A DNA stretch of 64,000 nucleotides, taken from the NCBI RefSeq assembly GCF_001610895.1, contig NZ_CP011276.1:1-64000 (forward strand). Direction: 5' to 3'. This document shows positions 1 to 64,000 of the stretch, in pieces. The first letter of the stretch is position 1; every line of letters starts with the position of its first letter. The DNA is from Planctomyces sp. SH-PL62. GTDB taxonomy: Bacteria > Planctomycetota > Planctomycetia > Isosphaerales > Isosphaeraceae. The notes below the pieces were generated by a model that was not told the DNA's origin, did no database searches, and saw only the letters and a list, made by a program, of their open reading frames with translations. The position numbers and the translations under genes are program-made.

Positions 1-582
<582 letters not shown>

Positions 583-1550
583 CGCCGTCGCCCGGATCTC
601 CGACCTGACGCTGCGGTCGCGGAGGCTGGTGGAGGGGGCGATCAGCGGTCTCCACAAGAGCCCCTTCCACGGCTTCAACGTCGAGTTCGCCGAGTACCGC
701 GAGTACTCCCCCGGCGAGGACCTCCGCCGGCTCGACTGGCGGGTCTTCGCGCGCTCCGACCGCCACTACGTCAAGCAGTACGAGGAGGAGAGCAACGTCC
801 GGGTCACGTTCCTCGTCGACGCCAGCGCCTCGATGAACTACAAGGGGGGCCGCGCGGCCCTGAGCAAGTTCGACTACGCCTCGACCCTGGTGGTCGCCCT
901 GTCGATGCTCCTGACCCGCCAGCAAGACCCCGTCGGCCTGGTCCTCTTCGACGAGAAGGCCGTGACCAACGTCCCCCCCGCGCCACCCAGGCGCAGGTGC
1001 AGCTCGTCGCGGGGATGCTCCAGGCCTGCGAGCCGTCGCGGAAGACCGAGCTGGGGGGCCTGCTCCTGGCCCTCGGCGACCAGTTCCGACGCCGGAACAT
1101 GCTGGTGATCGTCTCGGACCTGCTCACCGACCTGGACACCCTCTACCAGGGGCTCGACCGGCTCCGGTTCGGCGGCCATGAAGTCCTCATCATGCAGATC
1201 CTCGACCACGACGAGATGGATCTGCCGTTCGACGGGCCGACGGTCTTCAAGGACCTGGAAGGGGACGAGGAGCTGTTCGCCGAGCCCGAGGCTTCCGGAA
1301 GTCCTACCGGGCCGCGATGGACGAATTCCTCCAGGGCGTGCGGAAGGCGTGCGGAACCCGGGGCTACGACCACGCCCGATTCCTGACCGACGAGCCGCTC
1401 GCCGACGCCCTCAGCCGCTTCCTCCACGCCCGGCTGGAAGCCGGCCGGGCCGACCGCCGAGGACGCTGACACGACCCGACGCCAGCCGACCCGACCCGAC
1501 TCGATTATCCAGGCGCGAGACACGACACCGACGAGGGCGACCGCGACGCC

Positions 1551-3743
1551 ATGACGTTCCTGAGCCCGCTCCTGATCTGGGGGACCCTGCTGGGCGCGAT
1601 CCCCATCATCATCCACCTGCTGAACCGCAGACGGTTCCGCCGCGTGGAATGGGCGCCCATGAAATACCTGAAGCTGACGATCCAGCGCAACCGCCGCCGG
1701 ATCCAGCTCGAGGAGCTCCTGCTCCTGCTGCTCCGCATCGCCGTCCCCGTGCTCCTCTTCTTCTTCCTGTCGCGGCCCGTGCTCAACCCGACCGGGATGG
1801 AGAACTGGATCGGTCGCGGCGGGCGGTCCAGCGAGATCGTGCTCGTCGACGACTCGCTGAGCATGGGCTATGCGTCGGGCGAAGGGACGGCCTTCCAGAA
1901 GGCTTTGCAAGTCGCGACGGCCCTCCTGGGCTCGACCCCCGCGCAGGACCGCTGCACCCTGGCGACGACCTCCGCCCCGACGGCCCCGGTCGTCCACGAC
2001 GTCGAGGCGGGCCGTCGCGAGGACCTGGCCGCCGCCGTCGCGGGCCTGGTCCCCTCGGCCACCCACGCCGCCTGGCCGTCGGTGCTGGCGGGGGTCGACG
2101 ACGTCCTCAAGTCCTGCACCTATCCCACCCGACGGCTCACGATCCTGACCGACCTGAGGCGCAGCGGCTGGGACGCCGCCGTGGGCGAGATCGCCGAACG
2201 CTGGGGCGAGGACGGCGTCGTCGTCCGCGTCGTCGACGTCGGCTCGGCCGAGACGGCCAACGTGGCGCTCCAGGCGCTCGTCCCCCTGGAGCGGACGATC
2301 CTGGCCGGGGCGCCCTCGGCGTGGGAGGCCGTCATCCGGAACGATTCGCCCCGGGCGCTCGTCGGCGCCAAGGCCGTGCTCCGCGTGGACGACAAGCCGA
2401 GCGAGATCACCCTCCCCGAGATCGCCCCGGGCGAGACCGTCCGCACCCCCCTCTCCGTCGCCTTCCCCGGCGCAGGCCCGCACGAGTTCTCGCTCCAGCT
2501 CCCCGACGACGAGCTCCCCGCCGACGGCCGCCGCTGGGCCGCCGTGCCGGTCAAGGACTCCCTCCTGATCCGGCTGGTGGACGGCGAGCCCTCGACCGAG
2601 CCGTTCGGCTCCGAGGTCGACTACCTCGCCGCGCCGCTGTCGATCGGCGTCGGTTCGGCGGAAGCCTGGCGGATCGAGGTCGTGCCCGACCAGGATTTCC
2701 TCTCCCCCCGGCTGGAGACGCCCGACGTCCTGGTCCTGGCGAACGTCGCGGCGCCGACCCCCGAACAGGCCGACCGCATCCGGAAGCTCGTCCGCGAAGG
2801 CATGGGGCTGATGATCTTCGCCGGCGCGCGGGTCGACCTGGGGCTGTACAACGACCTGTTCCACCGGCCCGGCGACCGGCTCCTGCCGTACCCGTTCAAG
2901 GCGACCTCCGACCAGGCCTTTCGCGGCCTGTTCATCGAGCCCGCCCGGCCGTCGCCCCTGGAGAAGCTGCTGGAGCTGAAGGCGTCGGCCTTCGAACGCG
3001 TCCCCGTGCGCTGGATCACGACCGTCGAGGAGACGGCGGCGGCTCCGGTCGAGGGAGCGGAGCCGAAGGACGCGGACGGGAAGGACGAGGCCCGCGTGCT
3101 GGCCCGCTGGAACGACCCGGACCGCTCGGCGGCCGTGGCCGAGCGGGTCGTCGGCGAGGGCCGCGTGCAGCTCTGGACGACCACCGCCGACCGCGCCGGG
3201 AACGACTGGCCGGTCGAGCCCAGCTTCGTGCTGGCGATTCGCGAGGCCGTGAAGGGCGCGGCCCGCGCCACGCCGACGTCGAACACAGTCGCCGCCGGCG
3301 ACCCGATCCGCCGCGTCGTCCGCTCCAGCCACGAGGTCACGAACGCCCGGCTCGCCCCCCACGAGGGCGCCGAGCCCGTCTCGCTCTCGGCCGTGCCGAT
3401 CCCGGAAGGCCCGGCCGACGACCGCGGCCCGTCCGTCCGCATCGACGTCCCCGACACGAGGCGCGCGGGGGTCTATCGGCTGTCGTGGGAGGAGGGGCCG
3501 CTCGGCGCCCGCGAGGACGTTTTCGCGGCCGACCCCGACCCTCGCGAGAGTCTCCTGGAGCGGATCGAGGCCGACGAACTGAAGACCCTGATGCGTCCGC
3601 TGAACGTGGAAGTCGCGGCCCGAGGCGACGCCGAGTCGTTCGCGGCGACCGGCCGCGAAATCTGGCGCGACCTGGCGTCGGCCCTTCTCGTCCTGCTGGT
3701 GGCGGAGGCGGCCCTCGCGGCGTGGGTCGGCCGGTCGCGGTGA
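1551..3743 (+). CDS. BatA-type membrane protein with VWA domain
   Basis: 730-residue inner-membrane protein. Residues 1-30 form the BatA N-terminal membrane segment (FLSPLLIWGTLLGAIPIIIHLLNRR), a second helix lies at about 56-75, and a VWA domain follows with an intact MIDAS DxSxS at D100-S102-S104. A final helix at about 703-724 anchors the C terminus. BatA proteins act with MoxR and DUF58 partners in envelope maintenance; the middle 550 residues, which would face the periplasm, have no assignment I can make from sequence. It starts 81 bases after the DUF58 stop and ends 31 bases before the next gene, so it is an operon member. BatA class is secure; the cellular role is inferred from neighbours. 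Confidence 0.9.
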   Translation: MTFLSPLLIWGTLLGAIPIIIHLLNRRRFRRVEWAPMKYLKLTIQRNRRRIQLEELLLLLLRIAVPVLLFFFLSRPVLNPTGMENWIGRGGRSSEIVLVDDSLSMGYASGEGTAFQKALQVATALLGSTPAQDRCTLATTSAPTAPVVHDVEAGRREDLAAAVAGLVPSATHAAWPSVLAGVDDVLKSCTYPTRRLTILTDLRRSGWDAAVGEIAERWGEDGVVVRVVDVGSAETANVALQALVPLERTILAGAPSAWEAVIRNDSPRALVGAKAVLRVDDKPSEITLPEIAPGETVRTPLSVAFPGAGPHEFSLQLPDDELPADGRRWAAVPVKDSLLIRLVDGEPSTEPFGSEVDYLAAPLSIGVGSAEAWRIEVVPDQDFLSPRLETPDVLVLANVAAPTPEQADRIRKLVREGMGLMIFAGARVDLGLYNDLFHRPGDRLLPYPFKATSDQAFRGLFIEPARPSPLEKLLELKASAFERVPVRWITTVEETAAAPVEGAEPKDADGKDEARVLARWNDPDRSAAVAERVVGEGRVQLWTTTADRAGNDWPVEPSFVLAIREAVKGAARATPTSNTVAAGDPIRRVVRSSHEVTNARLAPHEGAEPVSLSAVPIPEGPADDRGPSVRIDVPDTRRAGVYRLSWEEGPLGAREDVFAADPDPRESLLERIEADELKTLMRPLNVEVAARGDAESFAATGREIWRDLASALLVLLVAEAALAAWVGRSR

Positions 3744-3774
3744 GGCGTCCCCTGGAACGAGGATTGAACGCGGG

Positions 3775-6231
3775 ATGAATCGATTCTGGCAATACCTCCT
3801 GGGGATCGAGGCGGCCTCGCCCGGCGTGACCCCGCCGGACGACGTCCGGCTCGAATTCGCGTCCCTGCCGCAGGGCGCCGCGGCGGTCGGCGCGGTCCTG
3901 GGGGCGCTCGCCCTGATTTTCCTGGTCTGGCGGCTCGCGCGATGGGGGCGGCCGGACCTCTCGGCGTCCAGGCGGGTCGCGCTGGCGGGGCTCCGGCTCC
4001 TGACCGTCGCCGCGCTGGGGGTCATGCTGATCGAGCCCGTCCTGGTCTTCATCCGTCGCGAACAGACGCCGTCCCGGTTGGCGGTGATCCTGGACGACTC
4101 GGAGAGCATGCGGTTCTCCGACCCCTATACCGACGCCTCCCAGGCCGCCGCGATCGCCGCGAAGCTCGGGATCGAATCGAAGGACGGCAAGTCCCCGATG
4201 GACCGCCTGCGCGAGTCGCCCCGCCTCGGCCTGGTCCAGAAGGTCCTGGGGGCGAACGTCGAGGCGCTCGCGAAGGGCCGCGACCTGTTCGTCTACGACC
4301 TGGAATCGGCGGCCCGCCCCGGCGGGGGGGACGCGGCGCGGACGCGGAAGCTCGAAGACGTGGAGCCGAAGCTCGCCGTCTCCCCGCTGGGCGACGCCCT
4401 GCGCGGGGTGCTCTCGGCCCATCGCGGCCAGCCGGTCGCCGGCCTGATCCTGGCCACCGACGGTCGATCCAACGCCGGCGAGGACCCGTCCCGCGTGGTC
4501 GAAGCCGCCGCCAGGCAGAAAATCCCCATCTTCGCGATCGCCGCCGGGGCCGACGAGGGCCCCCGGAACATCCGACTGGCGGAGCTTCAGGTCGATCCGG
4601 TCGTCTTCGCCCGCGACCCGACGACCGTCTCCGTCGTGGTCGAGGCCCGAGGCCTCCGCGACGCCGACGCCTCGGTCGTCCTCGAACGCCGGGTCAACGA
4701 GGGGGCGTGGGAGCCGGTCGGCTCCCAGCGCGTCGTGCTGGGCGAGGACGGCGTCCTCAAGCGGGCGACGTTCCGGATCGTCCCGGCCGTCGTCGGCCAG
4801 TACGAATACCGAGCCCGGGTCGAGGACGCAGGCCCCGAGCTGACCGAGGACGACAACGTCGCCGTCGCCGCCTCGCGCGTCGTCCGGCGCCAGATCCGGG
4901 CCTTGCTGATCGCGGGCGGGCCGTCGCCCGAGGTCCAGTTCCTCCGCAACGCCCTGATGCGCGACCAGCAGGTCGAGTTCGCCGGCTGGCTCCAGCACGC
5001 CGACCCCGGCTTCCGCCAGCCCGGAGATCGTCCCATCGCTCGCTTGCCGAACAACGACGAGGAGCTGGCCCGATACGACGCCCTGCTGCTGGTCGACCCC
5101 GACCTCCGGGCGATGGGCGCGCACTGGCCCGAGATGATCCAGAAGTTCGTGGGCAAGGACGGAGGCGGCCTGATCTACGTCGCCGGCGAGCTGTTCTCGC
5201 AGCAGCTCTTCGAGGGGGGCGACTCGAAGTCGCCGGGCGGCGACTGGACCAAGATCCTCCCCGTCGTCCGCGATCCGGGCCTCTTCCGCAGCGACGCCGA
5301 GGCCCGCCTCAGCTCGCAGAATACGTACACCCTGGACCTGACCCCCGAAGGCCGCGGCGACCCGGTCTTCGAGTTCCATCCCGACCCGATCCGCAACCGG
5401 GCCGTGCTGACGAGCCTGCCCGGCATGTACTGGAGCTTCCCCGTCACCCGCGCCCGCCCCGGCGCCGTGGTCCTGGCCCGCCACGGCGACCCCCGGATGG
5501 CCAATCAGAACGGCCGCCACGTGCTGCTGGCGTCGCAGCTTTACGGGCCGGGCCGCACCGTCTTCATCGGCTTCGACAGCACGTACCGCTGGCGGTATCT
5601 GGGCGAAGATTACTTCGACGGTTTCTGGGCCCGCCTGGTCGACCGCGTGGGCCGTAACAAGGCCCTCGGCGGGCGGTTCCCGTTCCTGGTCAACCTGGAC
5701 AAGAGCGTCTACCGCGTGGGCGATCGGGTCCATGCGTCGGTCCGCTACTCCGACCCCGCGGCGCTCGCCGAGGCGGCCGAACTCGTCGCCGAGCTGGAAG
5801 CGGCCGGCCAGCCCCCCGAGTCGATCCGGTTCGAGAAGTCCCCGGAGGATCCGGGCCTCGCGACGGCCGAGTTCCCCGCCCAGCAGGCCGGCGCGTATTC
5901 GCTCCGCGTCGCCCCGGCGTCCGCGACCGACCTCGGCGGCGGCGGCGAGGCGCGGGTCTCCACGACCCCCTTCCGGGTCGAGCCCCCCCGGCGCGAGATC
6001 GACGAGCCGGCGCTCAACCGCCCGCTCCTGGCCGACCTGGCCCGGCTGACCGGCGGCCGGGTCTTCGAACTGTCCGACGTCGATCAGCTCGACGCCGCCA
6101 TCCCCACCCGCGAGGTGACCCGGACCATCGAGACCCGCGACGAGCTGTGGGACGCCCCCCTGCTCTTCGGGACCATCATGGCCGGCCTCACCGTCGAGTG
6201 GCTCCTCCGCAAGCGCTATCGACTGGCCTAG
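3775..6231 (+). CDS. Membrane VWA protein with amidotransferase-like fold
   Basis: 818-residue membrane protein. Two N-terminal helices (about 36-56 and 69-92) precede a VWA-like domain with DxSxS at D107-S109-S111. The region around residues 375-490 (IRALLIAGGPSPEVQFLRNAL to GGGLIYVAGE) looks like the class I glutamine-amidotransferase-like fold often attached to planctomycete VWA membrane proteins; no catalytic Cys-His-Glu triad is evident. A C-terminal helix (about 790-812) ends in KRYRLA. It follows the BatA gene by 31 bases. Probably the second large membrane subunit of a MoxR-dependent envelope complex; this role is inferred from position and architecture. Confidence 0.85.
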   Translation: MNRFWQYLLGIEAASPGVTPPDDVRLEFASLPQGAAAVGAVLGALALIFLVWRLARWGRPDLSASRRVALAGLRLLTVAALGVMLIEPVLVFIRREQTPSRLAVILDDSESMRFSDPYTDASQAAAIAAKLGIESKDGKSPMDRLRESPRLGLVQKVLGANVEALAKGRDLFVYDLESAARPGGGDAARTRKLEDVEPKLAVSPLGDALRGVLSAHRGQPVAGLILATDGRSNAGEDPSRVVEAAARQKIPIFAIAAGADEGPRNIRLAELQVDPVVFARDPTTVSVVVEARGLRDADASVVLERRVNEGAWEPVGSQRVVLGEDGVLKRATFRIVPAVVGQYEYRARVEDAGPELTEDDNVAVAASRVVRRQIRALLIAGGPSPEVQFLRNALMRDQQVEFAGWLQHADPGFRQPGDRPIARLPNNDEELARYDALLLVDPDLRAMGAHWPEMIQKFVGKDGGGLIYVAGELFSQQLFEGGDSKSPGGDWTKILPVVRDPGLFRSDAEARLSSQNTYTLDLTPEGRGDPVFEFHPDPIRNRAVLTSLPGMYWSFPVTRARPGAVVLARHGDPRMANQNGRHVLLASQLYGPGRTVFIGFDSTYRWRYLGEDYFDGFWARLVDRVGRNKALGGRFPFLVNLDKSVYRVGDRVHASVRYSDPAALAEAAELVAELEAAGQPPESIRFEKSPEDPGLATAEFPAQQAGAYSLRVAPASATDLGGGGEARVSTTPFRVEPPRREIDEPALNRPLLADLARLTGGRVFELSDVDQLDAAIPTREVTRTIETRDELWDAPLLFGTIMAGLTVEWLLRKRYRLA

Positions 6232-6296
6232 GCCCGAACCGGAGCCCTCGTCCCCCGCGCGGGAAGGCGACCCGAAGACGAAACAGGATCATCACC

Positions 6297-8531
6297 GTGT
6301 CGACCCTGCACGAACCGACGACTTCTGAACGGCTCGACGAGGCCCGCAGTCGCCTGAAGGCCGACCTGGCGAGGCTGCGGCGGCGGCTCCGGCTCCAGCT
6401 CGCCCTGGAGGTGCTCGCCGAGGCCCTCGCGGTCGCCATCGCGACGGGCGCGGCCCTCATCGCGCTCGACTGGGCGCTCCGGCCGGGCCTCCCCGCCCGC
6501 ATGGTCCTGCTGGCCATGGCCGTCGCGGCGGTCCTCACATTCGTGGTCGTCCGGTCGACCCGACGCTGGCGGACGGCGGGGCTCGACGAGCTTTCGCTGG
6601 CCCTGACGCTCGACCGCCACCGGCCGGGGCTCGGCCAGCAGGTCGCCGACGTCCTCCAACTCCCCGGCCTGCTCGACGACCCCCACGCCGCCGCCTCGCC
6701 GGCGATGGTCCGCCTGGCCGTCCGCCGCGCCTCCGAGGCCCTCGACGCTTCCGACTGGACGCAGCTCTGGAACCGGGGGCGGACCGCGTCCCACGCCGCC
6801 CTGGGCGTCGTCGCGCTGATCGTCCCCGCCGCCTTCGCGGCGATCGCCCCCGACGCCGCCCGGCTGAGCGTCGCCCGCTGGCTTCGGGGCTCGGACGAAC
6901 GCTGGCCCCAATCGACGTACCTGACCGTCATGGGCCTGGACGCGCGCGGTCGGCTGATCGCCCCTCGCGACGAGCGGGCGCTCGTCGAGGTCCGCGGCGA
7001 CCTCCCCTTGATCGAGCCCCGGGGAGATCGCTGGTCGGTCGGCGGCCGGGGCGAGCCCTTGCTCCTGCGCAGGAAACCCGAGGCCCCCCGAAACCCCGAC
7101 TCCGTGACCGTCCGCGAGTACGTCCCGAAGGCCTCGGCGCGGTCGGCGACCATGACCGAGACGGCCCCCGGACGGTATCAGTACGAGTTCCCCCCGTCCT
7201 CGGACTCGTCGACCTTCGAGCTGATCGGCGGCGACGACTGGCTGGGCCCGATCGCCGTGGAGCGAGTCGACCGCCCCGCGCTGGCACGGACCCGGATCCG
7301 GGTCAAGGAGCCCGGATCCGCCGACCCGGAGTTCCGCGAGGTCGATGATTCCCCCTCGCGTCTCCTGTTCCTCCCCGACTCCGAGGTCGAGCTGACCCTT
7401 GAAGGGACCCAGGACCTCTCCGACGCGCGCCTGACCGTCAATCCCGGCTCGGCTCCCCCCTTGAAACGCATCGACCCCCGGTCCTTCACGACCACCTGGA
7501 CGCTCCGCGAAGCGGTCACGCTGGAAGTCGTACTGACGTCCTCGGAGACCGGCCTGGCTTCGAAGCCCTCGTTCCTCTCGATCGGCCTCCTGCGGGATCG
7601 CGAGCCCCGCGTCACCCTGCGGGCGATGGGCGTCGGCGGCCGGGTCACGCCGGTCGCCACGATCCCCCTGACGCTGGCCGCCACCGACGATTTCGGCCTC
7701 GCCGCCCTGCGGATCCAGGCCGACCGCAACGTGATCGTCGGCGATTCCGACAAGCCCGAGGCTCAGAACAAGCGGACGGCGATCACACTCCCCTTCGAGT
7801 CCGACCCCGCGCGGCCCGCGCTCGATCACCAGGCGCGGCACGACGTCGTCCTGCAATCCGACCCCCCCGCCGTGGGGACCGTCCTGCGGTTCACCGGCGA
7901 GGCCGACGACCGTTGCGCCCGGGGCGTGCAGACCGGCCGGTCGGGCGTCCTCGCCTTCTCGGTCGTCTCGCCGGACGAGCTGTTCTACGAGATCCTCATC
8001 CGCCAGCGCGCCGAGCGGGCCAAGTTCCTCGCGCTCCTGGAGGCGACCGAGAAGCAGACGCCGATCCTGGAAGGCGAGCCGAAGCCCGAGGAGGTCGTCG
8101 CCATCGCCCGCGCGGGACAGTCGGCCGGGCGTCAATTCGGCCAGATCGCCGGCCGCGTGGCCGATGCGTTGCAAGAGATGAAGCTGAACCAGATCGGCTC
8201 GCCCAAGTCGCAAAGGCTGCTGCAAGACGGGGTCGTCGACCCACTCCGCGCCCTGGCCTCGGGACCGATGGCCCAGCTTCAGGCGTCGCTCCAGACGCTC
8301 GCGTCGGCGGCAGACCCCAAGGGCCCGACCGGGGACGAAGCTCGACGCCGACACGCCGAGGTTGTTACAACGATGAAGAACATCCTCGAACAAATGTCGC
8401 AGTGGGAGAGCTTCATCGACGTCGTCAACCAGGTGGCCGAGGTCATCAAGATGGAACAGAAAGTCCTTCAAGAGACCGAGAAGGCCCGCGAGGCCCGCGC
8501 CCAGGAGGTCTTCGATGATGACAAGCCGTGA
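6297..8531 (+). CDS. Large DUF4175-like membrane protein of the MoxR operon
   Basis: 744 residues from the GTG at 6297, which has AGGA six bases upstream; the open frame extends further left but only as low-complexity sequence read from the previous gene's tail. Predicted helices lie at about 33-60, 68-88 and 165-190. A large soluble region follows with Ig-like character (for example LFLPDSEVELTLEGTQDLSDARLTVN), and the C terminus is alpha-helical and charged. This resembles the DUF4175 type of membrane protein found after VWA proteins, but I cannot confirm the family by reading alone. The last 17 bases overlap the next gene. Function unknown; probably part of the same envelope complex. Confidence 0.75.
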   Translation: MSTLHEPTTSERLDEARSRLKADLARLRRRLRLQLALEVLAEALAVAIATGAALIALDWALRPGLPARMVLLAMAVAAVLTFVVVRSTRRWRTAGLDELSLALTLDRHRPGLGQQVADVLQLPGLLDDPHAAASPAMVRLAVRRASEALDASDWTQLWNRGRTASHAALGVVALIVPAAFAAIAPDAARLSVARWLRGSDERWPQSTYLTVMGLDARGRLIAPRDERALVEVRGDLPLIEPRGDRWSVGGRGEPLLLRRKPEAPRNPDSVTVREYVPKASARSATMTETAPGRYQYEFPPSSDSSTFELIGGDDWLGPIAVERVDRPALARTRIRVKEPGSADPEFREVDDSPSRLLFLPDSEVELTLEGTQDLSDARLTVNPGSAPPLKRIDPRSFTTTWTLREAVTLEVVLTSSETGLASKPSFLSIGLLRDREPRVTLRAMGVGGRVTPVATIPLTLAATDDFGLAALRIQADRNVIVGDSDKPEAQNKRTAITLPFESDPARPALDHQARHDVVLQSDPPAVGTVLRFTGEADDRCARGVQTGRSGVLAFSVVSPDELFYEILIRQRAERAKFLALLEATEKQTPILEGEPKPEEVVAIARAGQSAGRQFGQIAGRVADALQEMKLNQIGSPKSQRLLQDGVVDPLRALASGPMAQLQASLQTLASAADPKGPTGDEARRRHAEVVTTMKNILEQMSQWESFIDVVNQVAEVIKMEQKVLQETEKAREARAQEVFDDDKP

Positions 8532-10143
8532 GCTCCGCCCCCGATCGCCATGGATCCTCGTCCTGACCGCCCTGGCGATCGCCTGGGGGTTCTCCGTCCC
8601 CGCCCGCGCCCAGGACGCCGCCGACGTCTTCGACGACGCACCGGCCGAGAAACCCGCCGAGAAGCCCGAGGCGAAGAAAGACGACGCCGAGAAGAAGGAC
8701 GCTCCCAAGCCCGACGCGCCGAAGGAGGACCCTGCGCCAAAGAAGGACCTCGGCGCCGACCCGAACGTCTCCGACCGCGACGCGATCGAGTTCACGCAGG
8801 AGAACGTCGCCGCCCAGATGAACGAGCTGGAGGAGCGGATGTTCCGCCTGTCCGAGGCGCTCCGCAGCCTGGAGCCCGAGAACGCCTCGCGCCTCAAGCT
8901 GGCGCTGAAGTTCTCGCGCGAGGAGCTGATCCTCCAGCAGATGAAGGACGCCCGCAAGCTCCTGAAGGACGCGCAGCTCTCGAAAGCGGAGACCGAGGTC
9001 CGCGAGATGCTCGCCAAGCTCGAACACCTCCGACGCCTGCTCCTGGCCGAGGACCTCGACTTCCAGATGAAGCTGGCTCGCCTCCGCCAGCTGCGCGAGA
9101 CCCAGCAGCGCCTCGACCGGATCATCACCGAGGAGCGTCGAGAGCTGGCGTGGTCGCGGTCGGCCAAGGAGGCCACGGAGGCCAGGCCCCCCAAGGCCGA
9201 GTTCGAGAAGTTCGAGAAGGACCAGGCCCGCAACCGCGAGTCGGCCGACTCGCTGGCGTCGGCCTCGTCCCGCCTGGGGAACCAGGGCGTCGCGCTCCAG
9301 AAGGACCTCATCCGCGCCTCCGGCGCGATGGGGGAGGCCGAGGGTCAGTTGAGCAAGGAGGCCGCCGACCCCGCCGCGGCCAAGCAGGACGAGGCGCTCA
9401 AGCATCTGGTGAAATCCGCCACCGACCTCGGCAAGGCGACCGAGGCGCTGCTCGTCGAGCTGCGCTCCGAGCTGCTCTCCCGGCTCCTCGCCGAACTGGT
9501 CGAGATGCACGAGATCCAGGTCTCCATCCGCGAGACCACCGAGGCCCAGGCCCCGCGCGTCGCCCAGAACTCGCGCACGGCTCTGCTGCTCGTCACCGGC
9601 CTGGCCCCCAAGGAGGACGAGCTGGCCGGGCGGGTCGACCAGCTCCGGGCCCTGACCGAGGAGACCGAATTCGGCATCGCCCTGCCGACCGCCCTCCGCG
9701 TCATCGGCCGCCAGATGGGCACCGTCCGAATCCTGCTCCAGAAGGGGGACCCGACCGAGCCGACCGTCCGCCTGGAACGCCGCGTCGAGGAGGACCTCCT
9801 GGCGCTCGCCGAGGCCCTGCGCCGGCTCCCCCCGTCCACGCCGCCGAAGCCGGGCACCCCGCTGCCCAAGGACCTCCGGGCCCGCGAGCAGGAGCTGAAC
9901 CGGCTGATCGCCGAGCTGAAGATGATCCGCCTGCTCCAGTCCCGCCTTAACGACGACACCGTGAAGGTGGACCAGGGCCGCCCCGCCGACGCCCTCCCCC
10001 CCGCCCTCCGTCGCGAGATCGAGGAGTTGGAGTCGGGCCAGGGCGAGATCCAGAAGACCCTGGGCCGTCTCGCCGACCACTATGAAGGCCCCGCGCCCCA
10101 ACCCGAGGAATCCGAGCAACCCGAACCAGTCCGCCCCGAATGA
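8515..10143 (+). CDS. Exported coiled-coil protein
   Basis: 542-residue secreted or periplasmic protein. A signal peptide is visible (SPWILVLTALAIAWGFSVPARA, cleavage after about residue 32). Then comes a low-complexity linker of Glu/Lys/Pro/Ala and an almost entirely helical body rich in Leu, Glu, Arg and Lys (about 85-470), with heptad-like spacing that suggests long coiled coils. The tail is acidic and proline-rich. No enzymatic motif seen. It overlaps the preceding membrane protein gene by 17 bases, so the two are likely made together; a structural or scaffolding partner of the membrane complex is a reasonable guess. Confidence 0.8.
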   Translation: MMTSRELRPRSPWILVLTALAIAWGFSVPARAQDAADVFDDAPAEKPAEKPEAKKDDAEKKDAPKPDAPKEDPAPKKDLGADPNVSDRDAIEFTQENVAAQMNELEERMFRLSEALRSLEPENASRLKLALKFSREELILQQMKDARKLLKDAQLSKAETEVREMLAKLEHLRRLLLAEDLDFQMKLARLRQLRETQQRLDRIITEERRELAWSRSAKEATEARPPKAEFEKFEKDQARNRESADSLASASSRLGNQGVALQKDLIRASGAMGEAEGQLSKEAADPAAAKQDEALKHLVKSATDLGKATEALLVELRSELLSRLLAELVEMHEIQVSIRETTEAQAPRVAQNSRTALLLVTGLAPKEDELAGRVDQLRALTEETEFGIALPTALRVIGRQMGTVRILLQKGDPTEPTVRLERRVEEDLLALAEALRRLPPSTPPKPGTPLPKDLRAREQELNRLIAELKMIRLLQSRLNDDTVKVDQGRPADALPPALRREIEELESGQGEIQKTLGRLADHYEGPAPQPEESEQPEPVRPE

Positions 10144-10186
10144 CCGCGACCCATCCCGACCCGACACGACATGAAAGGATGACGCC

Positions 10187-10735
10187 ATGAAGACCAGCTT
10201 ACGCATCCTCGGCGCCGCCCTGACGACCCTCGCCGCGGCCGCCTCGGCGACTCTCGACGCCGCGCCGATCCCGGAGCCGAAGGCCCCCCCCAAGATGTCG
10301 GCGATCGTCGACCGGATGGACGGCGTCCTCGACTCGCTGGCCGAGACGGTCACCGGCGACCCGACCCAGAAGGGCCAGAAGGCCGTCCTCCGCAACCTCG
10401 ACGAGCTGATCGCCGCGCTGGAGAAGGAGTGCCAGGGCTGCCGCAACGGGATCGCCTCCAACCGCCCGAAGAAGCCCGCGGCCGATTCGAACATCCACGG
10501 CGGGACCGGCGGCATCGGCGACCTGGTCGACGCCGGGCCCAGCGAGAAGGAATGGGCCAAGCTCACCCCGCGCGAGCGCGACCGCATCCTCCAGTCGATG
10601 TCCGAAGGCTTCCCCCCCGAGTACCGGACGGTCCTCGAACGCTACTACCGCCGACTGGCCGAGGAGAAGTCGGCCGCGTCCGGCGCGGCCGAGGCCGAAG
10701 TCGACGCCCCCGTCGAGGCGCCGACGACCCCCTGA
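10187..10735 (+). CDS. Small exported protein with CxxC motif
   Basis: 182 residues. N-terminal signal peptide (ILGAALTTLAAAASATLDAAP). The middle holds an ECQGCRNG motif, a CxxC pair that could bind metal or form a disulfide, then a Gly-rich stretch and a helical C-terminal part (LTPRERDRILQSMSEGFPPEYRTVLERYYRRLAEE). That last segment resembles the short helical tails of proteins found beside planctomycete VWA clusters, but I do not recognise a named family. GGATGACGCC just upstream of the ATG provides a plausible ribosome site. Operon member between two other exported proteins. Confidence 0.75.
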   Translation: MKTSLRILGAALTTLAAAASATLDAAPIPEPKAPPKMSAIVDRMDGVLDSLAETVTGDPTQKGQKAVLRNLDELIAALEKECQGCRNGIASNRPKKPAADSNIHGGTGGIGDLVDAGPSEKEWAKLTPRERDRILQSMSEGFPPEYRTVLERYYRRLAEEKSAASGAAEAEVDAPVEAPTTP

Positions 10736-10760
10736 ACCCGTCCCCGACGGCCGCACCAGG

Positions 10761-13523
10761 ATGCACACCACGAGGCCACGCCCGATGTATGCGATCCCCC
10801 TCCTCGCGCTCGCGCTGGCGACGACGGCCGCCGGCCCCGGCACCGGCGAGTACGCGCGCACGCTCGACGCCGGAAAGCTGGACCAGGCCGCGCTCGACGC
10901 CGAGGGGTACGGCGAGAAGAAGGCCCTGAAGCGCGAGGACGACGGCCTCCGCGTCGTCCTCGACTCGGGCGCGGCCGAGACCGGCTGGAAGACGCCCCAG
11001 GCCCTCCGGTTCGGCGGCGATTTCACGATCGCGGCGGACTTCGTCGTCAAGTCGCTGCCCAAGCCGGCGACCGAGGACGGAGTCGCCGTCGGCCTGGCGA
11101 TCGCCTTCAACTCCATCGACCAGCCCGACGCCACGTTCATCCGCGTGGTCGAGCCCGGCGGGCCGTCGGTCTACCGCACCCTGGAGAAGGCGGCCGTCGG
11201 GGACGACCCGCAGCAAGCGATGATGCGCAATCGCATGATCATCCAGAACGGCATGGGGATGATGGTCGTGATGGGAGGCGGGATGCCCGCGCCCGGGGCC
11301 AAGCCGACGCCCCCCCCCCGCCGGACGTTCCCGGCCGAGGGCGAATCGTTCCGCCTGGAGCTGTCCCGCGAGGGCCAGACCCTCCGATATCGGGTCGTCG
11401 ACGCCAAGTCGAGCGAGCCGCGCTACCTCGGCCAGATCACACTCCAGCCGCAGGACGTGGCGGCCGTCAAGCTGTTCGCGACCAACCGCAACGGCGCCGG
11501 TCCTGCCGACGTGCTGTTCAAGAACCTCTCGATCCGCGCCGACCGGATCACCGGCCTGGGGACCGCCGTCCGCACCGTCTTCGACGAGGTCGTTTACGGG
11601 GATCCCACCGCCATCGAGGACGGCAAGCTCATCATCGGGTCGGCGGCTTCGGGCGCCCCCGGGGCCGCGAACGTCACGCCGACGCCGACCACGGTCCCGC
11701 CGGCCATGGTCGCGGCGCAGGCGCGTCCGGTCCGGGGCGGCCAGGTCGGCGCGGTGGTCGTCGCGCCCGCCGGGGTCGTCGTCCCCGCCGTGGCCCTCGC
11801 CCCCGCCCGGGTCGCGCAGGCGGCCCCGGCCCAGGCGGGACCGGCCGCCGCCGCATCGACCCCCGCCCCCGCCCCGGCCGCCGGCGGCGCGCTGCCGGAC
11901 GACGTCTTCGCCCCCGCCGGCGGGGCGGATCCCCCCCCGCCGAAAGCGAGGATCCCGATGAACGAGGTCGAGGGCGTCCGCTTCGAGCGCCAGCCGACGC
12001 TCGCCGCCCGGTTCCTCGGCCAGCCGAACATCGACCTCACCCAGGGCGCCCCCACCCCCGAGCAGGCCGCCGAGGCCGCGAAGAAGCCGGACGCTGCAAA
12101 GAAACCCGAGCCGGCCGACGAGGCGACGATCCCCCCGCCCGGCACCACGATCGTCAAGCCCCCCCCCAAGGTGGAGGCGAAGAAGAACGGGATTCGGGAC
12201 ATCCAGATCGGCCTTTCCGGCCTGCGCCCCGCCAAGCTCCAGCAGGTGATGGTGAATTGCCAGACCGACCAGGGGGCGACGACCTGGCAGCTCGACGCGG
12301 CCGGGGGCGCGGGCTGGCCGATCGTCCTTCGCCGGAGTGCGACCGATCCCACGGCCGACCTCTTCCTCGAACCGCCCCCGGGCGACTGCCACCAGAAGTC
12401 GTTCACGATCAACGTCAACTATGAGGACGGCCAGGCCGCGTCCGTGAACTTCCAGGCCGACGGCCACTCCGACGCCAAGCTGGCCTTCGATGAGAAGGCC
12501 GAGGCCGCCGAGACGCCCGACGCCTGGGTCCACCTGGACGGCGACGAGAAGCTTTTCGGCGCCTTCGAGGGGGTCGCCGACGATGTGCTCCGGCTGAAGA
12601 CCCCCTGGAAGGACGAGCTGAAGATACCGCTCTCGCGCATCGCGGGTGTTCATGTAAGCCTGTCCGAGCGCAAGGAGACGCCCGAATCGTTCGCCCGCCG
12701 GCTCAAGGCGAGGGGGACGGAAGACCTGCTCCTGGCCCGCTCGAAGAACGGCGAGGTGGTGCCGATCGCGGGCATCCTGGAGGCCGTCGAGGACGGCCGG
12801 CTCCGCTTCCTCTACCAGGGCAAGTCGCGTTCGCTGCCGCTCAAGCAGGTCGAGGGGGTCGTCCTCGCCGCGAGGCCCGCGAAGCCCGTCGACGGCCTTC
12901 GATCCACGTTCCTCCTCGTCGGCGGCGCCGCCGTCTCCGGGAGCTGGAAGGCGATCGACCCGGCCGCGTGGAAGGTGGAGTCCCCCTGGGGCCAGGAACT
13001 CAAGCTGCCGCCCGCCGACGTCCAGGAGGTCCGCTTCCGGGGGGGCAAGATGACCTACCTGTCCGACCTGGAGCCCAGCCGGGTCGAGGAGACGCCGTAC
13101 TTCGGCCGCCGCTCCCCCTGGCGCCGCGACGCATCCCTCTCGGGCGGCAAGATCAAGATGGCCGGTCGGACCCATGGACGGGGCGTGGCCGTTCACTCGC
13201 GATGCGTCCTGACCTACGACCTCGAAGGCCGCTACGAGACCTTCGAGGCCCTGGTCGGGTTCGACGACGAGGCCCGGGGCAAGGGCCGCGTCGCCTGCCG
13301 GGTCCTCGCCGACGACCGCGAACTCTACGCCGAGCCCGACCTTCGCGCCGACGCCCCGGCGGTCCCCTTGAAACTCCGCGTCGCGGGCGCCTCGCAACTG
13401 AAGCTCGTCGTCGACTTCGGCGCGGGCCAGGACGCCGGCGACCGCGTGATCTGGGCCGACGCCCGCCTCTTCCGCGCCGACGTCCCCACCACGGCCGCGA
13501 ACGATCCGAGGGACGACCGATGA
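10761..13523 (+). CDS. Exported protein with C-terminal NPCBM domain
   Basis: 920 residues from ATG 10761; an alternative ATG at 10785 would leave a shorter signal peptide. After the signal (IPLLALALATTAAGPG) a lectin/glucanase-like region appears at about 30-260 (FGGDFTIAADFVVKSLP). A Pro/Ala-rich linker (about 290-470) follows, then a beta-rich section, and an NPCBM (novel putative carbohydrate-binding module) at about 770-915. The NPCBM signature is clear: GRGVAVHSRCVLTYDLEGRY, FEALVGFDDEARGKGRV and KLVVDFGAGQDAGDRVIWADARL. Probably binds glycans at the cell surface or in the periplasm. It shares a four-base ATGA overlap with the next gene. Confidence 0.85.
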   Translation: MHTTRPRPMYAIPLLALALATTAAGPGTGEYARTLDAGKLDQAALDAEGYGEKKALKREDDGLRVVLDSGAAETGWKTPQALRFGGDFTIAADFVVKSLPKPATEDGVAVGLAIAFNSIDQPDATFIRVVEPGGPSVYRTLEKAAVGDDPQQAMMRNRMIIQNGMGMMVVMGGGMPAPGAKPTPPPRRTFPAEGESFRLELSREGQTLRYRVVDAKSSEPRYLGQITLQPQDVAAVKLFATNRNGAGPADVLFKNLSIRADRITGLGTAVRTVFDEVVYGDPTAIEDGKLIIGSAASGAPGAANVTPTPTTVPPAMVAAQARPVRGGQVGAVVVAPAGVVVPAVALAPARVAQAAPAQAGPAAAASTPAPAPAAGGALPDDVFAPAGGADPPPPKARIPMNEVEGVRFERQPTLAARFLGQPNIDLTQGAPTPEQAAEAAKKPDAAKKPEPADEATIPPPGTTIVKPPPKVEAKKNGIRDIQIGLSGLRPAKLQQVMVNCQTDQGATTWQLDAAGGAGWPIVLRRSATDPTADLFLEPPPGDCHQKSFTINVNYEDGQAASVNFQADGHSDAKLAFDEKAEAAETPDAWVHLDGDEKLFGAFEGVADDVLRLKTPWKDELKIPLSRIAGVHVSLSERKETPESFARRLKARGTEDLLLARSKNGEVVPIAGILEAVEDGRLRFLYQGKSRSLPLKQVEGVVLAARPAKPVDGLRSTFLLVGGAAVSGSWKAIDPAAWKVESPWGQELKLPPADVQEVRFRGGKMTYLSDLEPSRVEETPYFGRRSPWRRDASLSGGKIKMAGRTHGRGVAVHSRCVLTYDLEGRYETFEALVGFDDEARGKGRVACRVLADDRELYAEPDLRADAPAVPLKLRVAGASQLKLVVDFGAGQDAGDRVIWADARLFRADVPTTAANDPRDDR

Positions 13524-15288
13524 ATCCGAAATCCGAAGGCGATCCGACCCCAACGCCCTGCCCCCTCTCCGGCGCGGGCCGAGCCGCTCGCGTGGGCGTC
13601 GCCCTCTGCTCCATCGCCCTGTTCATCGCGCCCGCCTGGGCCGAGGAGCCCGCCGCGAAGCCTCGCGACGAGGCGCCGACGCAGTCGCCGATCGAGGCGT
13701 TCGACGTCTCGATCTGGGTCGGCAACCCCTCGCAGGCCACGCTCAACGCCGCCAAGTACTACCGCAACGCCATGCCCGGCGTCGTGGGGACGAGCCGGCC
13801 CAAGCTTGATGACGCGAAGCCCGCGGACAAGGGCGCCGAGCGGTTCCCCATCGCGCCGATCTCGTTCGTCCAGTTCTTCGGCGAGCCCTGCCGCGACGTG
13901 GACGTCGACCTCAAGATCAACAAGGGGAGTTTCCTGGCCCACTGGCCCGCCGGCAAGGAGCTCGCCGGCCGGATCCGCTGGTTTGGGTCCGAGCTGACCG
14001 CCGAGCCCCCCGCCGGCATCCCCCCAGCTACCTGCCCGACGACGGCGGCGTCCTGAGCCTTCTGCGCGCCAACCCCGCCGCGCTCTACCTCAAGAACGAG
14101 TCGCGGTTCGAACGGTTCGTCGCGTACGACGCCGAGCCGACGCTGCCGGTCCCCGTCCGCCTCCGGGGCGGGCCGGACGAATACACGCTGCAAAACATGA
14201 GCAACCGCCGACTCCTCGACGTCGCCGTGATCGCCCCCTCCGCGGACGGCTTCCGCGTCGGCTGGCTCGACGAGCTCCCGTCCGCGACCGCCGCGAAGGC
14301 CGACGTGGAGAAGGCGGAAGCCGAGAAGAAGGAGGCGGAGAAGAAGGCCGAGGCCGGGAAGCGGCCCGACCCGGCGAAGCAGGCCGAGGAGCTGTTCCAG
14401 GAAGCGGCCAAGGGCGAGGAGGAGAAGCCGAAGGACGACGCGCCTCCCCCCCTGCCCGCCGAGGGAGACGCCGAGATCCGCGCCCGAGTCGACCAATTTC
14501 TCAACCGGCCGATCACCGTGGCCGTCGAATCCGCCCCCCGGCGCGACCTGCTGAGGATGGTCGCCGAGCAGAGCCGGCTCCGCCTGGAGTTCGATGACAA
14601 GACGCTGGCGAAGGACAAGGTGGAGATCGACAAGCCGACCAGCCTGAAGGCGGCGGGAATCCCCGCGCGGGACGCCCTGGCCGACCTGCTCGGCGGGGTG
14701 GGCCTGAGCTACCGCGTCACCGAGGCGGGCCGACTGTTCATCACCACCGCCGCCAGGCTCGCCGAGGCGAGCGAGAAGACCGGCGGCCCCGTGGAAGGCC
14801 CCCCCGTCAAGCTCGGCATGTCGCAGCCTCTCAAGGCGGCCGACCCTTCGTACCGCGAGTTCACCCGCGACGCCCTGGCCCGGCGCCTCGAAGGCCGAGG
14901 GCTCCGCAAGGACCTCGTCACGCTCCTCCTCGACCGCTACGGCGAAGACCTGTTCGAGCCCGGCGAGCTGATCGTCCTGGCCCAGCTCTCGCGCGAGGCG
15001 ATCGACGAGGCCGTGCCGCTCGACGTCTTCCCGCCGCCGAGGAAGCTCACGCGGGCGGCGCTGGTGGTCGTCCACGGCATCGACCCTCGGCTCCAGGACC
15101 GCGCCAAGGAACTCGTCCGGCAACTCGGCGACCCCTCGTGGAAGTCCCGGGAGACGGCCGAGTCTCGACTCCTCGCTCTCGGCCCGGCCGCCGTCCCGGC
15201 GCTGGAGGAAGGTCTTCGCGACAAGGACGTCGAGGTCGTCTACCGCGTCGAGCGTCTCCTGATGAAGCTCAACCGCAACGTCCCCTGA
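13520..15288 (+). CDS. Exported protein with secretin-N-like and HEAT-like parts, frameshifted
   Basis: Last gene of the operon. The ATG at 13520 overlaps the preceding stop (ATGA). The frame runs to about 14020, where a C run of six should be seven; the same protein (SYLPDDGGVLSLLRANP) continues in the next frame to 15288, about 589 residues in total. Seen: a signal peptide ending near AWAEEP; an Ala/Glu/Lys-rich helical linker; a segment resembling the STN domain of secretins (LLRMVAEQSRLRLEFDDKTL to GLSYRVTEAGRLFITT); and a C-terminal HEAT-like repeat (LVRQLGDPSWKSRETAESRLLALGPAAVPALEEGL). Periplasmic; function unknown. A 15-base palindromic repeat begins nine bases after the stop. Confidence 0.8.
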
Positions 15289-15296
15289 GCCCTCCC

Positions 15297-15311
15297 TATA
15301 CCCCGGGTATC
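15297..15311. repeat. TATAC palindromic repeat, copy 1
   Basis: TATACCCCGGGTATC, nine bases past the stop of the operon's last gene. It differs from the family consensus only at the last base (C for A). Member of a seven-copy set confined to 15.3-17.9 kb. Confidence 0.85.
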
Positions 15312-15351
15312 ACGCGCCAAGACTTGGGATTCGCGCCGAACGGCGCCTCCC

Positions 15352-15366
15352 TATACCCGGGGTATA
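15352..15366. repeat. TATAC palindromic repeat, copy 2
   Basis: TATACCCGGGGTATA, 41 bases after copy 1 and 22 bases before the next start codon. Both copies 1 and 2 are preceded by the same CCTCCC, so they may have arisen by local duplication. The core is the reverse complement of copy 1. Confidence 0.88.
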
Positions 15367-15387
15367 ACGCCGCGCGAAGACGTCATC

Positions 15388-15771
15388 GTGAGGGCCGCGA
15401 TGCTGGTTCCATTCGTCGTCTACCTCGTGATCGTCCTGATGGTCGTCGTTCCGATCGGCTGGTTCGCCTCCGAGTTTCAGGAGCGTCGCTGGTTGCGACT
15501 TGCTCTCGGGACGTTCGCGATCCTCCTGAGCTTCGGCGTCGCTCTTCTCATCGGCGCGACGTTCGAGCGGCTCAATTCCAACGCCTGGTTCGGGGAGGCC
15601 ACCGGGAACTTGCTCCAGGCGACGGTCGTCGAACTGGAAGCGGGCCGACCGGAGAATGCCCTTCGGTCGCTGAAGCAGCTTCAACAGGAGTATCGACCCA
15701 CCTACGAGAACCGGGCGCGGTACGACGTCCTCGTCGAGGAAGCCGTGGCCCGGATGCGGACGGCCCCCTGA
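15388..15771 (+). CDS. Small two-helix membrane protein
   Basis: 127 residues from GTG 15388; ATG at 15400 is an alternative and no strong ribosome site decides. Two membrane helices (about 5-27 and 38-60) are followed by a soluble tail that reads like one TPR-type helix pair (LEAGRPENALRSLKQLQQEYRPTYENRARYDVLVEEAV). I do not recognise the family. It is bracketed by TATAC repeats (copies 1-2 upstream, copy 3 downstream). Confidence 0.7.
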   Translation: MRAAMLVPFVVYLVIVLMVVVPIGWFASEFQERRWLRLALGTFAILLSFGVALLIGATFERLNSNAWFGEATGNLLQATVVELEAGRPENALRSLKQLQQEYRPTYENRARYDVLVEEAVARMRTAP

Positions 15772-15782
15772 CGACGAGGGCC

Positions 15783-15797
15783 TATACCCCGCGTATA
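15783..15797. repeat. TATAC palindromic repeat, copy 3
   Basis: TATACCCCGCGTATA between the two-helix protein and the WD40 gene, 12 bases past the former's stop. First of four copies with the CCCCGCG core. Confidence 0.88.
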
Positions 15798-15860
15798 GGG
15801 ACGGCATCGCTCGCACGGTCCTCGGAATTCCAGGCCCGAACCCTTGCAGGAGGAGAGCTC

Positions 15861-17279
15861 ATGCGTCATCGCCGCCTGGCCCACTGGGTCGTCCTCGTCG
15901 CGACTGTGGTCGGCGCGTGCCAGGCCGGCGAACCCCCGCGACGCTTCGCCTCGTGGAAGGAGAAGGAGGCGAAGGTCGTCGTCTTCTCGCCCGACGGTCG
16001 GTCGCTGGTCTCTTCCGGCGACGAGGGCCATCGGCTCCGCGATGCGGCGACCGGCGAGGTTCGGGCCGTCCTGAACACGCCTCCCATGAAGCTCGTCACC
16101 AAGGTGGAGTTCTCGCCGGACGGGCGGCTCCTCTTCGCCCAGGCGGCCTCGGATCGCGAACGGCCCCTGATCGTCCACGATCTCAAGGTCTGGGACGTGG
16201 CGACGGGCGAACTCCGGGACGTGTTCCCCTACGTCGCCGAGCATCTGGACGAGGGTAGCTTCGCGCTTTCCGGCGACGGCCGCTGGCTTGCCTTCGTCGA
16301 CAACTCCGAGCGGCTCCCCGCGCAGGTGAAAACGGGGCGAATCGTCATCGACGGTCGGCACAACCTCGATATCTCCTCGAACGGGCACCGCGCCCTGCCG
16401 CGCGTGAAGATCTGGGACGTCTCGCGCCGGAAGGAAGTCGCCGTGGTGGACGGCGGCCTCCCGCTCGCCTTCTCCCCGGACGGCGAAGTGCTTGCCACGG
16501 GCGACCGAGATTGGCGGACCCCCGTGGCCAAGCTCTGGTTCACGAAAGTCGGTCGGCTTCCGGCGGAACTCCAGGATCGATCGCCGGGCCTCTGGCCCCT
16601 CGTCTTCTCGCCCGACGGCCGATTCCTGGCTTCGGGGGAGCACGTCGAGAAATCCCTCTGGGACGTCCGCGACGGCCGCCGCTGGCCCATCGAGACCAGT
16701 TCGTCGTCGCAACGGCCGGCTTTCAGCCCGGACGGCAAGCTGTACTTTCCGAACGGGATTCCCAGCATGGATCCGCATCTCGGCGGGCCGAAGGAGTCCT
16801 TCTGTTTCGACCTCTCCGCGATGCCGCCCAGTCGGATCAACCTGGGGGTCGGCGAGATGGTCGTCTCCCACGACGGGCACCGGTACGCGGCTATTCAAGG
16901 GGAGAGTGGCGGGCCAGATCCACGCACCGTAATCCTGCGCGATCTCCCCTCGGGGCGCGAGACCGGCCGCCTCGACGTGACGGGTTTGATGGGGGCCAGG
17001 TTCTCGCCCGACGGCCGATGGCTGGCGCTCCTCACGGCGCGTCAGGTGGCGGCCCATTCGATATGGCAGGTCCGGCTCGTCGACCCGGCCACGGCTCGCG
17101 TGCATGTCGAGATTCCCAGCACCGGTCCGAACTGGGGAAACTACGGCTGGACGTTCTCCCCAGACGGAATGACGCTGGCCGTCTTCTATCGGACGGGGAG
17201 CAATTCCTACCGACCGGGCGATCCGGAGCCCTCCGACCGGCCCATGAACGCGGAAGTCTGGGCGATCCCACCTCGCTGA
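15861..17279 (+). CDS. WD40-like repeat lipoprotein
   Basis: 472 residues from ATG 15861, chosen because CAGGAGGAG stands eight bases upstream; the longer open frame to the left has no such site. The N terminus is a probable lipoprotein signal (WVVLVATVVGAC, lipobox VGAC). The rest is a beta-propeller of WD40/PD40-like blades: the phrase FSPDGR or a close variant recurs at least seven times (VVVFSPDGRSLVSSGDEG, VEFSPDGRLLFAQ, AFSPDGEVLATGD, VFSPDGRFLASGE, and others). Planctomycetes have many such propellers, usually of unknown ligand. The gene is isolated between TATAC repeats 3 and 4. Confidence 0.85.
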   Translation: MRHRRLAHWVVLVATVVGACQAGEPPRRFASWKEKEAKVVVFSPDGRSLVSSGDEGHRLRDAATGEVRAVLNTPPMKLVTKVEFSPDGRLLFAQAASDRERPLIVHDLKVWDVATGELRDVFPYVAEHLDEGSFALSGDGRWLAFVDNSERLPAQVKTGRIVIDGRHNLDISSNGHRALPRVKIWDVSRRKEVAVVDGGLPLAFSPDGEVLATGDRDWRTPVAKLWFTKVGRLPAELQDRSPGLWPLVFSPDGRFLASGEHVEKSLWDVRDGRRWPIETSSSSQRPAFSPDGKLYFPNGIPSMDPHLGGPKESFCFDLSAMPPSRINLGVGEMVVSHDGHRYAAIQGESGGPDPRTVILRDLPSGRETGRLDVTGLMGARFSPDGRWLALLTARQVAAHSIWQVRLVDPATARVHVEIPSTGPNWGNYGWTFSPDGMTLAVFYRTGSNSYRPGDPEPSDRPMNAEVWAIPPR

Positions 17280-17298
17280 CGGCGAACCGCCAATGGCT

Positions 17299-17313
17299 TA
17301 TACCCCGCGTATA
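17299..17313. repeat. TATAC palindromic repeat, copy 4
   Basis: TATACCCCGCGTATA, identical to copy 3, 19 bases past the stop of the WD40 gene. Confidence 0.88.
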
Positions 17314-17505
17314 GGGGCCGCTTGTCGAGAGGCCTCGCAGGTTCGGGCTGCGCGTCGGACGCTTCCGCCAGTGCTCGGGGTCGCCCTCGATCTCCCCCAT
17401 GAGGCGTCGGGCAACGGGGCTGGGAGGGCGGGGGCCTTGCTTCCAGGAGCGTACCGTGTTGGGGATGCCGCCAGCGTAAACCGCGGGCCATTCGCGTGGC
17501 GAGGC

Positions 17506-17520
17506 TATACGCGGGGTATA
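17506..17520. repeat. TATAC palindromic repeat, copy 5
   Basis: TATACGCGGGGTATA, the exact reverse complement of copies 3 and 4. Lies in the gene-free stretch ahead of parA. Confidence 0.88.
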
Positions 17521-17589
17521 CGGACGAACCTCGAAGCGGAATTCTGAAATCCGGATCGCTCGCGCGGCGATCCTATTCCACGGAAGGCG

Positions 17590-17713
17590 CGAACGAACCC
17601 AATCGAAGCCAATCCCGGAAGTCCGAGAGGAGGGCGGCCGGTCGGAGCGAGACGGTCGGCGGATCGCGGGAACACCGCCCCAAGGACCACGAAATGCGCC
17701 GAACGAACCCAAT
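17590..17713. repeat. 14-base direct repeat pair
   Basis: CGAACGAACCCAAT occurs at 17590-17603 and again at 17700-17713, exactly 110 bases apart and in the same orientation, each preceded by a GCGC or GCGCC context. It is unrelated in sequence to the TATAC repeats among which it lies. Confidence 0.7.
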
Positions 17714-17780
17714 TTCGGCGGACGACACGGTCGCCCATGACGAGGGCGGGGGCGGCTGGGACGACGTGCGGAGCAGGGGG

Positions 17781-17795
17781 TATACGCGGGGTATA
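17781..17795. repeat. TATAC palindromic repeat, copy 6
   Basis: TATACGCGGGGTATA, identical to copy 5, 130 bases before the parA start. Confidence 0.88.
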
Positions 17796-17859
17796 GGCGC
17801 GGAGGCAGGCACGCGTCGGGGGCGGAACGTCGAGGTTTGGAGGGCGGACCGGAAAGGCT

Positions 17860-17874
17860 TATACCCGGGGTATA
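17860..17874. repeat. TATAC palindromic repeat, copy 7
   Basis: TATACCCGGGGTATA, identical to copy 2, 51 bases before the parA start. This position would suit an operator for parAB autoregulation. Confidence 0.88.
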
Positions 17875-17924
17875 GCCCGTCCGATACAGGCTCCTGTGAT
17901 CTCGGATTCCGGGGAGGAGGACGC

Positions 17925-18743
17925 ATGCCGGTCATCACGGCCTTGAATCAGAAGGGGGGGGTCGGAAAGACCTCCACCTGCTACCACCTCGCGGGGGCGC
18001 TGGCCCTCATCGGGAGGCGCGTGTTGCTGGTCGACAACGACCCGCAGGCGAGCCTCACGCAGGGGTTCCTGGGGCCCCAGGCGACGCGGGCGCTCGACCC
18101 GGCCGAGACCATCGCCGCCGTCTATCACCAGGAGGCGGTCGCGGAGCAGGTGATCCGGGGGACCCACGTCCCGGGGGTGGATTTGCTGTGCGGCGGCCGG
18201 GCCGCGGGGAGCTTCAACGTCCCCGACCCGCATCTCGTCGACTGGCCGCTCCAGACGGCGCTCCGGGACTTCCTGGCCGACGTCGTCGATCGTTACGACC
18301 TCGTGATGATCGATTGCCCGCCGAACCTGCACCTGGCCTCGTGGACCTCGCTGGTGGCCAGCGACGCGTTGCTCGTCCCGCTCCAGCCCGAGGACTTCGG
18401 GGCCCAGGGGATCGCCGACGTCCAGGAGTCGATCGACCGGGTCGTCGCCGGACCCAACCCGGGCCTCAAGCTCCTGGGGTTCCTGGTCACGATGTCGAAC
18501 CCCCGCCTCTCCGTCCACAAGGGGTTCGAGCAGCTCTTGCGGACCCATTACGGCGACGACGTGTTCACCACGACCGTCCCGATCTCGACCGACTACAAGG
18601 AAGCCATCGTCCAGCGCACGCCGGTCGCGCAGTACAAGCCCAGGGGGGCGGCGACCAAGGTCATGAAGGCGCTGGGCGAGGAGATCTTCGCGCGATTGGC
18701 CGCCGCGGCCGACGCGACGCACGCCGCGGGGGAGGCCGCCTGA
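17925..18743 (+). CDS. parA: ParA-type partition ATPase
   Basis: 272 residues from ATG 17925, with GGGGAGGAGG immediately upstream. The deviant Walker A motif KGGVGKT is at residues 10-16, followed by the A' segment LLVDNDPQASLTQGF and Walker B DLVMIDCPPNL. Length and motifs are those of a ParA/Soj ATPase lacking an N-terminal DNA-binding extension. ParA proteins bind DNA non-specifically in the ATP form and move ParB-bound DNA. One base separates its stop from parB, so this is an operon. The upstream region carries seven copies of a palindromic 15-mer that could be its regulatory or centromere sites. Confidence 0.93.
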   Translation: MPVITALNQKGGVGKTSTCYHLAGALALIGRRVLLVDNDPQASLTQGFLGPQATRALDPAETIAAVYHQEAVAEQVIRGTHVPGVDLLCGGRAAGSFNVPDPHLVDWPLQTALRDFLADVVDRYDLVMIDCPPNLHLASWTSLVASDALLVPLQPEDFGAQGIADVQESIDRVVAGPNPGLKLLGFLVTMSNPRLSVHKGFEQLLRTHYGDDVFTTTVPISTDYKEAIVQRTPVAQYKPRGAATKVMKALGEEIFARLAAAADATHAAGEAA

Positions 18744-18744
18744 C

Positions 18745-19689
18745 ATGGGTAAGCTCGACGAACTGCTGAAGGCCGGCGGGGCGAACATCGCCGAGAGCAT
18801 GGGCGCGGGACGGCCCCGCATGGGCTCGCCGGATCCCGGCGCATCGCCCCGCACGTCGGCCGTCCCCAGCCGCTGGCAGGGGGTGGCCAAGAGCAAGAAC
18901 GCCGTCGAGGTGCCGGTGGACAAGATCGTCCCCGACCCCGACCAGCCCCGCGAGGAATTCGAGCCCGACGCGCTCCAGCGGCTGGCGGAATCGCTCCGCA
19001 CCCGGGGGCAGCTCCAGCCGATCCGGGTCCGCTGGGACGAGGCCGCGGATCGCTACGTCGTCATCTGCGGAGAACGTCGCTGGCGCGCGGCCGGGATCGC
19101 GGGCCTGGCGACCCTCACGTGCGTGGTGTCCGAGGGGCCGATCGACGAGGGCGAGCTGAGGGCCCTGCAATTGATCGAAAACTGCCTGCGCGAAGACCTG
19201 AAGCCCATCGAGCAGGCCAAGGCCTTCAAGGCCCTGATGGAGCGGAACGGCTGGTCGGGCAACCAGGCCGCCAAGGCCCTGGGCGTCGCCCAGCCGACCG
19301 TCGTCCGGGCGCTGGCGCTCCTGGAGCTTCCCGCCCCCGTGCAGGAGCGAGTGGAGCAGGGGACCCTGCCGCCGGGGACGGCCTATGAGATCGGCAAGAT
19401 CCACGACGCCGACATCCAGCGCGAGCTGGCCGAGCGGGTCGTCTCCGAAGGCCTGAGCCGGGCCGAGACCGTCGAGGCTGTCCGCGTCGCGGCCGTGCGG
19501 GCGCCGTCGACCGTCGGCAAGGGGAGGGGGGCGGGCCGGGCCGGCAAGGTCCCCACCACCCGGACCCTGAGGGCCGCCGGATGCAAGATCACGGTCGAGA
19601 ACCGCAAGGGGGTCGACGACGCCCTCCTCGCCGCCGCGCTCCGCGACGCCCTCGTCCAGATCTCGCCCCGGGATGAGCAGGCCGCCTGA
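18745..19689 (+). CDS. parB: ParB-type CTPase partition protein
   Basis: 314 residues. The N-terminal CTP-binding domain has the family boxes: VDKIVPDPDQPREEF (about 58-72), GERRWRAA (109-116, the nucleotide-binding arginine box) and ENCLREDL (145-152). The helix-turn-helix SGNQAAKALGVAQPTVVRAL (171-190) would read the DNA site. A Gly/Arg-rich linker leads to a short C-terminal dimer region. Canonical ParB binds parS and spreads as a clamp. I saw no match to the usual chromosomal parS (TGTTTCACGTGAAACA) near this locus; instead the palindromic TATAC repeats lie upstream. Whether this is the main chromosomal ParB or an accessory one cannot be told here. Confidence 0.92.
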   Translation: MGKLDELLKAGGANIAESMGAGRPRMGSPDPGASPRTSAVPSRWQGVAKSKNAVEVPVDKIVPDPDQPREEFEPDALQRLAESLRTRGQLQPIRVRWDEAADRYVVICGERRWRAAGIAGLATLTCVVSEGPIDEGELRALQLIENCLREDLKPIEQAKAFKALMERNGWSGNQAAKALGVAQPTVVRALALLELPAPVQERVEQGTLPPGTAYEIGKIHDADIQRELAERVVSEGLSRAETVEAVRVAAVRAPSTVGKGRGAGRAGKVPTTRTLRAAGCKITVENRKGVDDALLAAALRDALVQISPRDEQAA

Positions 19690-19749
19690 CGGTCGCCTCC
19701 GGTGAAGCCGCGATGGGAGTGGAGAGGATGGATGGGGCTGGCATAGGTC

Positions 19750-21342
19750 ATGATGAGCTTTCTTTCGGAATCCCGGTTCTGGCTCGCTTCGTTCCTCTCG
19801 ATCGCGGTCGCGACGGCCGTCGGCTCCCCGACCGCCTCCTCGCAGGAAGCCGCCCCGCCGGCCGACGTGCTCCAGCAGTTCGAGCTTCGCCTCAAGGCGC
19901 TTGAGGACGAAAACCGCGAGTTGCGGGACCAGGTGAAATCGCTCGTCGAATCGAAGTCCGCTGATGCCGAGTCGGGGGCTGACGACGCGCCGACGTCGTC
20001 CTCGGACGCCGCGGCTCCGACCTCGACCTCGGAGGACCCGACCCAGGGGGAGCCCTCCTTCGACGTCGGCGAGACGGAATCGACGGCCAACACGGCCGCC
20101 CCCAAGAACAAGCGGCCGCTCAAGGCCTGGCTCGACAAGGGCTTCGAGCTGACCAGCGAAGACGAGGAGTTCCAGCTCCAGTTCCACAACGAGACGCAGG
20201 TCGATTATCGCCTGTTCGACAGGACGGGGCAGGGGACCGTCCACAACGGTTTTTTCATCCCCCGGCAGATCTGGGCGTTCAACGGACGCCTCACCAAGAA
20301 GCTCGAATATATGGCCTCGTTCTCGCGCGGCTACGCGGGGGGGATCGAGCTTCGCGACGCCTTCGTCAACCTGAAGGTCCTCGACGAGGACCGGCTCATG
20401 TTCAAGATCGGCCGCTACCGGGTTCCCTACACCTACGAGTTCTACGCCCTCTCGAACACCGACCTGATCTCCCCCGAGCGTTCCGTCTTCGCGCTCAATT
20501 TCAGCAACGTCCGCGAGATCGGTGCGATGGCCTGGGGCGAGCTGTTCGACGACCGCGTCGACTACGCCGCCGGGCTCTACAACGGCCAGAGGAACTCGTT
20601 CGAGGACCGCAACGACGAGCCGACCTTCGTGGGCTTCTTCAACGTCCGCCCGTTCCGCCACTCGACCCGGTTCCCCTTCCTGAACTACCTGAACGTCGGT
20701 GCCTCGACGGACGTCGGCAACCTGGATGACCGGGTGGCCCCGCCGGCGCTGCGGACGTCGGTCACCGCGTCGCAGGCATCGGGCTCCTCGACCGCGTCGC
20801 CCGCGTTCATCGACTTCAACGAGTCGGTCCGCGAGAACGGCCGGCGGACGATGGGGGCGGTCCACGCGGCCCTGTTCTACAAGCGTCTTTCGCTCCTGGC
20901 CGAGTGGGACCGCGGCTCCACCAACTACCTCTCGTCCCCGACCGCCGCCGGCCGCGTCAGCGTCCCGGTCGACGCCTACTACGTCCAGGCCGGCTTCTTC
21001 CTGACCGGCGAGCACGTCACCCGACGGGCCCCGATCAAGGTCAACCGCCCGTTCAACCTTCGCCGCGGGCCGGATTTCGGGATCGGGGCGATCGAGCTGG
21101 CCGCCCGCTACGCGACCCTCAACCTGGGCGACGAGGTCTTCACGAGGGGCCTGGCCGACCCCAACCTCTGGACCAATCAGGTCGGCGTCCTCGACGTGGG
21201 ATTCAACTGGTACATCAACCAGTACCTGAAGGTCTATCTGGACTGGCAGCGCACCGAATTCGGCGACCCGGTCACCTTCGGCAAGGGACGGTTCTTCGTC
21301 AACAGCGACCTCTTCTGGGCGCGGCTCCAGTTCCTCTTCTGA
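19750..21342 (+). CDS. OprP/OprO-type outer-membrane porin
   Basis: 530 residues. Signal peptide (FWLASFLSIAVATAVGSPTASSQ), then a coiled-coil segment (VLQQFELRLKALEDENRELRDQVKSL), an acidic Ser/Asp/Glu linker and a beta-barrel of alternating residues ending in RLQFLF, a typical outer-membrane C terminus. Phrases such as FNGRLTKKLEYMASFSRGY and RLMFKIGRYRVPYTYEFY match the phosphate-selective porin O/P family. In this phylum such porins often have N-terminal coiled coils. Two start codons (19750, 19753) are adjacent. It sits 60 bases after parB and converges on the permease gene with 26 bases between. Confidence 0.87.
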   Translation: MMSFLSESRFWLASFLSIAVATAVGSPTASSQEAAPPADVLQQFELRLKALEDENRELRDQVKSLVESKSADAESGADDAPTSSSDAAAPTSTSEDPTQGEPSFDVGETESTANTAAPKNKRPLKAWLDKGFELTSEDEEFQLQFHNETQVDYRLFDRTGQGTVHNGFFIPRQIWAFNGRLTKKLEYMASFSRGYAGGIELRDAFVNLKVLDEDRLMFKIGRYRVPYTYEFYALSNTDLISPERSVFALNFSNVREIGAMAWGELFDDRVDYAAGLYNGQRNSFEDRNDEPTFVGFFNVRPFRHSTRFPFLNYLNVGASTDVGNLDDRVAPPALRTSVTASQASGSSTASPAFIDFNESVRENGRRTMGAVHAALFYKRLSLLAEWDRGSTNYLSSPTAAGRVSVPVDAYYVQAGFFLTGEHVTRRAPIKVNRPFNLRRGPDFGIGAIELAARYATLNLGDEVFTRGLADPNLWTNQVGVLDVGFNWYINQYLKVYLDWQRTEFGDPVTFGKGRFFVNSDLFWARLQFLF

Positions 21343-21368
21343 GGAACGGAGCGGCCCCGCCCCGCGCG

Positions 21369-22757
21369 TCAGCCCGGCAGCGAGCCGGCCGAAAGGGCGA
21401 GCGCGAAGACCACGGCGGTCTTGATCACCGTGATCGCGAAGATGTCTGGGTACGACTGGCGATGGGTCAGCCCCGTGATCGCCAAAAGCGTGATCACCGC
21501 CCCGTTGTGCGGCAGGGTGTCCATGCCGCCGGAGGCCATCGAGGCGATCCGGTGCAGCAGCTCGGGGCTGATCCCCTGCGCGTGGGCCGCCTCCAGATAA
21601 TAGCCCCCCATCACCTCCAGCGCGATCGACAACCCGCCGGAGGCCGAGCCCGTGATCCCGGCCAGCGCGTTCACGGCGACCGCCTCGGAGACCAGCACGT
21701 TGCGGCTCACGTCGAGCACCCATCCCCGAACGACGCCGAATCCCGGCAACGATTTGACGACCGTCCCGAAGCCGACCTCCGACGCCGTGTTGAAGATGGC
21801 CAGGAGCGCCCCCGCCGTCGCCGTCGAAAGCGACGCTGAGAAGCCGACCCGCATCCTCCGCGCGTGCAGCGCCAGCGTGGCCAGGATCCCGACCGAGAGG
21901 GCGACGATCACGGCCCAGCTCGGCGCCGCCTCGCGCGGATTCGTCGCGGGGAACGTCTCGCGGAGCGAGGATTCGGGATACCAACCGTCGATCGACCAGG
22001 CCGTCCGGCTCAGTGCGAAGTTGACCGCCAGGACCAGGATCAGCGGGAGGACCGCCGCGACGATCGAGGGGAGTTCGTCCCCCGTCCGGGCCTCGGGCTC
22101 GTGAAGGTGGCCGTCGCCGTAGCCCTCCCCCGCGGCGACCGCCCAGGCGCGGCGACGGTCCAGCCAGAACAGGCCGCCGAGCAGCACCGAGGCGCCGCCG
22201 ATGAGCCCCACGACGGGCGCCGCGTAAGCGTCGGTCTTGAAGAACCGCGTCGGGATGATGTTCTGGACCTGGGGCGTTCCGGGCAACGCGTCCATCGTGA
22301 ACGTGAAGGCCCCCAGCGCGATCGCCGCCGGGAGCAGCCGCTTGGGGATGCCCGCGTCCCGGAAGAGCGCCGCGCCGAGCGGGTAGACGGCGAAGGCGAC
22401 GACGAACAGCGACACGCCCCCGTAGGTCAGGACGGCGCCGGCGAGCACGACCGCCGGGATCGCATGGCGAGGCCCCAGCGCCCGGACCATCGCCGCCGCG
22501 ATCGCCGCCGCCGCGCCGCTGGCGTCCATGAGCTTGCCGAAGACGGCCCCAAGCAAGAAGAGCGGGAAGAAGGACCGGATGAAACCGGCCACCCCAGTCA
22601 TGAACAAGTCTGTATAACTGGGAAGCAAGGGGAGCCCGGAAAGGGCCGCGGCCAGCAGGGCGCACAAGGGCGCGAACACGATCACCGACAGGCCGCGATA
22701 CGCGACCGTCATCAGCAAGCCCAGGGCCAGGGCGATGGCGCCGACCTCGATCGCCAT
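21369..22757 (-). CDS. GntP-family organic acid permease
   Basis: 462 residues, about 12 membrane helices, in the GntP (gluconate:H+ symporter) family: FIRSFFPLFLLGAVFGKLMD, AGAVLTYGGVSLFVVAFAVYP and the discriminating PGTPQVQNIIPTRFF. GntP permeases carry gluconate or hydroxy acids. Its neighbours form a 3-hydroxybutyrate/acetoacetate route, so a short hydroxy acid such as 3-hydroxybutyrate is the likely substrate; this is inference. ATG 22757 follows CTGGAGGAACG. Last gene of a four-gene minus-strand operon; it starts 31 bases after the thiolase stop. Confidence 0.87.
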   Translation of the reverse strand: MAIEVGAIALALGLLMTVAYRGLSVIVFAPLCALLAAALSGLPLLPSYTDLFMTGVAGFIRSFFPLFLLGAVFGKLMDASGAAAAIAAAMVRALGPRHAIPAVVLAGAVLTYGGVSLFVVAFAVYPLGAALFRDAGIPKRLLPAAIALGAFTFTMDALPGTPQVQNIIPTRFFKTDAYAAPVVGLIGGASVLLGGLFWLDRRRAWAVAAGEGYGDGHLHEPEARTGDELPSIVAAVLPLILVLAVNFALSRTAWSIDGWYPESSLRETFPATNPREAAPSWAVIVALSVGILATLALHARRMRVGFSASLSTATAGALLAIFNTASEVGFGTVVKSLPGFGVVRGWVLDVSRNVLVSEAVAVNALAGITGSASGGLSIALEVMGGYYLEAAHAQGISPELLHRIASMASGGMDTLPHNGAVITLLAITGLTHRQSYPDIFAITVIKTAVVFALALSAGSLPG

Positions 22758-22788
22758 GGCGAGCGTTCCTCCAGGAAGGGTTCGTGAA

Positions 22789-23943
22789 TCAGCCGGGGCT
22801 TCGCAACAGGGCGGCGACCCCCATGCCCCCTCCGACGCAGAGGCTCACGGCCGCCTGCGTCGCCGCGCCCCGGTGGATCTGATGGGCCGCGTGGACGACC
22901 AGCCGCGCCCCGCTGGCGCCGATCGGGTGCCCCAGCGAGATCGCACCGCCGCACAGGTTGACCGAGTTCTCATTGACGCCGAGATCCTCGAGGCACGCCA
23001 GCACCTGCGCGGCGAAGGCCTCGTTGATCTCGATCGCGTCGCAATCCGCGAGGGCGACGCCCTGACGCTCGCAGAGCCGCCGCAGCGCATAGACCGGGCC
23101 GAGACCCATCGACGCCGGTTCGCAGCCGACCAGCGCCGAATCGACCCAGTCGCACAGGATGGGCCACGACTCCCGCGTCGCCAGGTCGCGATCGGCCAGG
23201 AGCAGCATGGCCGCCCCGTCGTTGATGCCGCTCGCGTTTCCGGCCGTGACCGACCCGTCCGACGTGAAGGCGGGCTTCAACCGAGCCAGGTCTTCGAGCG
23301 TCGCCCCCGGCCGGGGATGCTCGTCGGCCTCCAGGCCTTCCAGGGGGATTCGCTCGTCCGCGAAAGCGCCGGCGGACTGGGCGGCGGCGTAACGCTCCTG
23401 GCTCCGGACCGCCCATTCATCCTGTCGACGACGACTGATGTCCCGATGCGTCGCCATCGCCTCGACGAGCAGCCCCATGTGTCGGCCGTCGAAGGCGTCG
23501 ACCAGGCCGTCGCGGAGGATCGAATCGACCATGGCGGCGTCGCCCAGCTTCAGGCCCTGCCTGGCGCGCGGGACCAGGTACGGGGAGCCCGACATCGACT
23601 CGGTCCCCCCGCAGAGGACCGCCCTCGCCTCGCCGCACTGGATCGCCTGGGCCGCGAGCCGCACGGCCTGCAATCCCGAGCCGCACATCATGTTAACGGT
23701 GAACGCCGGGACCTCCGGCGGCAGCCCCACCCGGACGCCGACCTGACGGGCGATGTTCATCCCCTGTCCGGCGCCAAGGACGTTGCCCACGATCACCCGG
23801 TCGATCGTCGAGGGGTCGAGCCCGTGCAGGACCGGCCGGGCCGCCGCGCAGGCCAGATCCACCGACGACACGTCTTTGAGTTTGCCGAGAAATCGTCCCA
23901 GGACCGTTCGCCGCGCCGCGACGACGCATAATTCCGCCATCAT
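22789..23943 (-). CDS. Acetyl-CoA acetyltransferase (thiolase)
   Basis: 384 residues. Active-site Cys is C87 in NMMCGSGLQAV; the His of SLGHPIGASGARL and the C-terminal Cys of SLCVGGGMGVA complete the catalytic set. It cleaves acetoacetyl-CoA to two acetyl-CoA or runs in reverse. The start ATG at 23943 overlaps the stop of the CoA-transferase gene by one base (TGATG); a second ATG follows immediately. Between the CoA transferase and the GntP permease it fits the last step of ketone-body breakdown. Confidence 0.93.
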   Translation of the reverse strand: MMAELCVVAARRTVLGRFLGKLKDVSSVDLACAAARPVLHGLDPSTIDRVIVGNVLGAGQGMNIARQVGVRVGLPPEVPAFTVNMMCGSGLQAVRLAAQAIQCGEARAVLCGGTESMSGSPYLVPRARQGLKLGDAAMVDSILRDGLVDAFDGRHMGLLVEAMATHRDISRRRQDEWAVRSQERYAAAQSAGAFADERIPLEGLEADEHPRPGATLEDLARLKPAFTSDGSVTAGNASGINDGAAMLLLADRDLATRESWPILCDWVDSALVGCEPASMGLGPVYALRRLCERQGVALADCDAIEINEAFAAQVLACLEDLGVNENSVNLCGGAISLGHPIGASGARLVVHAAHQIHRGAATQAAVSLCVGGGMGVAALLRSPG

Positions 23944-25492
23944 CAATCTCCGGTGTCTCGATCGAACGACGAAGCCGGCATCATTCGCGGCTGGCGTACG
24001 AGCGGGCGGAATTCCATCTGATCGAGGACGTCTCGCTCCAGGTCGATCCCGGGGGCGATCTCGATCAATTCGAGGCCCTCCTCCGTGAGTCGGAACACGG
24101 CCCGCTCGGTGACGTAGAGCGCCTCCTGGCCCTTCCGCCGGGAGACCTCGGCGGCGTAGGAGAGCTGCGCGACCTCGGCGACGAATTTCCGGACCCGGCC
24201 TTCGCGGACGATCCGCAATCGGCCGCCCGCGACCTCGACTTCGAGCCCGTCGGACGTCAGCGTCCCGCAGAAGACCACCCGTCGCGCGTTCTGGGAGATG
24301 TTGACGAACCCGCCGACGCCCGCGAGCCGATTCCCGAATCGCGAGACGTTCACATTCCCCCGACGGTCGATCTCGGCGGCTCCGAGCGCGGCGAAGTCCA
24401 GGCCGCCGCCGTCGTAGAAGTCGAACTGCGAGGGCTGATCGATGATCGCCTGCGGATGGAACGACGCCCCGAAGCTCAGGCCGCCGGCCGGAACTCCGCC
24501 GATCGGCCCGCTCTCGACGGTGAGCGTCACCTCGCCGAGCAGCCCGCGCTCGGCCGCGATCAGCGCGACGCCTTCCGGCGTGCCGATCCCCAGGTTGGCG
24601 ATCGCCCCCGGCTCCAGCTCGTCGCAGGCGCGCGAGGCGATGATGCGACGGGGCCCCGCCGCAAGTCGCGGCCACTGGCCGAGGCCGTCCCGCTCGGCGG
24701 CGTTGTAGTAAGCCGGGTTGTCCCGCTCGGCGAAGGTCTGGTGGTGATGCTCGGCGTCCGCCACGACGACGCGGTCGATCAGGACCCCCGGGACCCGCAC
24801 GGACATCGGCGGGGCCGCGTGGGGGAGCACCCGCCGGACCTGGGCGATCACCGTTCCGCCGCAATTGTGGACGGCCTGGGCGATCGCCAGAACCTCGCCG
24901 ACGATCGCCTCCTCGTCCATCAAGAGGTTCCCATGAATGTCCACGGCCGTGCCTCGGATCAGGCCGACGTGGACGGGAAAGGCCCGATACAGGAGCCAGT
25001 CGCGGCCGTCGATCTCGATCCGCTTCACCAGCTCCGCCGTCGATCGGGAATTCAGCCGGCCCCCCTGATGCATCGGGTCGATGAAGGTCCCCAGGCCCAC
25101 GCCCGTGATGCAGCCCGGCCGGCCGGCGGCGATGTCGCGCAACAGGTGGCAGATGACTCCCTGGGGGAAGTTGTAGGCCTCGATCTCGTTGGCGAGCGCG
25201 AGCCGACCGATCCGGGGGGCGAGCCCCAGTGGCCGCCGACGACTCTCGCCAGGAGCCCCCGGTGTCCGAGGTGATTGAGCCCGCGACCGCCGCCGTCGCC
25301 CTGTCCGGCCGCGTAGAGCAGCGTCAGGCCGCGGGGCCGGCCGGTGTCGAGGAAGCGGGCCTCGATCGCCTCGGTGAGGGCCTCCGGATGGGCGGCCCCG
25401 ACGAAGCCGCCGCTCACGACGGTCTGACCGTCCTCGATGACCGCCACAGCTTCGGCCGCCGTGCAAAGCAGCCTCTCGACGCGGTCGGTCAC
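23943..25492 (-). CDS. 3-oxoacid/acetate CoA-transferase (fused A-B type), frameshifted
   Basis: Fused two-domain CoA transferase of the YdiF/acetoacetate type, about 516 residues after repair. The first part ([30 protein letters not shown]) is read from the GTG at 25492, which overlaps the reductase stop (GTGA). The frame breaks at 25224-25227, where a C run appears one base short; it continues as [22 protein letters not shown] to the stop at 23943. The second domain holds the catalytic glutamate in [14 protein letters not shown], preceded by [10 protein letters not shown]. It moves CoA between acyl groups, here probably to acetoacetate. Second gene of the operon. Confidence 0.88.
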
Positions 25493-26241
25493 GACCACCA
25501 ACCCCCGTTGACGTGGAGGGTCTGCCCCGTCAGGTAGGATGCCAGGTCGCTGGCCAGGAACAGGATCGCGTCGGCGATCTCCTCGGGCTCGCCGAAGCGG
25601 TTGAGCGGGATCTCGGCCAGCATCCGGGCGCGGACCTCTTCGGGGATCGTCTTCCCCATGTCGGTCAGCACCACACCCGGGGCCACCGCGTTGACGGTGA
25701 TCCGGCGCGACGCCAGCTCCTTGCTCAGCACCTTTGTCAGGGCGATCACCCCGGCCTTGGCGGCCGCGTAATTGGCCTGGCCGAAGAAGCCGACCACGCC
25801 GGAGATCGAGGCGATGTTCACGATCCGGCCGCCGTCGGACAGGATCGCCGCCGCCGCCCGGCAGACCTGGAACACCCCGGTGAGGTCGGTGTCGACGACC
25901 GTTCGCCAGTCCTCGTCGGTCATCTTCTTGACCGTCCGATCTCGGATGACGGCCGCGTTGTTGACGACCACGTCGAGCCGGCCGAATCGCTCGCGGATCG
26001 CAGACATCATCGCGTCGACCTGGGCGACGTCGCGGACGTCGGCGGGCAAGGCCGCCGCGTGGTCGCCGAGCCCGACGGCGAATTCCTGCGCCGTGGCGGC
26101 GTTCCGCCCGGCCGGGTCCGGCGGATAATTGACGACGACGGCGGCGCCGGCGGCGTGCAGACGGGTCGCCGTGGCGCGACCGAGCCCCTGTCCGGCGCCG
26201 GTCACGAGCGCCACCTTGCCGCCGAGGTCGATCCCGATCAC
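25489..26241 (-). CDS. Short-chain dehydrogenase, FabG/PhaB-like
   Basis: 250 residues from GTG 26241, preceded by GGGAGTCC at ribosome-site distance; the open frame runs further upstream without family sequence. NAD(P)-binding TGAGQGLG at 14-21, NNAA at about 94-97, and the catalytic S145, Y158 and K162 in [13 protein letters not shown], very close to acetoacetyl-CoA reductases (PhaB). It ends in VNGGWWS. Could reduce acetoacetyl-CoA or oxidise 3-hydroxybutyrate; the linked CoA transferase and thiolase favour a 3-hydroxybutyrate/ketone-body route. First gene of the minus-strand operon. Confidence 0.88.
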
Positions 26242-26499
26242 CTTGCTGGACTCCCTGAAGATCCTCGATGTCGCCGGACGGCCGACCCGAACGGGGAGCG
26301 TCCCGCCGCCGGCGCCAGGTCGCAACCCGATCGAACAGTGAGATTATCCGCCGACGACCCGCCCCACAAGCGACCGGTCTCCGACCGCATTCAGGTCTGC
26401 ATGTTGAAATCACACGTCCGATCGGGCTAACTGAATCCGGAGTACGAACGCTAGAGCCAGATCCTTGATTTTCATCAATCTTAATCGGCGAGGGCATTG

Positions 26500-27860
26500 A
26501 TGAAGTCGTTCGACCTCTCGAACCTCCGGTTGGCGGAAGGCGTCGTGCGGGACTCCAGCCGCGAAAACGACCGGATCCTCCTCTGGGTGCCGACCGTCGG
26601 GGCGCCCCCGCATCGATCCTGGGACCGCGTCGGCGTGGCGGCGGGCGAACGCGGCCGCGTCGACCGAGGGGTGAGGGTGGTGCCGGCCGCCGCGTTCCGC
26701 GTCGAGCGCCGCGCCCCCGAGGGATGGCTTGCGAAGCTCGCCTCCAAGTTGGGGAGGGCGGGGGCCGAATCGTCCTGGACGATGCCCGACGGGACGCCGG
26801 TCGAACGGCGAGGCAGCCGGCGGACCGACCTGGCCCTGGCCTGGTCGGAGGGCGGGGGGCCGCTCGGTGAGGAAGTCGTGCGCGGCCTGTGGCCCGACGG
26901 GGCGACCGTCCGTCGGATCGGCGACGGGCTGTTCCTGGTCGAAGGCGTGCAGGGGGCGCAGAGCCGGGACGCGCCGGCTATCGGGGAAGTCGGCCCCTCT
27001 GAGACGGTCGCCGAAGCCGCGGTCCGCCTCCTGGAAGAGGCCCTCCGGGGATCCGACGGGAGCCGGACGGCGGCCGCGACAGCCGACCTGGGGGTCGTCC
27101 TCCTGAACCGGGGGACGCCGTCGCCGCGGTCGAGCGGTTTCGCGAGGCCCTGGACCGGCTCGGCGAGCACGGGGAGCCGTCGCTCGTCGCCGACGCGCTC
27201 TACAACTTGGGCCTCGCGTACTTGAATCTCGATCGTCCCCAGGAGGCGTCGGCCGCCCTGGGGTCGGCGGCGCGCCTGGCCCGCGCGGCGGACGACCCCC
27301 ATTCCCTCAAGTCGGCGTTGGAGGGGATCGCCACGACGCAGGCCCGCCTGGGCGACGTCCGCGGATCGCTCTCGACCCTGGGCGAGGCGGTGGAGGCGGC
27401 CCGGATCGTCGGCGACCGCCACCAGGAGGCCCGCCTCCTCTGGATGCAGGCGATCGCGCTCGCCGAGTCGGGCCGCGGCGACCTCGCCGTCGCTCGGGCC
27501 GAGGAGTCGACCGCGTTGCTGCGATCGCTCGGCAAGCCTGAGGCCGCTTGGTTTGAGAAGCAGCTCCGCCGCTACCGGGACGAGGGGTCGAACCTCGACG
27601 CGGCGGCCTTGCAGCCGTCCAACGACCGGCCGGCCGGCCCCGGCCCGCTTGGCATGGCGCTGTCGGCGACCAAGGCGATGGCGGCCTTCGTCGGCTCGGG
27701 CCTCAAGACGACGCCGGCGGAGGTCCAGCGGGCTCGCGCGGCGACGTGTCGGACGTGCGAGCACCACACGGGCCTGCGCTGCCGGATCTGCGGCTGCTTC
27801 ACCGAGGCCAAAAGCCGGCTGGCCCACGAGCGCTGCCCGCTCGGGAGGTGGGGGGGGTGA
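26500..27860 (+). CDS. TPR protein with C-terminal cysteine cluster, frameshifted
   Basis: About 453 residues after repair. The first part (from ATG 26500, with GCGAGGG upstream) is a beta-rich domain I do not recognise. The frame breaks at 27109-27113, where a G run of five should be six. After it come TPR repeats ([31 protein letters not shown] and onward), then a linker and a compact cysteine cluster ([19 protein letters not shown], then a last Cys in RCPLGRW), five or more Cys with a His, probably binding zinc. That C-terminal pattern (CxxC, CxxCGCF, K, CPxGxW) recurs in phage-type small proteins; here it is fused to TPRs. It stands alone, divergent from the dehydrogenase operon. Confidence 0.75.
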
Positions 27861-27898
27861 GGCCTCGCGACCGCACCAAGCGTTAGGACACGCCCTCC

Positions 27899-27924
27899 TT
27901 GAACATAACGCCCTTTATGTTTCA
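27899..27924. repeat. Recombination-like site A
   Basis: Arm TTGAACATAA (27899-27908), core CGCCCT, arm TTATGTTTCA (27915-27924). The arms are inverted repeats matching at 8 of 10 positions around a 6-base core, the layout of tyrosine-recombinase (dif-like) sites. Its right half, CCCTTTATGTTTC, recurs exactly at 30266-30278. Confidence 0.5.
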
Positions 27925-27935
27925 CTCGCTGCGAT

Positions 27936-28381
27936 TCATGGCGATGGCTCGATCTGCGAGCGGTCCTTGAGCAAGTCCCGGATCTCGGCCAAGAGTTCCT
28001 GGTCCTTCGTCATCGGCGGAATCGTCGCGATCTCCTCCTTCTTCGTTCGCACGAGCCAGCCCAGGAACTTCACCAGGAACAGGAACAGGACGGCCGCCAT
28101 GATGAGGAAATGGACGATATCAGCCAAGAACAGGCCGATGTGGACCGTGCTCCCCCGGACCGTGAATTGCCAGTGCGTGTAGGGCCTTTGACCCGGGATC
28201 AAGATGGCGAACATAGGCATGACCACGTTCTTGACCATCGAATCGACGATGCTGTGGAACGACCCGCCGATGATCACGCCGATCGCCAGGTCGACGACGT
28301 TCCCCTTGAAGGCGAACGCCTTGAACTCGTCGACGAGGGTCCACGCCTTCTTCGTCGCGAGGTCCTCGGGTTGGGCAGCAT
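27936..28381 (-). CDS. mscL: Large-conductance mechanosensitive channel MscL, frameshifted
   Basis: MscL forms a pentameric pore that opens under membrane tension. Helix 1 and the gate region are clear (FKAFAFKGNVVDLAIGVIIGGSF), then the periplasmic loop (RPYTHWQFTV), helix 2 (ADIVHFLIMAAVLFLFLVKFLGWLV) and the charged C-terminal helix (ELLAEIRDLLKDR). The start is ATG 28381 (MLPNP), with AGGGGAG upstream. The frame breaks near 28367: one G of a GG pair is missing between AACCC and GAGGAC. The repaired product is about 149 residues, normal for the family. Downstream lies recombination-like site A. Confidence 0.9.
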
Positions 28382-28623
28382 CGCGGGTCGACTCCCCTGA
28401 ATTGGGACTACGCGGTCCTGGAGTTTCTCTCGGCGTTCGAAGACCGGTAGCTTGATGGACATGCGCTCCTGGTCTCCCGGGAGGACGTCTTCATCCTCGC
28501 GGGGGCCGAGCGTCGCCGGGGACGCGGTCAATCGACCGACTTCAGGGCGAGCTTCACCTGGTCAGGCACTGTGGCCGCCCTCGTCACTGTCTCTTGTGCC
28601 ATGCCGGGAGACCCACGAGCGGT

Positions 28624-30045
28624 TTATTGAGCGCCGATTCCGGGCACCGCTTGGACCTTCACCACCGGAGGCGGGTTCCATCTGCCGGTCAGGGCCTCGG
28701 CCATCGGACCGTAGAGACGCATGCACACGTTGAATGGCCCTTTCGGGGCGGGCAGCCAGTTGACTTCCTTGTCCTTGCCGGGGCTCTCGTTCTGGAAGTA
28801 GAGGTCGAGCGACCCATCCGCGTTGACCTTGAACGGCATGTAGCTGCTGACCGCGAAGCGGTTGAGCACGTTCGCCACCTGGAAGCCGTCGCTGTCGTAG
28901 AGGGTGATTGACCAGAAGGCATTCACCGGGGGCGTGGCCCCCTTGTCGAAGTGGAGCGTGTACTTGTTGGCACCGTCGAGCGGCTTGCCGGTGTCGTCGG
29001 CGAGGTTCAGCGGATAGATGGCGTCCTCGGGCAGGTTGGCACCGAGGCCCAGCTGGGCGACCATCGCACGCTTGAGGTAGTAGTTGCCGTAGACGCCCAT
29101 CGTGTCGGTGTTCATGGACCAGCCGTTGACGACGCGGGCGAGCGTCGCCACCTTCCACGCCATGACCCGCTGTGCCTCCTCGGGCACGCCCTCCAACGCC
29201 TTCTTGACCGCGGGGTCGAGCCCGGCGAAGTCGAGACTCTTGCCGGGCTCGATGCCGATTCGCTTCAACCGAGCGACCATCGGCTGGTCGGTGGCGTGGG
29301 GCGGGTGCAGCTTGAGGAGCTCGGCCGCGTAGGCGAAGTACTTCTCGGCCGGCATGGTGTCGACCTGGGTCTTCGGCGGCGTCTTCATATCCACGCCCGG
29401 GTCAATCTTCACCGTCACCGGTCCGGCGGCCTTGCCCCAGCGTGAGAGCGGGGTGACCTTGTAACCCGCCTGAATCTTGTGGACCGCGGGGTAATCCGCC
29501 GCCCCGTCCGTCTTGGTGCGGCCGATGACCCAGATGTACGGCGTCGGGGCCGCGAGTCGCGTGAACCCCTCCGGGACCGTCCCGCTCCAGCCGGGCGGGG
29601 TCACGAGGAAGTTCCCCGCCTTGGTGCCCGTCGTCCGCCAGCCGGGCGACGCGAACACGTCGGACCACATGTCGAGCATGGGCAGGAGGTAGAACCGTCC
29701 GTCCGTGTCCGGTGCCGAGACGACCTGGGCCTCCTCGGTGATGTCCAGCCAGGCGACGGAATAGAGCGTGTCGAAGTTGACCCGCACGACGACCTTCAAA
29801 TCGGCAGGCGGATACGCCGGGACGCTCACGAACGTATTCATCGGGCCCTTGCCCAGCTCCTTGCCGGGCTCGACGTTCACGGACTGCTTCCGCGTGATGT
29901 CCATGGTGACGAGCGGGTAGAAGTAGAGGTAGGCATCGACGCCGATGGCGTGTGCGGCCTCCGGGGTGATTGGCTCGTCGGCTCGGGCATATTCGGGCAG
30001 CACGGCCACCGCAGTGACGAGGAGCGAAGCGATGAGGCAACGCAT
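28624..30045 (-). CDS. DUF1254/DUF1214 exported protein
   Basis: 473 residues from ATG 30045. Signal peptide (CLIASLLVTAVAVLPEYARA). The DUF1254 domain is at about 30-180 (AYLYFYPLVTMDITRK, FDTLYSVAWLDI) and DUF1214 at about 340-460 (NAFWSITLYDSDGFQV, LYFQNESPGKDKEVNWLPAPKGPFNVCMRLYGP). Proteins of this family are periplasmic or secreted and their biochemistry is unsettled. It starts 243 bases upstream of mscL on the same strand. Sites A and B bracket the two genes together. Confidence 0.88.
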   Translation of the reverse strand: MRCLIASLLVTAVAVLPEYARADEPITPEAAHAIGVDAYLYFYPLVTMDITRKQSVNVEPGKELGKGPMNTFVSVPAYPPADLKVVVRVNFDTLYSVAWLDITEEAQVVSAPDTDGRFYLLPMLDMWSDVFASPGWRTTGTKAGNFLVTPPGWSGTVPEGFTRLAAPTPYIWVIGRTKTDGAADYPAVHKIQAGYKVTPLSRWGKAAGPVTVKIDPGVDMKTPPKTQVDTMPAEKYFAYAAELLKLHPPHATDQPMVARLKRIGIEPGKSLDFAGLDPAVKKALEGVPEEAQRVMAWKVATLARVVNGWSMNTDTMGVYGNYYLKRAMVAQLGLGANLPEDAIYPLNLADDTGKPLDGANKYTLHFDKGATPPVNAFWSITLYDSDGFQVANVLNRFAVSSYMPFKVNADGSLDLYFQNESPGKDKEVNWLPAPKGPFNVCMRLYGPMAEALTGRWNPPPVVKVQAVPGIGAQ

Positions 30046-30394
30046 GTGGATTATTGCCTTTTGTTGAAATTCCAAGCTGACGCGAGCGATTTCGGCGTCG
30101 GTCCCACGTCTGCTCCGCCTGGGCGAGAATTGAGCAGCTCGAATGGTCCGGGTCAAGCAAGGGCCCGCTCTCGCTGCGGAGTTAAAGCCCTTCTCCATTT
30201 GCGTGGCGACAGTCGATCGTCAATGATTTTCAGCTGACGGGGAGCCGGTTTTGCCGGATATGAGTCCCTTTATGTTTCGCCGGCCTCTTTGTGGGAAATC
30301 GGCCGGGGGACGCGGACGTCCGCGCGGCGGCCGGCGTCGCCGGCCGGCTCCTTGGCCGAGTACAAATTCGATCCGGCGGTGCACGCCCCTTGCC
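30046..30394. other. Intergenic stretch with site B and GC hairpins
   Basis: 349 bases without a gene. It holds the DUF1254 promoter region, recombination-like site B (30253-30280), a perfect 14-base palindrome at 30311-30324 and a perfect hairpin at 30328-30346 (8-base stem CGGCCGGC, loop GTC). The hairpin lies downstream of the sulfatase gene on the minus strand but has no T run, so a terminator role is possible only if T-tract-independent. Confidence 0.5.
30253..30280. repeat. Recombination-like site B
   Basis: Core GTCCCT at 30264-30269 with right arm TTATGTTTCGC and a weaker left arm GCCGGATATGA (6 of 11 positions inverted). Bases 30266-30278 repeat site A exactly (CCCTTTATGTTTC), in the same orientation, 2,355 bases away. 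Confidence 0.45.
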
Positions 30395-32748
30395 TTAGTT
30401 CAATTCGATGACCACCTCGTGGATGACGCCCGTGAATTCGTTGGCTCGCTCCGCGTAGTCGTCGGTCACCGGCGTCTCCTCGTCCACGCCGACGTTGGCC
30501 GTCTCGTCCACGGAGATGATGTTCGGGATCGTCTTCTCGATCCTCCCTTCGGAGACCTTCGTGCCGTTGACCGAGACCGTGCCCGTGCCTCCCGCCCCCC
30601 GCTTGCCGCCGTCGTAGGCGAATTCGTACCGGAGGACGACCCGGCCCTCGGTCAGCTTCCCCTCGGCCGCGATGCGGTACCGCTCCACGCCCAGCCAGTT
30701 GTAAGCGAAGATCGGCTTTCCCTCCTTGACGTACAGGCTCCATCCCCCGAACCGACCCCCCTGGGCCATGATCACGCCGTCGGCGCCCGCCTTGGGGATC
30801 TCAAGCTCCGCGGTGATCGCGTGGGATCGGTTCTTCACGTTGATGAAGACGTTTTCCGCCATGCCGACCCCGCCGGGGTAGGCCCTGAGCGAGGTGCGCC
30901 CCTGCATGAGGTCGGGGCGGCCGGCGACCGCGGGGTCCATCCGCTCCACGCTCCGGTCGTCGATCGGCAGGACGTGGTACCTCACGGCCTCCTGCAGGAA
31001 GAGGTCCTGGAGTTCCTTGAGCTTCGTCGGGTTCTCGGACGCGAGGTCGGTCGACTGGCTGAAGTCGCGATCGACGTGGAAGAGCTCCCAGCGGTCCGCC
31101 GCGAGCGGCGCCCGCGGCGTCGCTTCCCAGGGCGCGCGATGCACGGTGCCCGCGAACCAGCCGTCCTGGTAGACGCCCCGGTTGCCGCCGATCTCGAAGT
31201 ACTGGACTCGGTGCCGCGAGGGGGCCTGGGGGTCGTCGAACGTGTACTGCAGGCTGACGCCCTCCATCGGGCTTTGCGGCGTCCCTCCCACCTGCTTGGG
31301 CTCGGGCAACCCCGCCGATTCCAGCACCGTCGGGGCGATGTCGATGACGTGGTGGAACTGCGAGCGGAGCTCGCCCTTCGCCTTGATGCGCCTCGGCCAG
31401 TGGATCACCATCGGATTTTGGTTGCCGCCGAAGTCCGAGGCCACCTGCTTGCCGTACCGGAAGGGGGTGTTGCCGGCCACCGCCCAGCCCGCCGCGTAGT
31501 GGGGGTAGGAGAGCGGGCCGCCGAGCCCGTCGAGGTGCGCGAGCTTCTCGCCCAGGGGCTCCGGAACGCCGTTGAAGAAGCCCGCCTCGTTGTTCAGGCC
31601 GGTCAGGCCCCCCTCCGGGCTCGCCCCGTTGTCTAAATGAAGAGGGTGTCGTCCATGCGACCCAGGGCCTCGACGGCCGCCACCAGGCGCCCCACCTCGT
31701 GGTCCACCATCTCGCCGTAGCCGGCGAACACCTCCATCTGCCGGGCGAAAGCCCGCCGCTCGTCCGGCGTCAGGCCCTCCCAGTCCTTGATCGCTTCGGG
31801 CTTGGGCGCGAGCCGGGTGTCCGGGGGGACGACGCCGAGCGCCTTCTGCCGGGCGAGCGTCTCCTCCCGGTAGCGGTCCCAGCCGCCGTCGAACGCGCCC
31901 TTGTATTTGTCGGCCCATTCCTGCGGGACGTGGTGCGGGGCGTGCGTCGCCCCGGGCGCGAAATAGACGAAGAACGGCCTGTCCGGGGTGAGGCTTTGCT
32001 GCTGCCGCACCCAGCGAACGGCCTGGTCCGTCATGTCGGTCAGGAGGTGGTAGTTGGGGTCCTCGGGCAACTCGACCTTGGCCAGCCCGTCGTAGAGGGA
32101 CGGGGCCCACTGGTTCGTCTCGCCGCCGATGAAGCCGTAGAACTTGTCGAAGCCCGAGCGAGTCGGCCATCGATCGGTCGGGCCGGAAGGGCTGACCTCC
32201 CACGGCGGGACTTCGTGGCATTTGCCGAAGGCGGCCGTGCTGTAACCGTTGAGCCGGAGGATCTCCGCCAAGGGCGCGATGCTGCTGGGGCGGACCCCGG
32301 TGTAGCCGGGATGGGCCGTCGCGATGTCCATGACCGCGCCGGCGTTGCAGGAGTGGTGGTTGCGTCCCGTCAGGAGGGCCGCGCGGGTCGGCGAGCAGAG
32401 CGCCGCGACGTGGAACTGGTTGTAGCGCAGGCCGTTCCGGGCCAGCCGCTCCAGGGTCGGCGTGCGAACCGCCCCGCCGAAGGTGCTGGCTTGGCCGAAG
32501 CCGAAGTCGTCGAGAAGCACGATCACCACGTTCGGCGCCCCCTGCGGGGCTTCAACCTCGGACCGCGGAGGGGCCTTGGCGTTGCGGGCGTCCAGCTCGG
32601 TGGCGCGGGCTCGGGTCGGTTCAGGGATCGGCAGGGTCGTCCGGTCCAGATCATCGGCGACCGCGAAGGCGGTGCCCACCATCCCGAGAACGAGTGGCGC
32701 GGCGAGGGCCAGTACGGCGACCCGGAGGATCTCATGGCGAATCCGCAT
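30395..32748 (-). CDS. Arylsulfatase (alkaline phosphatase superfamily), interrupted
   Basis: About 780 residues in two frames. Start ATG 32748 is favoured by AGGTGGAG six bases upstream. Signal peptide (LRVAVLALAAPLVLGMVGTAFA). Metal-binding DD at 80-81 and the sulfatase signature CSPTR at 118-122, whose Cys becomes formylglycine, are intact, as is LLTGRNHHSCNAG. The first frame ends at a TAG (31633-31635) just after DDTLFI; the protein resumes at DNGASPEGGLTGLNNEAGFFNG. Homologues have a few residues between these, so a short loss of about 10 bases is likely. The last 150 residues (HAITAELEIPKAGADGVIMAQGG onward) form a beta-sandwich. Hydrolyses sulfate esters, probably of polysaccharides. 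Confidence 0.87.
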
Positions 32749-33304
32749 CGGTAGCTCCACCTATCTTCGGCATCGAGGGCCGGGTCGGCGTCGGCCGCGG
32801 GCCGGGCACGTGGAGGGATCACCAACGGCGTCGAGATGGGCAAGGAAACTTTGCCGATTGTACCGATTACTCTTAATGCATCCAGTATCGTCCGAACGAT
32901 AAGTCTCCAGGATTCGACTGTTCGGATCGGTTGTCGGCGGCGCGCGGGTTATGGGTGAGGGCGTCGTCTCGCTCGATGGGGAACCGGCGGGCTCGTCTCC
33001 GGCTTCAAGTCGGCCGCCACGCGCCAGGCGTCCGGGTTCGGCCTCATGCCCTACAATGCGTCCCACGCCACAGTCGGCATGACGGCCGGGTCGATGCTCG
33101 GCTACGTCTGGAGACGGGTCCTGCCCATTTCTAAACCTTACGTCGCCCTGATCTTCGACGTGGCATGCCTCATCGCCTCCATCGACGGCCAGGGCCGTGG
33201 ATTCGTGGTTGGCGACGGCTTCGGCATTTGATCGTGATGCTCGGGCCACGCGCGGTGGAAGCGCGACGCGTTCGAGCCGGAAGGAGCCGGGGAGAGCTCT
33301 GGCC
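32749..33304. other. Divergent intergenic region
   Basis: 556 bases between the arylsulfatase (-) and the FadL-like gene (+). Short open frames exist on both strands but none has family sequence or a ribosome site. An interrupted inverted repeat (CCGAAC near 32891, GTTCGG near 32920) lies in the AT-richer part nearest the sulfatase and may be regulatory. Nothing else seen. Confidence 0.4.
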
Positions 33305-34708
33305 ATGGATCGACAGTATGCACGTCGAACGTTCTTGGTCGTCGCCCTGTCGGCGGTTCTGTCGGCCCAGGCCGGCGCGCAGGGGATCATCGCCCCCGGG
33401 GCCGGGCCGATCAACCGCGCCATGGCAGGCGCGTCGACCGCCGCGCCGGTGGACTTCGGATCCAGCTACTGGAACCCGGCTAACCTGAGCTTCCTGGAGC
33501 GGCAGGAGTTCCTCCTCGGCTCCGAGTTGATCATCCCCAGCACGCACCTGACGACGAGCTTGCCGGCGGGGGCCATCAATGGCGTCCTGCCCGTCCAGGG
33601 GCGTTACGGGGTCGCGCGGAGCGACAGCGGGGTCATCCCCAACATCGCGACCGGCATGTCGTTTCGGCTCTCGCCCGACTCCCGAACCACCTTCGGGCTC
33701 GGAATCTTCGGCTTCGTGGGCGGCAACGTGAACTACCAGGGAAACCCCTCGATCCCGATCCTTTCCGGGAATCAACCCCCACGCAGCTTCGGGTTCGGGC
33801 CCATCTTCGCGAACGCCTCGTTCCTGTCCATCACTCCCATGGCCTCCTACCGGTTCAACGACCGGCTCTCGGTCGGCGGCGGGCCGGTCATCACGTCGGG
33901 GACCATGTCCCTCAACCCGGCCTTCTTCGCGCCGGGGCCCAGGCAGCCGGGTGGGATACTGCCGACGTTCCCGTCGGCGACGAACGGCCGCCAATTCTGG
34001 GGGGGCGGGTTCCAGCTGGGGCTGCTCTATCAGGCGGGCGACGACTGGAACGTCGGGTTCTCGTACAAGAGCCCGGTGTGGCAGGAGAGGTGGGGATTCA
34101 ACGCGGCGAACCCCGACCTGACGAACCGCCGCATCGGGGTCCAGGCGCAGCTCCCGGCGATCTACTCCTGGGGCGTCGCGTACAAGGGTTTCGATCGCTC
34201 TTTGATCGACGTCGACCTACGCTATCTCGACTACGGGAACGCGGCCCTCTTCGGCCAGTCCGTACGAGACGGCGGCCTGGGCTGGGACAGCGTCTTCGCC
34301 CTGGCGATCGGCGGCCAGCACGAACTCACGGACCGCGTGACCCTCCGCGCCGGCTACCTGTTCAACACGAACCCGATCCCCGCGCCGGCCACGCTGTTCA
34401 ACGTGCAACTGCCCGGCATCATCCAGCACACTCTCTCGTTCGGGGCCTCGCTGAAACTCACCGACGACGTCACCCTGTCCTCGGCCTGGGTCCACGGCTT
34501 CCGCAACTCGATCCAAGGCGATGTCGTCGAGGAGAGCGGAGCGTTCACCAAGTTCGACAGCCAAATCGACTCGATCGTGGTGGGCCTGAACGTCCAGTTC
34601 GGCGCCAAGAGGCGGCAGGCCACGTCGAGGGCCGAGGCCCGCGGCGTGGTCGCCGCCGCCGAGGAGGCGGCCGTCTCGCATGCCGCCGCGCCCGACGACC
34701 CGAACTAG
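33305..34708 (+). CDS. FadL/OmpP1-type outer-membrane transporter
   Basis: 467 residues from ATG 33305, with GGGGAGAG upstream. Signal peptide (FLVVALSAVLSAQAGAQG). The N terminus of the mature protein (GPINRAMAGASTAAPVDFGSSYWNPANLSFL) is the FadL-family hatch; alternating beta strands follow to the C terminus (IDSIVVGLNVQFG), with a short Ala-rich extension after the last strand. FadL channels bring hydrophobic compounds across the outer membrane. It is a single gene, divergent from the sulfatase. Confidence 0.87.
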   Translation: MDRQYARRTFLVVALSAVLSAQAGAQGIIAPGAGPINRAMAGASTAAPVDFGSSYWNPANLSFLERQEFLLGSELIIPSTHLTTSLPAGAINGVLPVQGRYGVARSDSGVIPNIATGMSFRLSPDSRTTFGLGIFGFVGGNVNYQGNPSIPILSGNQPPRSFGFGPIFANASFLSITPMASYRFNDRLSVGGGPVITSGTMSLNPAFFAPGPRQPGGILPTFPSATNGRQFWGGGFQLGLLYQAGDDWNVGFSYKSPVWQERWGFNAANPDLTNRRIGVQAQLPAIYSWGVAYKGFDRSLIDVDLRYLDYGNAALFGQSVRDGGLGWDSVFALAIGGQHELTDRVTLRAGYLFNTNPIPAPATLFNVQLPGIIQHTLSFGASLKLTDDVTLSSAWVHGFRNSIQGDVVEESGAFTKFDSQIDSIVVGLNVQFGAKRRQATSRAEARGVVAAAEEAAVSHAAAPDDPN

Positions 34709-34980
34709 CTCGGACCCCCGAGGGCCCCGCTCGCCGAGGTCGACCGTCGGGGCACAGGTGTGCATCCCAAGGCTGCGTCTTCTGGTATCGGTCGACGAGC
34801 CGGGCGTGACAACGGTGCTGGACCGCACCCGCTGCGGGGTCGCATGCGGCGTCCGCGTCGACGGACCGGTCCCGCACGGACGAGGTGCGAGCGGCCCGCT
34901 CGACCAAACCGTCCCCGAGGGATTCTGCGACTCCTCGACTTCCCAACTTCTATGCTCACCTGACCCGATGCCGATTACCG
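34709..34980. other. Spacer between FadL-like gene and group II intron
   Basis: 272 bases. A small hairpin (CTCGG, loop ACCC, CCGAG at about 34711-34724) directly follows the FadL-like stop and could end transcription weakly. No gene seen. Confidence 0.35.
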
Positions 34981-35092
34981 GTAGAGTCGAGGAGTGGCGC
35001 GGTGGTGTAGGCTCGGCCTATCTGTTTCCGGCCCTTTCGTCCGCCGGTGCCTCAACAGCCTCGCCATGCCCCGTTTCCACTCCCCGCTCATC

Positions 35093-35125
<33 letters not shown>

Positions 35126-35137
35126 TCGGACGAGAAC

Positions 35138-36463
35138 TCACGCTTTCGCCCACGGGAAGTCGCGCGTCCGATCGCTCAGGCGAATCAGGCCCAGTTCTTC
35201 GAACAGGAGCCGGTCGGGGAACCGTGACATCCCCCGGTTCTTCACCTTGTGCTTGGCGCACAACCACCGCCGGAGCCGTTGGCAGCTGTGCCGATCGATG
35301 GCTCGATAGGCCCGGCTCACGGGGCCGAGGCGGAAGTAGTTCGACCATCCCAGAAGCTTCCGGTTCAGTCGGGCCACTCGGTCCTCGACGTCCGTGTATA
35401 GCCAGCGGCGATCGGTCGTCTCGCGGATCTCGTCCCGAAGGCGCGCGACCTTCTTCGCGGACGGGTACGTGCCGATGAAGGCGCGGCCGGTCCGCGGCGA
35501 GTGGCACCGACCGATCGTGTAGCCCAGAAAGTCGAACGACTCCTCGGGGACGCGGCACCGCCGGGTCTTGGCCTCGTTGATCGTCAGCCTGAGCTTGGAC
35601 ATCATGCCCCGCATCTCGGCCATCGCCTCGTCGGCGGAGCCGCGACAGCAGATCACGAAGTCGTCGGCGTAGTTGACGACGTAGGCTTGCATCCGGCGTT
35701 CGTGCCCCATGGTCTTCCAACCGCGGACGAAACGGCGCATGTACACGTTGGAAAGCAACGGTGAGAGCGGGGACCCTTGCGGGGTGCCCCGGCCCTCGTC
35801 CTTGCTGCGGGTCGTTCGATGGCGGCGGCCCCGCCCGTCGACCTCTTCCACCGGAGCCTCCAGCCACATCTTGATCAGCCCCAAGAGGAGCCGATCGCTG
35901 ATGCGCCGGGACAGCGATTTCATGAGTTCGGCGTGCGGGATGCCGTCGAAGTACCCCGACAGGTCGGCGTCGACGACCTCGGTGTGCCCCGTGGCGACCA
36001 GCCCGTGGACCGCCTGCACGGCGTCCAGGGCGCTGCGGTCGGCCCGGTAGGCGTATTGCTCCGGCTCCAGGTCGGCCTCGAAGATCGGCTCCAAGACCAG
36101 CACCACGGCCATCTGCGCCACGCGATCCCGGATCGTCCCGATCCCCAGCGGCCGTCGCTTGCCATCGCCTTTCGGGATGAACACGCGTCGGACCGGAAGA
36201 GGGCGGTACGACTTCGCTTTCAGGTCTGCCGCCAGTTCGTCCAGCCACCGGTCCAGGCCGTACGCCTCGACTTCCTCGAACGTCCGGCGGTCGACCCCCG
36301 GCGCGCCGTCGTTGGCGCGACGGCGGACGTAGGCCCACTCCAGGACGTCTCTTCGGTACACCTTGTCGTACAGCGAGTAGAACCGATAGTCGGGCGATCC
36401 CTTCGCTTTGGCGTGCAACGCCCCCTGGAGTCTCCGAACCTTCGGTGGAGGTGCTAGGCTCAT
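35138..36463 (-). CDS. ltrA: Group II intron reverse transcriptase/maturase
   Basis: 441 residues from ATG 36463, chosen for GGGAG seven bases upstream and because family members begin about here (PPKVRRLQGALHAKAK); the open frame extends to 36658. Reverse transcriptase blocks: GAPGVDRRTF, RRVFIPKGDGKRRPLGI, VVDADLSGYFDGIPH, GTPQGSPLSPLLSNVY and the catalytic YADD (residues 265-268 from this start). The maturase (X) domain follows (RVARLNRKLLGWSNYFRLG). No HNH endonuclease domain; the protein ends soon after at DFPWAKA, so mobility would be endonuclease-independent. It binds and splices its own intron RNA. Confidence 0.92.
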   Translation of the reverse strand: MSLAPPPKVRRLQGALHAKAKGSPDYRFYSLYDKVYRRDVLEWAYVRRRANDGAPGVDRRTFEEVEAYGLDRWLDELAADLKAKSYRPLPVRRVFIPKGDGKRRPLGIGTIRDRVAQMAVVLVLEPIFEADLEPEQYAYRADRSALDAVQAVHGLVATGHTEVVDADLSGYFDGIPHAELMKSLSRRISDRLLLGLIKMWLEAPVEEVDGRGRRHRTTRSKDEGRGTPQGSPLSPLLSNVYMRRFVRGWKTMGHERRMQAYVVNYADDFVICCRGSADEAMAEMRGMMSKLRLTINEAKTRRCRVPEESFDFLGYTIGRCHSPRTGRAFIGTYPSAKKVARLRDEIRETTDRRWLYTDVEDRVARLNRKLLGWSNYFRLGPVSRAYRAIDRHSCQRLRRWLCAKHKVKNRGMSRFPDRLLFEELGLIRLSDRTRDFPWAKA

Positions 36464-36996
36464 CGCCAATCTCCCGGCTCTCATGCCCCTTCGGACGTCG
36501 GTCTTGAACTCAGGCCCCTTTCCTCCGCCGGAGTTGCCCGGCTTCGTCGGTACTACGGGCCTGTCCGTCACCCTAGGCGGCCCGGCCTGTCCCTCGCGGG
36601 CTTCCGGTCGGCGGTCACGACCGCCGCCGCCTGGGGCTTCACGTGTTGCGCCGGGCATCCATGTGCCGGCATGCCGTCGCCACTACCCCGGAGGGATCGC
36701 TGGGTCGTGATCGCTCATGAGGAGGATCTTCCACCGCCTCGATTCTCGCCAGCGACGGCGGCCTTCCCCGTTATGTCGGCGTGTCGGCTCCCTCGTCATT
36801 TCTTTCGGGGCCTGCTCGGCGTTCACTCGCGTTACGGCCTGCCTGCTCGCCGAGCCGCCTGCGCGGCCCGTTTTCTCGAAGGCTTCGGCGGCTTCGTCAC
36901 CTCCGCCGCCGCTCCGATGGCTTCCGGCTGGAGCGACCCAGTTGGCCGGGTGGGACTCGCACCCACTGGAATAACCCGCACCTTTTCACGTCGCAC

Positions 36997-37018
36997 GACA
37001 TAAGCCCCATTATCGGAC
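36997..37018. repeat. Recombination-like site C, abutting the intron
   Basis: Left arm GACATAA (36997-37003), core GCCCCA, right arm TTATCGGAC (37010-37018). CCCATTATCGGAC at 37006-37018 recurs exactly at site D. The intron's first base is 36996, so the intron splits or borders this site's left arm. Confidence 0.45.
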
Positions 37019-37647
37019 GTTGCAGGGCGGGGTCCTGCGAGATTCAAAGGTTGATCCTACCTGGGCCGAGGACTTTCCCGCGATGCCGGCACAAGGCCTC
37101 GGGGCCAGGACGGGCTCTTCCGGGGAGGGCGCGCCATGTCCCGCGAGTCCGACGACCTCGTTCGATTGTGCGGTGTACCATCGCCGAGGTCATACTACTT
37201 CGTCGTCGATTCGCCGACTTCAGGCGCCAGTCGCGTCGTACCCGCGAGAAGTCGCGGCGGCTCGTCGAAGAGTCCAGGGCGGAACGCCGGGCGCTGCGGG
37301 ATCGATGATCCTCGCCGGTCGACGCCCGTTAGGCCCCCGGCCGGCAGGCGAGGCTTGTGGCGTGGTCGGCCGAGCTTTCCCCCGTCGTCCGACCGAACTC
37401 GTCCGATGGAAGGGCGTCCATGTCGATCCAAGTCGACACGCAGACGAACGGGATCGACATGTCGTCCGAATTAACGTGAATAACGCAGCCAGATGGGACG
37501 CCGATATAGTAGGGATTCCGAAGAATCTAGAGGACTTGCGTCGACGGGCGGTTCGTCGACCGTCCCGCCTTCCAAGAGTCCGGCCGCATCGTCCTCTGTT
37601 TTGGGGACGTCCACCGACGGCTCATCATCGAACTCGAGAGGAAATCG
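37019..37647. other. Gene-poor stretch upstream of the small repeat protein
   Basis: 629 bases. Open frames here show no family sequence or ribosome site. The last 200 bases are relatively AT-rich (for example GATATAGTAGGG near 37502) and probably contain the promoter for the gene at 37648. Nothing else recognised. Confidence 0.4.
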
Positions 37648-37980
37648 ATGTACTCTCCGAACAGATCCCGAAAGCGCGTACTCGTCGCCGAATCCTTGGA
37701 ATCGCGAATGGTGCTCTCGACGTCTACGGCAGCCCCCATCACCGTATTGGTCGACACGCCGTTCGACCCGTCGGCCCCGAAGCTGGGACGGAGCTTCGCG
37801 GTGAAGGTCGACACGCCGTTCGACCCGTCGGCCCCGAAGCTGGGACGGAGCTTCGCGGTGAAGGTCGACACGCCGTTCGACCCGTCGGCCCCGAAACTGG
37901 GCTTCCAGGTGAAGTTCGGACCGCCCACGGTGCACGTCCGGCCCACGCCCCTGTGGGCCCGGATGCGCAGCACCGTATGA
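37648..37980 (+). CDS. Small LExR-type secreted protein with tandem repeats
   Basis: 110 residues, ATG 37648 with AGAGGA upstream. It opens with SRKRVLVAESLESRMVLS, the planctomycete N-terminal motif (basic residues, then LExR and a short hydrophobic stretch) found on exported and surface proteins. The rest is three near-identical 19-residue units beginning VDTPFDPSAPKLG, the third truncated, then a short tail rich in Pro and Arg. No enzymatic motif. The transcript ends at the strong terminator at 38058. Sites C and D flank the gene. Probably a small secreted or wall-associated protein; the repeats may be recent. Confidence 0.7.
   Translation: MYSPNRSRKRVLVAESLESRMVLSTSTAAPITVLVDTPFDPSAPKLGRSFAVKVDTPFDPSAPKLGRSFAVKVDTPFDPSAPKLGFQVKFGPPTVHVRPTPLWARMRSTV
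37750..37906 (+). repeat. 57-base in-frame tandem repeat
   Basis: Two full units (37750-37806, 37807-37863) and a partial third (37864 to about 37906). The units are identical at DNA level as far as I can read, apart from one synonymous change (CTG/AAG context) in the third, so the duplication is young or maintained by conversion. Confidence 0.85.
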
Positions 37981-38057
37981 AGCATGGAACTGGGAATCCG
38001 CAGTAAGCCCTGCGGAGAAACGTCGCCCATCTCAAACGCGATAAGTATGGCCGCGTG

Positions 38058-38094
38058 GGACGCCGCCCCGAGTGTAGGGGCGGCGTCCTTATTT
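38058..38094 (+). terminator. Strong intrinsic terminator
   Basis: Perfect 12-base stem GGACGCCGCCCC (38058-38069) and GGGGCGGCGTCC (38077-38088) around a 7-base loop, followed by TTATTT. It lies 78 bases past the stop of the small repeat protein gene. Confidence 0.88.
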
Positions 38095-38170
38095 GGGCAC
38101 CATCCCCCAGTATCCGGGCCGAGGCACCCTGCCAGCCTTAAGGATGCCTCCCCCGCCCCAGACAGGATTC

Positions 38171-38194
38171 GGTCCGAATGCCCATTATCGGACC
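38171..38194. repeat. Recombination-like site D
   Basis: Perfect inverted repeat GGTCCGA (38171-38177) and TCGGACC (38188-38194) around ATGCCCATTA. Bases 38181-38193 (CCCATTATCGGAC) repeat site C exactly, in the same orientation. Confidence 0.5.
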
Positions 38195-38223
38195 CTCGGC
38201 CGATCGCGGATCGCGGATCGCCC

Positions 38224-39073
38224 TCAAGCTCCCAGCCGCTCGATCTGTCGGACTTCCCCGGGTTCCAGGTGGAACTCGAACACCTCGAGGTCGTCCATCA
38301 TGTGGTCGGCGTCGGTCGTCCCCGTCAGGGCCACCATGCCCATGTCGAGCGCGAATCGGAAGACGATCTGTTCGACGCTCCGGCCGCGCCGCTCGGCGAT
38401 CCGAATCAGCTCGGGACGGGTCATCGCCTTTCGGTTGGCGGTCAGCAGCGAGAAGCCCTGATAGACGATCCCGTTCTCGACGCAGAACGCTCGGACTTCA
38501 CGGTCCCAACCTCGTTCGGCGTAGCACCGGTTCTGGACGAAGCGGGGGGGGCACGCGCGCCTCGCGATGGAAGCTTCGGAGCTGATCAAGCGACACGTTG
38601 CTGACGCCGATCAGGCGGACCCGGCCCCCGTCGTGGATGGCCTCCATCGCACGCCAGGCCTCCCGATCGGCCGCACCCAGCCCGACCCGCCGAGTCGGCC
38701 CGTGGAGCAGGTACGAGTCGATCTCCGAGACGCCCAGATGTTCGAGCGAACTCGCGAAGGACTGTTCAACCTGGACCCCGACCGGAGCCTGCGGGTCATA
38801 CGGAAGGCGATGATCCTGCCCGTCCTTGAACGTGAATTTGGTCTGGAGGAAGAGGTCCTCGCGCTCCAACATGCCGCTCTCGATCGATGCCGTGACGGCC
38901 TTGCCGACTTCGGCTTCGTCGTAGTGACGTCGCTGGTTCGCGGTATCGACGCCGCGAAAGCCCTGATGGAGCGCGAGCTCGGTCAGGACTTTCGTCCGTC
39001 GCGCCTTCCACGCGGTCCCGTAGAGGAACCGGGGGACGCGGACGCCGTCGATCAGCAGGCTCTGATGGTCCAT
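38224..39073 (-). CDS. Aldo/keto reductase, frameshifted
   Basis: About 283 residues after repair, from ATG 39073 with GGAGGGATCG directly upstream. NAD(P)H-dependent reductase with the catalytic tetrad D43, Y51, K79 and H124 (GVDTANQRRHY, LQTKF, YLLHGP) and LIGVSNVSLDQL. The frame breaks at 38544-38551, where a C run on the coding strand has eight bases and should have seven; the protein continues as RFVQNRCYAERGWDREVRAFC to the end. A (beta/alpha)8 barrel protein of the plant/fungal-like AKR branch; substrate unknown. Isolated gene. Confidence 0.87.
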
Positions 39074-39210
39074 CGATCCCTCCAGTGCGTGACGAAACCG
39101 GAGCCCATTGTAGCAGCCGCTCCGCAACGAAGGCCGGCCGAGACGCGGCGACGTGGTGCGTCTCCCCGCGGAACCCGCAGCCGACGCCCTCGCCCTCGCC
39201 CTCGGGTGAA

Positions 39211-41849
39211 TCATTCTGCCGCGGCGAAGGGGTCGGCCGGGATCGCCAGGTCCATCATCAGCAGCTTGAAGTCGTCGCGACCGCGGAGCGGGTCAAGGTC
39301 GGAGTCGGCCTGCATGTGGGGGAGGTCGCGGAACCCGGCGGCGACGGCCCGTCGCAACGCCTCCATCGCCTGATCGGCCTGGGCCCGGCCCTCGCCGTCC
39401 GCCCCACTCGACCCCGGCGCGGCGGGCGTCGCGGAGAGCAGCGAAAAGAAGCACGCGACGTTGTAGAGATCACTAGACTCCATGGCCGGGAGGCCCTTCA
39501 AGACCTCGACCGCCTTGCGGAACGCATCCGCCGCTTCGGAGGCCCTGCCCTGTTGAGTCTGGGCCATCCCGAGCCTCGCGAGGGCGATCGAGAGGCCGCG
39601 CCGGTAGTTGGCGTCGGCGGGATGGTCGTCGACCAGCTTCCGGTTGATCGCCAGGCCCGCGCGGCACTCGGACTCCGCCATCCCGAGCCGGCCCGTCTGA
39701 AGGAGCAACAGGCCGAGGTCGTTGTGGGTTTGCGCCAGCTCGCCCATCAGGGCGCTGACGGCGGGGTTCTCGTCGGCGAGCTTCTCGAGGAGCGTCATGG
39801 CCTCGCGGTAGTCGGCCTCCGCGTCCGCGAGCCGGGCCGAATGGTTCAGCAGCCAGCCGCGCCTGTGACGAGTCGCCGCCAGGTCGCTGCGGAAATCGGG
39901 GACGGCGGGGTTCTCGCCGGCGAGCTTCTCCAGGATAGTCAGGGCTTCGCGGTACTCGGCGTCCGCGTCCGCCGGATTGCCTTTCGACGACAGCAGGTCG
40001 CCGGTCCGTCGGCGCGTGCTCGCCAGGTCGTGGAGGGCTTCGTTCGAGGCCCCGGGGCCGGCGGCCACCGCCTCCTGATCGGACCGAGCCAGCTTGTAGG
40101 CTTCCAAGGCCGCGGAGAGCTCACCCCTCCGGGCCAGGAGCGAGCCGAGGGCGGACCGGCAAGCCGCCAGCGCGGCCGGCGCCGGTCCGTCGGCGCCGGC
40201 CAACAGCGACTCCGCTCGTCGGTAGGCGGCCAGCGCGTCGTCCGTGCGACCCGTAACCTCCAGCAGCGATCCGATGGTGGTCAGGCTCCGGCCGACCTCG
40301 ACGACCGCCACGGCGTCGGCCCCGGGCTCCGCCGCCAGGGCCTCCCGCGTCGCGAGCACCGCGCGGTGCGCCGCGAGGGCGTCCTCCGAACGGCCGACCT
40401 TCCAAGTCAGGTCGGCCAGTTCGTAGTTCGATCGCGCCAGCGCCCGCCGGGACGCACCGTCGGCCTCGTCGCCGAGCAGGGCGCCGAGCTTGCGGCGGTA
40501 GAAGTCGGCCGCCGACTCCAGGAGCCGGTCGCGCAGCTCCTTGAACTGGTCCTGCTTCAACAGGAAGTCCTCGCTCACGCCGGTGTGGAACGTCTTGATC
40601 GCGTCGACCGCCAGGTTATAGCGGGCCTGCACGGCGGCCTTCGAGCGGGTCAGGCCGGCGTTGGCGTCGGCCAGCGCGGCGCCGGCCCTCGTCTCGCGGT
40701 CCAGGGCGTCCGAGAGCTGGGCGTTGGCCGACGCCTGCACCGCCAGCACGGCGAACAGCCCGAGCACCCCGGCCAGCCCGGCCGCCGTCGCGCCGGTGAC
40801 GCCGGTGCGGTGCCGGGTCAGCCAGCGCAGAAGCGTCCGCGTCCACGGCTCCGCCCACGCCGCCACCGGCTCGTCGGCCGTCCACCGTTCGACGTCATCG
40901 GCCAGCGCCCGGCAGGTCGCGTAGCGGTCCTCGGGATGATTCGCCATCGCCTTGAGGCAGACGGCCTCCAGGGCCCTGTCGATCGACGGCGCGACCTGCC
41001 GCGGCGGCGGGAACTCGCCCCGCTGCACCTTGCGCAGCACCTCGCCGATCTCGCCGTCGAAGGGCACCCGGCCGGTCAGCAGGCAGTAGAGGGTGGCGCC
41101 GAGGCTGTACACGTCGCTGCGCGGCCGAGTTCGCCGGCCGCCTGTTCGGGGCTCATGTAGGACGGCGTGCCGAGCGCCGAGCCCGGCAGCGTCTCGGCCG
41201 AGCCGCTCACCTAGGACAGGGTGCGGCCGTCGCTGTAGGTGCCCAGGCCGTAGACCGGCACGATCCCGGGGTGTTCCAGCCCGCCGGTGACCTCGGCCTC
41301 GAGGAGGAACCGCTGGCGGCTGACGGGGTCGTCGGCGTGAGCGTCGAGGATTCGCTTGAGCGCCACCTCGCGATGCAACTCGGCGTCCAGGGCCACGAAG
41401 ACGGCGCCCAGCCCGCCGCGGGCGTGCGGCCGGAGGACGCGGAACCTTTGCCCCTCGCTCGTGGCCTCGCCGACGGCGTAGGTCGCCGTGCGGTCGGCGT
41501 CATCGCCGGGCTGGATCGTGGCCGAGCCGACGTGGAGCAGCGTGCCGCCGAGACCGGGATCGTCGATGCGAGCCAGGCTCTCGCGGGTGGAACGGCCCAC
41601 CGGGATCGCGGCGAGACTTCGGTCCACGTCGCCGCCATGTTTCTTGAGGTGGCGTGCCACGAGGGCGTCCACGGCGGATCGATCGTCGACATCGAGGTCG
41701 CCACGTCCGACGAGGTGGTCGGCCAGGGCAACGGCCTTGTCCAGCGTCCAGGCCTGGAAGGCGGCCACCAGTCGGCCCTGGTCGATCAGGCCGTTCTGCA
41801 GCGCAAGCAGGCCGAAGAGCAGGTTGCGCTCGGTAGCGATTCCGGCCAT
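39211..41849 (-). pseudogene. Serine/threonine kinase with TPRs, catalytic core deleted
   Basis: Remnant of a planctomycete STK-TPR protein. The leader (NLLFGLLALQNGLIDQ, ATG 41849) and the kinase N-lobe with its lysine (HREVALKRIL) are present, then EHPGIVPVYGLGTYSDGR. Then a TAG stop (41211-41213) follows, and the sequence jumps in the same frame straight to SGSAETLPGSALGTPSYMSPEQ, which belongs past the activation loop. The catalytic loop (HRDLKPxN) and DFG/DWG segment, roughly 100 residues, are absent. A further one-base shift lies near 41119. The rest is intact: kinase C-lobe, one membrane helix (about ATAAGLAGVLGLFAVLAVQ), and a long TPR region to the stop at 39211. No kinase activity is expected. 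Confidence 0.8.
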
Positions 41850-41993
41850 CGGGGGACCCTCATGCGAGGCCGGCGGTGGGCGACGGGCCCCCGACGCCGG
41901 GGACCTCCAGCAGAATGCGCTGGATCGGTGGGATTATCTCATGATGGCTCACCCCATGCAGCCCCGCAGCGGCCGACCGGATATGACGATTGC

Positions 41994-42721
41994 TAGGTCG
42001 TGTTGACGTCTAGGGGGGACGACCGGACTGGAGCCGACCGCCATGCGATACAGGATCACCGACGAGATCTAGGCCGTCTGGGGACCGATGGTCGAACGAT
42101 GCCGCTCGCGGCTCGGCCCCGGTCCGGAGCTGGCCGACCGCATGTTCATTCGAGGCCGGCCTCTACCGGGCCCGCACCGGCGTCCCCTGGCGCGACCTGC
42201 CGGCGGAGTTCGGGGCCTGGGACGCGGTCTTCAACCGGCTCCGCCGCTGGATCCACTCGGGGCGGCTCAAGCGGCTGTTCGAGCTGACGGCCGAGCGGGC
42301 CGAGTGCGAGGACGCGAGTCGGCTGATGATCGACTGGACGGTCGTCCGCGCCCATCAGCACGCCGCCGGGGCGCGGCGCGAAAAGGGGGCGCGGAGCCGC
42401 AGGCCCTCGGCCGGTCGCGCGGCGGCTTCACGACGGACGCGGTCCGCGACGTCGTCCTCGACGCCCTGCGGGTCATCCCGAACCGCAAGGAGCCCTGGCC
42501 CTGGCACGACGAGATGCGCGAGACCTACAAGCAGCGGAACCGGGTGGAGCGGGCGTTCGCCGAGGCCAAGCAGTTCCGCCGCTTCGCCACAAGGTATGAG
42601 CAGTTCCGCCGCTTCGCCACAAGGTATGAGAGGTGAAGGACGTCTATCTCGGCGTGGCCTATCTCGTCTTCGGATTCATCCACGTTCGGAAGCTCGCCGA
42701 ATCCGTCAACACGCCGTAGTA
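41994..42721 (+). mobile_element. Decayed IS5-family element
   Basis: About 0.73 kb. Imperfect terminal inverted repeats are visible: TAGGTCGTGTTGACG at the left (about 41995-42009) and CGTCAACACG near the right end (42705-42714), the latter overlapping the transposase stop as in IS427-group elements. The inside is a broken transposase. Full-length relatives are a little longer. Confidence 0.75.
42043..42720 (+). pseudogene. IS5-type transposase remnant
   Basis: Reads MRYRITDEI, then a TAG (42070-42072) where relatives have Trp, then fragments in different frames: RTGVPWRDLPAEFGAWDAVF, RLKRLFELTAERAECEDASR, GRSRGGFTT, LDALRVIPNRKEPWPWHDEM, RNRVERAFAEAKQFRRFATRY and LGVAYLVFGFIHVRKLAESVNTP to the stop. 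The central part with the middle catalytic Asp region is deleted. A 30-base tandem duplication (42570-42599, 42600-42629) repeats the QFRRFATRYE codons. Not functional. Confidence 0.8.
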
Positions 42722-43079
42722 GCTTGTCGCGAAGATGAGTCCCGAATCTGCGCGAAGTCCCCGCGGGAGAGCTTCGCGCGGATCAACCACCTGCCCCTAT
42801 CGCAGATGAAACACCATCCGAGCCGCGGAAGCCTCGCGATGGAGAAACAAAGTTTCGGGTGGAGCGACGACTTCCTACTGGATTTTTTTGGCGTCCGGCG
42901 AAGCGGCATCGCCAAGTATGAACTATAGTGTTTAACAAGTCGACCCGATCCAGGGGCAGCGTTCCCCCCGTCGCCGCGCGCCTCGCGCTAGTGCACCTGT
43001 ATTAGTGGCTTTCTTGTAGGCGAACGCCCAATGCAGGCCCAACACCGTTCAGCACTCTCAAGGCGCCGGGGAGACTAAA
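42721..43079. other. Intergenic stretch after the IS remnant
   Basis: 359 bases. No believable gene. AT-richer sequence near 42920 (GTATGAACTATAGTG) may hold the promoter of the TIGR03032 gene. GGGGAG before 43080 is its ribosome site. Confidence 0.4.
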
Positions 43080-44282
43080 GTGACGATGCAGAGCGGACCC
43101 ATCCCCCCGACTGCCTCGACGATCCAGCTGGACGGTCGCGAACTCGCGGGCGTGCGCGGATCGCTCGGCGGCCCGCCTTCGGACGCCGCACCCGCCGGCG
43201 AGGCCCAGCCGCTGCGCAGCGTCCATACCAGCAACTTTTCCGCGATCCTTCAGGAACTCGGGATCTCCGTGCTGGTTACGACCTACCAGGCCGGCAAGTT
43301 GGTGATGCTCCGCCCCGACGGGAATCGCCTTAACACGCATTTCCGCGGCTTCGGCAGGCCGATGGGCCTGGCGGTGGACGGGGATCGGCTGGCCATCGGC
43401 ACGGCCGCAGAGATCTGGGAATACCACAACTCCCCGGCCGTGGCCCGCCGCCTGGAGCCGGCCGGCAGCCACGACGCCTGCTTCTTGCCGCGCTCGTCGG
43501 TCTGCACCGGCGACGTCCAGATTCACGAGATGGGCTGGGCTCGTTCCCGCGGTGATGACCCCGAATTGTGGTTCGTCAACACGCGCTTCTCCTGCCTGTG
43601 TACGCGAAGCGACAAGCACAGCTTCGTACCACGATGGCGGCCGCCGTTCATCTCGGCGCTGGCGCCTGAGGATCGCTGCCATCTGAATGGGCTCGGCATG
43701 GCGGGGGGCCTCCCGGCGTACGTCACCGCCCTGGGAACGACCGACACGCCCGCCGGCTGGCGGGCCGACAAGCAGGACGGCGGCGTCATCCTGGACGTGC
43801 CCTCGGGAGAGGTCATCGCCCAGGGCCTGTCGATGCCGCACTCGCCGCGCTGGTACGACGGCCGCTTGTGGGTCCTTGAGTCAGGCCGCGGGGGCTTCGG
43901 CTGCGTCGACCCCGACACGGGAAAGTATGAAGCGATCGCCGTGCTCCCGGGTTTCACCCGCGGCCTGGACTTTTGCGGACCGCTGGCCTTCATCGGCCTG
44001 TCGCAGGTGCGTGAAAGCGCCGTCTTCAGCGGCATCGACGTCGCCGAGCGGCCGCTGGCGGAGCGCTGCTGCGGCGTCTGGGTTGTGAACATCGAGACGG
44101 GTCGGACTGTCGCGTTCGTGAAGTTCGAGGACGCGGTCCAGGAGATCTTCGCCGTGCAGGCGCTCCCCGGAATGCGACACCCGGACGTCATCAACGATCA
44201 GCCGCGCATAATCTCCGATTCATTCGTCGTGCCGGACGAGGCGCTGAATCTCGTACCTGGTCTGCTCCGCCATGACGCCTGA
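43080..44282 (+). CDS. TIGR03032 family protein
   Basis: 400 residues from GTG 43080, chosen over ATG 43086 because GGGGAG stands six bases before the GTG. The family signature is strong: HTSNFSAILQELGISVLVTTYQAGKL, ELWFVNTRFSCLCT, FVPRWRPPFISALAPEDRCH, LNGLGMAGGLPAYVTALG and GLSMPHSPRWYDGRLWVL. The fold is probably a beta-propeller-like repeat. Its function is not established; members often sit beside giant calcium-binding or beta-helix surface proteins, and here the next gene, 36 bases on, is exactly that. It lacks a signal peptide, so it probably acts in the cytoplasm, perhaps on the surface protein's synthesis or export. Confidence 0.9.
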   Translation: MTMQSGPIPPTASTIQLDGRELAGVRGSLGGPPSDAAPAGEAQPLRSVHTSNFSAILQELGISVLVTTYQAGKLVMLRPDGNRLNTHFRGFGRPMGLAVDGDRLAIGTAAEIWEYHNSPAVARRLEPAGSHDACFLPRSSVCTGDVQIHEMGWARSRGDDPELWFVNTRFSCLCTRSDKHSFVPRWRPPFISALAPEDRCHLNGLGMAGGLPAYVTALGTTDTPAGWRADKQDGGVILDVPSGEVIAQGLSMPHSPRWYDGRLWVLESGRGGFGCVDPDTGKYEAIAVLPGFTRGLDFCGPLAFIGLSQVRESAVFSGIDVAERPLAERCCGVWVVNIETGRTVAFVKFEDAVQEIFAVQALPGMRHPDVINDQPRIISDSFVVPDEALNLVPGLLRHDA

Positions 44283-44318
44283 TCGACCGGGTTTTCTCCT
44301 TTTAGAACGGTCCATTTG

Positions 44319-47300
44319 ATGAAATCGACGCATTCGTCCCGCGACGCTTCCGGTCCCCGGATGGATGTTTCGCAAGTTCACCGGTGCGACGCGTCTCGGC
44401 GGCGATCGCGACGCCGGAACGCGCCGCGGTTGGAGTTCCTCGAGGATCGGGTGGTGCCGACGGTCCTCCTGGTCACCACCCTGAGCGATGAGATGGTCGC
44501 CGGCGCCGGCCTCTCCCTGCGCGAAGCCATCCGGGCGTCCGTGACGCGCACCTCGGTGGACGGCTCGCCCGTGGGCACCGGCGACGACGTCATTCAGTTC
44601 GATTCGAAGTTGGACGGCGGGACCATCTCCCTCTACACCGCCCCGATCACGACGCAAGCCGGCCTTTCGGGCTTCGAGGTCGGTACGACGCTGGTGATCG
44701 ACGGCGAGACCGGATTATCCCGAGGCATCACCATCGAGCGCGACACGAGCGCCGCCCAGTTCCGCTTCTTCCATGTCACTTCGACCGGCAACCTGACCTT
44801 GAAGGGCTTGACGGTCCGCCGATTCGCGGCCCGGGGCGGTGCCGGCGGCAGCGGGGGCGGCGCCGGCGGCGGCGGTGCCGCAGGCCTGGGCGGGGCGGTC
44901 TTCAACCAGGGCTCCCTGACGCTCCTCAACAGCACGCTGACGGGCAACACCGCCCAGGGCGGCGCCGGCGGCAATCGGTCTGCCAACGAGGGGCCGGGCA
45001 ACGGCGGCGGCGGCCTGGGAGCCCCGGGCGGTGCCGGGGGGACGCAGGTCGGCGGCGGCGGCGGCGGGCCCAATGCCGGTTCCGGCGGCAACCCCGCCGA
45101 GAACGGTTACAACGGCGGGTTCGGCGGCGGCGGCGGCGGCGGCGGCAAATATCAGTTTCTCGTTCCCCTCGTCGGTAGCGGAGGCGCGGGCGGGTTCGGC
45201 GGCGGCGGGGGGGGCGGCGGCTCCGACGCCTATGGAGCCTTCCAGGCCAACTTCAAGGGCGACAGCGGCGGCAACGGCGGATTCGGCGGCGGCGGCGGCG
45301 GCCCAGGCCACGACAATCAGACGGGGCACCCGAATCCTGGCGCCGGCGGGTTCGGCGCCGGTAACGCCGGCGAGGGCGGCGGCGGGGGCGGCGGGGCCGG
45401 CATGGGCGGCGCCATCTTCAACCTCTCGGGCACCGTCGTCATCGCCAACAGCACCTTCACCGACAACGCGGCCATCGGCGGCGGCGGCGGCCGCGGCGTC
45501 ATCGCCGCGGGTGTCACCGGCGTGAGCGGAGCGGCCGGCAAAGGGCTGGGCGGCGTCGTGTTCAACTACAACGGCACCGTCACGATCTCCAACAGCACCC
45601 TCTCCGGCAATTCCGCGGACCAGGGCGGACGCGGCATCTTGAACCTGCGCAACGGCAACGCCCCGGCCCAGTTGGTCCTCAACAACACCATCGTCGCCCA
45701 GGGCGACGCCACCGTGTCCGACGTGCTCGTCCAGGTGATCAATAGCACCGTGATCGATCCGGCCGCGGTCAGCGGCACGGCCAATCTCATCCGCACGATC
45801 GTCGGCCCGGCCAGCTTGACGGGCACGGTCTCGGGCGATCCGAAGATTGGTTCTCTGGAACGCAACGGCGGTCTGACCCCGACCCTTGCGTTCGAGTTCG
45901 ACAGCCCGGCACGCAATGCGGGCAATCAACTCGTGGCGACGCAAACGGATCAGCGCGGTGCGAGCCGAGGCAGTCGCCCGGACATCGGCGCCTATGAACT
46001 TCGCCAGGGATTCTCCCTGATCGTCAACACCGCGGCGGACGAGACCACCAACAGGAGTACGCTGTCCTTGCGCGAGGCGATCGGCCTTGCCGACGACACG
46101 CTCGATTTCAGCGCGCTCTCCCCCGCGGAACAGGGCCAGGTCATTCCCATCTCCGACTTCGACAGCACGATCAGCTTCGCGACCAGTCTGGCAGGCGCGA
46201 CGATCACGCTCTCCACCGCGGGCGATGGCCGCGCCGGACCGTCGGCGTTCGCGGTCAACAGCCCGATCGTCATCAATGGTCCCGCGGGCGACAGCGGCGT
46301 CACCCTATCCGCCGCGGGGACGGCGATGCGCCTCTTCGCCGTGGCGAGCGGAGGAAGGCTGACGCTTCGGAACCTGACGCTCGTTGGGGGCACCGCCCAG
46401 GGATCCGCCGGCGGAAGCGGGGACGGCGGCGACGGAGTCGGAGGGGCCATCTACAACGAGGGCCGGCTGTCGATCTTCAACAGCACTCTGACGGGCAATA
46501 CCGCCCGGGGTGGGATCGGCGGTTCCGTTCTTGGATTCGGCGGGGACGGCGGCGACGGCCAGGGCGGTGCCGTGTTCAATGAGGCGGGCACCGTCGTCAT
46601 CATCAACAGCACCTTCACCGGCAACTCGGCCATCGGCGGCGCCGGCGGCACCGCTCTCTTCCTCGATGGCGACGACGGCCAGGGGCTGGGCGGCGGACTT
46701 TTCAATCACAATGGAAGCCTTACGGTAACCAATAGCACGTTCTCCATGAACAACGTGGTCCAGCCGCTTGGCGCGACGCTGATCGCGGCCGGCCGCGGCA
46801 TCTACAATCTCAACGACTCGAACCCCACCGCGTACACGTCCATAAGCAGCACCATCATCGGCCAGTCCGACATCTTTATCGAGGACTTCACCGGCACGGG
46901 TAGCCCTGCTCAAGGCAGCAACAATGTGATCCGAAGGATGAGCGGCGGCCTCTTCTCCTCCACCATCACGGCCGATCCTCTGCTCGGCCCGCTGCAAAAC
47001 AACGGCGGCCCGACGCAGACCATGGCCCTCGTAGGCAGCAGCCCGGCCATCGACGAGGGGATCAGCTTCAACGTGGCATTGACCGATCAACGCGGCGTGC
47101 CTCGGAATGTGTACAGGGTGGACATCGGCGCCTATGAACGCACCAACTTCCACCTGATCGTCAACACCACGGCCGACGAGACCACGATCGAAAGCACGCT
47201 GTCCTTGCGCGAGGCGATCAACCTCATCAATGGCGCACTCTCTCTCAGTTCGCTATCCGCGGCGGAACTGGCCCAGGTCCTCGCGGCCGACACCGATCGC

Positions 47301-50300
47301 ATTTCCTTCGCCGGCAACCTGAACGGCGGCACGATCACGCTCTCGACCGTGGGGGACGCCAGCGTCGGGGCGTCGGCGCTGCTGGTTTCCAGCGCCATCG
47401 CCATCGAGGGCCCCGGCGGGGATTGCGGCGTCACCCTGTCCGCCGCGGGGGTGCCGATGCGCCTCTTCTACGTGACCAGCACCGGCAGCCTGACCCTGCG
47501 GAATTTGACGCTCAGCGGCGGCACGGCCCGGGGCGCGGCCGGCAGCGGGGCGGGCGCCGGCGATGCTGGTCGGGGCGGTGCGATTTATAACGATGGCTCG
47601 CTGACCGTCCTCAACAGCACCTTCACCGGCAACTCCGCCGAGGGAGGCGCCGGCGGTTCGGGCGGCGGTGCCGGGGGGGACGGCATGGGGGGCGCCATCT
47701 TCCATGAAGGGAGCGACGATTTCCGCCGCTCCGTTTACATCATCAACAGCACCTTCACCGGCAACTCCGCCATCGGCGGATCCGGCGGTTCAGGTGGAAC
47801 AGCGGGCAAGGGGCTGGGCGGCGCACTGTTCAACCACAACGGCTATATCTCGATCGACTACAGCACCTTCTCCGGCGACACGGTGACCCAGGGCGACGGC
47901 TCGACGCTGTTCGCGGCCGGCCGCGAAATCTACAGCCTCGACGATTCGACGTCCCTCTCTGCCGGTGTGGACATTGACAGATCCATCGTCGGTCAGAGCG
48001 ACACCAGCGTTTCCGAGGTGGTGGGCAGCGGCGGCGGCGAAGATATTGGAATGCTCAGGGCCTTTGCGAGCTTGATCCGCACGCCGACCTTTGCAAAACC
48101 CGAAGATAGCAATTGGTTTACGTCCATGGTTCCCGACGGCGACCCTCGGCTCGGCCCCCTGCGAGACAACGGCGGTCCAACCTGGACCATGGCCCTTTTG
48201 CCCGGCAGCCCGGCGATCGACGTCATGACCGTCGACTCCGGCAACCGTCTGCGGACGGACCAGCGCGGCGCCTACCGGCTTCTCCCCGCGGACATCGGCG
48301 CCTTCGAGGTCCGCCCGACGCTCAACATCATCGTCAACACCACGGCCGACGAGGCCGTCGACACCGATGACGGCACGCTCTCATTTCGCGAGGCGATGAA
48401 CCTGGTCATCGGCACGCTCAAGATCAGCGACCTGTCCGACGACGAGAAGGCCCAGGTCTCCGCCTCCATCTCGATCGTCAGCACGATCACCTTTTCCGGC
48501 AGCCTGGACGGTGAAACGATCACGCTCAACGCCGTGGGCGATCAGAACTTCGGGCCGTCGGCTTTTCTGGTCAACAACCGGATCGTCATCGACGGTTCCA
48601 GCGGCGGCAGCCGGATCACGCTGTCGGCCGCAGGCACGACGATGCGCCTCTTTCGCGTGGCGAGCAGTGGCAATCTGACATTGCAAAACTTGACGGTCAG
48701 TGGCGGCAAAGCCCAGGGGTTCGACGGAGGCACCGCCGGCATAGGAGGTGCCGGCGGCGGCGGGGCCGGCCTCGGGGGCGCGATTTTTAATCAGGGGTCG
48801 TTGACGATCCTCAACAGCACCCTGACCGGAAATTCCGCCCAGGGTGGCGACGGAGGGTGGCGGGCCTTCTTGCTGAACGCCTACGGCGGCGGCGGAGGCG
48901 GCGGACTGAATGCCGCCGGCGACGCGCCGTACGACAGGAGCGACACCCATCACCCGGGTTGGGGCGGCAACGGCGGCGGTAACTTCCCCTATTCCGGCGC
49001 GGCCCGTGGCGTCGATTTCTCCTCGTCCTATATCAACGGACGGGACGGCGGGTTCGGCGGCGGCGGCGGCGGCGGGTTCGGCGGCGGACTCACCGCCACG
49101 AGCGGAGCCGGCGGAGCGGGCGGGTTCGGAGCGGGCGGCGGCGGAGGCGGCGGCGGGTATGCATTCGGCGCCGGCGCCGGCGGCGCGGGCGGGTTCGGCG
49201 GCGGCGGCGGCGGGGGGAATCTCTCGGCCCAAGGCGCCGGCGGCTATGGCGGCGGCAACGCGGTAAATATCGGTGGCGTAAGCACCGCGGGGGGCGGCGC
49301 CGGGATGGGCGGGGCCGTTTTCAACGAAGCGGGCGTCGTCGTCATCACCAACAGCACCATCACGGGGAACACGGCCATCGGCGGCGACGGCGGCGGCGGC
49401 TACCCGCTCCCCACTACCAGAGCGGCCGGCAAGGGGCTCGGCGGCGGACTGTTCAACCACAACGGCACCGTCACGGTCACCGACAGTGACTTCACGGGCA
49501 ACACGGCGGCTCAGGGCGCCGCCCTTCGCAGCCTCAGCGATTCGAATGGCAACACCACGGCCTCCGTCTCCGCCGCCGCCTACATCACCAACACCCTCCT
49601 CGGCCAGGCGCAGACGATCAACTTCGATCTCCTGCCCGACAAGACCTACGGCGACGGCGACTTCGTGATCAGCGCATCGGCGAGTTCCGGCTTGCCCGTA
49701 AGCTTCACCGCCAGCGGTGAAGCGAGCGTCCTGCTGATCGGCGACGTCTGGTACGTGCACATCATCGGGGCCGGCATCGCCACCATCACGGCGCACCAGT
49801 TCGGCGACGCGAACAACGACCCCGCGCAGGACGTCTCCCGGGATCTCATCATCGCCAGGGCCTCGTCCGTGACGACGACCATCGGTGACGGCCCGTTCAT
49901 TTACGACGGCGGGGTCCATGCCGGCGGGTCCGGGACCGTGACAGGGGCCCGACTGGACGTCGACGCCACCTCGTTGACCTACTCGGCCCACAGCGATGGG
50001 ACGGGCGTCGCCGACCTGACCAACGCGGGCGTCTACTACGTGACCGCCCATTACGCCGGCGACGACAACCACACCGCCAGCGACGGCGAGGCGGTCGCCA
50101 TCGTGATCGGCAAGGCGACGGCCGCGATCACGGTCACGCCCTACGCGACGACCTACGACGGCGACACGCACACGGCGGCCGGCACGGCCACCGGCGTCGG
50201 GGGCGTCGACCTGAGCGGAAGCCTCAACCTGGGCGGCACGACGCACACCAACGCCGGCTCCTACGACGGCGACGCATGGAGCTTCCACGACCCCAGCGGC

Positions 50301-51917
50301 AACTACGAGGACGCCTCCGGGACGGTCGACAACGTCATCGCCAGGGCCGATGCGGTGATCGTCGTGACCCCCTACAACGTCATTTACGACGGCGGCTCCC
50401 ACACGGCCACCGGCCTGGTCGGCGGCAATCCGTCGTCGGGGCTGAACCTGGGCGGTACGACGCACACCGACGCCGGGGACTACGGCGGAGACGTCTGGAC
50501 CTACCACGACGCCGAGGGCAACTACAACGACGCCGCGGGGACCGTCCATAACTCGATCGCCAGGGCCGATCAGACCATCGCCTTCGGGCCGTTCGGTACG
50601 GCGACGTTCGGCGGCGGCCCGATTCCACTGGCTTCCGCGAGCACCTCCGGATTGCCCGTGGTCTTCAGCGTCGTCTCCGGCCCCGGCATGATCCAGGGCG
50701 GCAGCCTGGTCTTGCTCGGCGCCGGCACGATCGTCGTCCAGGCTTCCCAGGCGGGGGATGCGAACCACAACGCAGCCGTCGCCGTGCGGCGAGCCCTGGT
50801 GGTCGATAAGGCCGTCGCGACGATCGTGATCAATCCGTACGCCGTCACCTACGACGGCCAGGCGCATGCCGCGACCGGTGCCGTGACGGGCGTCGGCGGC
50901 ATCGACCTGAGTTCCGGACTTGTGCTCGGTGGCACGACGCACACCGACGCAGGCTCCTACGACGGCGACGTCTGGACCTTCCACGACCCGAGCGGCAACT
51001 ACGAGGACGCGGCCGGCGCCGTCGCCAACCGCATCTTCAAAGCCGACCAGACCATCACCTTCGGCCCACTTGGGCCGGTGACCTACGGGGCTGGTCCCAT
51101 CACTCTGATCGCCACGAGCAGTTCCGGTCTTCCCGTAACCTTCAGCGTCCTCTCCGGCCCCGGCAGCATCCGCGACTCTACCCTCACGGCGTCGGGCGCG
51201 GGTCGTATAGTCGTCCGGGGCGCGCAGGCGGGCGACGGCAACTACAACCCCGCCTCCTTCGTGCATCAGACCCAGGTCGTCGACAAAGTGAACCCGACTT
51301 TGCCGGGGGTGGTCGCCGTCCGCGTGCGCTACGGGAACGGCAAGAGCCACGACCTCACCGATAGCTCGCGCGAGAGCCTCCCCTGGAGGATCACCGGCGT
51401 GGAAGTCGTCTTTAGCAAGGCCGTCTTCGGCACTGGCGCCAGCCTGATTCGCCACAGCCCCGCCCTGAGGCTCGCCGGCTTCCGTGGCAATGGCAGCAAC
51501 ACCCTCCGCTGGACATTCGCCAGGGCGGTGGAATCGACGGATCTCATGGTCCAACTCGCTTCGACTGGTACTAATCGCATCCGCGACGCGGCGGGCGGCG
51601 CGCTTGACGGCGACGGCAATGGAGTCGCCAGCGACGCCTATTCCCGCACCTTCAAGGTGCTGTACGGGGATTACGACGGCGACGGCAGTGTCACGACGTC
51701 GGACGCCGCGGCGATCCGCAATCTGGTCGGCAGAACGAACGTGTTCGCGGACCTGAACGGGGATGGCAGGGTCAGTCCCGCCGATGTACGAATCCCCCTC
51801 CGCCGCCGCAACATTCGCGACGCCATTCTGAACTTCGGCCGAAATTGGCGGATGATGAGTCGTGAGACGCATATCGCGGGGGCAACGAGCACCTCGAGCG
51901 GTCCCGGCAATCCATGA
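44319..51917 (+). CDS. Giant LExR surface protein: beta-helix, MBG and dockerin-like modules
   Basis: About 2,532 residues from ATG 44319 (a TTG lies just before). N-terminal planctomycete motif RNAPRLEFLEDRVVPT. Four parallel beta-helix modules, each opening with a variant of LIVNTTADETTxxSTLSLREAI at about 44466, 46015, 47150 and 48325, rich in NSTFTGNSAxGG turns as in polymorphic membrane proteins. Modules 1 and 4 carry very long Gly-Gly-X stretches (about 44840-45560, 48730-49430). Then come several MBG-type repeats (49600-51290; YDGGxHTATG, GTTHTDAGSYDGDVW). The C terminus has a dockerin-like pair of calcium loops (DYDGDGSVTTSDA and DLNGDGRVSPADV). Probably a secreted adhesin or sheath protein. 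Confidence 0.87.
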   Translation: MKSTHSSRDASGPRMDVSQVHRCDASRRRSRRRNAPRLEFLEDRVVPTVLLVTTLSDEMVAGAGLSLREAIRASVTRTSVDGSPVGTGDDVIQFDSKLDGGTISLYTAPITTQAGLSGFEVGTTLVIDGETGLSRGITIERDTSAAQFRFFHVTSTGNLTLKGLTVRRFAARGGAGGSGGGAGGGGAAGLGGAVFNQGSLTLLNSTLTGNTAQGGAGGNRSANEGPGNGGGGLGAPGGAGGTQVGGGGGGPNAGSGGNPAENGYNGGFGGGGGGGGKYQFLVPLVGSGGAGGFGGGGGGGGSDAYGAFQANFKGDSGGNGGFGGGGGGPGHDNQTGHPNPGAGGFGAGNAGEGGGGGGGAGMGGAIFNLSGTVVIANSTFTDNAAIGGGGGRGVIAAGVTGVSGAAGKGLGGVVFNYNGTVTISNSTLSGNSADQGGRGILNLRNGNAPAQLVLNNTIVAQGDATVSDVLVQVINSTVIDPAAVSGTANLIRTIVGPASLTGTVSGDPKIGSLERNGGLTPTLAFEFDSPARNAGNQLVATQTDQRGASRGSRPDIGAYELRQGFSLIVNTAADETTNRSTLSLREAIGLADDTLDFSALSPAEQGQVIPISDFDSTISFATSLAGATITLSTAGDGRAGPSAFAVNSPIVINGPAGDSGVTLSAAGTAMRLFAVASGGRLTLRNLTLVGGTAQGSAGGSGDGGDGVGGAIYNEGRLSIFNSTLTGNTARGGIGGSVLGFGGDGGDGQGGAVFNEAGTVVIINSTFTGNSAIGGAGGTALFLDGDDGQGLGGGLFNHNGSLTVTNSTFSMNNVVQPLGATLIAAGRGIYNLNDSNPTAYTSISSTIIGQSDIFIEDFTGTGSPAQGSNNVIRRMSGGLFSSTITADPLLGPLQNNGGPTQTMALVGSSPAIDEGISFNVALTDQRGVPRNVYRVDIGAYERTNFHLIVNTTADETTIESTLSLREAINLINGALSLSSLSAAELAQVLAADTDRISFAGNLNGGTITLSTVGDASVGASALLVSSAIAIEGPGGDCGVTLSAAGVPMRLFYVTSTGSLTLRNLTLSGGTARGAAGSGAGAGDAGRGGAIYNDGSLTVLNSTFTGNSAEGGAGGSGGGAGGDGMGGAIFHEGSDDFRRSVYIINSTFTGNSAIGGSGGSGGTAGKGLGGALFNHNGYISIDYSTFSGDTVTQGDGSTLFAAGREIYSLDDSTSLSAGVDIDRSIVGQSDTSVSEVVGSGGGEDIGMLRAFASLIRTPTFAKPEDSNWFTSMVPDGDPRLGPLRDNGGPTWTMALLPGSPAIDVMTVDSGNRLRTDQRGAYRLLPADIGAFEVRPTLNIIVNTTADEAVDTDDGTLSFREAMNLVIGTLKISDLSDDEKAQVSASISIVSTITFSGSLDGETITLNAVGDQNFGPSAFLVNNRIVIDGSSGGSRITLSAAGTTMRLFRVASSGNLTLQNLTVSGGKAQGFDGGTAGIGGAGGGGAGLGGAIFNQGSLTILNSTLTGNSAQGGDGGWRAFLLNAYGGGGGGGLNAAGDAPYDRSDTHHPGWGGNGGGNFPYSGAARGVDFSSSYINGRDGGFGGGGGGGFGGGLTATSGAGGAGGFGAGGGGGGGGYAFGAGAGGAGGFGGGGGGGNLSAQGAGGYGGGNAVNIGGVSTAGGGAGMGGAVFNEAGVVVITNSTITGNTAIGGDGGGGYPLPTTRAAGKGLGGGLFNHNGTVTVTDSDFTGNTAAQGAALRSLSDSNGNTTASVSAAAYITNTLLGQAQTINFDLLPDKTYGDGDFVISASASSGLPVSFTASGEASVLLIGDVWYVHIIGAGIATITAHQFGDANNDPAQDVSRDLIIARASSVTTTIGDGPFIYDGGVHAGGSGTVTGARLDVDATSLTYSAHSDGTGVADLTNAGVYYVTAHYAGDDNHTASDGEAVAIVIGKATAAITVTPYATTYDGDTHTAAGTATGVGGVDLSGSLNLGGTTHTNAGSYDGDAWSFHDPSGNYEDASGTVDNVIARADAVIVVTPYNVIYDGGSHTATGLVGGNPSSGLNLGGTTHTDAGDYGGDVWTYHDAEGNYNDAAGTVHNSIARADQTIAFGPFGTATFGGGPIPLASASTSGLPVVFSVVSGPGMIQGGSLVLLGAGTIVVQASQAGDANHNAAVAVRRALVVDKAVATIVINPYAVTYDGQAHAATGAVTGVGGIDLSSGLVLGGTTHTDAGSYDGDVWTFHDPSGNYEDAAGAVANRIFKADQTITFGPLGPVTYGAGPITLIATSSSGLPVTFSVLSGPGSIRDSTLTASGAGRIVVRGAQAGDGNYNPASFVHQTQVVDKVNPTLPGVVAVRVRYGNGKSHDLTDSSRESLPWRITGVEVVFSKAVFGTGASLIRHSPALRLAGFRGNGSNTLRWTFARAVESTDLMVQLASTGTNRIRDAAGGALDGDGNGVASDAYSRTFKVLYGDYDGDGSVTTSDAAAIRNLVGRTNVFADLNGDGRVSPADVRIPLRRRNIRDAILNFGRNWRMMSRETHIAGATSTSSGPGNP

Positions 51918-52775
51918 CGCCCGCGCCGGGGCGACTTGTTTGCAAATCTTGTCCCATATTGCAGCCGTTGAGGCTGACGAGGATATCGTCCGGCTGGACG
52001 CCGGCCGAAGAGGACAGGCCCTCGACGTTCGAGGCCTGAAAACGATCTCCGCGCGATAGGCATATCGCTACGAGCAGCGACCTACCGCCCGTCGGCCGCG
52101 AGGCCCCGCCGATGTAAGGAGGGCCGGCGGGGAAGCGCAGCGGCAGCGGATCGGCGGGACGAACGGGTACCTCTAGATTGCGGCGCGAAACGCTGACCAC
52201 GCCGACCGCCGCCAGGAGCGCCCTGACCGCAGGATCGACCTCGTCGGCCCAGAGCACCGGCTTAAGGCCCATTGCCGGCACCGGAAGCAGGGCCAGTTCG
52301 AAGGCCGGATCGACGCCGACAACCCGTGCGGGTGCGACCCGTCCGTCCGGCAGGCGGCCCGACGGTCGGCCGGGCAAGACGCTCGACTTGGCGACGACCC
52401 ATGACGACAGGCGTCGAGGCTGACCTAAGGTCGTGTACCCGGCCTTGGCATAAATCTTACGGGCTTAATCGCCGAAGATGTCGTTCAACCCTCCAACCAC
52501 GTAAGGATCTGCGCGTCGACTTGTGCGATCCCACGGGATCCGCCTCCGCATCCCTATCGATCGGCCGCCGCTAGTGGATGGTCGAACTCGTGGGGACGGT
52601 CGACTTCGCCAGCCGAAGGCGGCGTCTTCTTGGCGGGCGTAACTCCGTCGAGAATCGCGTACGCATGGCGAGGGGCGGCGATTTCGGCGAAAGCGGAAAA
52701 TCTTGTAACCGATTCCGGCGTGGCGACTCTGTAACTGGAGACGCACGACGTTGCGTTCTCCCGGGGGACACGCCA
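51918..52775. other. Gene-poor region with protease relic
   Basis: 858 bases between the giant protein gene and the ECF sigma gene. The only recognisable content is the HtrA-like fragment (51935-52404, minus strand). The remaining 370 bases hold the sigma-factor promoter region and no gene that I can support. Confidence 0.5.
51935..52404 (-). pseudogene. HtrA/DegP-like protease fragment
   Basis: Minus-strand sequence reads SWVVAKSSVLPGRPSGRLPDG, RVAPARVVGVDPAFELALLPV, then further on SSAGVQPDDILVSLNG, which match part of a planctomycete S1C protease: the segment around the catalytic Asp strand and the start of a PDZ domain. The His and Ser regions are not found in order, there is no start codon in context and the PDZ stops after the first strand. 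A decayed relic, ending against the giant protein gene. Confidence 0.55.
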
Positions 52776-53546
52776 ATGCATCCATACTCAGAATCATGGA
52801 CATCCAGAATCGGACGAGACGTCCCGGAATCGGATCGGCCCGCGAGACCGCACGATGAGGCGGCGGAACCCGCGGCCATCCCGGTCGCGCCTACGGACGA
52901 GGAGATCGTCCGCCGTGTCCTCGAGGGCGATACGGCCTCGTTCGAGCTGATCATGAGGCGGTACAACCAGCGGCTCTTCCGCGTCGTCCGCAGCATCATC
53001 GGCGGTGAGTCGGAGACCGAGGACGTGATGCAGGAGACCTACCTCCGGGCCTACGAGCACCTGGGGCGGTTTGAGGGACGCTCGCAGTTCTCCACGTGGC
53101 TCACGAGGATCGCCGTGCACGAGGCGACGGCTCGGCTGCGGAAACGACGCCTGCGGCGCATCGCATCGGATCGATCGGGGGCCGCGCCGCCGGCCGTCGA
53201 TCGGGACGCCGTCGAGGAGGCGAGCCAGAGGGAGCTGGGGCGCGTGCTCGCCGCGGCCCTGGACGCCCTGCCGGCGGAGCTTCGCGTGGTCTTCACGCTG
53301 CGGGTGGTCGAGCGGCTCAGCACCGAGCAGACCGCCGAGTGCCTGAACCTGACGCCCGCCAACGTCAAGGTGCGGCTGCATCGCGCCCGGTCCGCGTTGC
53401 AGCACTGGATCGACCGGAAGATCGGAGAGGAGGCGCGGCGGCTATACGCGTTCGCCGGGGAGGATTGCGACCGGGTCGTGCGGCGGGTCCTGGAGCGGAT
53501 CGGGCCGAGGCCCCCCGAAGCGGGGACGGTCGAATTCCTCCGCTGA
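52776..53546 (+). CDS. ECF-type RNA polymerase sigma factor
   Basis: 256 residues from ATG 52776 (CGGGGGAC upstream). Region 2: EEIVRRVLEGDTASFELIMRRYNQRLFRVVRSIIG, DVMQETYLRAYEHLGRFEGRSQFSTWLTRIAVHEA. Region 4: LDALPAELRVVFTLRVVERLSTEQTAECLNLTPANVKVRLHRAR. There is a 38-residue N-terminal extension and a C-terminal tail of about 45 residues after region 4, with a Cys (EDCDRVVRRVLERIG). No anti-sigma gene adjoins it. It lies 154 bases before the sulfite reductase gene, same strand; a regulatory link is possible but not shown. Confidence 0.92.
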   Translation: MHPYSESWTSRIGRDVPESDRPARPHDEAAEPAAIPVAPTDEEIVRRVLEGDTASFELIMRRYNQRLFRVVRSIIGGESETEDVMQETYLRAYEHLGRFEGRSQFSTWLTRIAVHEATARLRKRRLRRIASDRSGAAPPAVDRDAVEEASQRELGRVLAAALDALPAELRVVFTLRVVERLSTEQTAECLNLTPANVKVRLHRARSALQHWIDRKIGEEARRLYAFAGEDCDRVVRRVLERIGPRPPEAGTVEFLR

Positions 53547-53700
53547 TTCGCGGATTCCCGCCCCCGCGTCCGCGAGACGAGACGAGACGGGGCCGGCGTC
53601 GCCTCCCGGACGCCGATCATCGGTCAGGTTGGAGGTCGCCGACGGGCGGCCCGGTATGTCTCCGGGCGGTCCGCGCGACTCGAGTCGAGGGCCTTGCGAG

Positions 53701-55365
53701 ATGGCAGATGAGGAACCCCAGGCGGCGCAACCGCGACGCCCGAATTTCCGGGCGCAGCGCCAGGCCACGCCTGAGGAGGTGCTCCGGCGCAACTACGTCG
53801 AGCGCGTCAAAAAGGAGCGATCCCCTTACGACCTCGCCGACGACTACGATCGGCTGGCGGCCGCCTCCTACGAGGACGTGCCCGAGGAGGACATGCTGCG
53901 GCTCCAGTGGCACGGCCTCTACCACGACAAGCCGAAGATCGGTTTCATGATGATGCGGATCAAGCTCCCCAACGGGATGCTGACGCCCGCCCGACTTCGG
54001 CTTCTCGGCGAGCTCGCCGAGCAATACGGTCGGAGCGTCGCCGAGCTGACCACCCGGCAGGACGTCCAGCTCCACTGGATCCAGCTCTCGGCGCTGCCGG
54101 AGATCCTCGCGCGGCTCGACGGGGCCGGCCTGACAACTCGCGGCGGCTGCGGGGACGTGCTGCGGAACATCACCGGATGCCCGGCCTCCGGGGTCGACGC
54201 CGAGCAGCGGTTCGACGCGACGGCGGTGGTCCTGGAGGCGCATCGGCGGTTCTCCGGCAACCCGGACTTCGGCGACCTGCCCCGCAAGCACAAGTGGTCG
54301 ATCTCGGCCTGCCCGTACCACTGCAACGGGCCGGAGGTCCATGACGTCGCCCTGGTCGGCACTCACCAGGACGGATGGCCGGGGTTCGCCGTCTGGGTCG
54401 GCGGCGGCCTGTCCTCGTCCCCCCGGATCGGCAAATCGCTGGGCGTCTTCGTGGCCCCGGACGAGGCCCTGGACGTCCCCCGGGCGATCATGCAAGTCTG
54501 GAGCGCGGACCTGAACTACCGGATGTCCCGGGCGAAGGCCCGGTTCAAGTTCATGGTCGACGACCACGGCCCGGCGAAGATCCGGGAGCTGGTCGAGGCG
54601 CAGCTCGGCCGTCGCCTGACCGACCTCGAGGAGGACCCCCGCCCGATCGGCCGGACCGACCACATGGGGGTGCGCCCGCAGGTTCAACCGGGGCTCTTCT
54701 ACATCGGCTTCCCGGTCCATCTCGGCCAGCTCCGAGCCGAGCAGATGATCCGGACCGCCGAGGTCGCCGAGTCGCTCGGCGGCGAGATCCGCCTGACCCG
54801 CGAGCAGAACCTGATCCTCACCGGGGTCCCCGAGGCCCGCGTCGAGGAGACCCTGGCCCGGATGCGCGACGAGGCCGAACTGTCGCTGGACGTCAACCCG
54901 ATCCGGGGCCACAGCATCGGCTGCACCGGCGAGCCGCACTGCAACTTCGCGGTGGGCGAGACCAAGGGGAAGCTCGGCGAGATCATCGAGCACCTGGAGG
55001 GGCGGCTGGGCGCGGCGGCGGCCGACCTGCGGCTCCATCTCGACGGCTGCCCGCACGCCTGCGGCCAGCACTGGGTCGGCGACATCGGCATCCAGGGGAC
55101 CACTCTCAAGATCGACGGAGTCCGGGAGGAGGCCTACGACCTGCTGCTTCGGGGCGGCCTCGGGGCCTCGGCGGGCGTCGGCAAGGCCGTCGTGCGCCGC
55201 GTCCCGAGCCGGGAGGTGAAGTATTACGTCGAGCGCCTGCTGATGGGCTATCTCAGCGACCGTCGGGACGGAGAGCCGATTCAGGCGTTCTTCTCCAGGT
55301 GGTCCGACGAGGAGCTCGCGGCCCTGGCCCGGGGGGACTCGCTGGCGATGAACTGGAACTTGTGA
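53701..55365 (+). CDS. Ferredoxin-type sulfite (or nitrite) reductase
   Basis: 554 residues from ATG 53701 (a longer frame starts at 53629). Siroheme and [4Fe-4S] ligands are the CxxxxxC pair C408/C414 (CTGEPHC) and the CxxxC pair C450/C454 (CPHAC). The two ferredoxin-like half-domains are seen at KIGFMMMRIKLPNGMLTPARL and GLFYIGFPVHLGQLRAEQM. Both sulfite and nitrite reductases share this architecture; because an APS/PAPS reductase follows within 83 bases, six-electron sulfite reduction to sulfide is more likely. Cytoplasmic. Confidence 0.88.
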   Translation: MADEEPQAAQPRRPNFRAQRQATPEEVLRRNYVERVKKERSPYDLADDYDRLAAASYEDVPEEDMLRLQWHGLYHDKPKIGFMMMRIKLPNGMLTPARLRLLGELAEQYGRSVAELTTRQDVQLHWIQLSALPEILARLDGAGLTTRGGCGDVLRNITGCPASGVDAEQRFDATAVVLEAHRRFSGNPDFGDLPRKHKWSISACPYHCNGPEVHDVALVGTHQDGWPGFAVWVGGGLSSSPRIGKSLGVFVAPDEALDVPRAIMQVWSADLNYRMSRAKARFKFMVDDHGPAKIRELVEAQLGRRLTDLEEDPRPIGRTDHMGVRPQVQPGLFYIGFPVHLGQLRAEQMIRTAEVAESLGGEIRLTREQNLILTGVPEARVEETLARMRDEAELSLDVNPIRGHSIGCTGEPHCNFAVGETKGKLGEIIEHLEGRLGAAAADLRLHLDGCPHACGQHWVGDIGIQGTTLKIDGVREEAYDLLLRGGLGASAGVGKAVVRRVPSREVKYYVERLLMGYLSDRRDGEPIQAFFSRWSDEELAALARGDSLAMNWNL

Positions 55366-55447
55366 CCGGGCCCCGACAAAGGCGCCCGCCCGACCCCGGG
55401 CGGGCCGCGGCCCCTTGAAGATCGAAGATCGCGGAGACGACGGCCTG

Positions 55448-56272
55448 ATGAGCGGTTCAGCGGAGACGGAAGGGGATCAAGGATTCGTCATCGACGACTT
55501 CGAGGCCGGCGAGTTGGCCGTCGAGTTCGACGACAAGGAGCCGGAGGACCTGCTGGAGTGGGCCTTCGAGTGGTTCCACCCGAGGCTGGCGATCGTCACC
55601 AGCTTCCAGATCGACACGCTCGTGCTGCTCGACATGGCCTGGCAGATCAACCGCGACGTCCGGGTGATCACCGTCGACACCGGCCGCCTGCCCCAGGAGA
55701 CCCACGACCTGATCGACCAGGTCCGCGCGAAGTACGAGATCGACGTCGAGGTGCGCTATCCCGAGACCATCCACGTCGAGGCGATGGTCCGGCGCAATGG
55801 CATGAACCTCTTCCGCGAGAGCGTGCCGAAGCGACTGCTCTGCTGCCACGTCCGCAAGGTCCTGCCACTGCAGCGGGCGCTCGAGGGCCTCGACGCCTGG
55901 ATCACCGGCCTGCGGCGCGACCAGTGGGCCACCCGGTCCAACATCCGCAAGATCGACCTGGACCACGACCACGGCGGGATCGTCAAGCTCAACCCTCTGG
56001 CCGACTGGACCCACGACGACGTCTGGGAGTACGCCCGCAAGTACGACGTGCCGTGCCACCCCCTCTACGACCGGGGCTACACGAGCGTCGGCTGCATCCC
56101 CTGCACCCGGCCGATCCAGCCGGGCGAGGACAGTCGGGCCGGGCGCTGGTGGTGGGAGACCAACGCCCCGAAGGAATGCGGCATGCACTGCCCGATCGAG
56201 AGCGGCGGATTCGAGCACGAGGTCCACGCGATCCTCGGCGAGCAGGCGGAGCTTCGGAACCTCGGCAAGTGA
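55448..56272 (+). CDS. cysH: APS/PAPS reductase, CysH family
   Basis: 274 residues from ATG 55448; the open frame begins at a TTG 33 bases earlier. PP-loop-like nucleotide site: LAIVTSFQIDTLVLLDM. The cysteine pattern is CC at 132-133 and CxxC at 216-219 (GCIPC), the [4Fe-4S] ligands of APS reductases, together with the redox tail ECGMHC (about 243-248). The four cluster cysteines argue for adenylylsulfate (APS) as substrate rather than PAPS. It produces sulfite for the reductase encoded just upstream. Confidence 0.92.
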   Translation: MSGSAETEGDQGFVIDDFEAGELAVEFDDKEPEDLLEWAFEWFHPRLAIVTSFQIDTLVLLDMAWQINRDVRVITVDTGRLPQETHDLIDQVRAKYEIDVEVRYPETIHVEAMVRRNGMNLFRESVPKRLLCCHVRKVLPLQRALEGLDAWITGLRRDQWATRSNIRKIDLDHDHGGIVKLNPLADWTHDDVWEYARKYDVPCHPLYDRGYTSVGCIPCTRPIQPGEDSRAGRWWWETNAPKECGMHCPIESGGFEHEVHAILGEQAELRNLGK

Positions 56273-56331
56273 GCCGACCATCTTCGCCGCCGGGGCCGCC
56301 CCCGGCGGCCCTTCGCCCGGAGCCCCCCGCC

Positions 56332-56784
56332 ATGCACCTCGAGCCCGAGGATCAGGAGTACCTCCGAGCCGAGCTCTTGGCGTTCCTCGACCGCCTGGGC
56401 GACCCCGAGGCCCGCCGGCCGTACGACCCGCTGCCGGCCGCCGTCGAGGCGGCCGAGGTCCCCGACGACCTGCTCGAACCGCTGGGTCGGGTGCTCGATC
56501 TGAGCCTGAGCAGCGGTCGCCTGCGGAGGCTGCACGGGCCCGCCGCCGAGATGAGCGCCAATCGGCTCTTCCGGCGCACCCCGCAGGGCCGGGCGATCCG
56601 CGAGACGCTCGACGAGGCCAACCTGGCGCTGACCGGACTCCGGGGCCAGTCGATCCGCTCGATCGACTTCGCCCCCCGATCCCCAGGGACGCTCACGCTG
56701 AGCATCGAGACCGACCGCTGCCGCGCCCGGTTCGTCGTCGATGCGGCGGGCGTCCGCTGCCAGGGCGTGGAGCTGGACCTCTGA
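56332..56784 (+). CDS. Small protein of the sulfur-assimilation operon
   Basis: 150 residues from ATG 56332, 60 bases after cysH. The first half is helical and acidic (EPEDQEYLRAELLAFLDRLGD); the second half is beta-rich (SIRSIDFAPRSPGTLTLSIETDRCRARFVVDAAGVRCQGVEL). No membrane segment or signal. I do not recognise a family. Its place and strand suggest a role in sulfate or sulfite reduction, for example as an accessory or regulatory protein, but this is inference. Confidence 0.65.
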   Translation: MHLEPEDQEYLRAELLAFLDRLGDPEARRPYDPLPAAVEAAEVPDDLLEPLGRVLDLSLSSGRLRRLHGPAAEMSANRLFRRTPQGRAIRETLDEANLALTGLRGQSIRSIDFAPRSPGTLTLSIETDRCRARFVVDAAGVRCQGVELDL

Positions 56785-57118
56785 TCTCGGCCACGTCGGC
56801 CTCGTCGCCACCGTAATCAGTATTACTGGCGCAATGAGATCTGATTGCCGATCTATCACAGTACTCGACACCGTCGCCGTCGGCACCGTCACGCGCATTT
56901 CGACGGCCTCCCGCCAGCGACCAGATTTGCCCATCCCGACGGCCCGACACGCGGCGAGGCCCGCGAATCAGGGGCCGATGCCGCGCCCGCAGGTCGATCC
57001 CGATCGCCACATCGACCCGCCGCGCTCGGAATGTCCGAATTCGAAGTCGCCGCGCATCGACCCCTTGACGGAGAAGGGGGAAACGCGGCGTCGCATCTCA
57101 ACGACAGGACACTGATTC
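56785..57118. other. Intergenic region ahead of the efflux operon
   Basis: 334 bases without a gene. The AT-richer part (56810-56870) probably holds the efflux operon promoter. A short dyad there (CAGTA-T-TACTG, 56818-56828) could be half of an operator but is too short to call. Confidence 0.4.
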
Positions 57119-58417
57119 ATGCCACGCCTTTGGGCCTCGGGGCGGTCCCGTTTGCTCCTGCTCATGACGACGCTGTCCTTCGGCGGCGCGGCGTCGTACT
57201 GGTGGTGGAACACCCGGACCGACGTGTACACGGACAACGCGTACGTGGTCTGCAACATCACGCCGATCGCCTCCAACGTGACCGGCCAGGTGGTCGCCCT
57301 GTTCGTCGACGACAACATGATCGTCCAGCCCGGCGACCCGATCGCCCAGATCAACCCGGTGGAGTTCCAGATCGCGGTCGACCAGGCGCTGGCCGGGTAC
57401 TACCAGGCCGGCCACGCCGCCGAGGCCGCCGAGGTGACTACGGACTTCACCACAGACGACCGCAAGTCGCTGCTGGTCGCCGCCCAGGCCAAGCGCGCCG
57501 AGTCCGAGCAGATGGTCGAGGCCGCCCGGGTGGCCGTCCAGACGCACACCCGGCTCCACGAGAAGGAGAAGGAGGTGCTGGCCGCGCTGGAGGCGCAGAT
57601 GCCGGGCCTGGAGGCGATGCGGCGGAACGCCCAGTATTACTACGAGCGCTTCAAGAGCCTGGCCGAGAGCGGCGACATCCCCGGCCAGGAGTTCGACAAT
57701 CGCGACGCCGCCTACCGCGCGGCGGTCGCCAAGGTCGAGTCGCTGCACAGCGACATCAAGGGCGCCGAGCGCCAGGTCCTGGCCAGCGAGCTGGAGCTCC
57801 AGGAGGCGCGCGTCCGCCTCGAGCAGAGTCGCAAAGCCCTGGCCAACACCGACGCCACGGTCGGCCGGGCCCAGGCCGAGCAGATGCAGCTCACCGTGGC
57901 CGCCGACACGGCCCTGGCCCTGCGCAACGAGCAGGCGCTGGCGGAGGCCAAGCTGCGGCAGGCCAAGCTCGACCTGAGCAACACGCTGATCCGCGCCCCG
58001 AGGGCCGGGGTGATCGGCCGCCGCACCATCCAGGTCGGCAAGACGGTCGAGGCCAACAAACCCTTCCTCAGCATCGTCCCGCTCGACTTCGACAACCTCT
58101 GGATCGTCGCCAACTTGCGCGAGAATCAGATGCCCGACGTCCGGGTGGGCCAGCCGGTGAAGATCGCGGTCGACGCCGTCTCCGACCGGACGTTCGACGG
58201 CTGGGTCGAGAGCGTGGCGGGCGGGTCGGGGGCGGCCTTCTCGCTGTTCCCGCCGGACAACGCCACGGGCAACTTCGTCCGCGTGGTGCAGCGCCTGCCG
58301 GTGCGCATCCGGTTCGCGCACGAACAGAACGTCGAGAACCGCATACGGCCCGGCATGTCGACTCGGGTGACGATCGACACGACGCGATACGTCCGCAAGG
58401 GGGCGCACGAATGGTGA
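57119..58417 (+). CDS. HlyD/EmrA-type membrane fusion protein
   Basis: 432 residues. One N-terminal helix (RLLLLMTTLSFGGAASYWWW), then TDNAYVVCNITPIASNVTGQV, the lipoyl-like half characteristic of EmrA/HlyD. A long alpha-hairpin follows (about 110-270, Glu/Ala/Arg-rich), then the second lipoyl half (LIRAPRAGVIGRRTIQVGKTV) and the beta-barrel domain (LWIVANLRENQMPDVRVGQPV). It links an inner-membrane pump to an outer-membrane channel. The TolC gene starts inside its last codons (58411). Confidence 0.92.
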   Translation: MPRLWASGRSRLLLLMTTLSFGGAASYWWWNTRTDVYTDNAYVVCNITPIASNVTGQVVALFVDDNMIVQPGDPIAQINPVEFQIAVDQALAGYYQAGHAAEAAEVTTDFTTDDRKSLLVAAQAKRAESEQMVEAARVAVQTHTRLHEKEKEVLAALEAQMPGLEAMRRNAQYYYERFKSLAESGDIPGQEFDNRDAAYRAAVAKVESLHSDIKGAERQVLASELELQEARVRLEQSRKALANTDATVGRAQAEQMQLTVAADTALALRNEQALAEAKLRQAKLDLSNTLIRAPRAGVIGRRTIQVGKTVEANKPFLSIVPLDFDNLWIVANLRENQMPDVRVGQPVKIAVDAVSDRTFDGWVESVAGGSGAAFSLFPPDNATGNFVRVVQRLPVRIRFAHEQNVENRIRPGMSTRVTIDTTRYVRKGAHEW

Positions 58418-60087
58418 ACCGTACCCGGGTCCGAGCGGTGGAATCCGCCGCCCCTGAACCGACCCCGAGGTCCCGCCGCCGGCGGCCGGCCTCGATGCTC
58501 GCGGCCCTCTTGTTCCTGGCCGGCGTCCCGAAGGGCCTCCGCGCCCAGGAGCCGCCCGCCGCGCCCGCCGCGCCCGCCGCGGTCGTCGAGCCCCCCGCCG
58601 CGACGTCCGGCGAGCCGGCCCCCCCGCCGGTCCCGTTGCGGCTGGACGACGCCATCCGGCAGAGCCTGGCCAACGTGGAGACGGTGCAGGCCAACGTCGC
58701 GGTGCAGACGGCCTCGGTGGCCCGCTTCGAGGCCTTGAAGGAGTTCGTCCCCCTGATCAACCTCCCCCAGCTGGCGGTGGCCTTCAACCAGCTGGGCGGC
58801 CCCGGCAAGATCCTCATCCTGCCCGACGTCACCGGCGGTGCCCTTTTGGAAGGGAGCCCCGGGCTCCAGCAGGCGGCGCTCAATCGCGCCAACCTGTACT
58901 TCCCACTGGCCCCGTCCGGCCACATCACGGCGCTGCCGATCGCCGAGGAGGGCGTCCACGCCAAGGTGCTGATGGAGCAGCTGGTCCGGCGCTCGCAGAT
59001 GATGCTGGCGATCCAGGGCTATTACCAGGCCAAGCAGATCGACTACGGCATCCGCACCGCCCGGCTGGGCGTCGAGCTGGCGGCCGAGACCCTGGCCCTG
59101 ACCCGCCGCAAGCTCAGCCAGGACCAGGCCCACGACGTCGAGGTCACCGAGGCCGCCGTCAGCCAGGACAAGGCCCGCGTCCTGCTCAGCGACCTGGAGA
59201 AGGAATCGCGGATCACCCGGCGCGAGCTGGCCGTCGTGCTCCATCAAAGCCGACTCCTCGTGCCGCAGCAGGCGGCGGTCGTCCCGATCCAGGCCGACTA
59301 CGCCTACGGCTTCGACCTGGCCGACCCCGACGAAGTCGACCTCCGCTGGATGCCCGACTTCCCCGGCTCGCGCGAGGAGGCCGTCCAGCTCGCCAAGCAG
59401 CAGCGGGTGGACGTAAGGCTCCGCGTGGTGGGCCTGCGGATCGCCCGGCTCCAGCAAAAGCGGAGCGTCCTGGGCCTGCTCGGCGAGGGCCGCCTGCCGG
59501 CCGAGCTGGGATTCAAGAACACGAGCCCCGGCCGGAACGGCGGGATCACCCTGGGCGCGATCTTCGGCTCCACCTACGGCCTGCCGGTCGTCGACATCGG
59601 CCTCTGGTCGGGCATCCGGGAGGCCCGGCTCGACGTGATCCAGTCGCAGCTCGAGCTGGAGAAGGCCCTGATCGAGGTGGGCGTGGACGCCGGCAACACC
59701 TGGGATCGCTGGCAGCAGCGGATCCGCGAGTGGGAGCTGAGCGAGTCCGAGCTGAAGCTCCAGGAGGAGCTGCTGGAGCGGATCGAGCGGCTGTACGAGC
59801 AGAAGCAGGCGATCTGGGTCGAAGTGCTCGGCGCGCGGGTCAACCTGCTCCGGGCCGACGCCAACCGCTGGACCCAGTGGTACAACCTGCAGCTCGCCCG
59901 CTTCAACATCCTCCGCGCCACGGAGCAACTGCTCGACTACGTGGAGCGGAAGCGGATCACCCGGCTGACGGCCTGGCAGAAGCCGCCGCCGGAGGGGATC
60001 CGCGACCGATGGACGCCCTGGCTGGCGTCGAAGAAGAGCACACGGACGTCGCTCGAGCTGAAGGAGGGGAGCCATGCGAAACGGTAG
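58411..60087 (+). CDS. TolC-type outer-membrane channel
   Basis: 558 residues from ATG 58411, overlapping the HlyD gene's end. Signal-type N terminus (SMLAALLFLAGVPKGLRAQ), a Pro/Ala-rich linker, then the TolC helical barrel in two repeats: LRLDDAIRQSLANVETVQANVAVQ and LQQKRSVLGLLGE, with DIGLWSGIREARLDVIQSQLELEKAL and LQLARFNILRATEQLL. Forms the outer-membrane exit duct of a tripartite pump. Its last 14 bases overlap the next gene. Confidence 0.9.
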   Translation: MVNRTRVRAVESAAPEPTPRSRRRRPASMLAALLFLAGVPKGLRAQEPPAAPAAPAAVVEPPAATSGEPAPPPVPLRLDDAIRQSLANVETVQANVAVQTASVARFEALKEFVPLINLPQLAVAFNQLGGPGKILILPDVTGGALLEGSPGLQQAALNRANLYFPLAPSGHITALPIAEEGVHAKVLMEQLVRRSQMMLAIQGYYQAKQIDYGIRTARLGVELAAETLALTRRKLSQDQAHDVEVTEAAVSQDKARVLLSDLEKESRITRRELAVVLHQSRLLVPQQAAVVPIQADYAYGFDLADPDEVDLRWMPDFPGSREEAVQLAKQQRVDVRLRVVGLRIARLQQKRSVLGLLGEGRLPAELGFKNTSPGRNGGITLGAIFGSTYGLPVVDIGLWSGIREARLDVIQSQLELEKALIEVGVDAGNTWDRWQQRIREWELSESELKLQEELLERIERLYEQKQAIWVEVLGARVNLLRADANRWTQWYNLQLARFNILRATEQLLDYVERKRITRLTAWQKPPPEGIRDRWTPWLASKKSTRTSLELKEGSHAKR

Positions 60088-61165
60088 GGAGCCGCGCGGG
60101 GATCATTCGGGCCGGGCCGCGGCCCCCGGCGGGCCGAGGCGGGCGAGGCTGCTGGCGGCCGCGGTCGGAGGGGCCTGCGCCCTCGGGCTGGCGGGGCCGG
60201 GCGGGGAGTGCGCCGCGCAGTCGCCGTTCTCCGGGACTCCTGCGCGAAGCGGGGCGTTCACGATCCCCACGTCGCCCTCGCCAGCGTCCCCTTTCTCGCA
60301 ACCTCCGTCGCCCGGGAGGCCCACGCGGCCCTTGCCGCCTGGTGTGCCGTCTCCCTTCGCGCGGCCGTCGCCGCTGGGAAGCGACGGACTCCCGGGTCTG
60401 CCCGTCGGGACGCCGGAGTTGCGAGGGCTCCCGCTGCCGCTCGTGGGCGGCGAGGACGAGGACCGTCGGGACGAGCTGCCGCCCCGGCCGGAGGTGGCGC
60501 CTGAGCTGTCGGCGGCGCCGACCGAGCCCGTCCCACGGTCCGCCCCGGTCCTGCTCAGGGCGGGCCTGACCGTGACCCTGCGGGTCTGCCAGTTGCTGCC
60601 GAAGGACGGCTTCAGCCCCGGGGAACGGCTGCTCAATGGCCGGCCCCCGATCCAGCCGGGCGATTGCTTCCTGGCCGAGGTGCTCGACCCGGACCCCCAC
60701 CACCCGGTCCTGGTGGGGGGCACGGTGAGGGAGATCACGCCCCCCGGCCGGTTCGGCCGGCCCGGATACGTCAGCATCCAGATGACCCAGCTGGTCCAGG
60801 GCTCCGAGGGGAGGACCGGCCTGGCCCCCTGGCGGATGGACCTAGCCGACCGCCGCTTCGCCACCCGGATGCGCCGCGCCCTGTTGACGACCCTGCTGGG
60901 CCTGGAGGGGGCGGGGACCGGGGCCAGCATCGGGGCGCAATTCTCGGGCGGCAACATGTCGTTCATCGGCGGGGGGATGGGCGTCGGGGCCCTCGTGGGC
61001 CTCGGCTACGCCACCCTCCAACGCGGCACCGAGGCCAACCTCGAGCCGGGCGACACGTTCCAGATCGTCGTGGGGACTACCGAGTATCGACCGGTCTCCC
61101 GCGAATGGCAGACCATCCTCTATCCGGCCGCCGACCCGGGCGCCGGGAAGGTGAAAAAACGATGA
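60074..61165 (+). CDS. Proline-rich exported protein of the efflux operon
   Basis: 363 residues. The ATG at 60074 lies inside the TolC gene's end (GAGGGGAGCC upstream). Signal-like hydrophobic stretch (LLAAAVGGACALGLAGPGG), a long Pro/Ser-rich region (about 45-150), then a beta-rich domain (LTVTLRVCQLLPKDGFSPGERLLNG, QPGDCFLAEVLDPDPHH). A glycine-rich hydrophobic segment (GAGTGASIGAQFSGGNMSFIGGGMGVGALVGLGYA) could be a membrane hairpin. I recognise no family. Position between TolC and the lipoprotein implies an envelope role in this pump. ATGA overlap with the next gene. Confidence 0.65.
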   Translation: MRNGREPRGDHSGRAAAPGGPRRARLLAAAVGGACALGLAGPGGECAAQSPFSGTPARSGAFTIPTSPSPASPFSQPPSPGRPTRPLPPGVPSPFARPSPLGSDGLPGLPVGTPELRGLPLPLVGGEDEDRRDELPPRPEVAPELSAAPTEPVPRSAPVLLRAGLTVTLRVCQLLPKDGFSPGERLLNGRPPIQPGDCFLAEVLDPDPHHPVLVGGTVREITPPGRFGRPGYVSIQMTQLVQGSEGRTGLAPWRMDLADRRFATRMRRALLTTLLGLEGAGTGASIGAQFSGGNMSFIGGGMGVGALVGLGYATLQRGTEANLEPGDTFQIVVGTTEYRPVSREWQTILYPAADPGAGKVKKR

Positions 61166-61677
61166 CGGCGGTTCAGATTCGCTGGCGGCTCCTCCTGGCG
61201 GCCCTGTCGATCACGGGCCTCGGCGCAGCAGGGTGTCGGCCTGTGAAGGCCCCGGCGGGCGCGCTTCCGCCGGCTTACACATCCAACCAGATCACCGACC
61301 CGGCGCTCGTCGCCGTCGCCGAAGGGATCAAGACCTGGGGCGCGGCGCAGGTCGACGCCGGCGGTAAGCCGCTGTACAGCCGGGTCGAGGTCCTCTCCCC
61401 GGTGCCCATCGTGCAGCCGTACGGCGTCGGCGTCTTCCAGCAGGAGCTGCGGCTGCCGGTGATCTTCACCACGGGGCCGGGCTGGTCCGGCCATGGCCTC
61501 GCGGAGAAGGAGGCCGCCGTCGCGCTAGCGTTCGAGCATATCTCGGCGGTGCTGAAAGACCTCGAACGCGAGCCGCCCCTCCAGCCGACCCTGACCGTTC
61601 AGACCCCGCAAGGCATGGAACTCACCTGGATCAACCGTCTCGACCCGAACGGAAAAAACGTGCATGGCGACGACTGA
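61162..61677 (+). CDS. Probable lipoprotein of the efflux operon
   Basis: 171 residues, ATG 61162 overlapping the previous stop. Signal with lipobox-like end (LLLAALSITGLGAAGC). The mature part is small and mixed alpha/beta (ALVAVAEGIKTWGAAQVDAGGKPLYSRVEVLSPVPIVQPYGVGVFQ). I do not recognise a family. It overlaps the MFS gene by 14 bases, so it is part of the same unit. Confidence 0.7.
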   Translation: MTAVQIRWRLLLAALSITGLGAAGCRPVKAPAGALPPAYTSNQITDPALVAVAEGIKTWGAAQVDAGGKPLYSRVEVLSPVPIVQPYGVGVFQQELRLPVIFTTGPGWSGHGLAEKEAAVALAFEHISAVLKDLEREPPLQPTLTVQTPQGMELTWINRLDPNGKNVHGDD

Positions 61678-63316
61678 GGACGGCTGGGAGAACTCCGACG
61701 ACGTCGGAACAGGCCGGGAGCCCGGCAGCGGGGCGGCGGGGAGGCCTTCCATGCCGTCCCGGGCCGCGAGCGTCCTGCTGGAGGGCCGACCGCTGGTGGG
61801 ATTCGTGGCCGTCCTGCTCACCACGGGCGGCCACACGATGAACCTTCGCGAGTTGGGCGTGAGCCGGGGCTGGGTGGCCGCCGAGGTCTACGTCCTCCAG
61901 TCCTGCTACCTCTTCTGTCTGGCCCTGACGATGCTCGCCTGCCCGACCCTGGGGCGCGGCTGGTCCGCTCGCCGCGTGATGCTGTGGGGACTGGTGCTGG
62001 CGATGCTCGGCCCGGTCCTGAACGTCGTCGAGATCTGGGAGCCCCTGCTGGACTCTCTGGCCGGTCGAGCGCTGGCCGGCGTGGGGGCCGGCATGGTGAT
62101 CTACTTCGCCCCGAACCTGCTCGGCCCCCAATGGGAGGGTCCGCTGGCCTGGTCCGTCATCCTCTGCCCCGTCGTCGGCCCGGGGGTCATCTCGGCCGCC
62201 ACCATGACGTACGAGTCCTCGGACTGGCAGCACGGTTTCATATTCGAAGGCGCCATCGCCGCGATCGGCCTGCTGGTGCTGTGGTCGACGGCGGGGACGC
62301 CCGAATCCCGCTCGCGATCGCCCCGGGGATCGCTGGCCTACTTCCCCGGCCTGGTCGTGGCGTCGGCCTCGCTGGTCTACGTTCTGCACTGGGGGCAGCT
62401 GCACGGCTGGATGGAAGGCCCCGATATCACGGCCGCGACGGCCCTCGGCGCCGCTGCCGCGGTCGTCTCGCTCTACCTGGCCTGGCCCCAGCTGGACTGG
62501 CGGATCCTGGGCGAGAACTGGGTCCGGCTGGCCTTGTTCTTCTTCGGCGGCGTCTGCCAGTTCTTCCACGCCTACATCATGAACGTCTACGGCGGGACGA
62601 TGGTCAACCTCAGCTCCTGGCAACGCGCCTGGCTGATCTGGCCCTTGCCGATCGGGATCGCCACGTCGCTTTTCGCCGCCGCCCTGCTCATCCCCCACCT
62701 GCGCCGGCGACGCGGCCGCGTGGTCCTGGGGCTGCCGGTGGCGATCGTCGGCCTGCTGCTGCTCTCCGCCGGCCTCGACGCCTGCTATCGGTGCATGATG
62801 GAATGGCCCTACTGGAGCATCCGCGACGTCGTCGACCTGAACTGGTTCTCGGCGCCGGGGCAATGGGAGTTGGCCCCGGGGCGTTTCCTGATGGGGACGG
62901 GCATCGGCCTCTTCATGGCCGCGATGGACGCGCAGTTCAGCCCCGACCCGGAGCGCGAGGAGGTCGTCCGACCGTTCCTGAACGTCGTCCAGTTCATCGG
63001 CGGTGGGATCGCCGCCGCCGTGCTCATCAATTTCATGATCATCGGCCACAAAGTCCACTACTCTTACTCGGCCGACCGCGACACCATCCAGGCCGAGGAG
63101 TTGTCGCAGCGCGGCGACCTCCTGACCGACGTCCTCCGCCAGGCCGGCCAGGACGCGCCGGAGCAATCATCGCAATTGCTGATGTATCGATTTGTGAACT
63201 ACGAGGCCGACAACCTGATGTTCGCGACCATCTTCGCCGCGTTCCTCCTCGCCGCGCTCGTCGTGGTCGGCTTCTTCTCCGGGCTGTGGATCTGGCGCGG
63301 GCTGCACCGAACCTGA
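61664..63316 (+). CDS. MFS drug:H+ antiporter (DHA2-like)
   Basis: 550 residues, many membrane helices, major facilitator superfamily, of the EmrB/DHA2 type expected beside HlyD and TolC. Motif-A-like segment LGRGWSARRVMLWGLV after helix 2; GAGMVIYFAPNLLG and GPGVISAATM (motif-C-like) later. A hydrophilic insertion near the C terminus (HYSYSADRDTIQAEELSQRGD) is in the periplasmic loop before the last helix, as in EmrB. Pumps unknown small molecules through the HlyD-TolC duct. Last gene of the operon. Confidence 0.85.
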   Translation: MATTEDGWENSDDVGTGREPGSGAAGRPSMPSRAASVLLEGRPLVGFVAVLLTTGGHTMNLRELGVSRGWVAAEVYVLQSCYLFCLALTMLACPTLGRGWSARRVMLWGLVLAMLGPVLNVVEIWEPLLDSLAGRALAGVGAGMVIYFAPNLLGPQWEGPLAWSVILCPVVGPGVISAATMTYESSDWQHGFIFEGAIAAIGLLVLWSTAGTPESRSRSPRGSLAYFPGLVVASASLVYVLHWGQLHGWMEGPDITAATALGAAAAVVSLYLAWPQLDWRILGENWVRLALFFFGGVCQFFHAYIMNVYGGTMVNLSSWQRAWLIWPLPIGIATSLFAAALLIPHLRRRRGRVVLGLPVAIVGLLLLSAGLDACYRCMMEWPYWSIRDVVDLNWFSAPGQWELAPGRFLMGTGIGLFMAAMDAQFSPDPEREEVVRPFLNVVQFIGGGIAAAVLINFMIIGHKVHYSYSADRDTIQAEELSQRGDLLTDVLRQAGQDAPEQSSQLLMYRFVNYEADNLMFATIFAAFLLAALVVVGFFSGLWIWRGLHRT

Positions 63317-63321
63317 TCGAG

Positions 63322-63348
63322 GACGCCCCCGCCTGGGCGGGAGGCGTC
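63322..63348. terminator. Bidirectional hairpin between convergent genes
   Basis: GACGCC (63322-63327) pairs with GGCGTC (63343-63348) and CCCGCC pairs with GGCGGG inside it, with a bulged A. It fills the 36-base gap between the MFS gene and the DUF1080 gene. There is no T run on either side, so strength as an intrinsic terminator is uncertain. Confidence 0.6.
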
Positions 63349-63352
63349 GGCG

Positions 63353-64000
63353 TCACTCGCCCAGGGGCGTCAGGACGATGTTGCGGAACTCGATGGGCGC
63401 CCCTTCGGACTGGAGCGAGATCGCTCCTCGGCGCACGCTGCAATTCGTCGCCTCGTTCACCAGATCACCGTTGACCTTCACCCGGATGGTGTCGCCCTTG
63501 CAGGTGATTTCCATGCGGTTCCATTCGCCGACCGGCTTCTCGGAGTCGTCGGTCAGGTTCTTATGGCGGCGATCCTCCTTGCGATTCGCCTCGTCGGGAA
63601 CGTCGAGTTCGGTGCCGATGACCCAGAAGTCTCCCGCGTTGTCCTTGGCGAGCTGGACCTCGATCGACTTCGGCCAGACGCCCAGCGCCCGGGGCGTCGA
63701 GGTGTGCACGAGCACGCCGTTGTTCCCCGACTTCGCCCCCTCCGGCCAGCGCCACTCGACCGACAGGTCGTAGTCGGCGTACTCCTTGTCCGTCTTGAGG
63801 TAGCCGACTGGCTTGCCGGTGCACTTCAGCAGGCCGTCGACGACGCTCCAGGTCCCGGCCGGGTCGACCCCGTCCTGGTCGAACACCGCCGTCCAGCCGG
63901 CCAGATCCTTGCCGTTGAACAGCCGCGTCGGCTCCTGTTGAGCGAGAGCATAGGCCGGGAACGCCAGAGCGGCGAACAGGGCGGCGAAAGTCAGGGCGCG
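63353..64000 (-). CDS. DUF1080 (3-keto-disaccharide hydrolase-like) protein, start outside window
   Basis: Minus-strand gene whose start lies beyond base 64000. Visible from the right edge: signal-type sequence (LTFAALFAALAFPAYALAQ), then TRLFNGKDLAGWTAVFDQDG, a classic DUF1080 opening, and VVDGLLKCTGKPVGYLKTDKEYADYDLSVEWRWPE, NNGVLVHTS, IEVQLAKDNAGDFW and GEWNRMEITCKGDTIRVKVNG, to the stop at 63353. The fold is a concanavalin-like jelly roll; members cleave 3-keto-glycosides or bind sugars and are secreted. About 215 residues are seen. Confidence 0.9.
   Translation of the reverse strand, partial: RALTFAALFAALAFPAYALAQQEPTRLFNGKDLAGWTAVFDQDGVDPAGTWSVVDGLLKCTGKPVGYLKTDKEYADYDLSVEWRWPEGAKSGNNGVLVHTSTPRALGVWPKSIEVQLAKDNAGDFWVIGTELDVPDEANRKEDRRHKNLTDDSEKPVGEWNRMEITCKGDTIRVKVNGDLVNEATNCSVRRGAISLQSEGAPIEFRNIVLTPLGE

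Follow-up and report, generated by a model that had tools for sequence, protein, structure and literature searches.

Introduction

Replicon-specific palindromic centromeres have been described for the Burkholderiales, whose Bsr systems combine related ParB proteins with a short palindrome particular to each chromosome or plasmid. The narrow specificity of each ParB for its site is thought to keep the replicons of one cell apart (PMC5450999, in the portion of the text accessible to us). The specificity of ParB has been dissected in detail for six Burkholderiales sites (PMC5450999) and for the pair of parS and NBS (PMC7383237), according to the accessible sections of both papers. A further relative is KorB of RK2, a plasmid protein that acts in segregation and also represses; its operator OB is a 16-bp sequence located either close to target promoters or upstream of them at distances that can exceed 1000 bp (PMC11790492, accessible sections).

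For the Isosphaeraceae, ParA and ParB genes have been noted on the plasmids pSINAC, pPALBO and pEP7 (PMC5352709, PMC12603096), and a replication initiator protein A has been reported (PMC5352709), as far as the accessible text of these papers goes. The available portions of PMC5352709, PMC12603096 and PMC12704722 name no centromere site; the term “parS” is absent from that of PMC12603096, and in that of PMC5352709 it occurs only inside “parsimony”. Similarly, no parS sites of planctomycete plasmids are described in the titles and abstract openings of the full-text literature searched, in which subscription journals are thinly covered. ParABS is an already known kind of system, and no description of a TATACSC centromere family was found in the literature searched.

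Here we analyzed a 64-kb window (the whole stretch of DNA under study) from Planctomyces sp. SH-PL62, in which seven short palindromes cluster at a parAB gene pair. Judging from sequence comparisons, these palindromes are very probably the parS sites of the ParABS system of an 81-kb plasmid, bound by the plasmid's own ParB. We base this reading on their location, their exclusivity to this locus, their co-occurrence with parB and their covariation with the DNA-contact residues of ParB. The arrangement is like that of the Bsr centromeres, with a difference in the sites themselves: the Bsr palindromes measure 16 bp and are centered on CG, whereas the sites of the window and its family are 15 bp long and usually have one central C or G.

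Results and discussion

A parAB gene pair on an 81-kb contig

The contig with the sites is 81,115 bp long; the other contigs of the assembly are one of 6.5 Mb and three of 98, 86 and 12.5 kb. Its ends do not overlap and the contig does not close on itself, so that the term plasmid rests on its size, on an RPA-type replication-initiator gene at 73445-74920 and on its relatives, since plasmids of S. acidiphila and EP7 carry relatives of the window ParB. The contig also carries a gene for a group II intron reverse transcriptase/maturase (window 35138-36658).

Three elements of a ParABS system were found: a deviant-Walker ParA ATPase gene (AAA_31 2.5e-34; KGGVGKT), an adjacent parB encoding a ParB_N domain, a GERR box (ICGERRWRA) and a helix-turn-helix domain, and repeated inverted-repeat sites clustered at parAB (Table 1). 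A single base separates parA from parB, and ParA is without an extra N-terminal DNA-binding domain. In a search of the PDB, the window ParB matched the structures of Spo0J, ParB and Noc, and only distantly that of KorB (3.8e-11). We placed the start of parA at an ATG at 17925, which has a purine-rich ribosome-binding stretch immediately upstream. The domain match starts at residue 2 and the ParA of three related loci (L064-L066) aligns from residue 1. A mechanical open reading frame reaching back to a GTG at 17496, which would span three of the sites, was regarded as a spurious N-terminal extension.

Table 1 Coordinates of the candidate centromere sites and of the partition genes in the window.
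Feature	Position	Strand	Basis
parS-like site 1, TATACCCCGGGTATC, one arm mismatch	15297..15311	.	motif scan
parS-like site 2, TATACCCGGGGTATA	15352..15366	.	motif scan, window and genome
parS-like site 3, TATACCCCGCGTATA	15783..15797	.	motif scan, window and genome
parS-like site 4, TATACCCCGCGTATA	17299..17313	.	motif scan, window and genome
parS-like site 5, TATACGCGGGGTATA	17506..17520	.	motif scan, window and genome
parS-like site 6, TATACGCGGGGTATA	17781..17795	.	motif scan, window and genome
parS-like site 7, TATACCCGGGGTATA, 50 bp before parA start	17860..17874	.	motif scan, window and genome
645-bp gap separating parA from the 15861-17279 gene; contains 4 of 7 sites	17280..17924	.	sequence, gene model
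parA, 272-aa Walker ATPase (KGGVGKT)	17925..18743	+	AAA_31 2.5e-34, CbiA 7.9e-21
parB, 314 aa, proposed binder of the sites	18745..19689	+	ParB_N 3.4e-23, HTH_ParB 3e-19; Spo0J 1vz0 2.8e-30
ParB HTH domain, residues 150-246	19192..19482	+	domain search
ParB Q183 codon, place of Caulobacter ParB R173 / Noc Q158	19291..19293	+	alignment, covariation
ParB G211 codon, place of Caulobacter ParB G201	19375..19377	+	alignment, covariation

Seven palindromes exclusive to the partition locus

A preliminary description of this DNA had listed seven intergenic palindromes, six with perfect arms and the one at 15297 with one arm mismatch. Scanning the 64-kb window for TATACNNNNNGTATA with up to two mismatches returned exactly these seven, so that the claim of no further copy in the 64 kb holds even to two arm mismatches; the core sequences were also as described, with the CCCGC subtype present in both orientations. 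What had to be revised was the unit: the palindrome itself stands, whereas the 5-bp arms first given were too short. The symmetric unit is TATACSC-S-GSGTATA (S being C or G), that is, 15 bp in which two 7-bp arms flank one central S. Provided that parA starts at 17925, all sites do lie between genes, in gaps at 15289-15387 (two sites), 15772-15860 (one) and 17280-17924 (four). Their spacing is irregular, and the last of these gaps may form the core of the proposed centromere.

Dinucleotide-shuffled windows contained a mean of 0.49 matches and a maximum of two, and none of 100 shuffles reached seven. The exact G/C-core motif occurs six times in the 6.78-Mb genome, all at 15352-17874 and thus within 3.4 kb upstream of the window parB, and the reversed control pattern has no exact match in the whole genome. 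The shuffles and the whole-genome count exclude that the motif is merely as frequent as chance would have it. That the exact motif is completely clustered, rather than spread through the genome, and recurs beside the closest parB relatives (see below) lends support to the earlier suggestion of protein recognition at a dedicated, parAB-linked site.

Multiple near-identical copies in intergenic DNA could also reflect a mobile or genome-wide intergenic repeat that came to lie here by chance. However, no exact copy exists elsewhere in the 6.78 Mb, and with any core and up to two mismatches the whole genome yielded 94 forward matches versus 138 for the reversed control, so that there is no diffuse genome-wide family. 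The whole-genome exact count thus refutes a genome-wide repeat, and we give an explanation of this kind practically no chance of being correct.

The palindromes, which we take as candidate parS sites, were also compared with described ones. Identity with canonical parS was rejected, as the window sites are 15 bp long and have different arms; the canonical 16-bp site (TGTTTCACGTGAAACA) itself was found nowhere in the genome within two mismatches. Canonical parS and the Noc site NBS are nevertheless sites of the protein family to which the window ParB belongs, and two of the residues by which parS and NBS are told apart also follow site bases in the present loci, as described below. Nor did the KorB operator family match: its core, which we take to be TTTAGCSGCTAAA, likewise has a central C or G, and the window sites differ from it in their arms. 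The same genome (G000) encodes a canonical-looking chromosomal ParB (contig C1, 690532-691131) whose two specificity residues are R and G. Since this protein is present while canonical parS is absent genome-wide at that stringency, its parS is probably spelled differently from the canonical one.

The motif accompanies the closest ParB relatives

The exact motif was found in 6 of 45 Isosphaeraceae genomes, the very six that rank highest in ParB identity (100, 86, 85, 85, 79 [partial match only] and 63%). In the remaining 39 it is absent, including one genome of the window's genus (G028), in which the best ParB is 41% identical and no site was found. Motif and ParB thus co-occur (Fisher 1.2e-7, with a 60% identity grouping picked after the data were seen). 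The 79% identity, in genome G031, covers residues 133-314 only; the first 132 residues are unmatched, the 15 kb of DNA read contain no parA, and one site is kept. This locus (L079, contig C68, near 144671-145290), with its partial parB and single leftover site, looks like a decayed partition locus.

At 59% ParB identity, locus L068 has only two variant TATAC-like sites. A TTTCG-N5-CGAAA match in this locus was set aside because two of its copies are an inverted pair 22 bp apart, and because the two TATAC-like variants sit where relatives have sites. Six loci have one site each inside parB, at +83 (L068, L071, L084), +80 (L069, L080) or +71 (L073) from the parB start; this site, near codon 28, must also encode protein. 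The window plasmid is without it.

For the two genes between the window sites, no match was found in any of the six loci of relatives that were compared; two of the six have the gene at 14197, and three have the porin gene that follows parB. Because flanking and intervening genes are often absent while the sites and parB persist, the sites track parAB more closely than they track their other neighbors. This bears on whether the sites are only operators, through which a ParB/KorB-like regulator would silence nearby plasmid genes, with no centromere role. The sites do precede three genes or operons, and KorB, the distant structural relative noted above, combines partition with silencing (PMC11790492, accessible sections). 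Yet the two intervening genes are missing beside sites that persist near parB, and a full Walker-motif parA directly precedes the window parB. We therefore consider a purely regulatory function highly improbable. As parS sites, the two palindromes 50 and 129 bp before parA may in addition let ParB regulate its own operon; no sigma-70-like promoter was found to set them against, which leaves this operator role unsupported.

Other spellings in the Isosphaeraceae

DNA was read around 38 further parB loci of the family, together with the plasmid ends L101 and L102 for wrap-around. Motifs were called blindly as 15-mers (adjusted p < 0.05), with wrap-around versions for two EP7 plasmids. The call was significant for 33 of 39 family loci including the window and missed L065, L067, L079, L082, L097 and L103; L065, L067 and L079 were assigned anyway because they contain exact-arm copies, whereas L091 and L100, although significant, were not accepted, being placed downstream, or G/C-rich and coding-like. 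A 16-mer call was significant only in L087, where it overlaps the 15-mer cluster, L103 and L118. Family motifs were curated by eye, and for L068 and L082 this curation was not blind to the protein alignment.

Six of the 38 further loci carry TATAC-like sites, 27 carry another 15-bp palindrome and five have no accepted motif; with the window locus, 34 of 39 have a motif and L082, L091, L097, L100 and L103 do not. The alternative arms include GATCACC (up to nine copies), GTTTCCC, CTTACAC, CATGCAC and GTTACGC. Despite the different spellings the position is conserved: in 26 of the 27 loci one or more sites fall between -1500 and -820 relative to the parB start, immediately before parA. Altogether 132 family sites fit their locus consensus with at most one mismatch; 89 of these fall in the same interval, and the central base is C or G in 123. 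In L095 the sites lie between -139 and -42 rather than ahead of parA. Some adjacent sites in L085, L081, L086, L098, L077 and L088 are 57-59 bp apart, which suggests a regular geometry in the centromeres of some relatives.

The ParB type beyond the family

A class-wide search found the window ParB type (E <= 1e-38) in 57 of 397 genomes. We read 56 further loci, 54 of them outside the family and two (L158, L159) inside it, and assigned a motif to 44 by recurrence. The remaining 12, some of which are short of upstream DNA, have no motif (L113, L123, L124, L137, L143, L145, L148 and L155-L159). A palindrome within two mismatches of ATTGCC-N3-GGCAAT was found at -1400 to -780 in 34 of the 56 loci; in seven other windows of equal length, any one palindrome was common to at most eight loci. 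Blind-call best matches in L119, L122 and L145 were not used, and recurrent clusters seeded by GTCGGCC, GGCCGTA, GACACAG and AGGTGAC were left out as G/C-rich or as a chance-like match of two loci.

Site bases change together with ParB residues

Q183 of the window ParB aligns with the Arg of the Spo0J recognition helix (GKSRPHIANHL); G211 aligns with the Gly that follows this Arg after 28 positions. We equated these with Caulobacter positions 173 and 201 through the residue names in the accessible text of PMC7383237, not by aligning the Caulobacter sequence. In the published structures of Caulobacter ParB and of Noc, residues at both positions are in contact with bases of the DNA, as far as the accessible text goes. 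According to the same portion of PMC7383237, R173 of Caulobacter ParB contacts G1 of parS, Q173 prefers A1 and R201 prefers C6, both preferences appearing only with lysine at 179 or 184.

The 78 loci with a motif fall into 46 ParB clusters at 70% identity, 45 of which have a residue at 211. All 17 clusters with R211 have C at base 6 of the site, versus 5 of 28 without R (Fisher 2.4e-8), the window type, with C or G at base 6, being counted as not C and five outside cluster seeds having entered the count after the recurrence result was known. The association was seen both within the family (3/3 versus 2/19, p 0.006) and in the outside set (14/14 versus 3/9, p 8e-4). With the same ATTGC arms, five ParBs that have S, A or T at 211 go with A or G at base 6. 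For residue 183, all nine family clusters with Q have A at base 2, versus none of 13 without Q, in the same family set from which this rule was derived. The only family ParB with R183 has G at base 2 (TGTGCGG), like parS. Outside the family the rule fails: all three Q loci with a motif have T at base 2, and one E183 cluster has A there.

Since grouping at 70% identity does not make the clusters entirely independent of one another, we added a test on a tree built from the N-terminal domain alone (76 ParBs, L079 and L154 having been dropped because of gaps). Residue 211 changed seven times and base 6 nine times; these changes share five branches, in the same direction, and none of 20000 random placements share as many. 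Nine changes at residue 183 and five at base 2 likewise share five branches. Thus, in these sequence comparisons, site spelling changes together with ParB DNA-contact residues 183 and 211.

The correspondence with Caulobacter is not complete. With G211, the window sites have C or G at base 6, whereas A is the base that accompanies G201 in Caulobacter. The window ParB is without the permissive lysines; counting residues along the chain puts A189 and E194 there. When sites are aligned on their inner bases, the window A is closer to the axis by one position than its counterpart in Noc sites, and agreement with the 16-bp sites is reached for the outer contact only if bases are numbered inward from the site's outer edge.

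The origin of a plasmid is often close to its partition locus, and clustered non-coding sites near parAB might instead be iterons, which would bind a plasmid replication initiator and mark an origin. The covariation just described, in which spelling follows ParB residues, speaks against this, as do the spread of the palindromes over 2.6 kb, which differs from tight direct repeats, and the 17 kb around the RPA-type gene, which hold no site with up to one arm mismatch. An origin is thus a very unlikely identity for these sites.

We propose that, as parS, each 15-bp site would be recognized by a ParB dimer, with each 7-bp arm read by one helix-turn-helix. If it behaves like ParB, Noc and KorB, the window ParB would load at the sites as a CTP-dependent clamp and spread, and the CTP box GERR is present in the window protein. 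ParA would then move the complex of ParB and its sites, such that both daughter cells inherit the plasmid.

A possible natural series of ParB-centromere pairs

Among the 78 loci we found more than 25 half-site spellings of one 15-bp palindrome. On balance we favor the view that planctomycete plasmids hold a large natural series of ParB-centromere pairs, in which bases can partly be read from residues 183 and 211 and in which respelling relates to compatibility. If so, respelling the centromere would be a way for co-resident plasmids to stay compatible. With many natural ParB-site pairs of different spellings at comparable loci, the predicted rules that R211 reads C6 and, in the family, that Q183 reads A2 are directly testable, as is a dependence of plasmid compatibility on how the centromere is spelled. 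The pairs are also candidate orthogonal ParB-parS pairs for DNA labeling and for stable vectors in GC-rich bacteria.

All 12 Isosphaeraceae genomes with at least two called motifs use a different spelling on each plasmid. Outside the family, the same spelling can serve two ParBs of a single genome (5 of 10 genomes with at least two called motifs), so a distinct spelling per replicon is not universal. The other parAB plasmid of the window's cell, C3, has the motif GTTTCCCNGGGAAAC, and all five genome matches with up to one mismatch lie near its own parAB. In the 12 kb around an extra parB-like copy on C3 (L100, G000:C3:30290-31021), no GTTTCCC site was found within three mismatches. A further parB-like copy on C3 (G000:C3:56447-57119) contains an internal stop.
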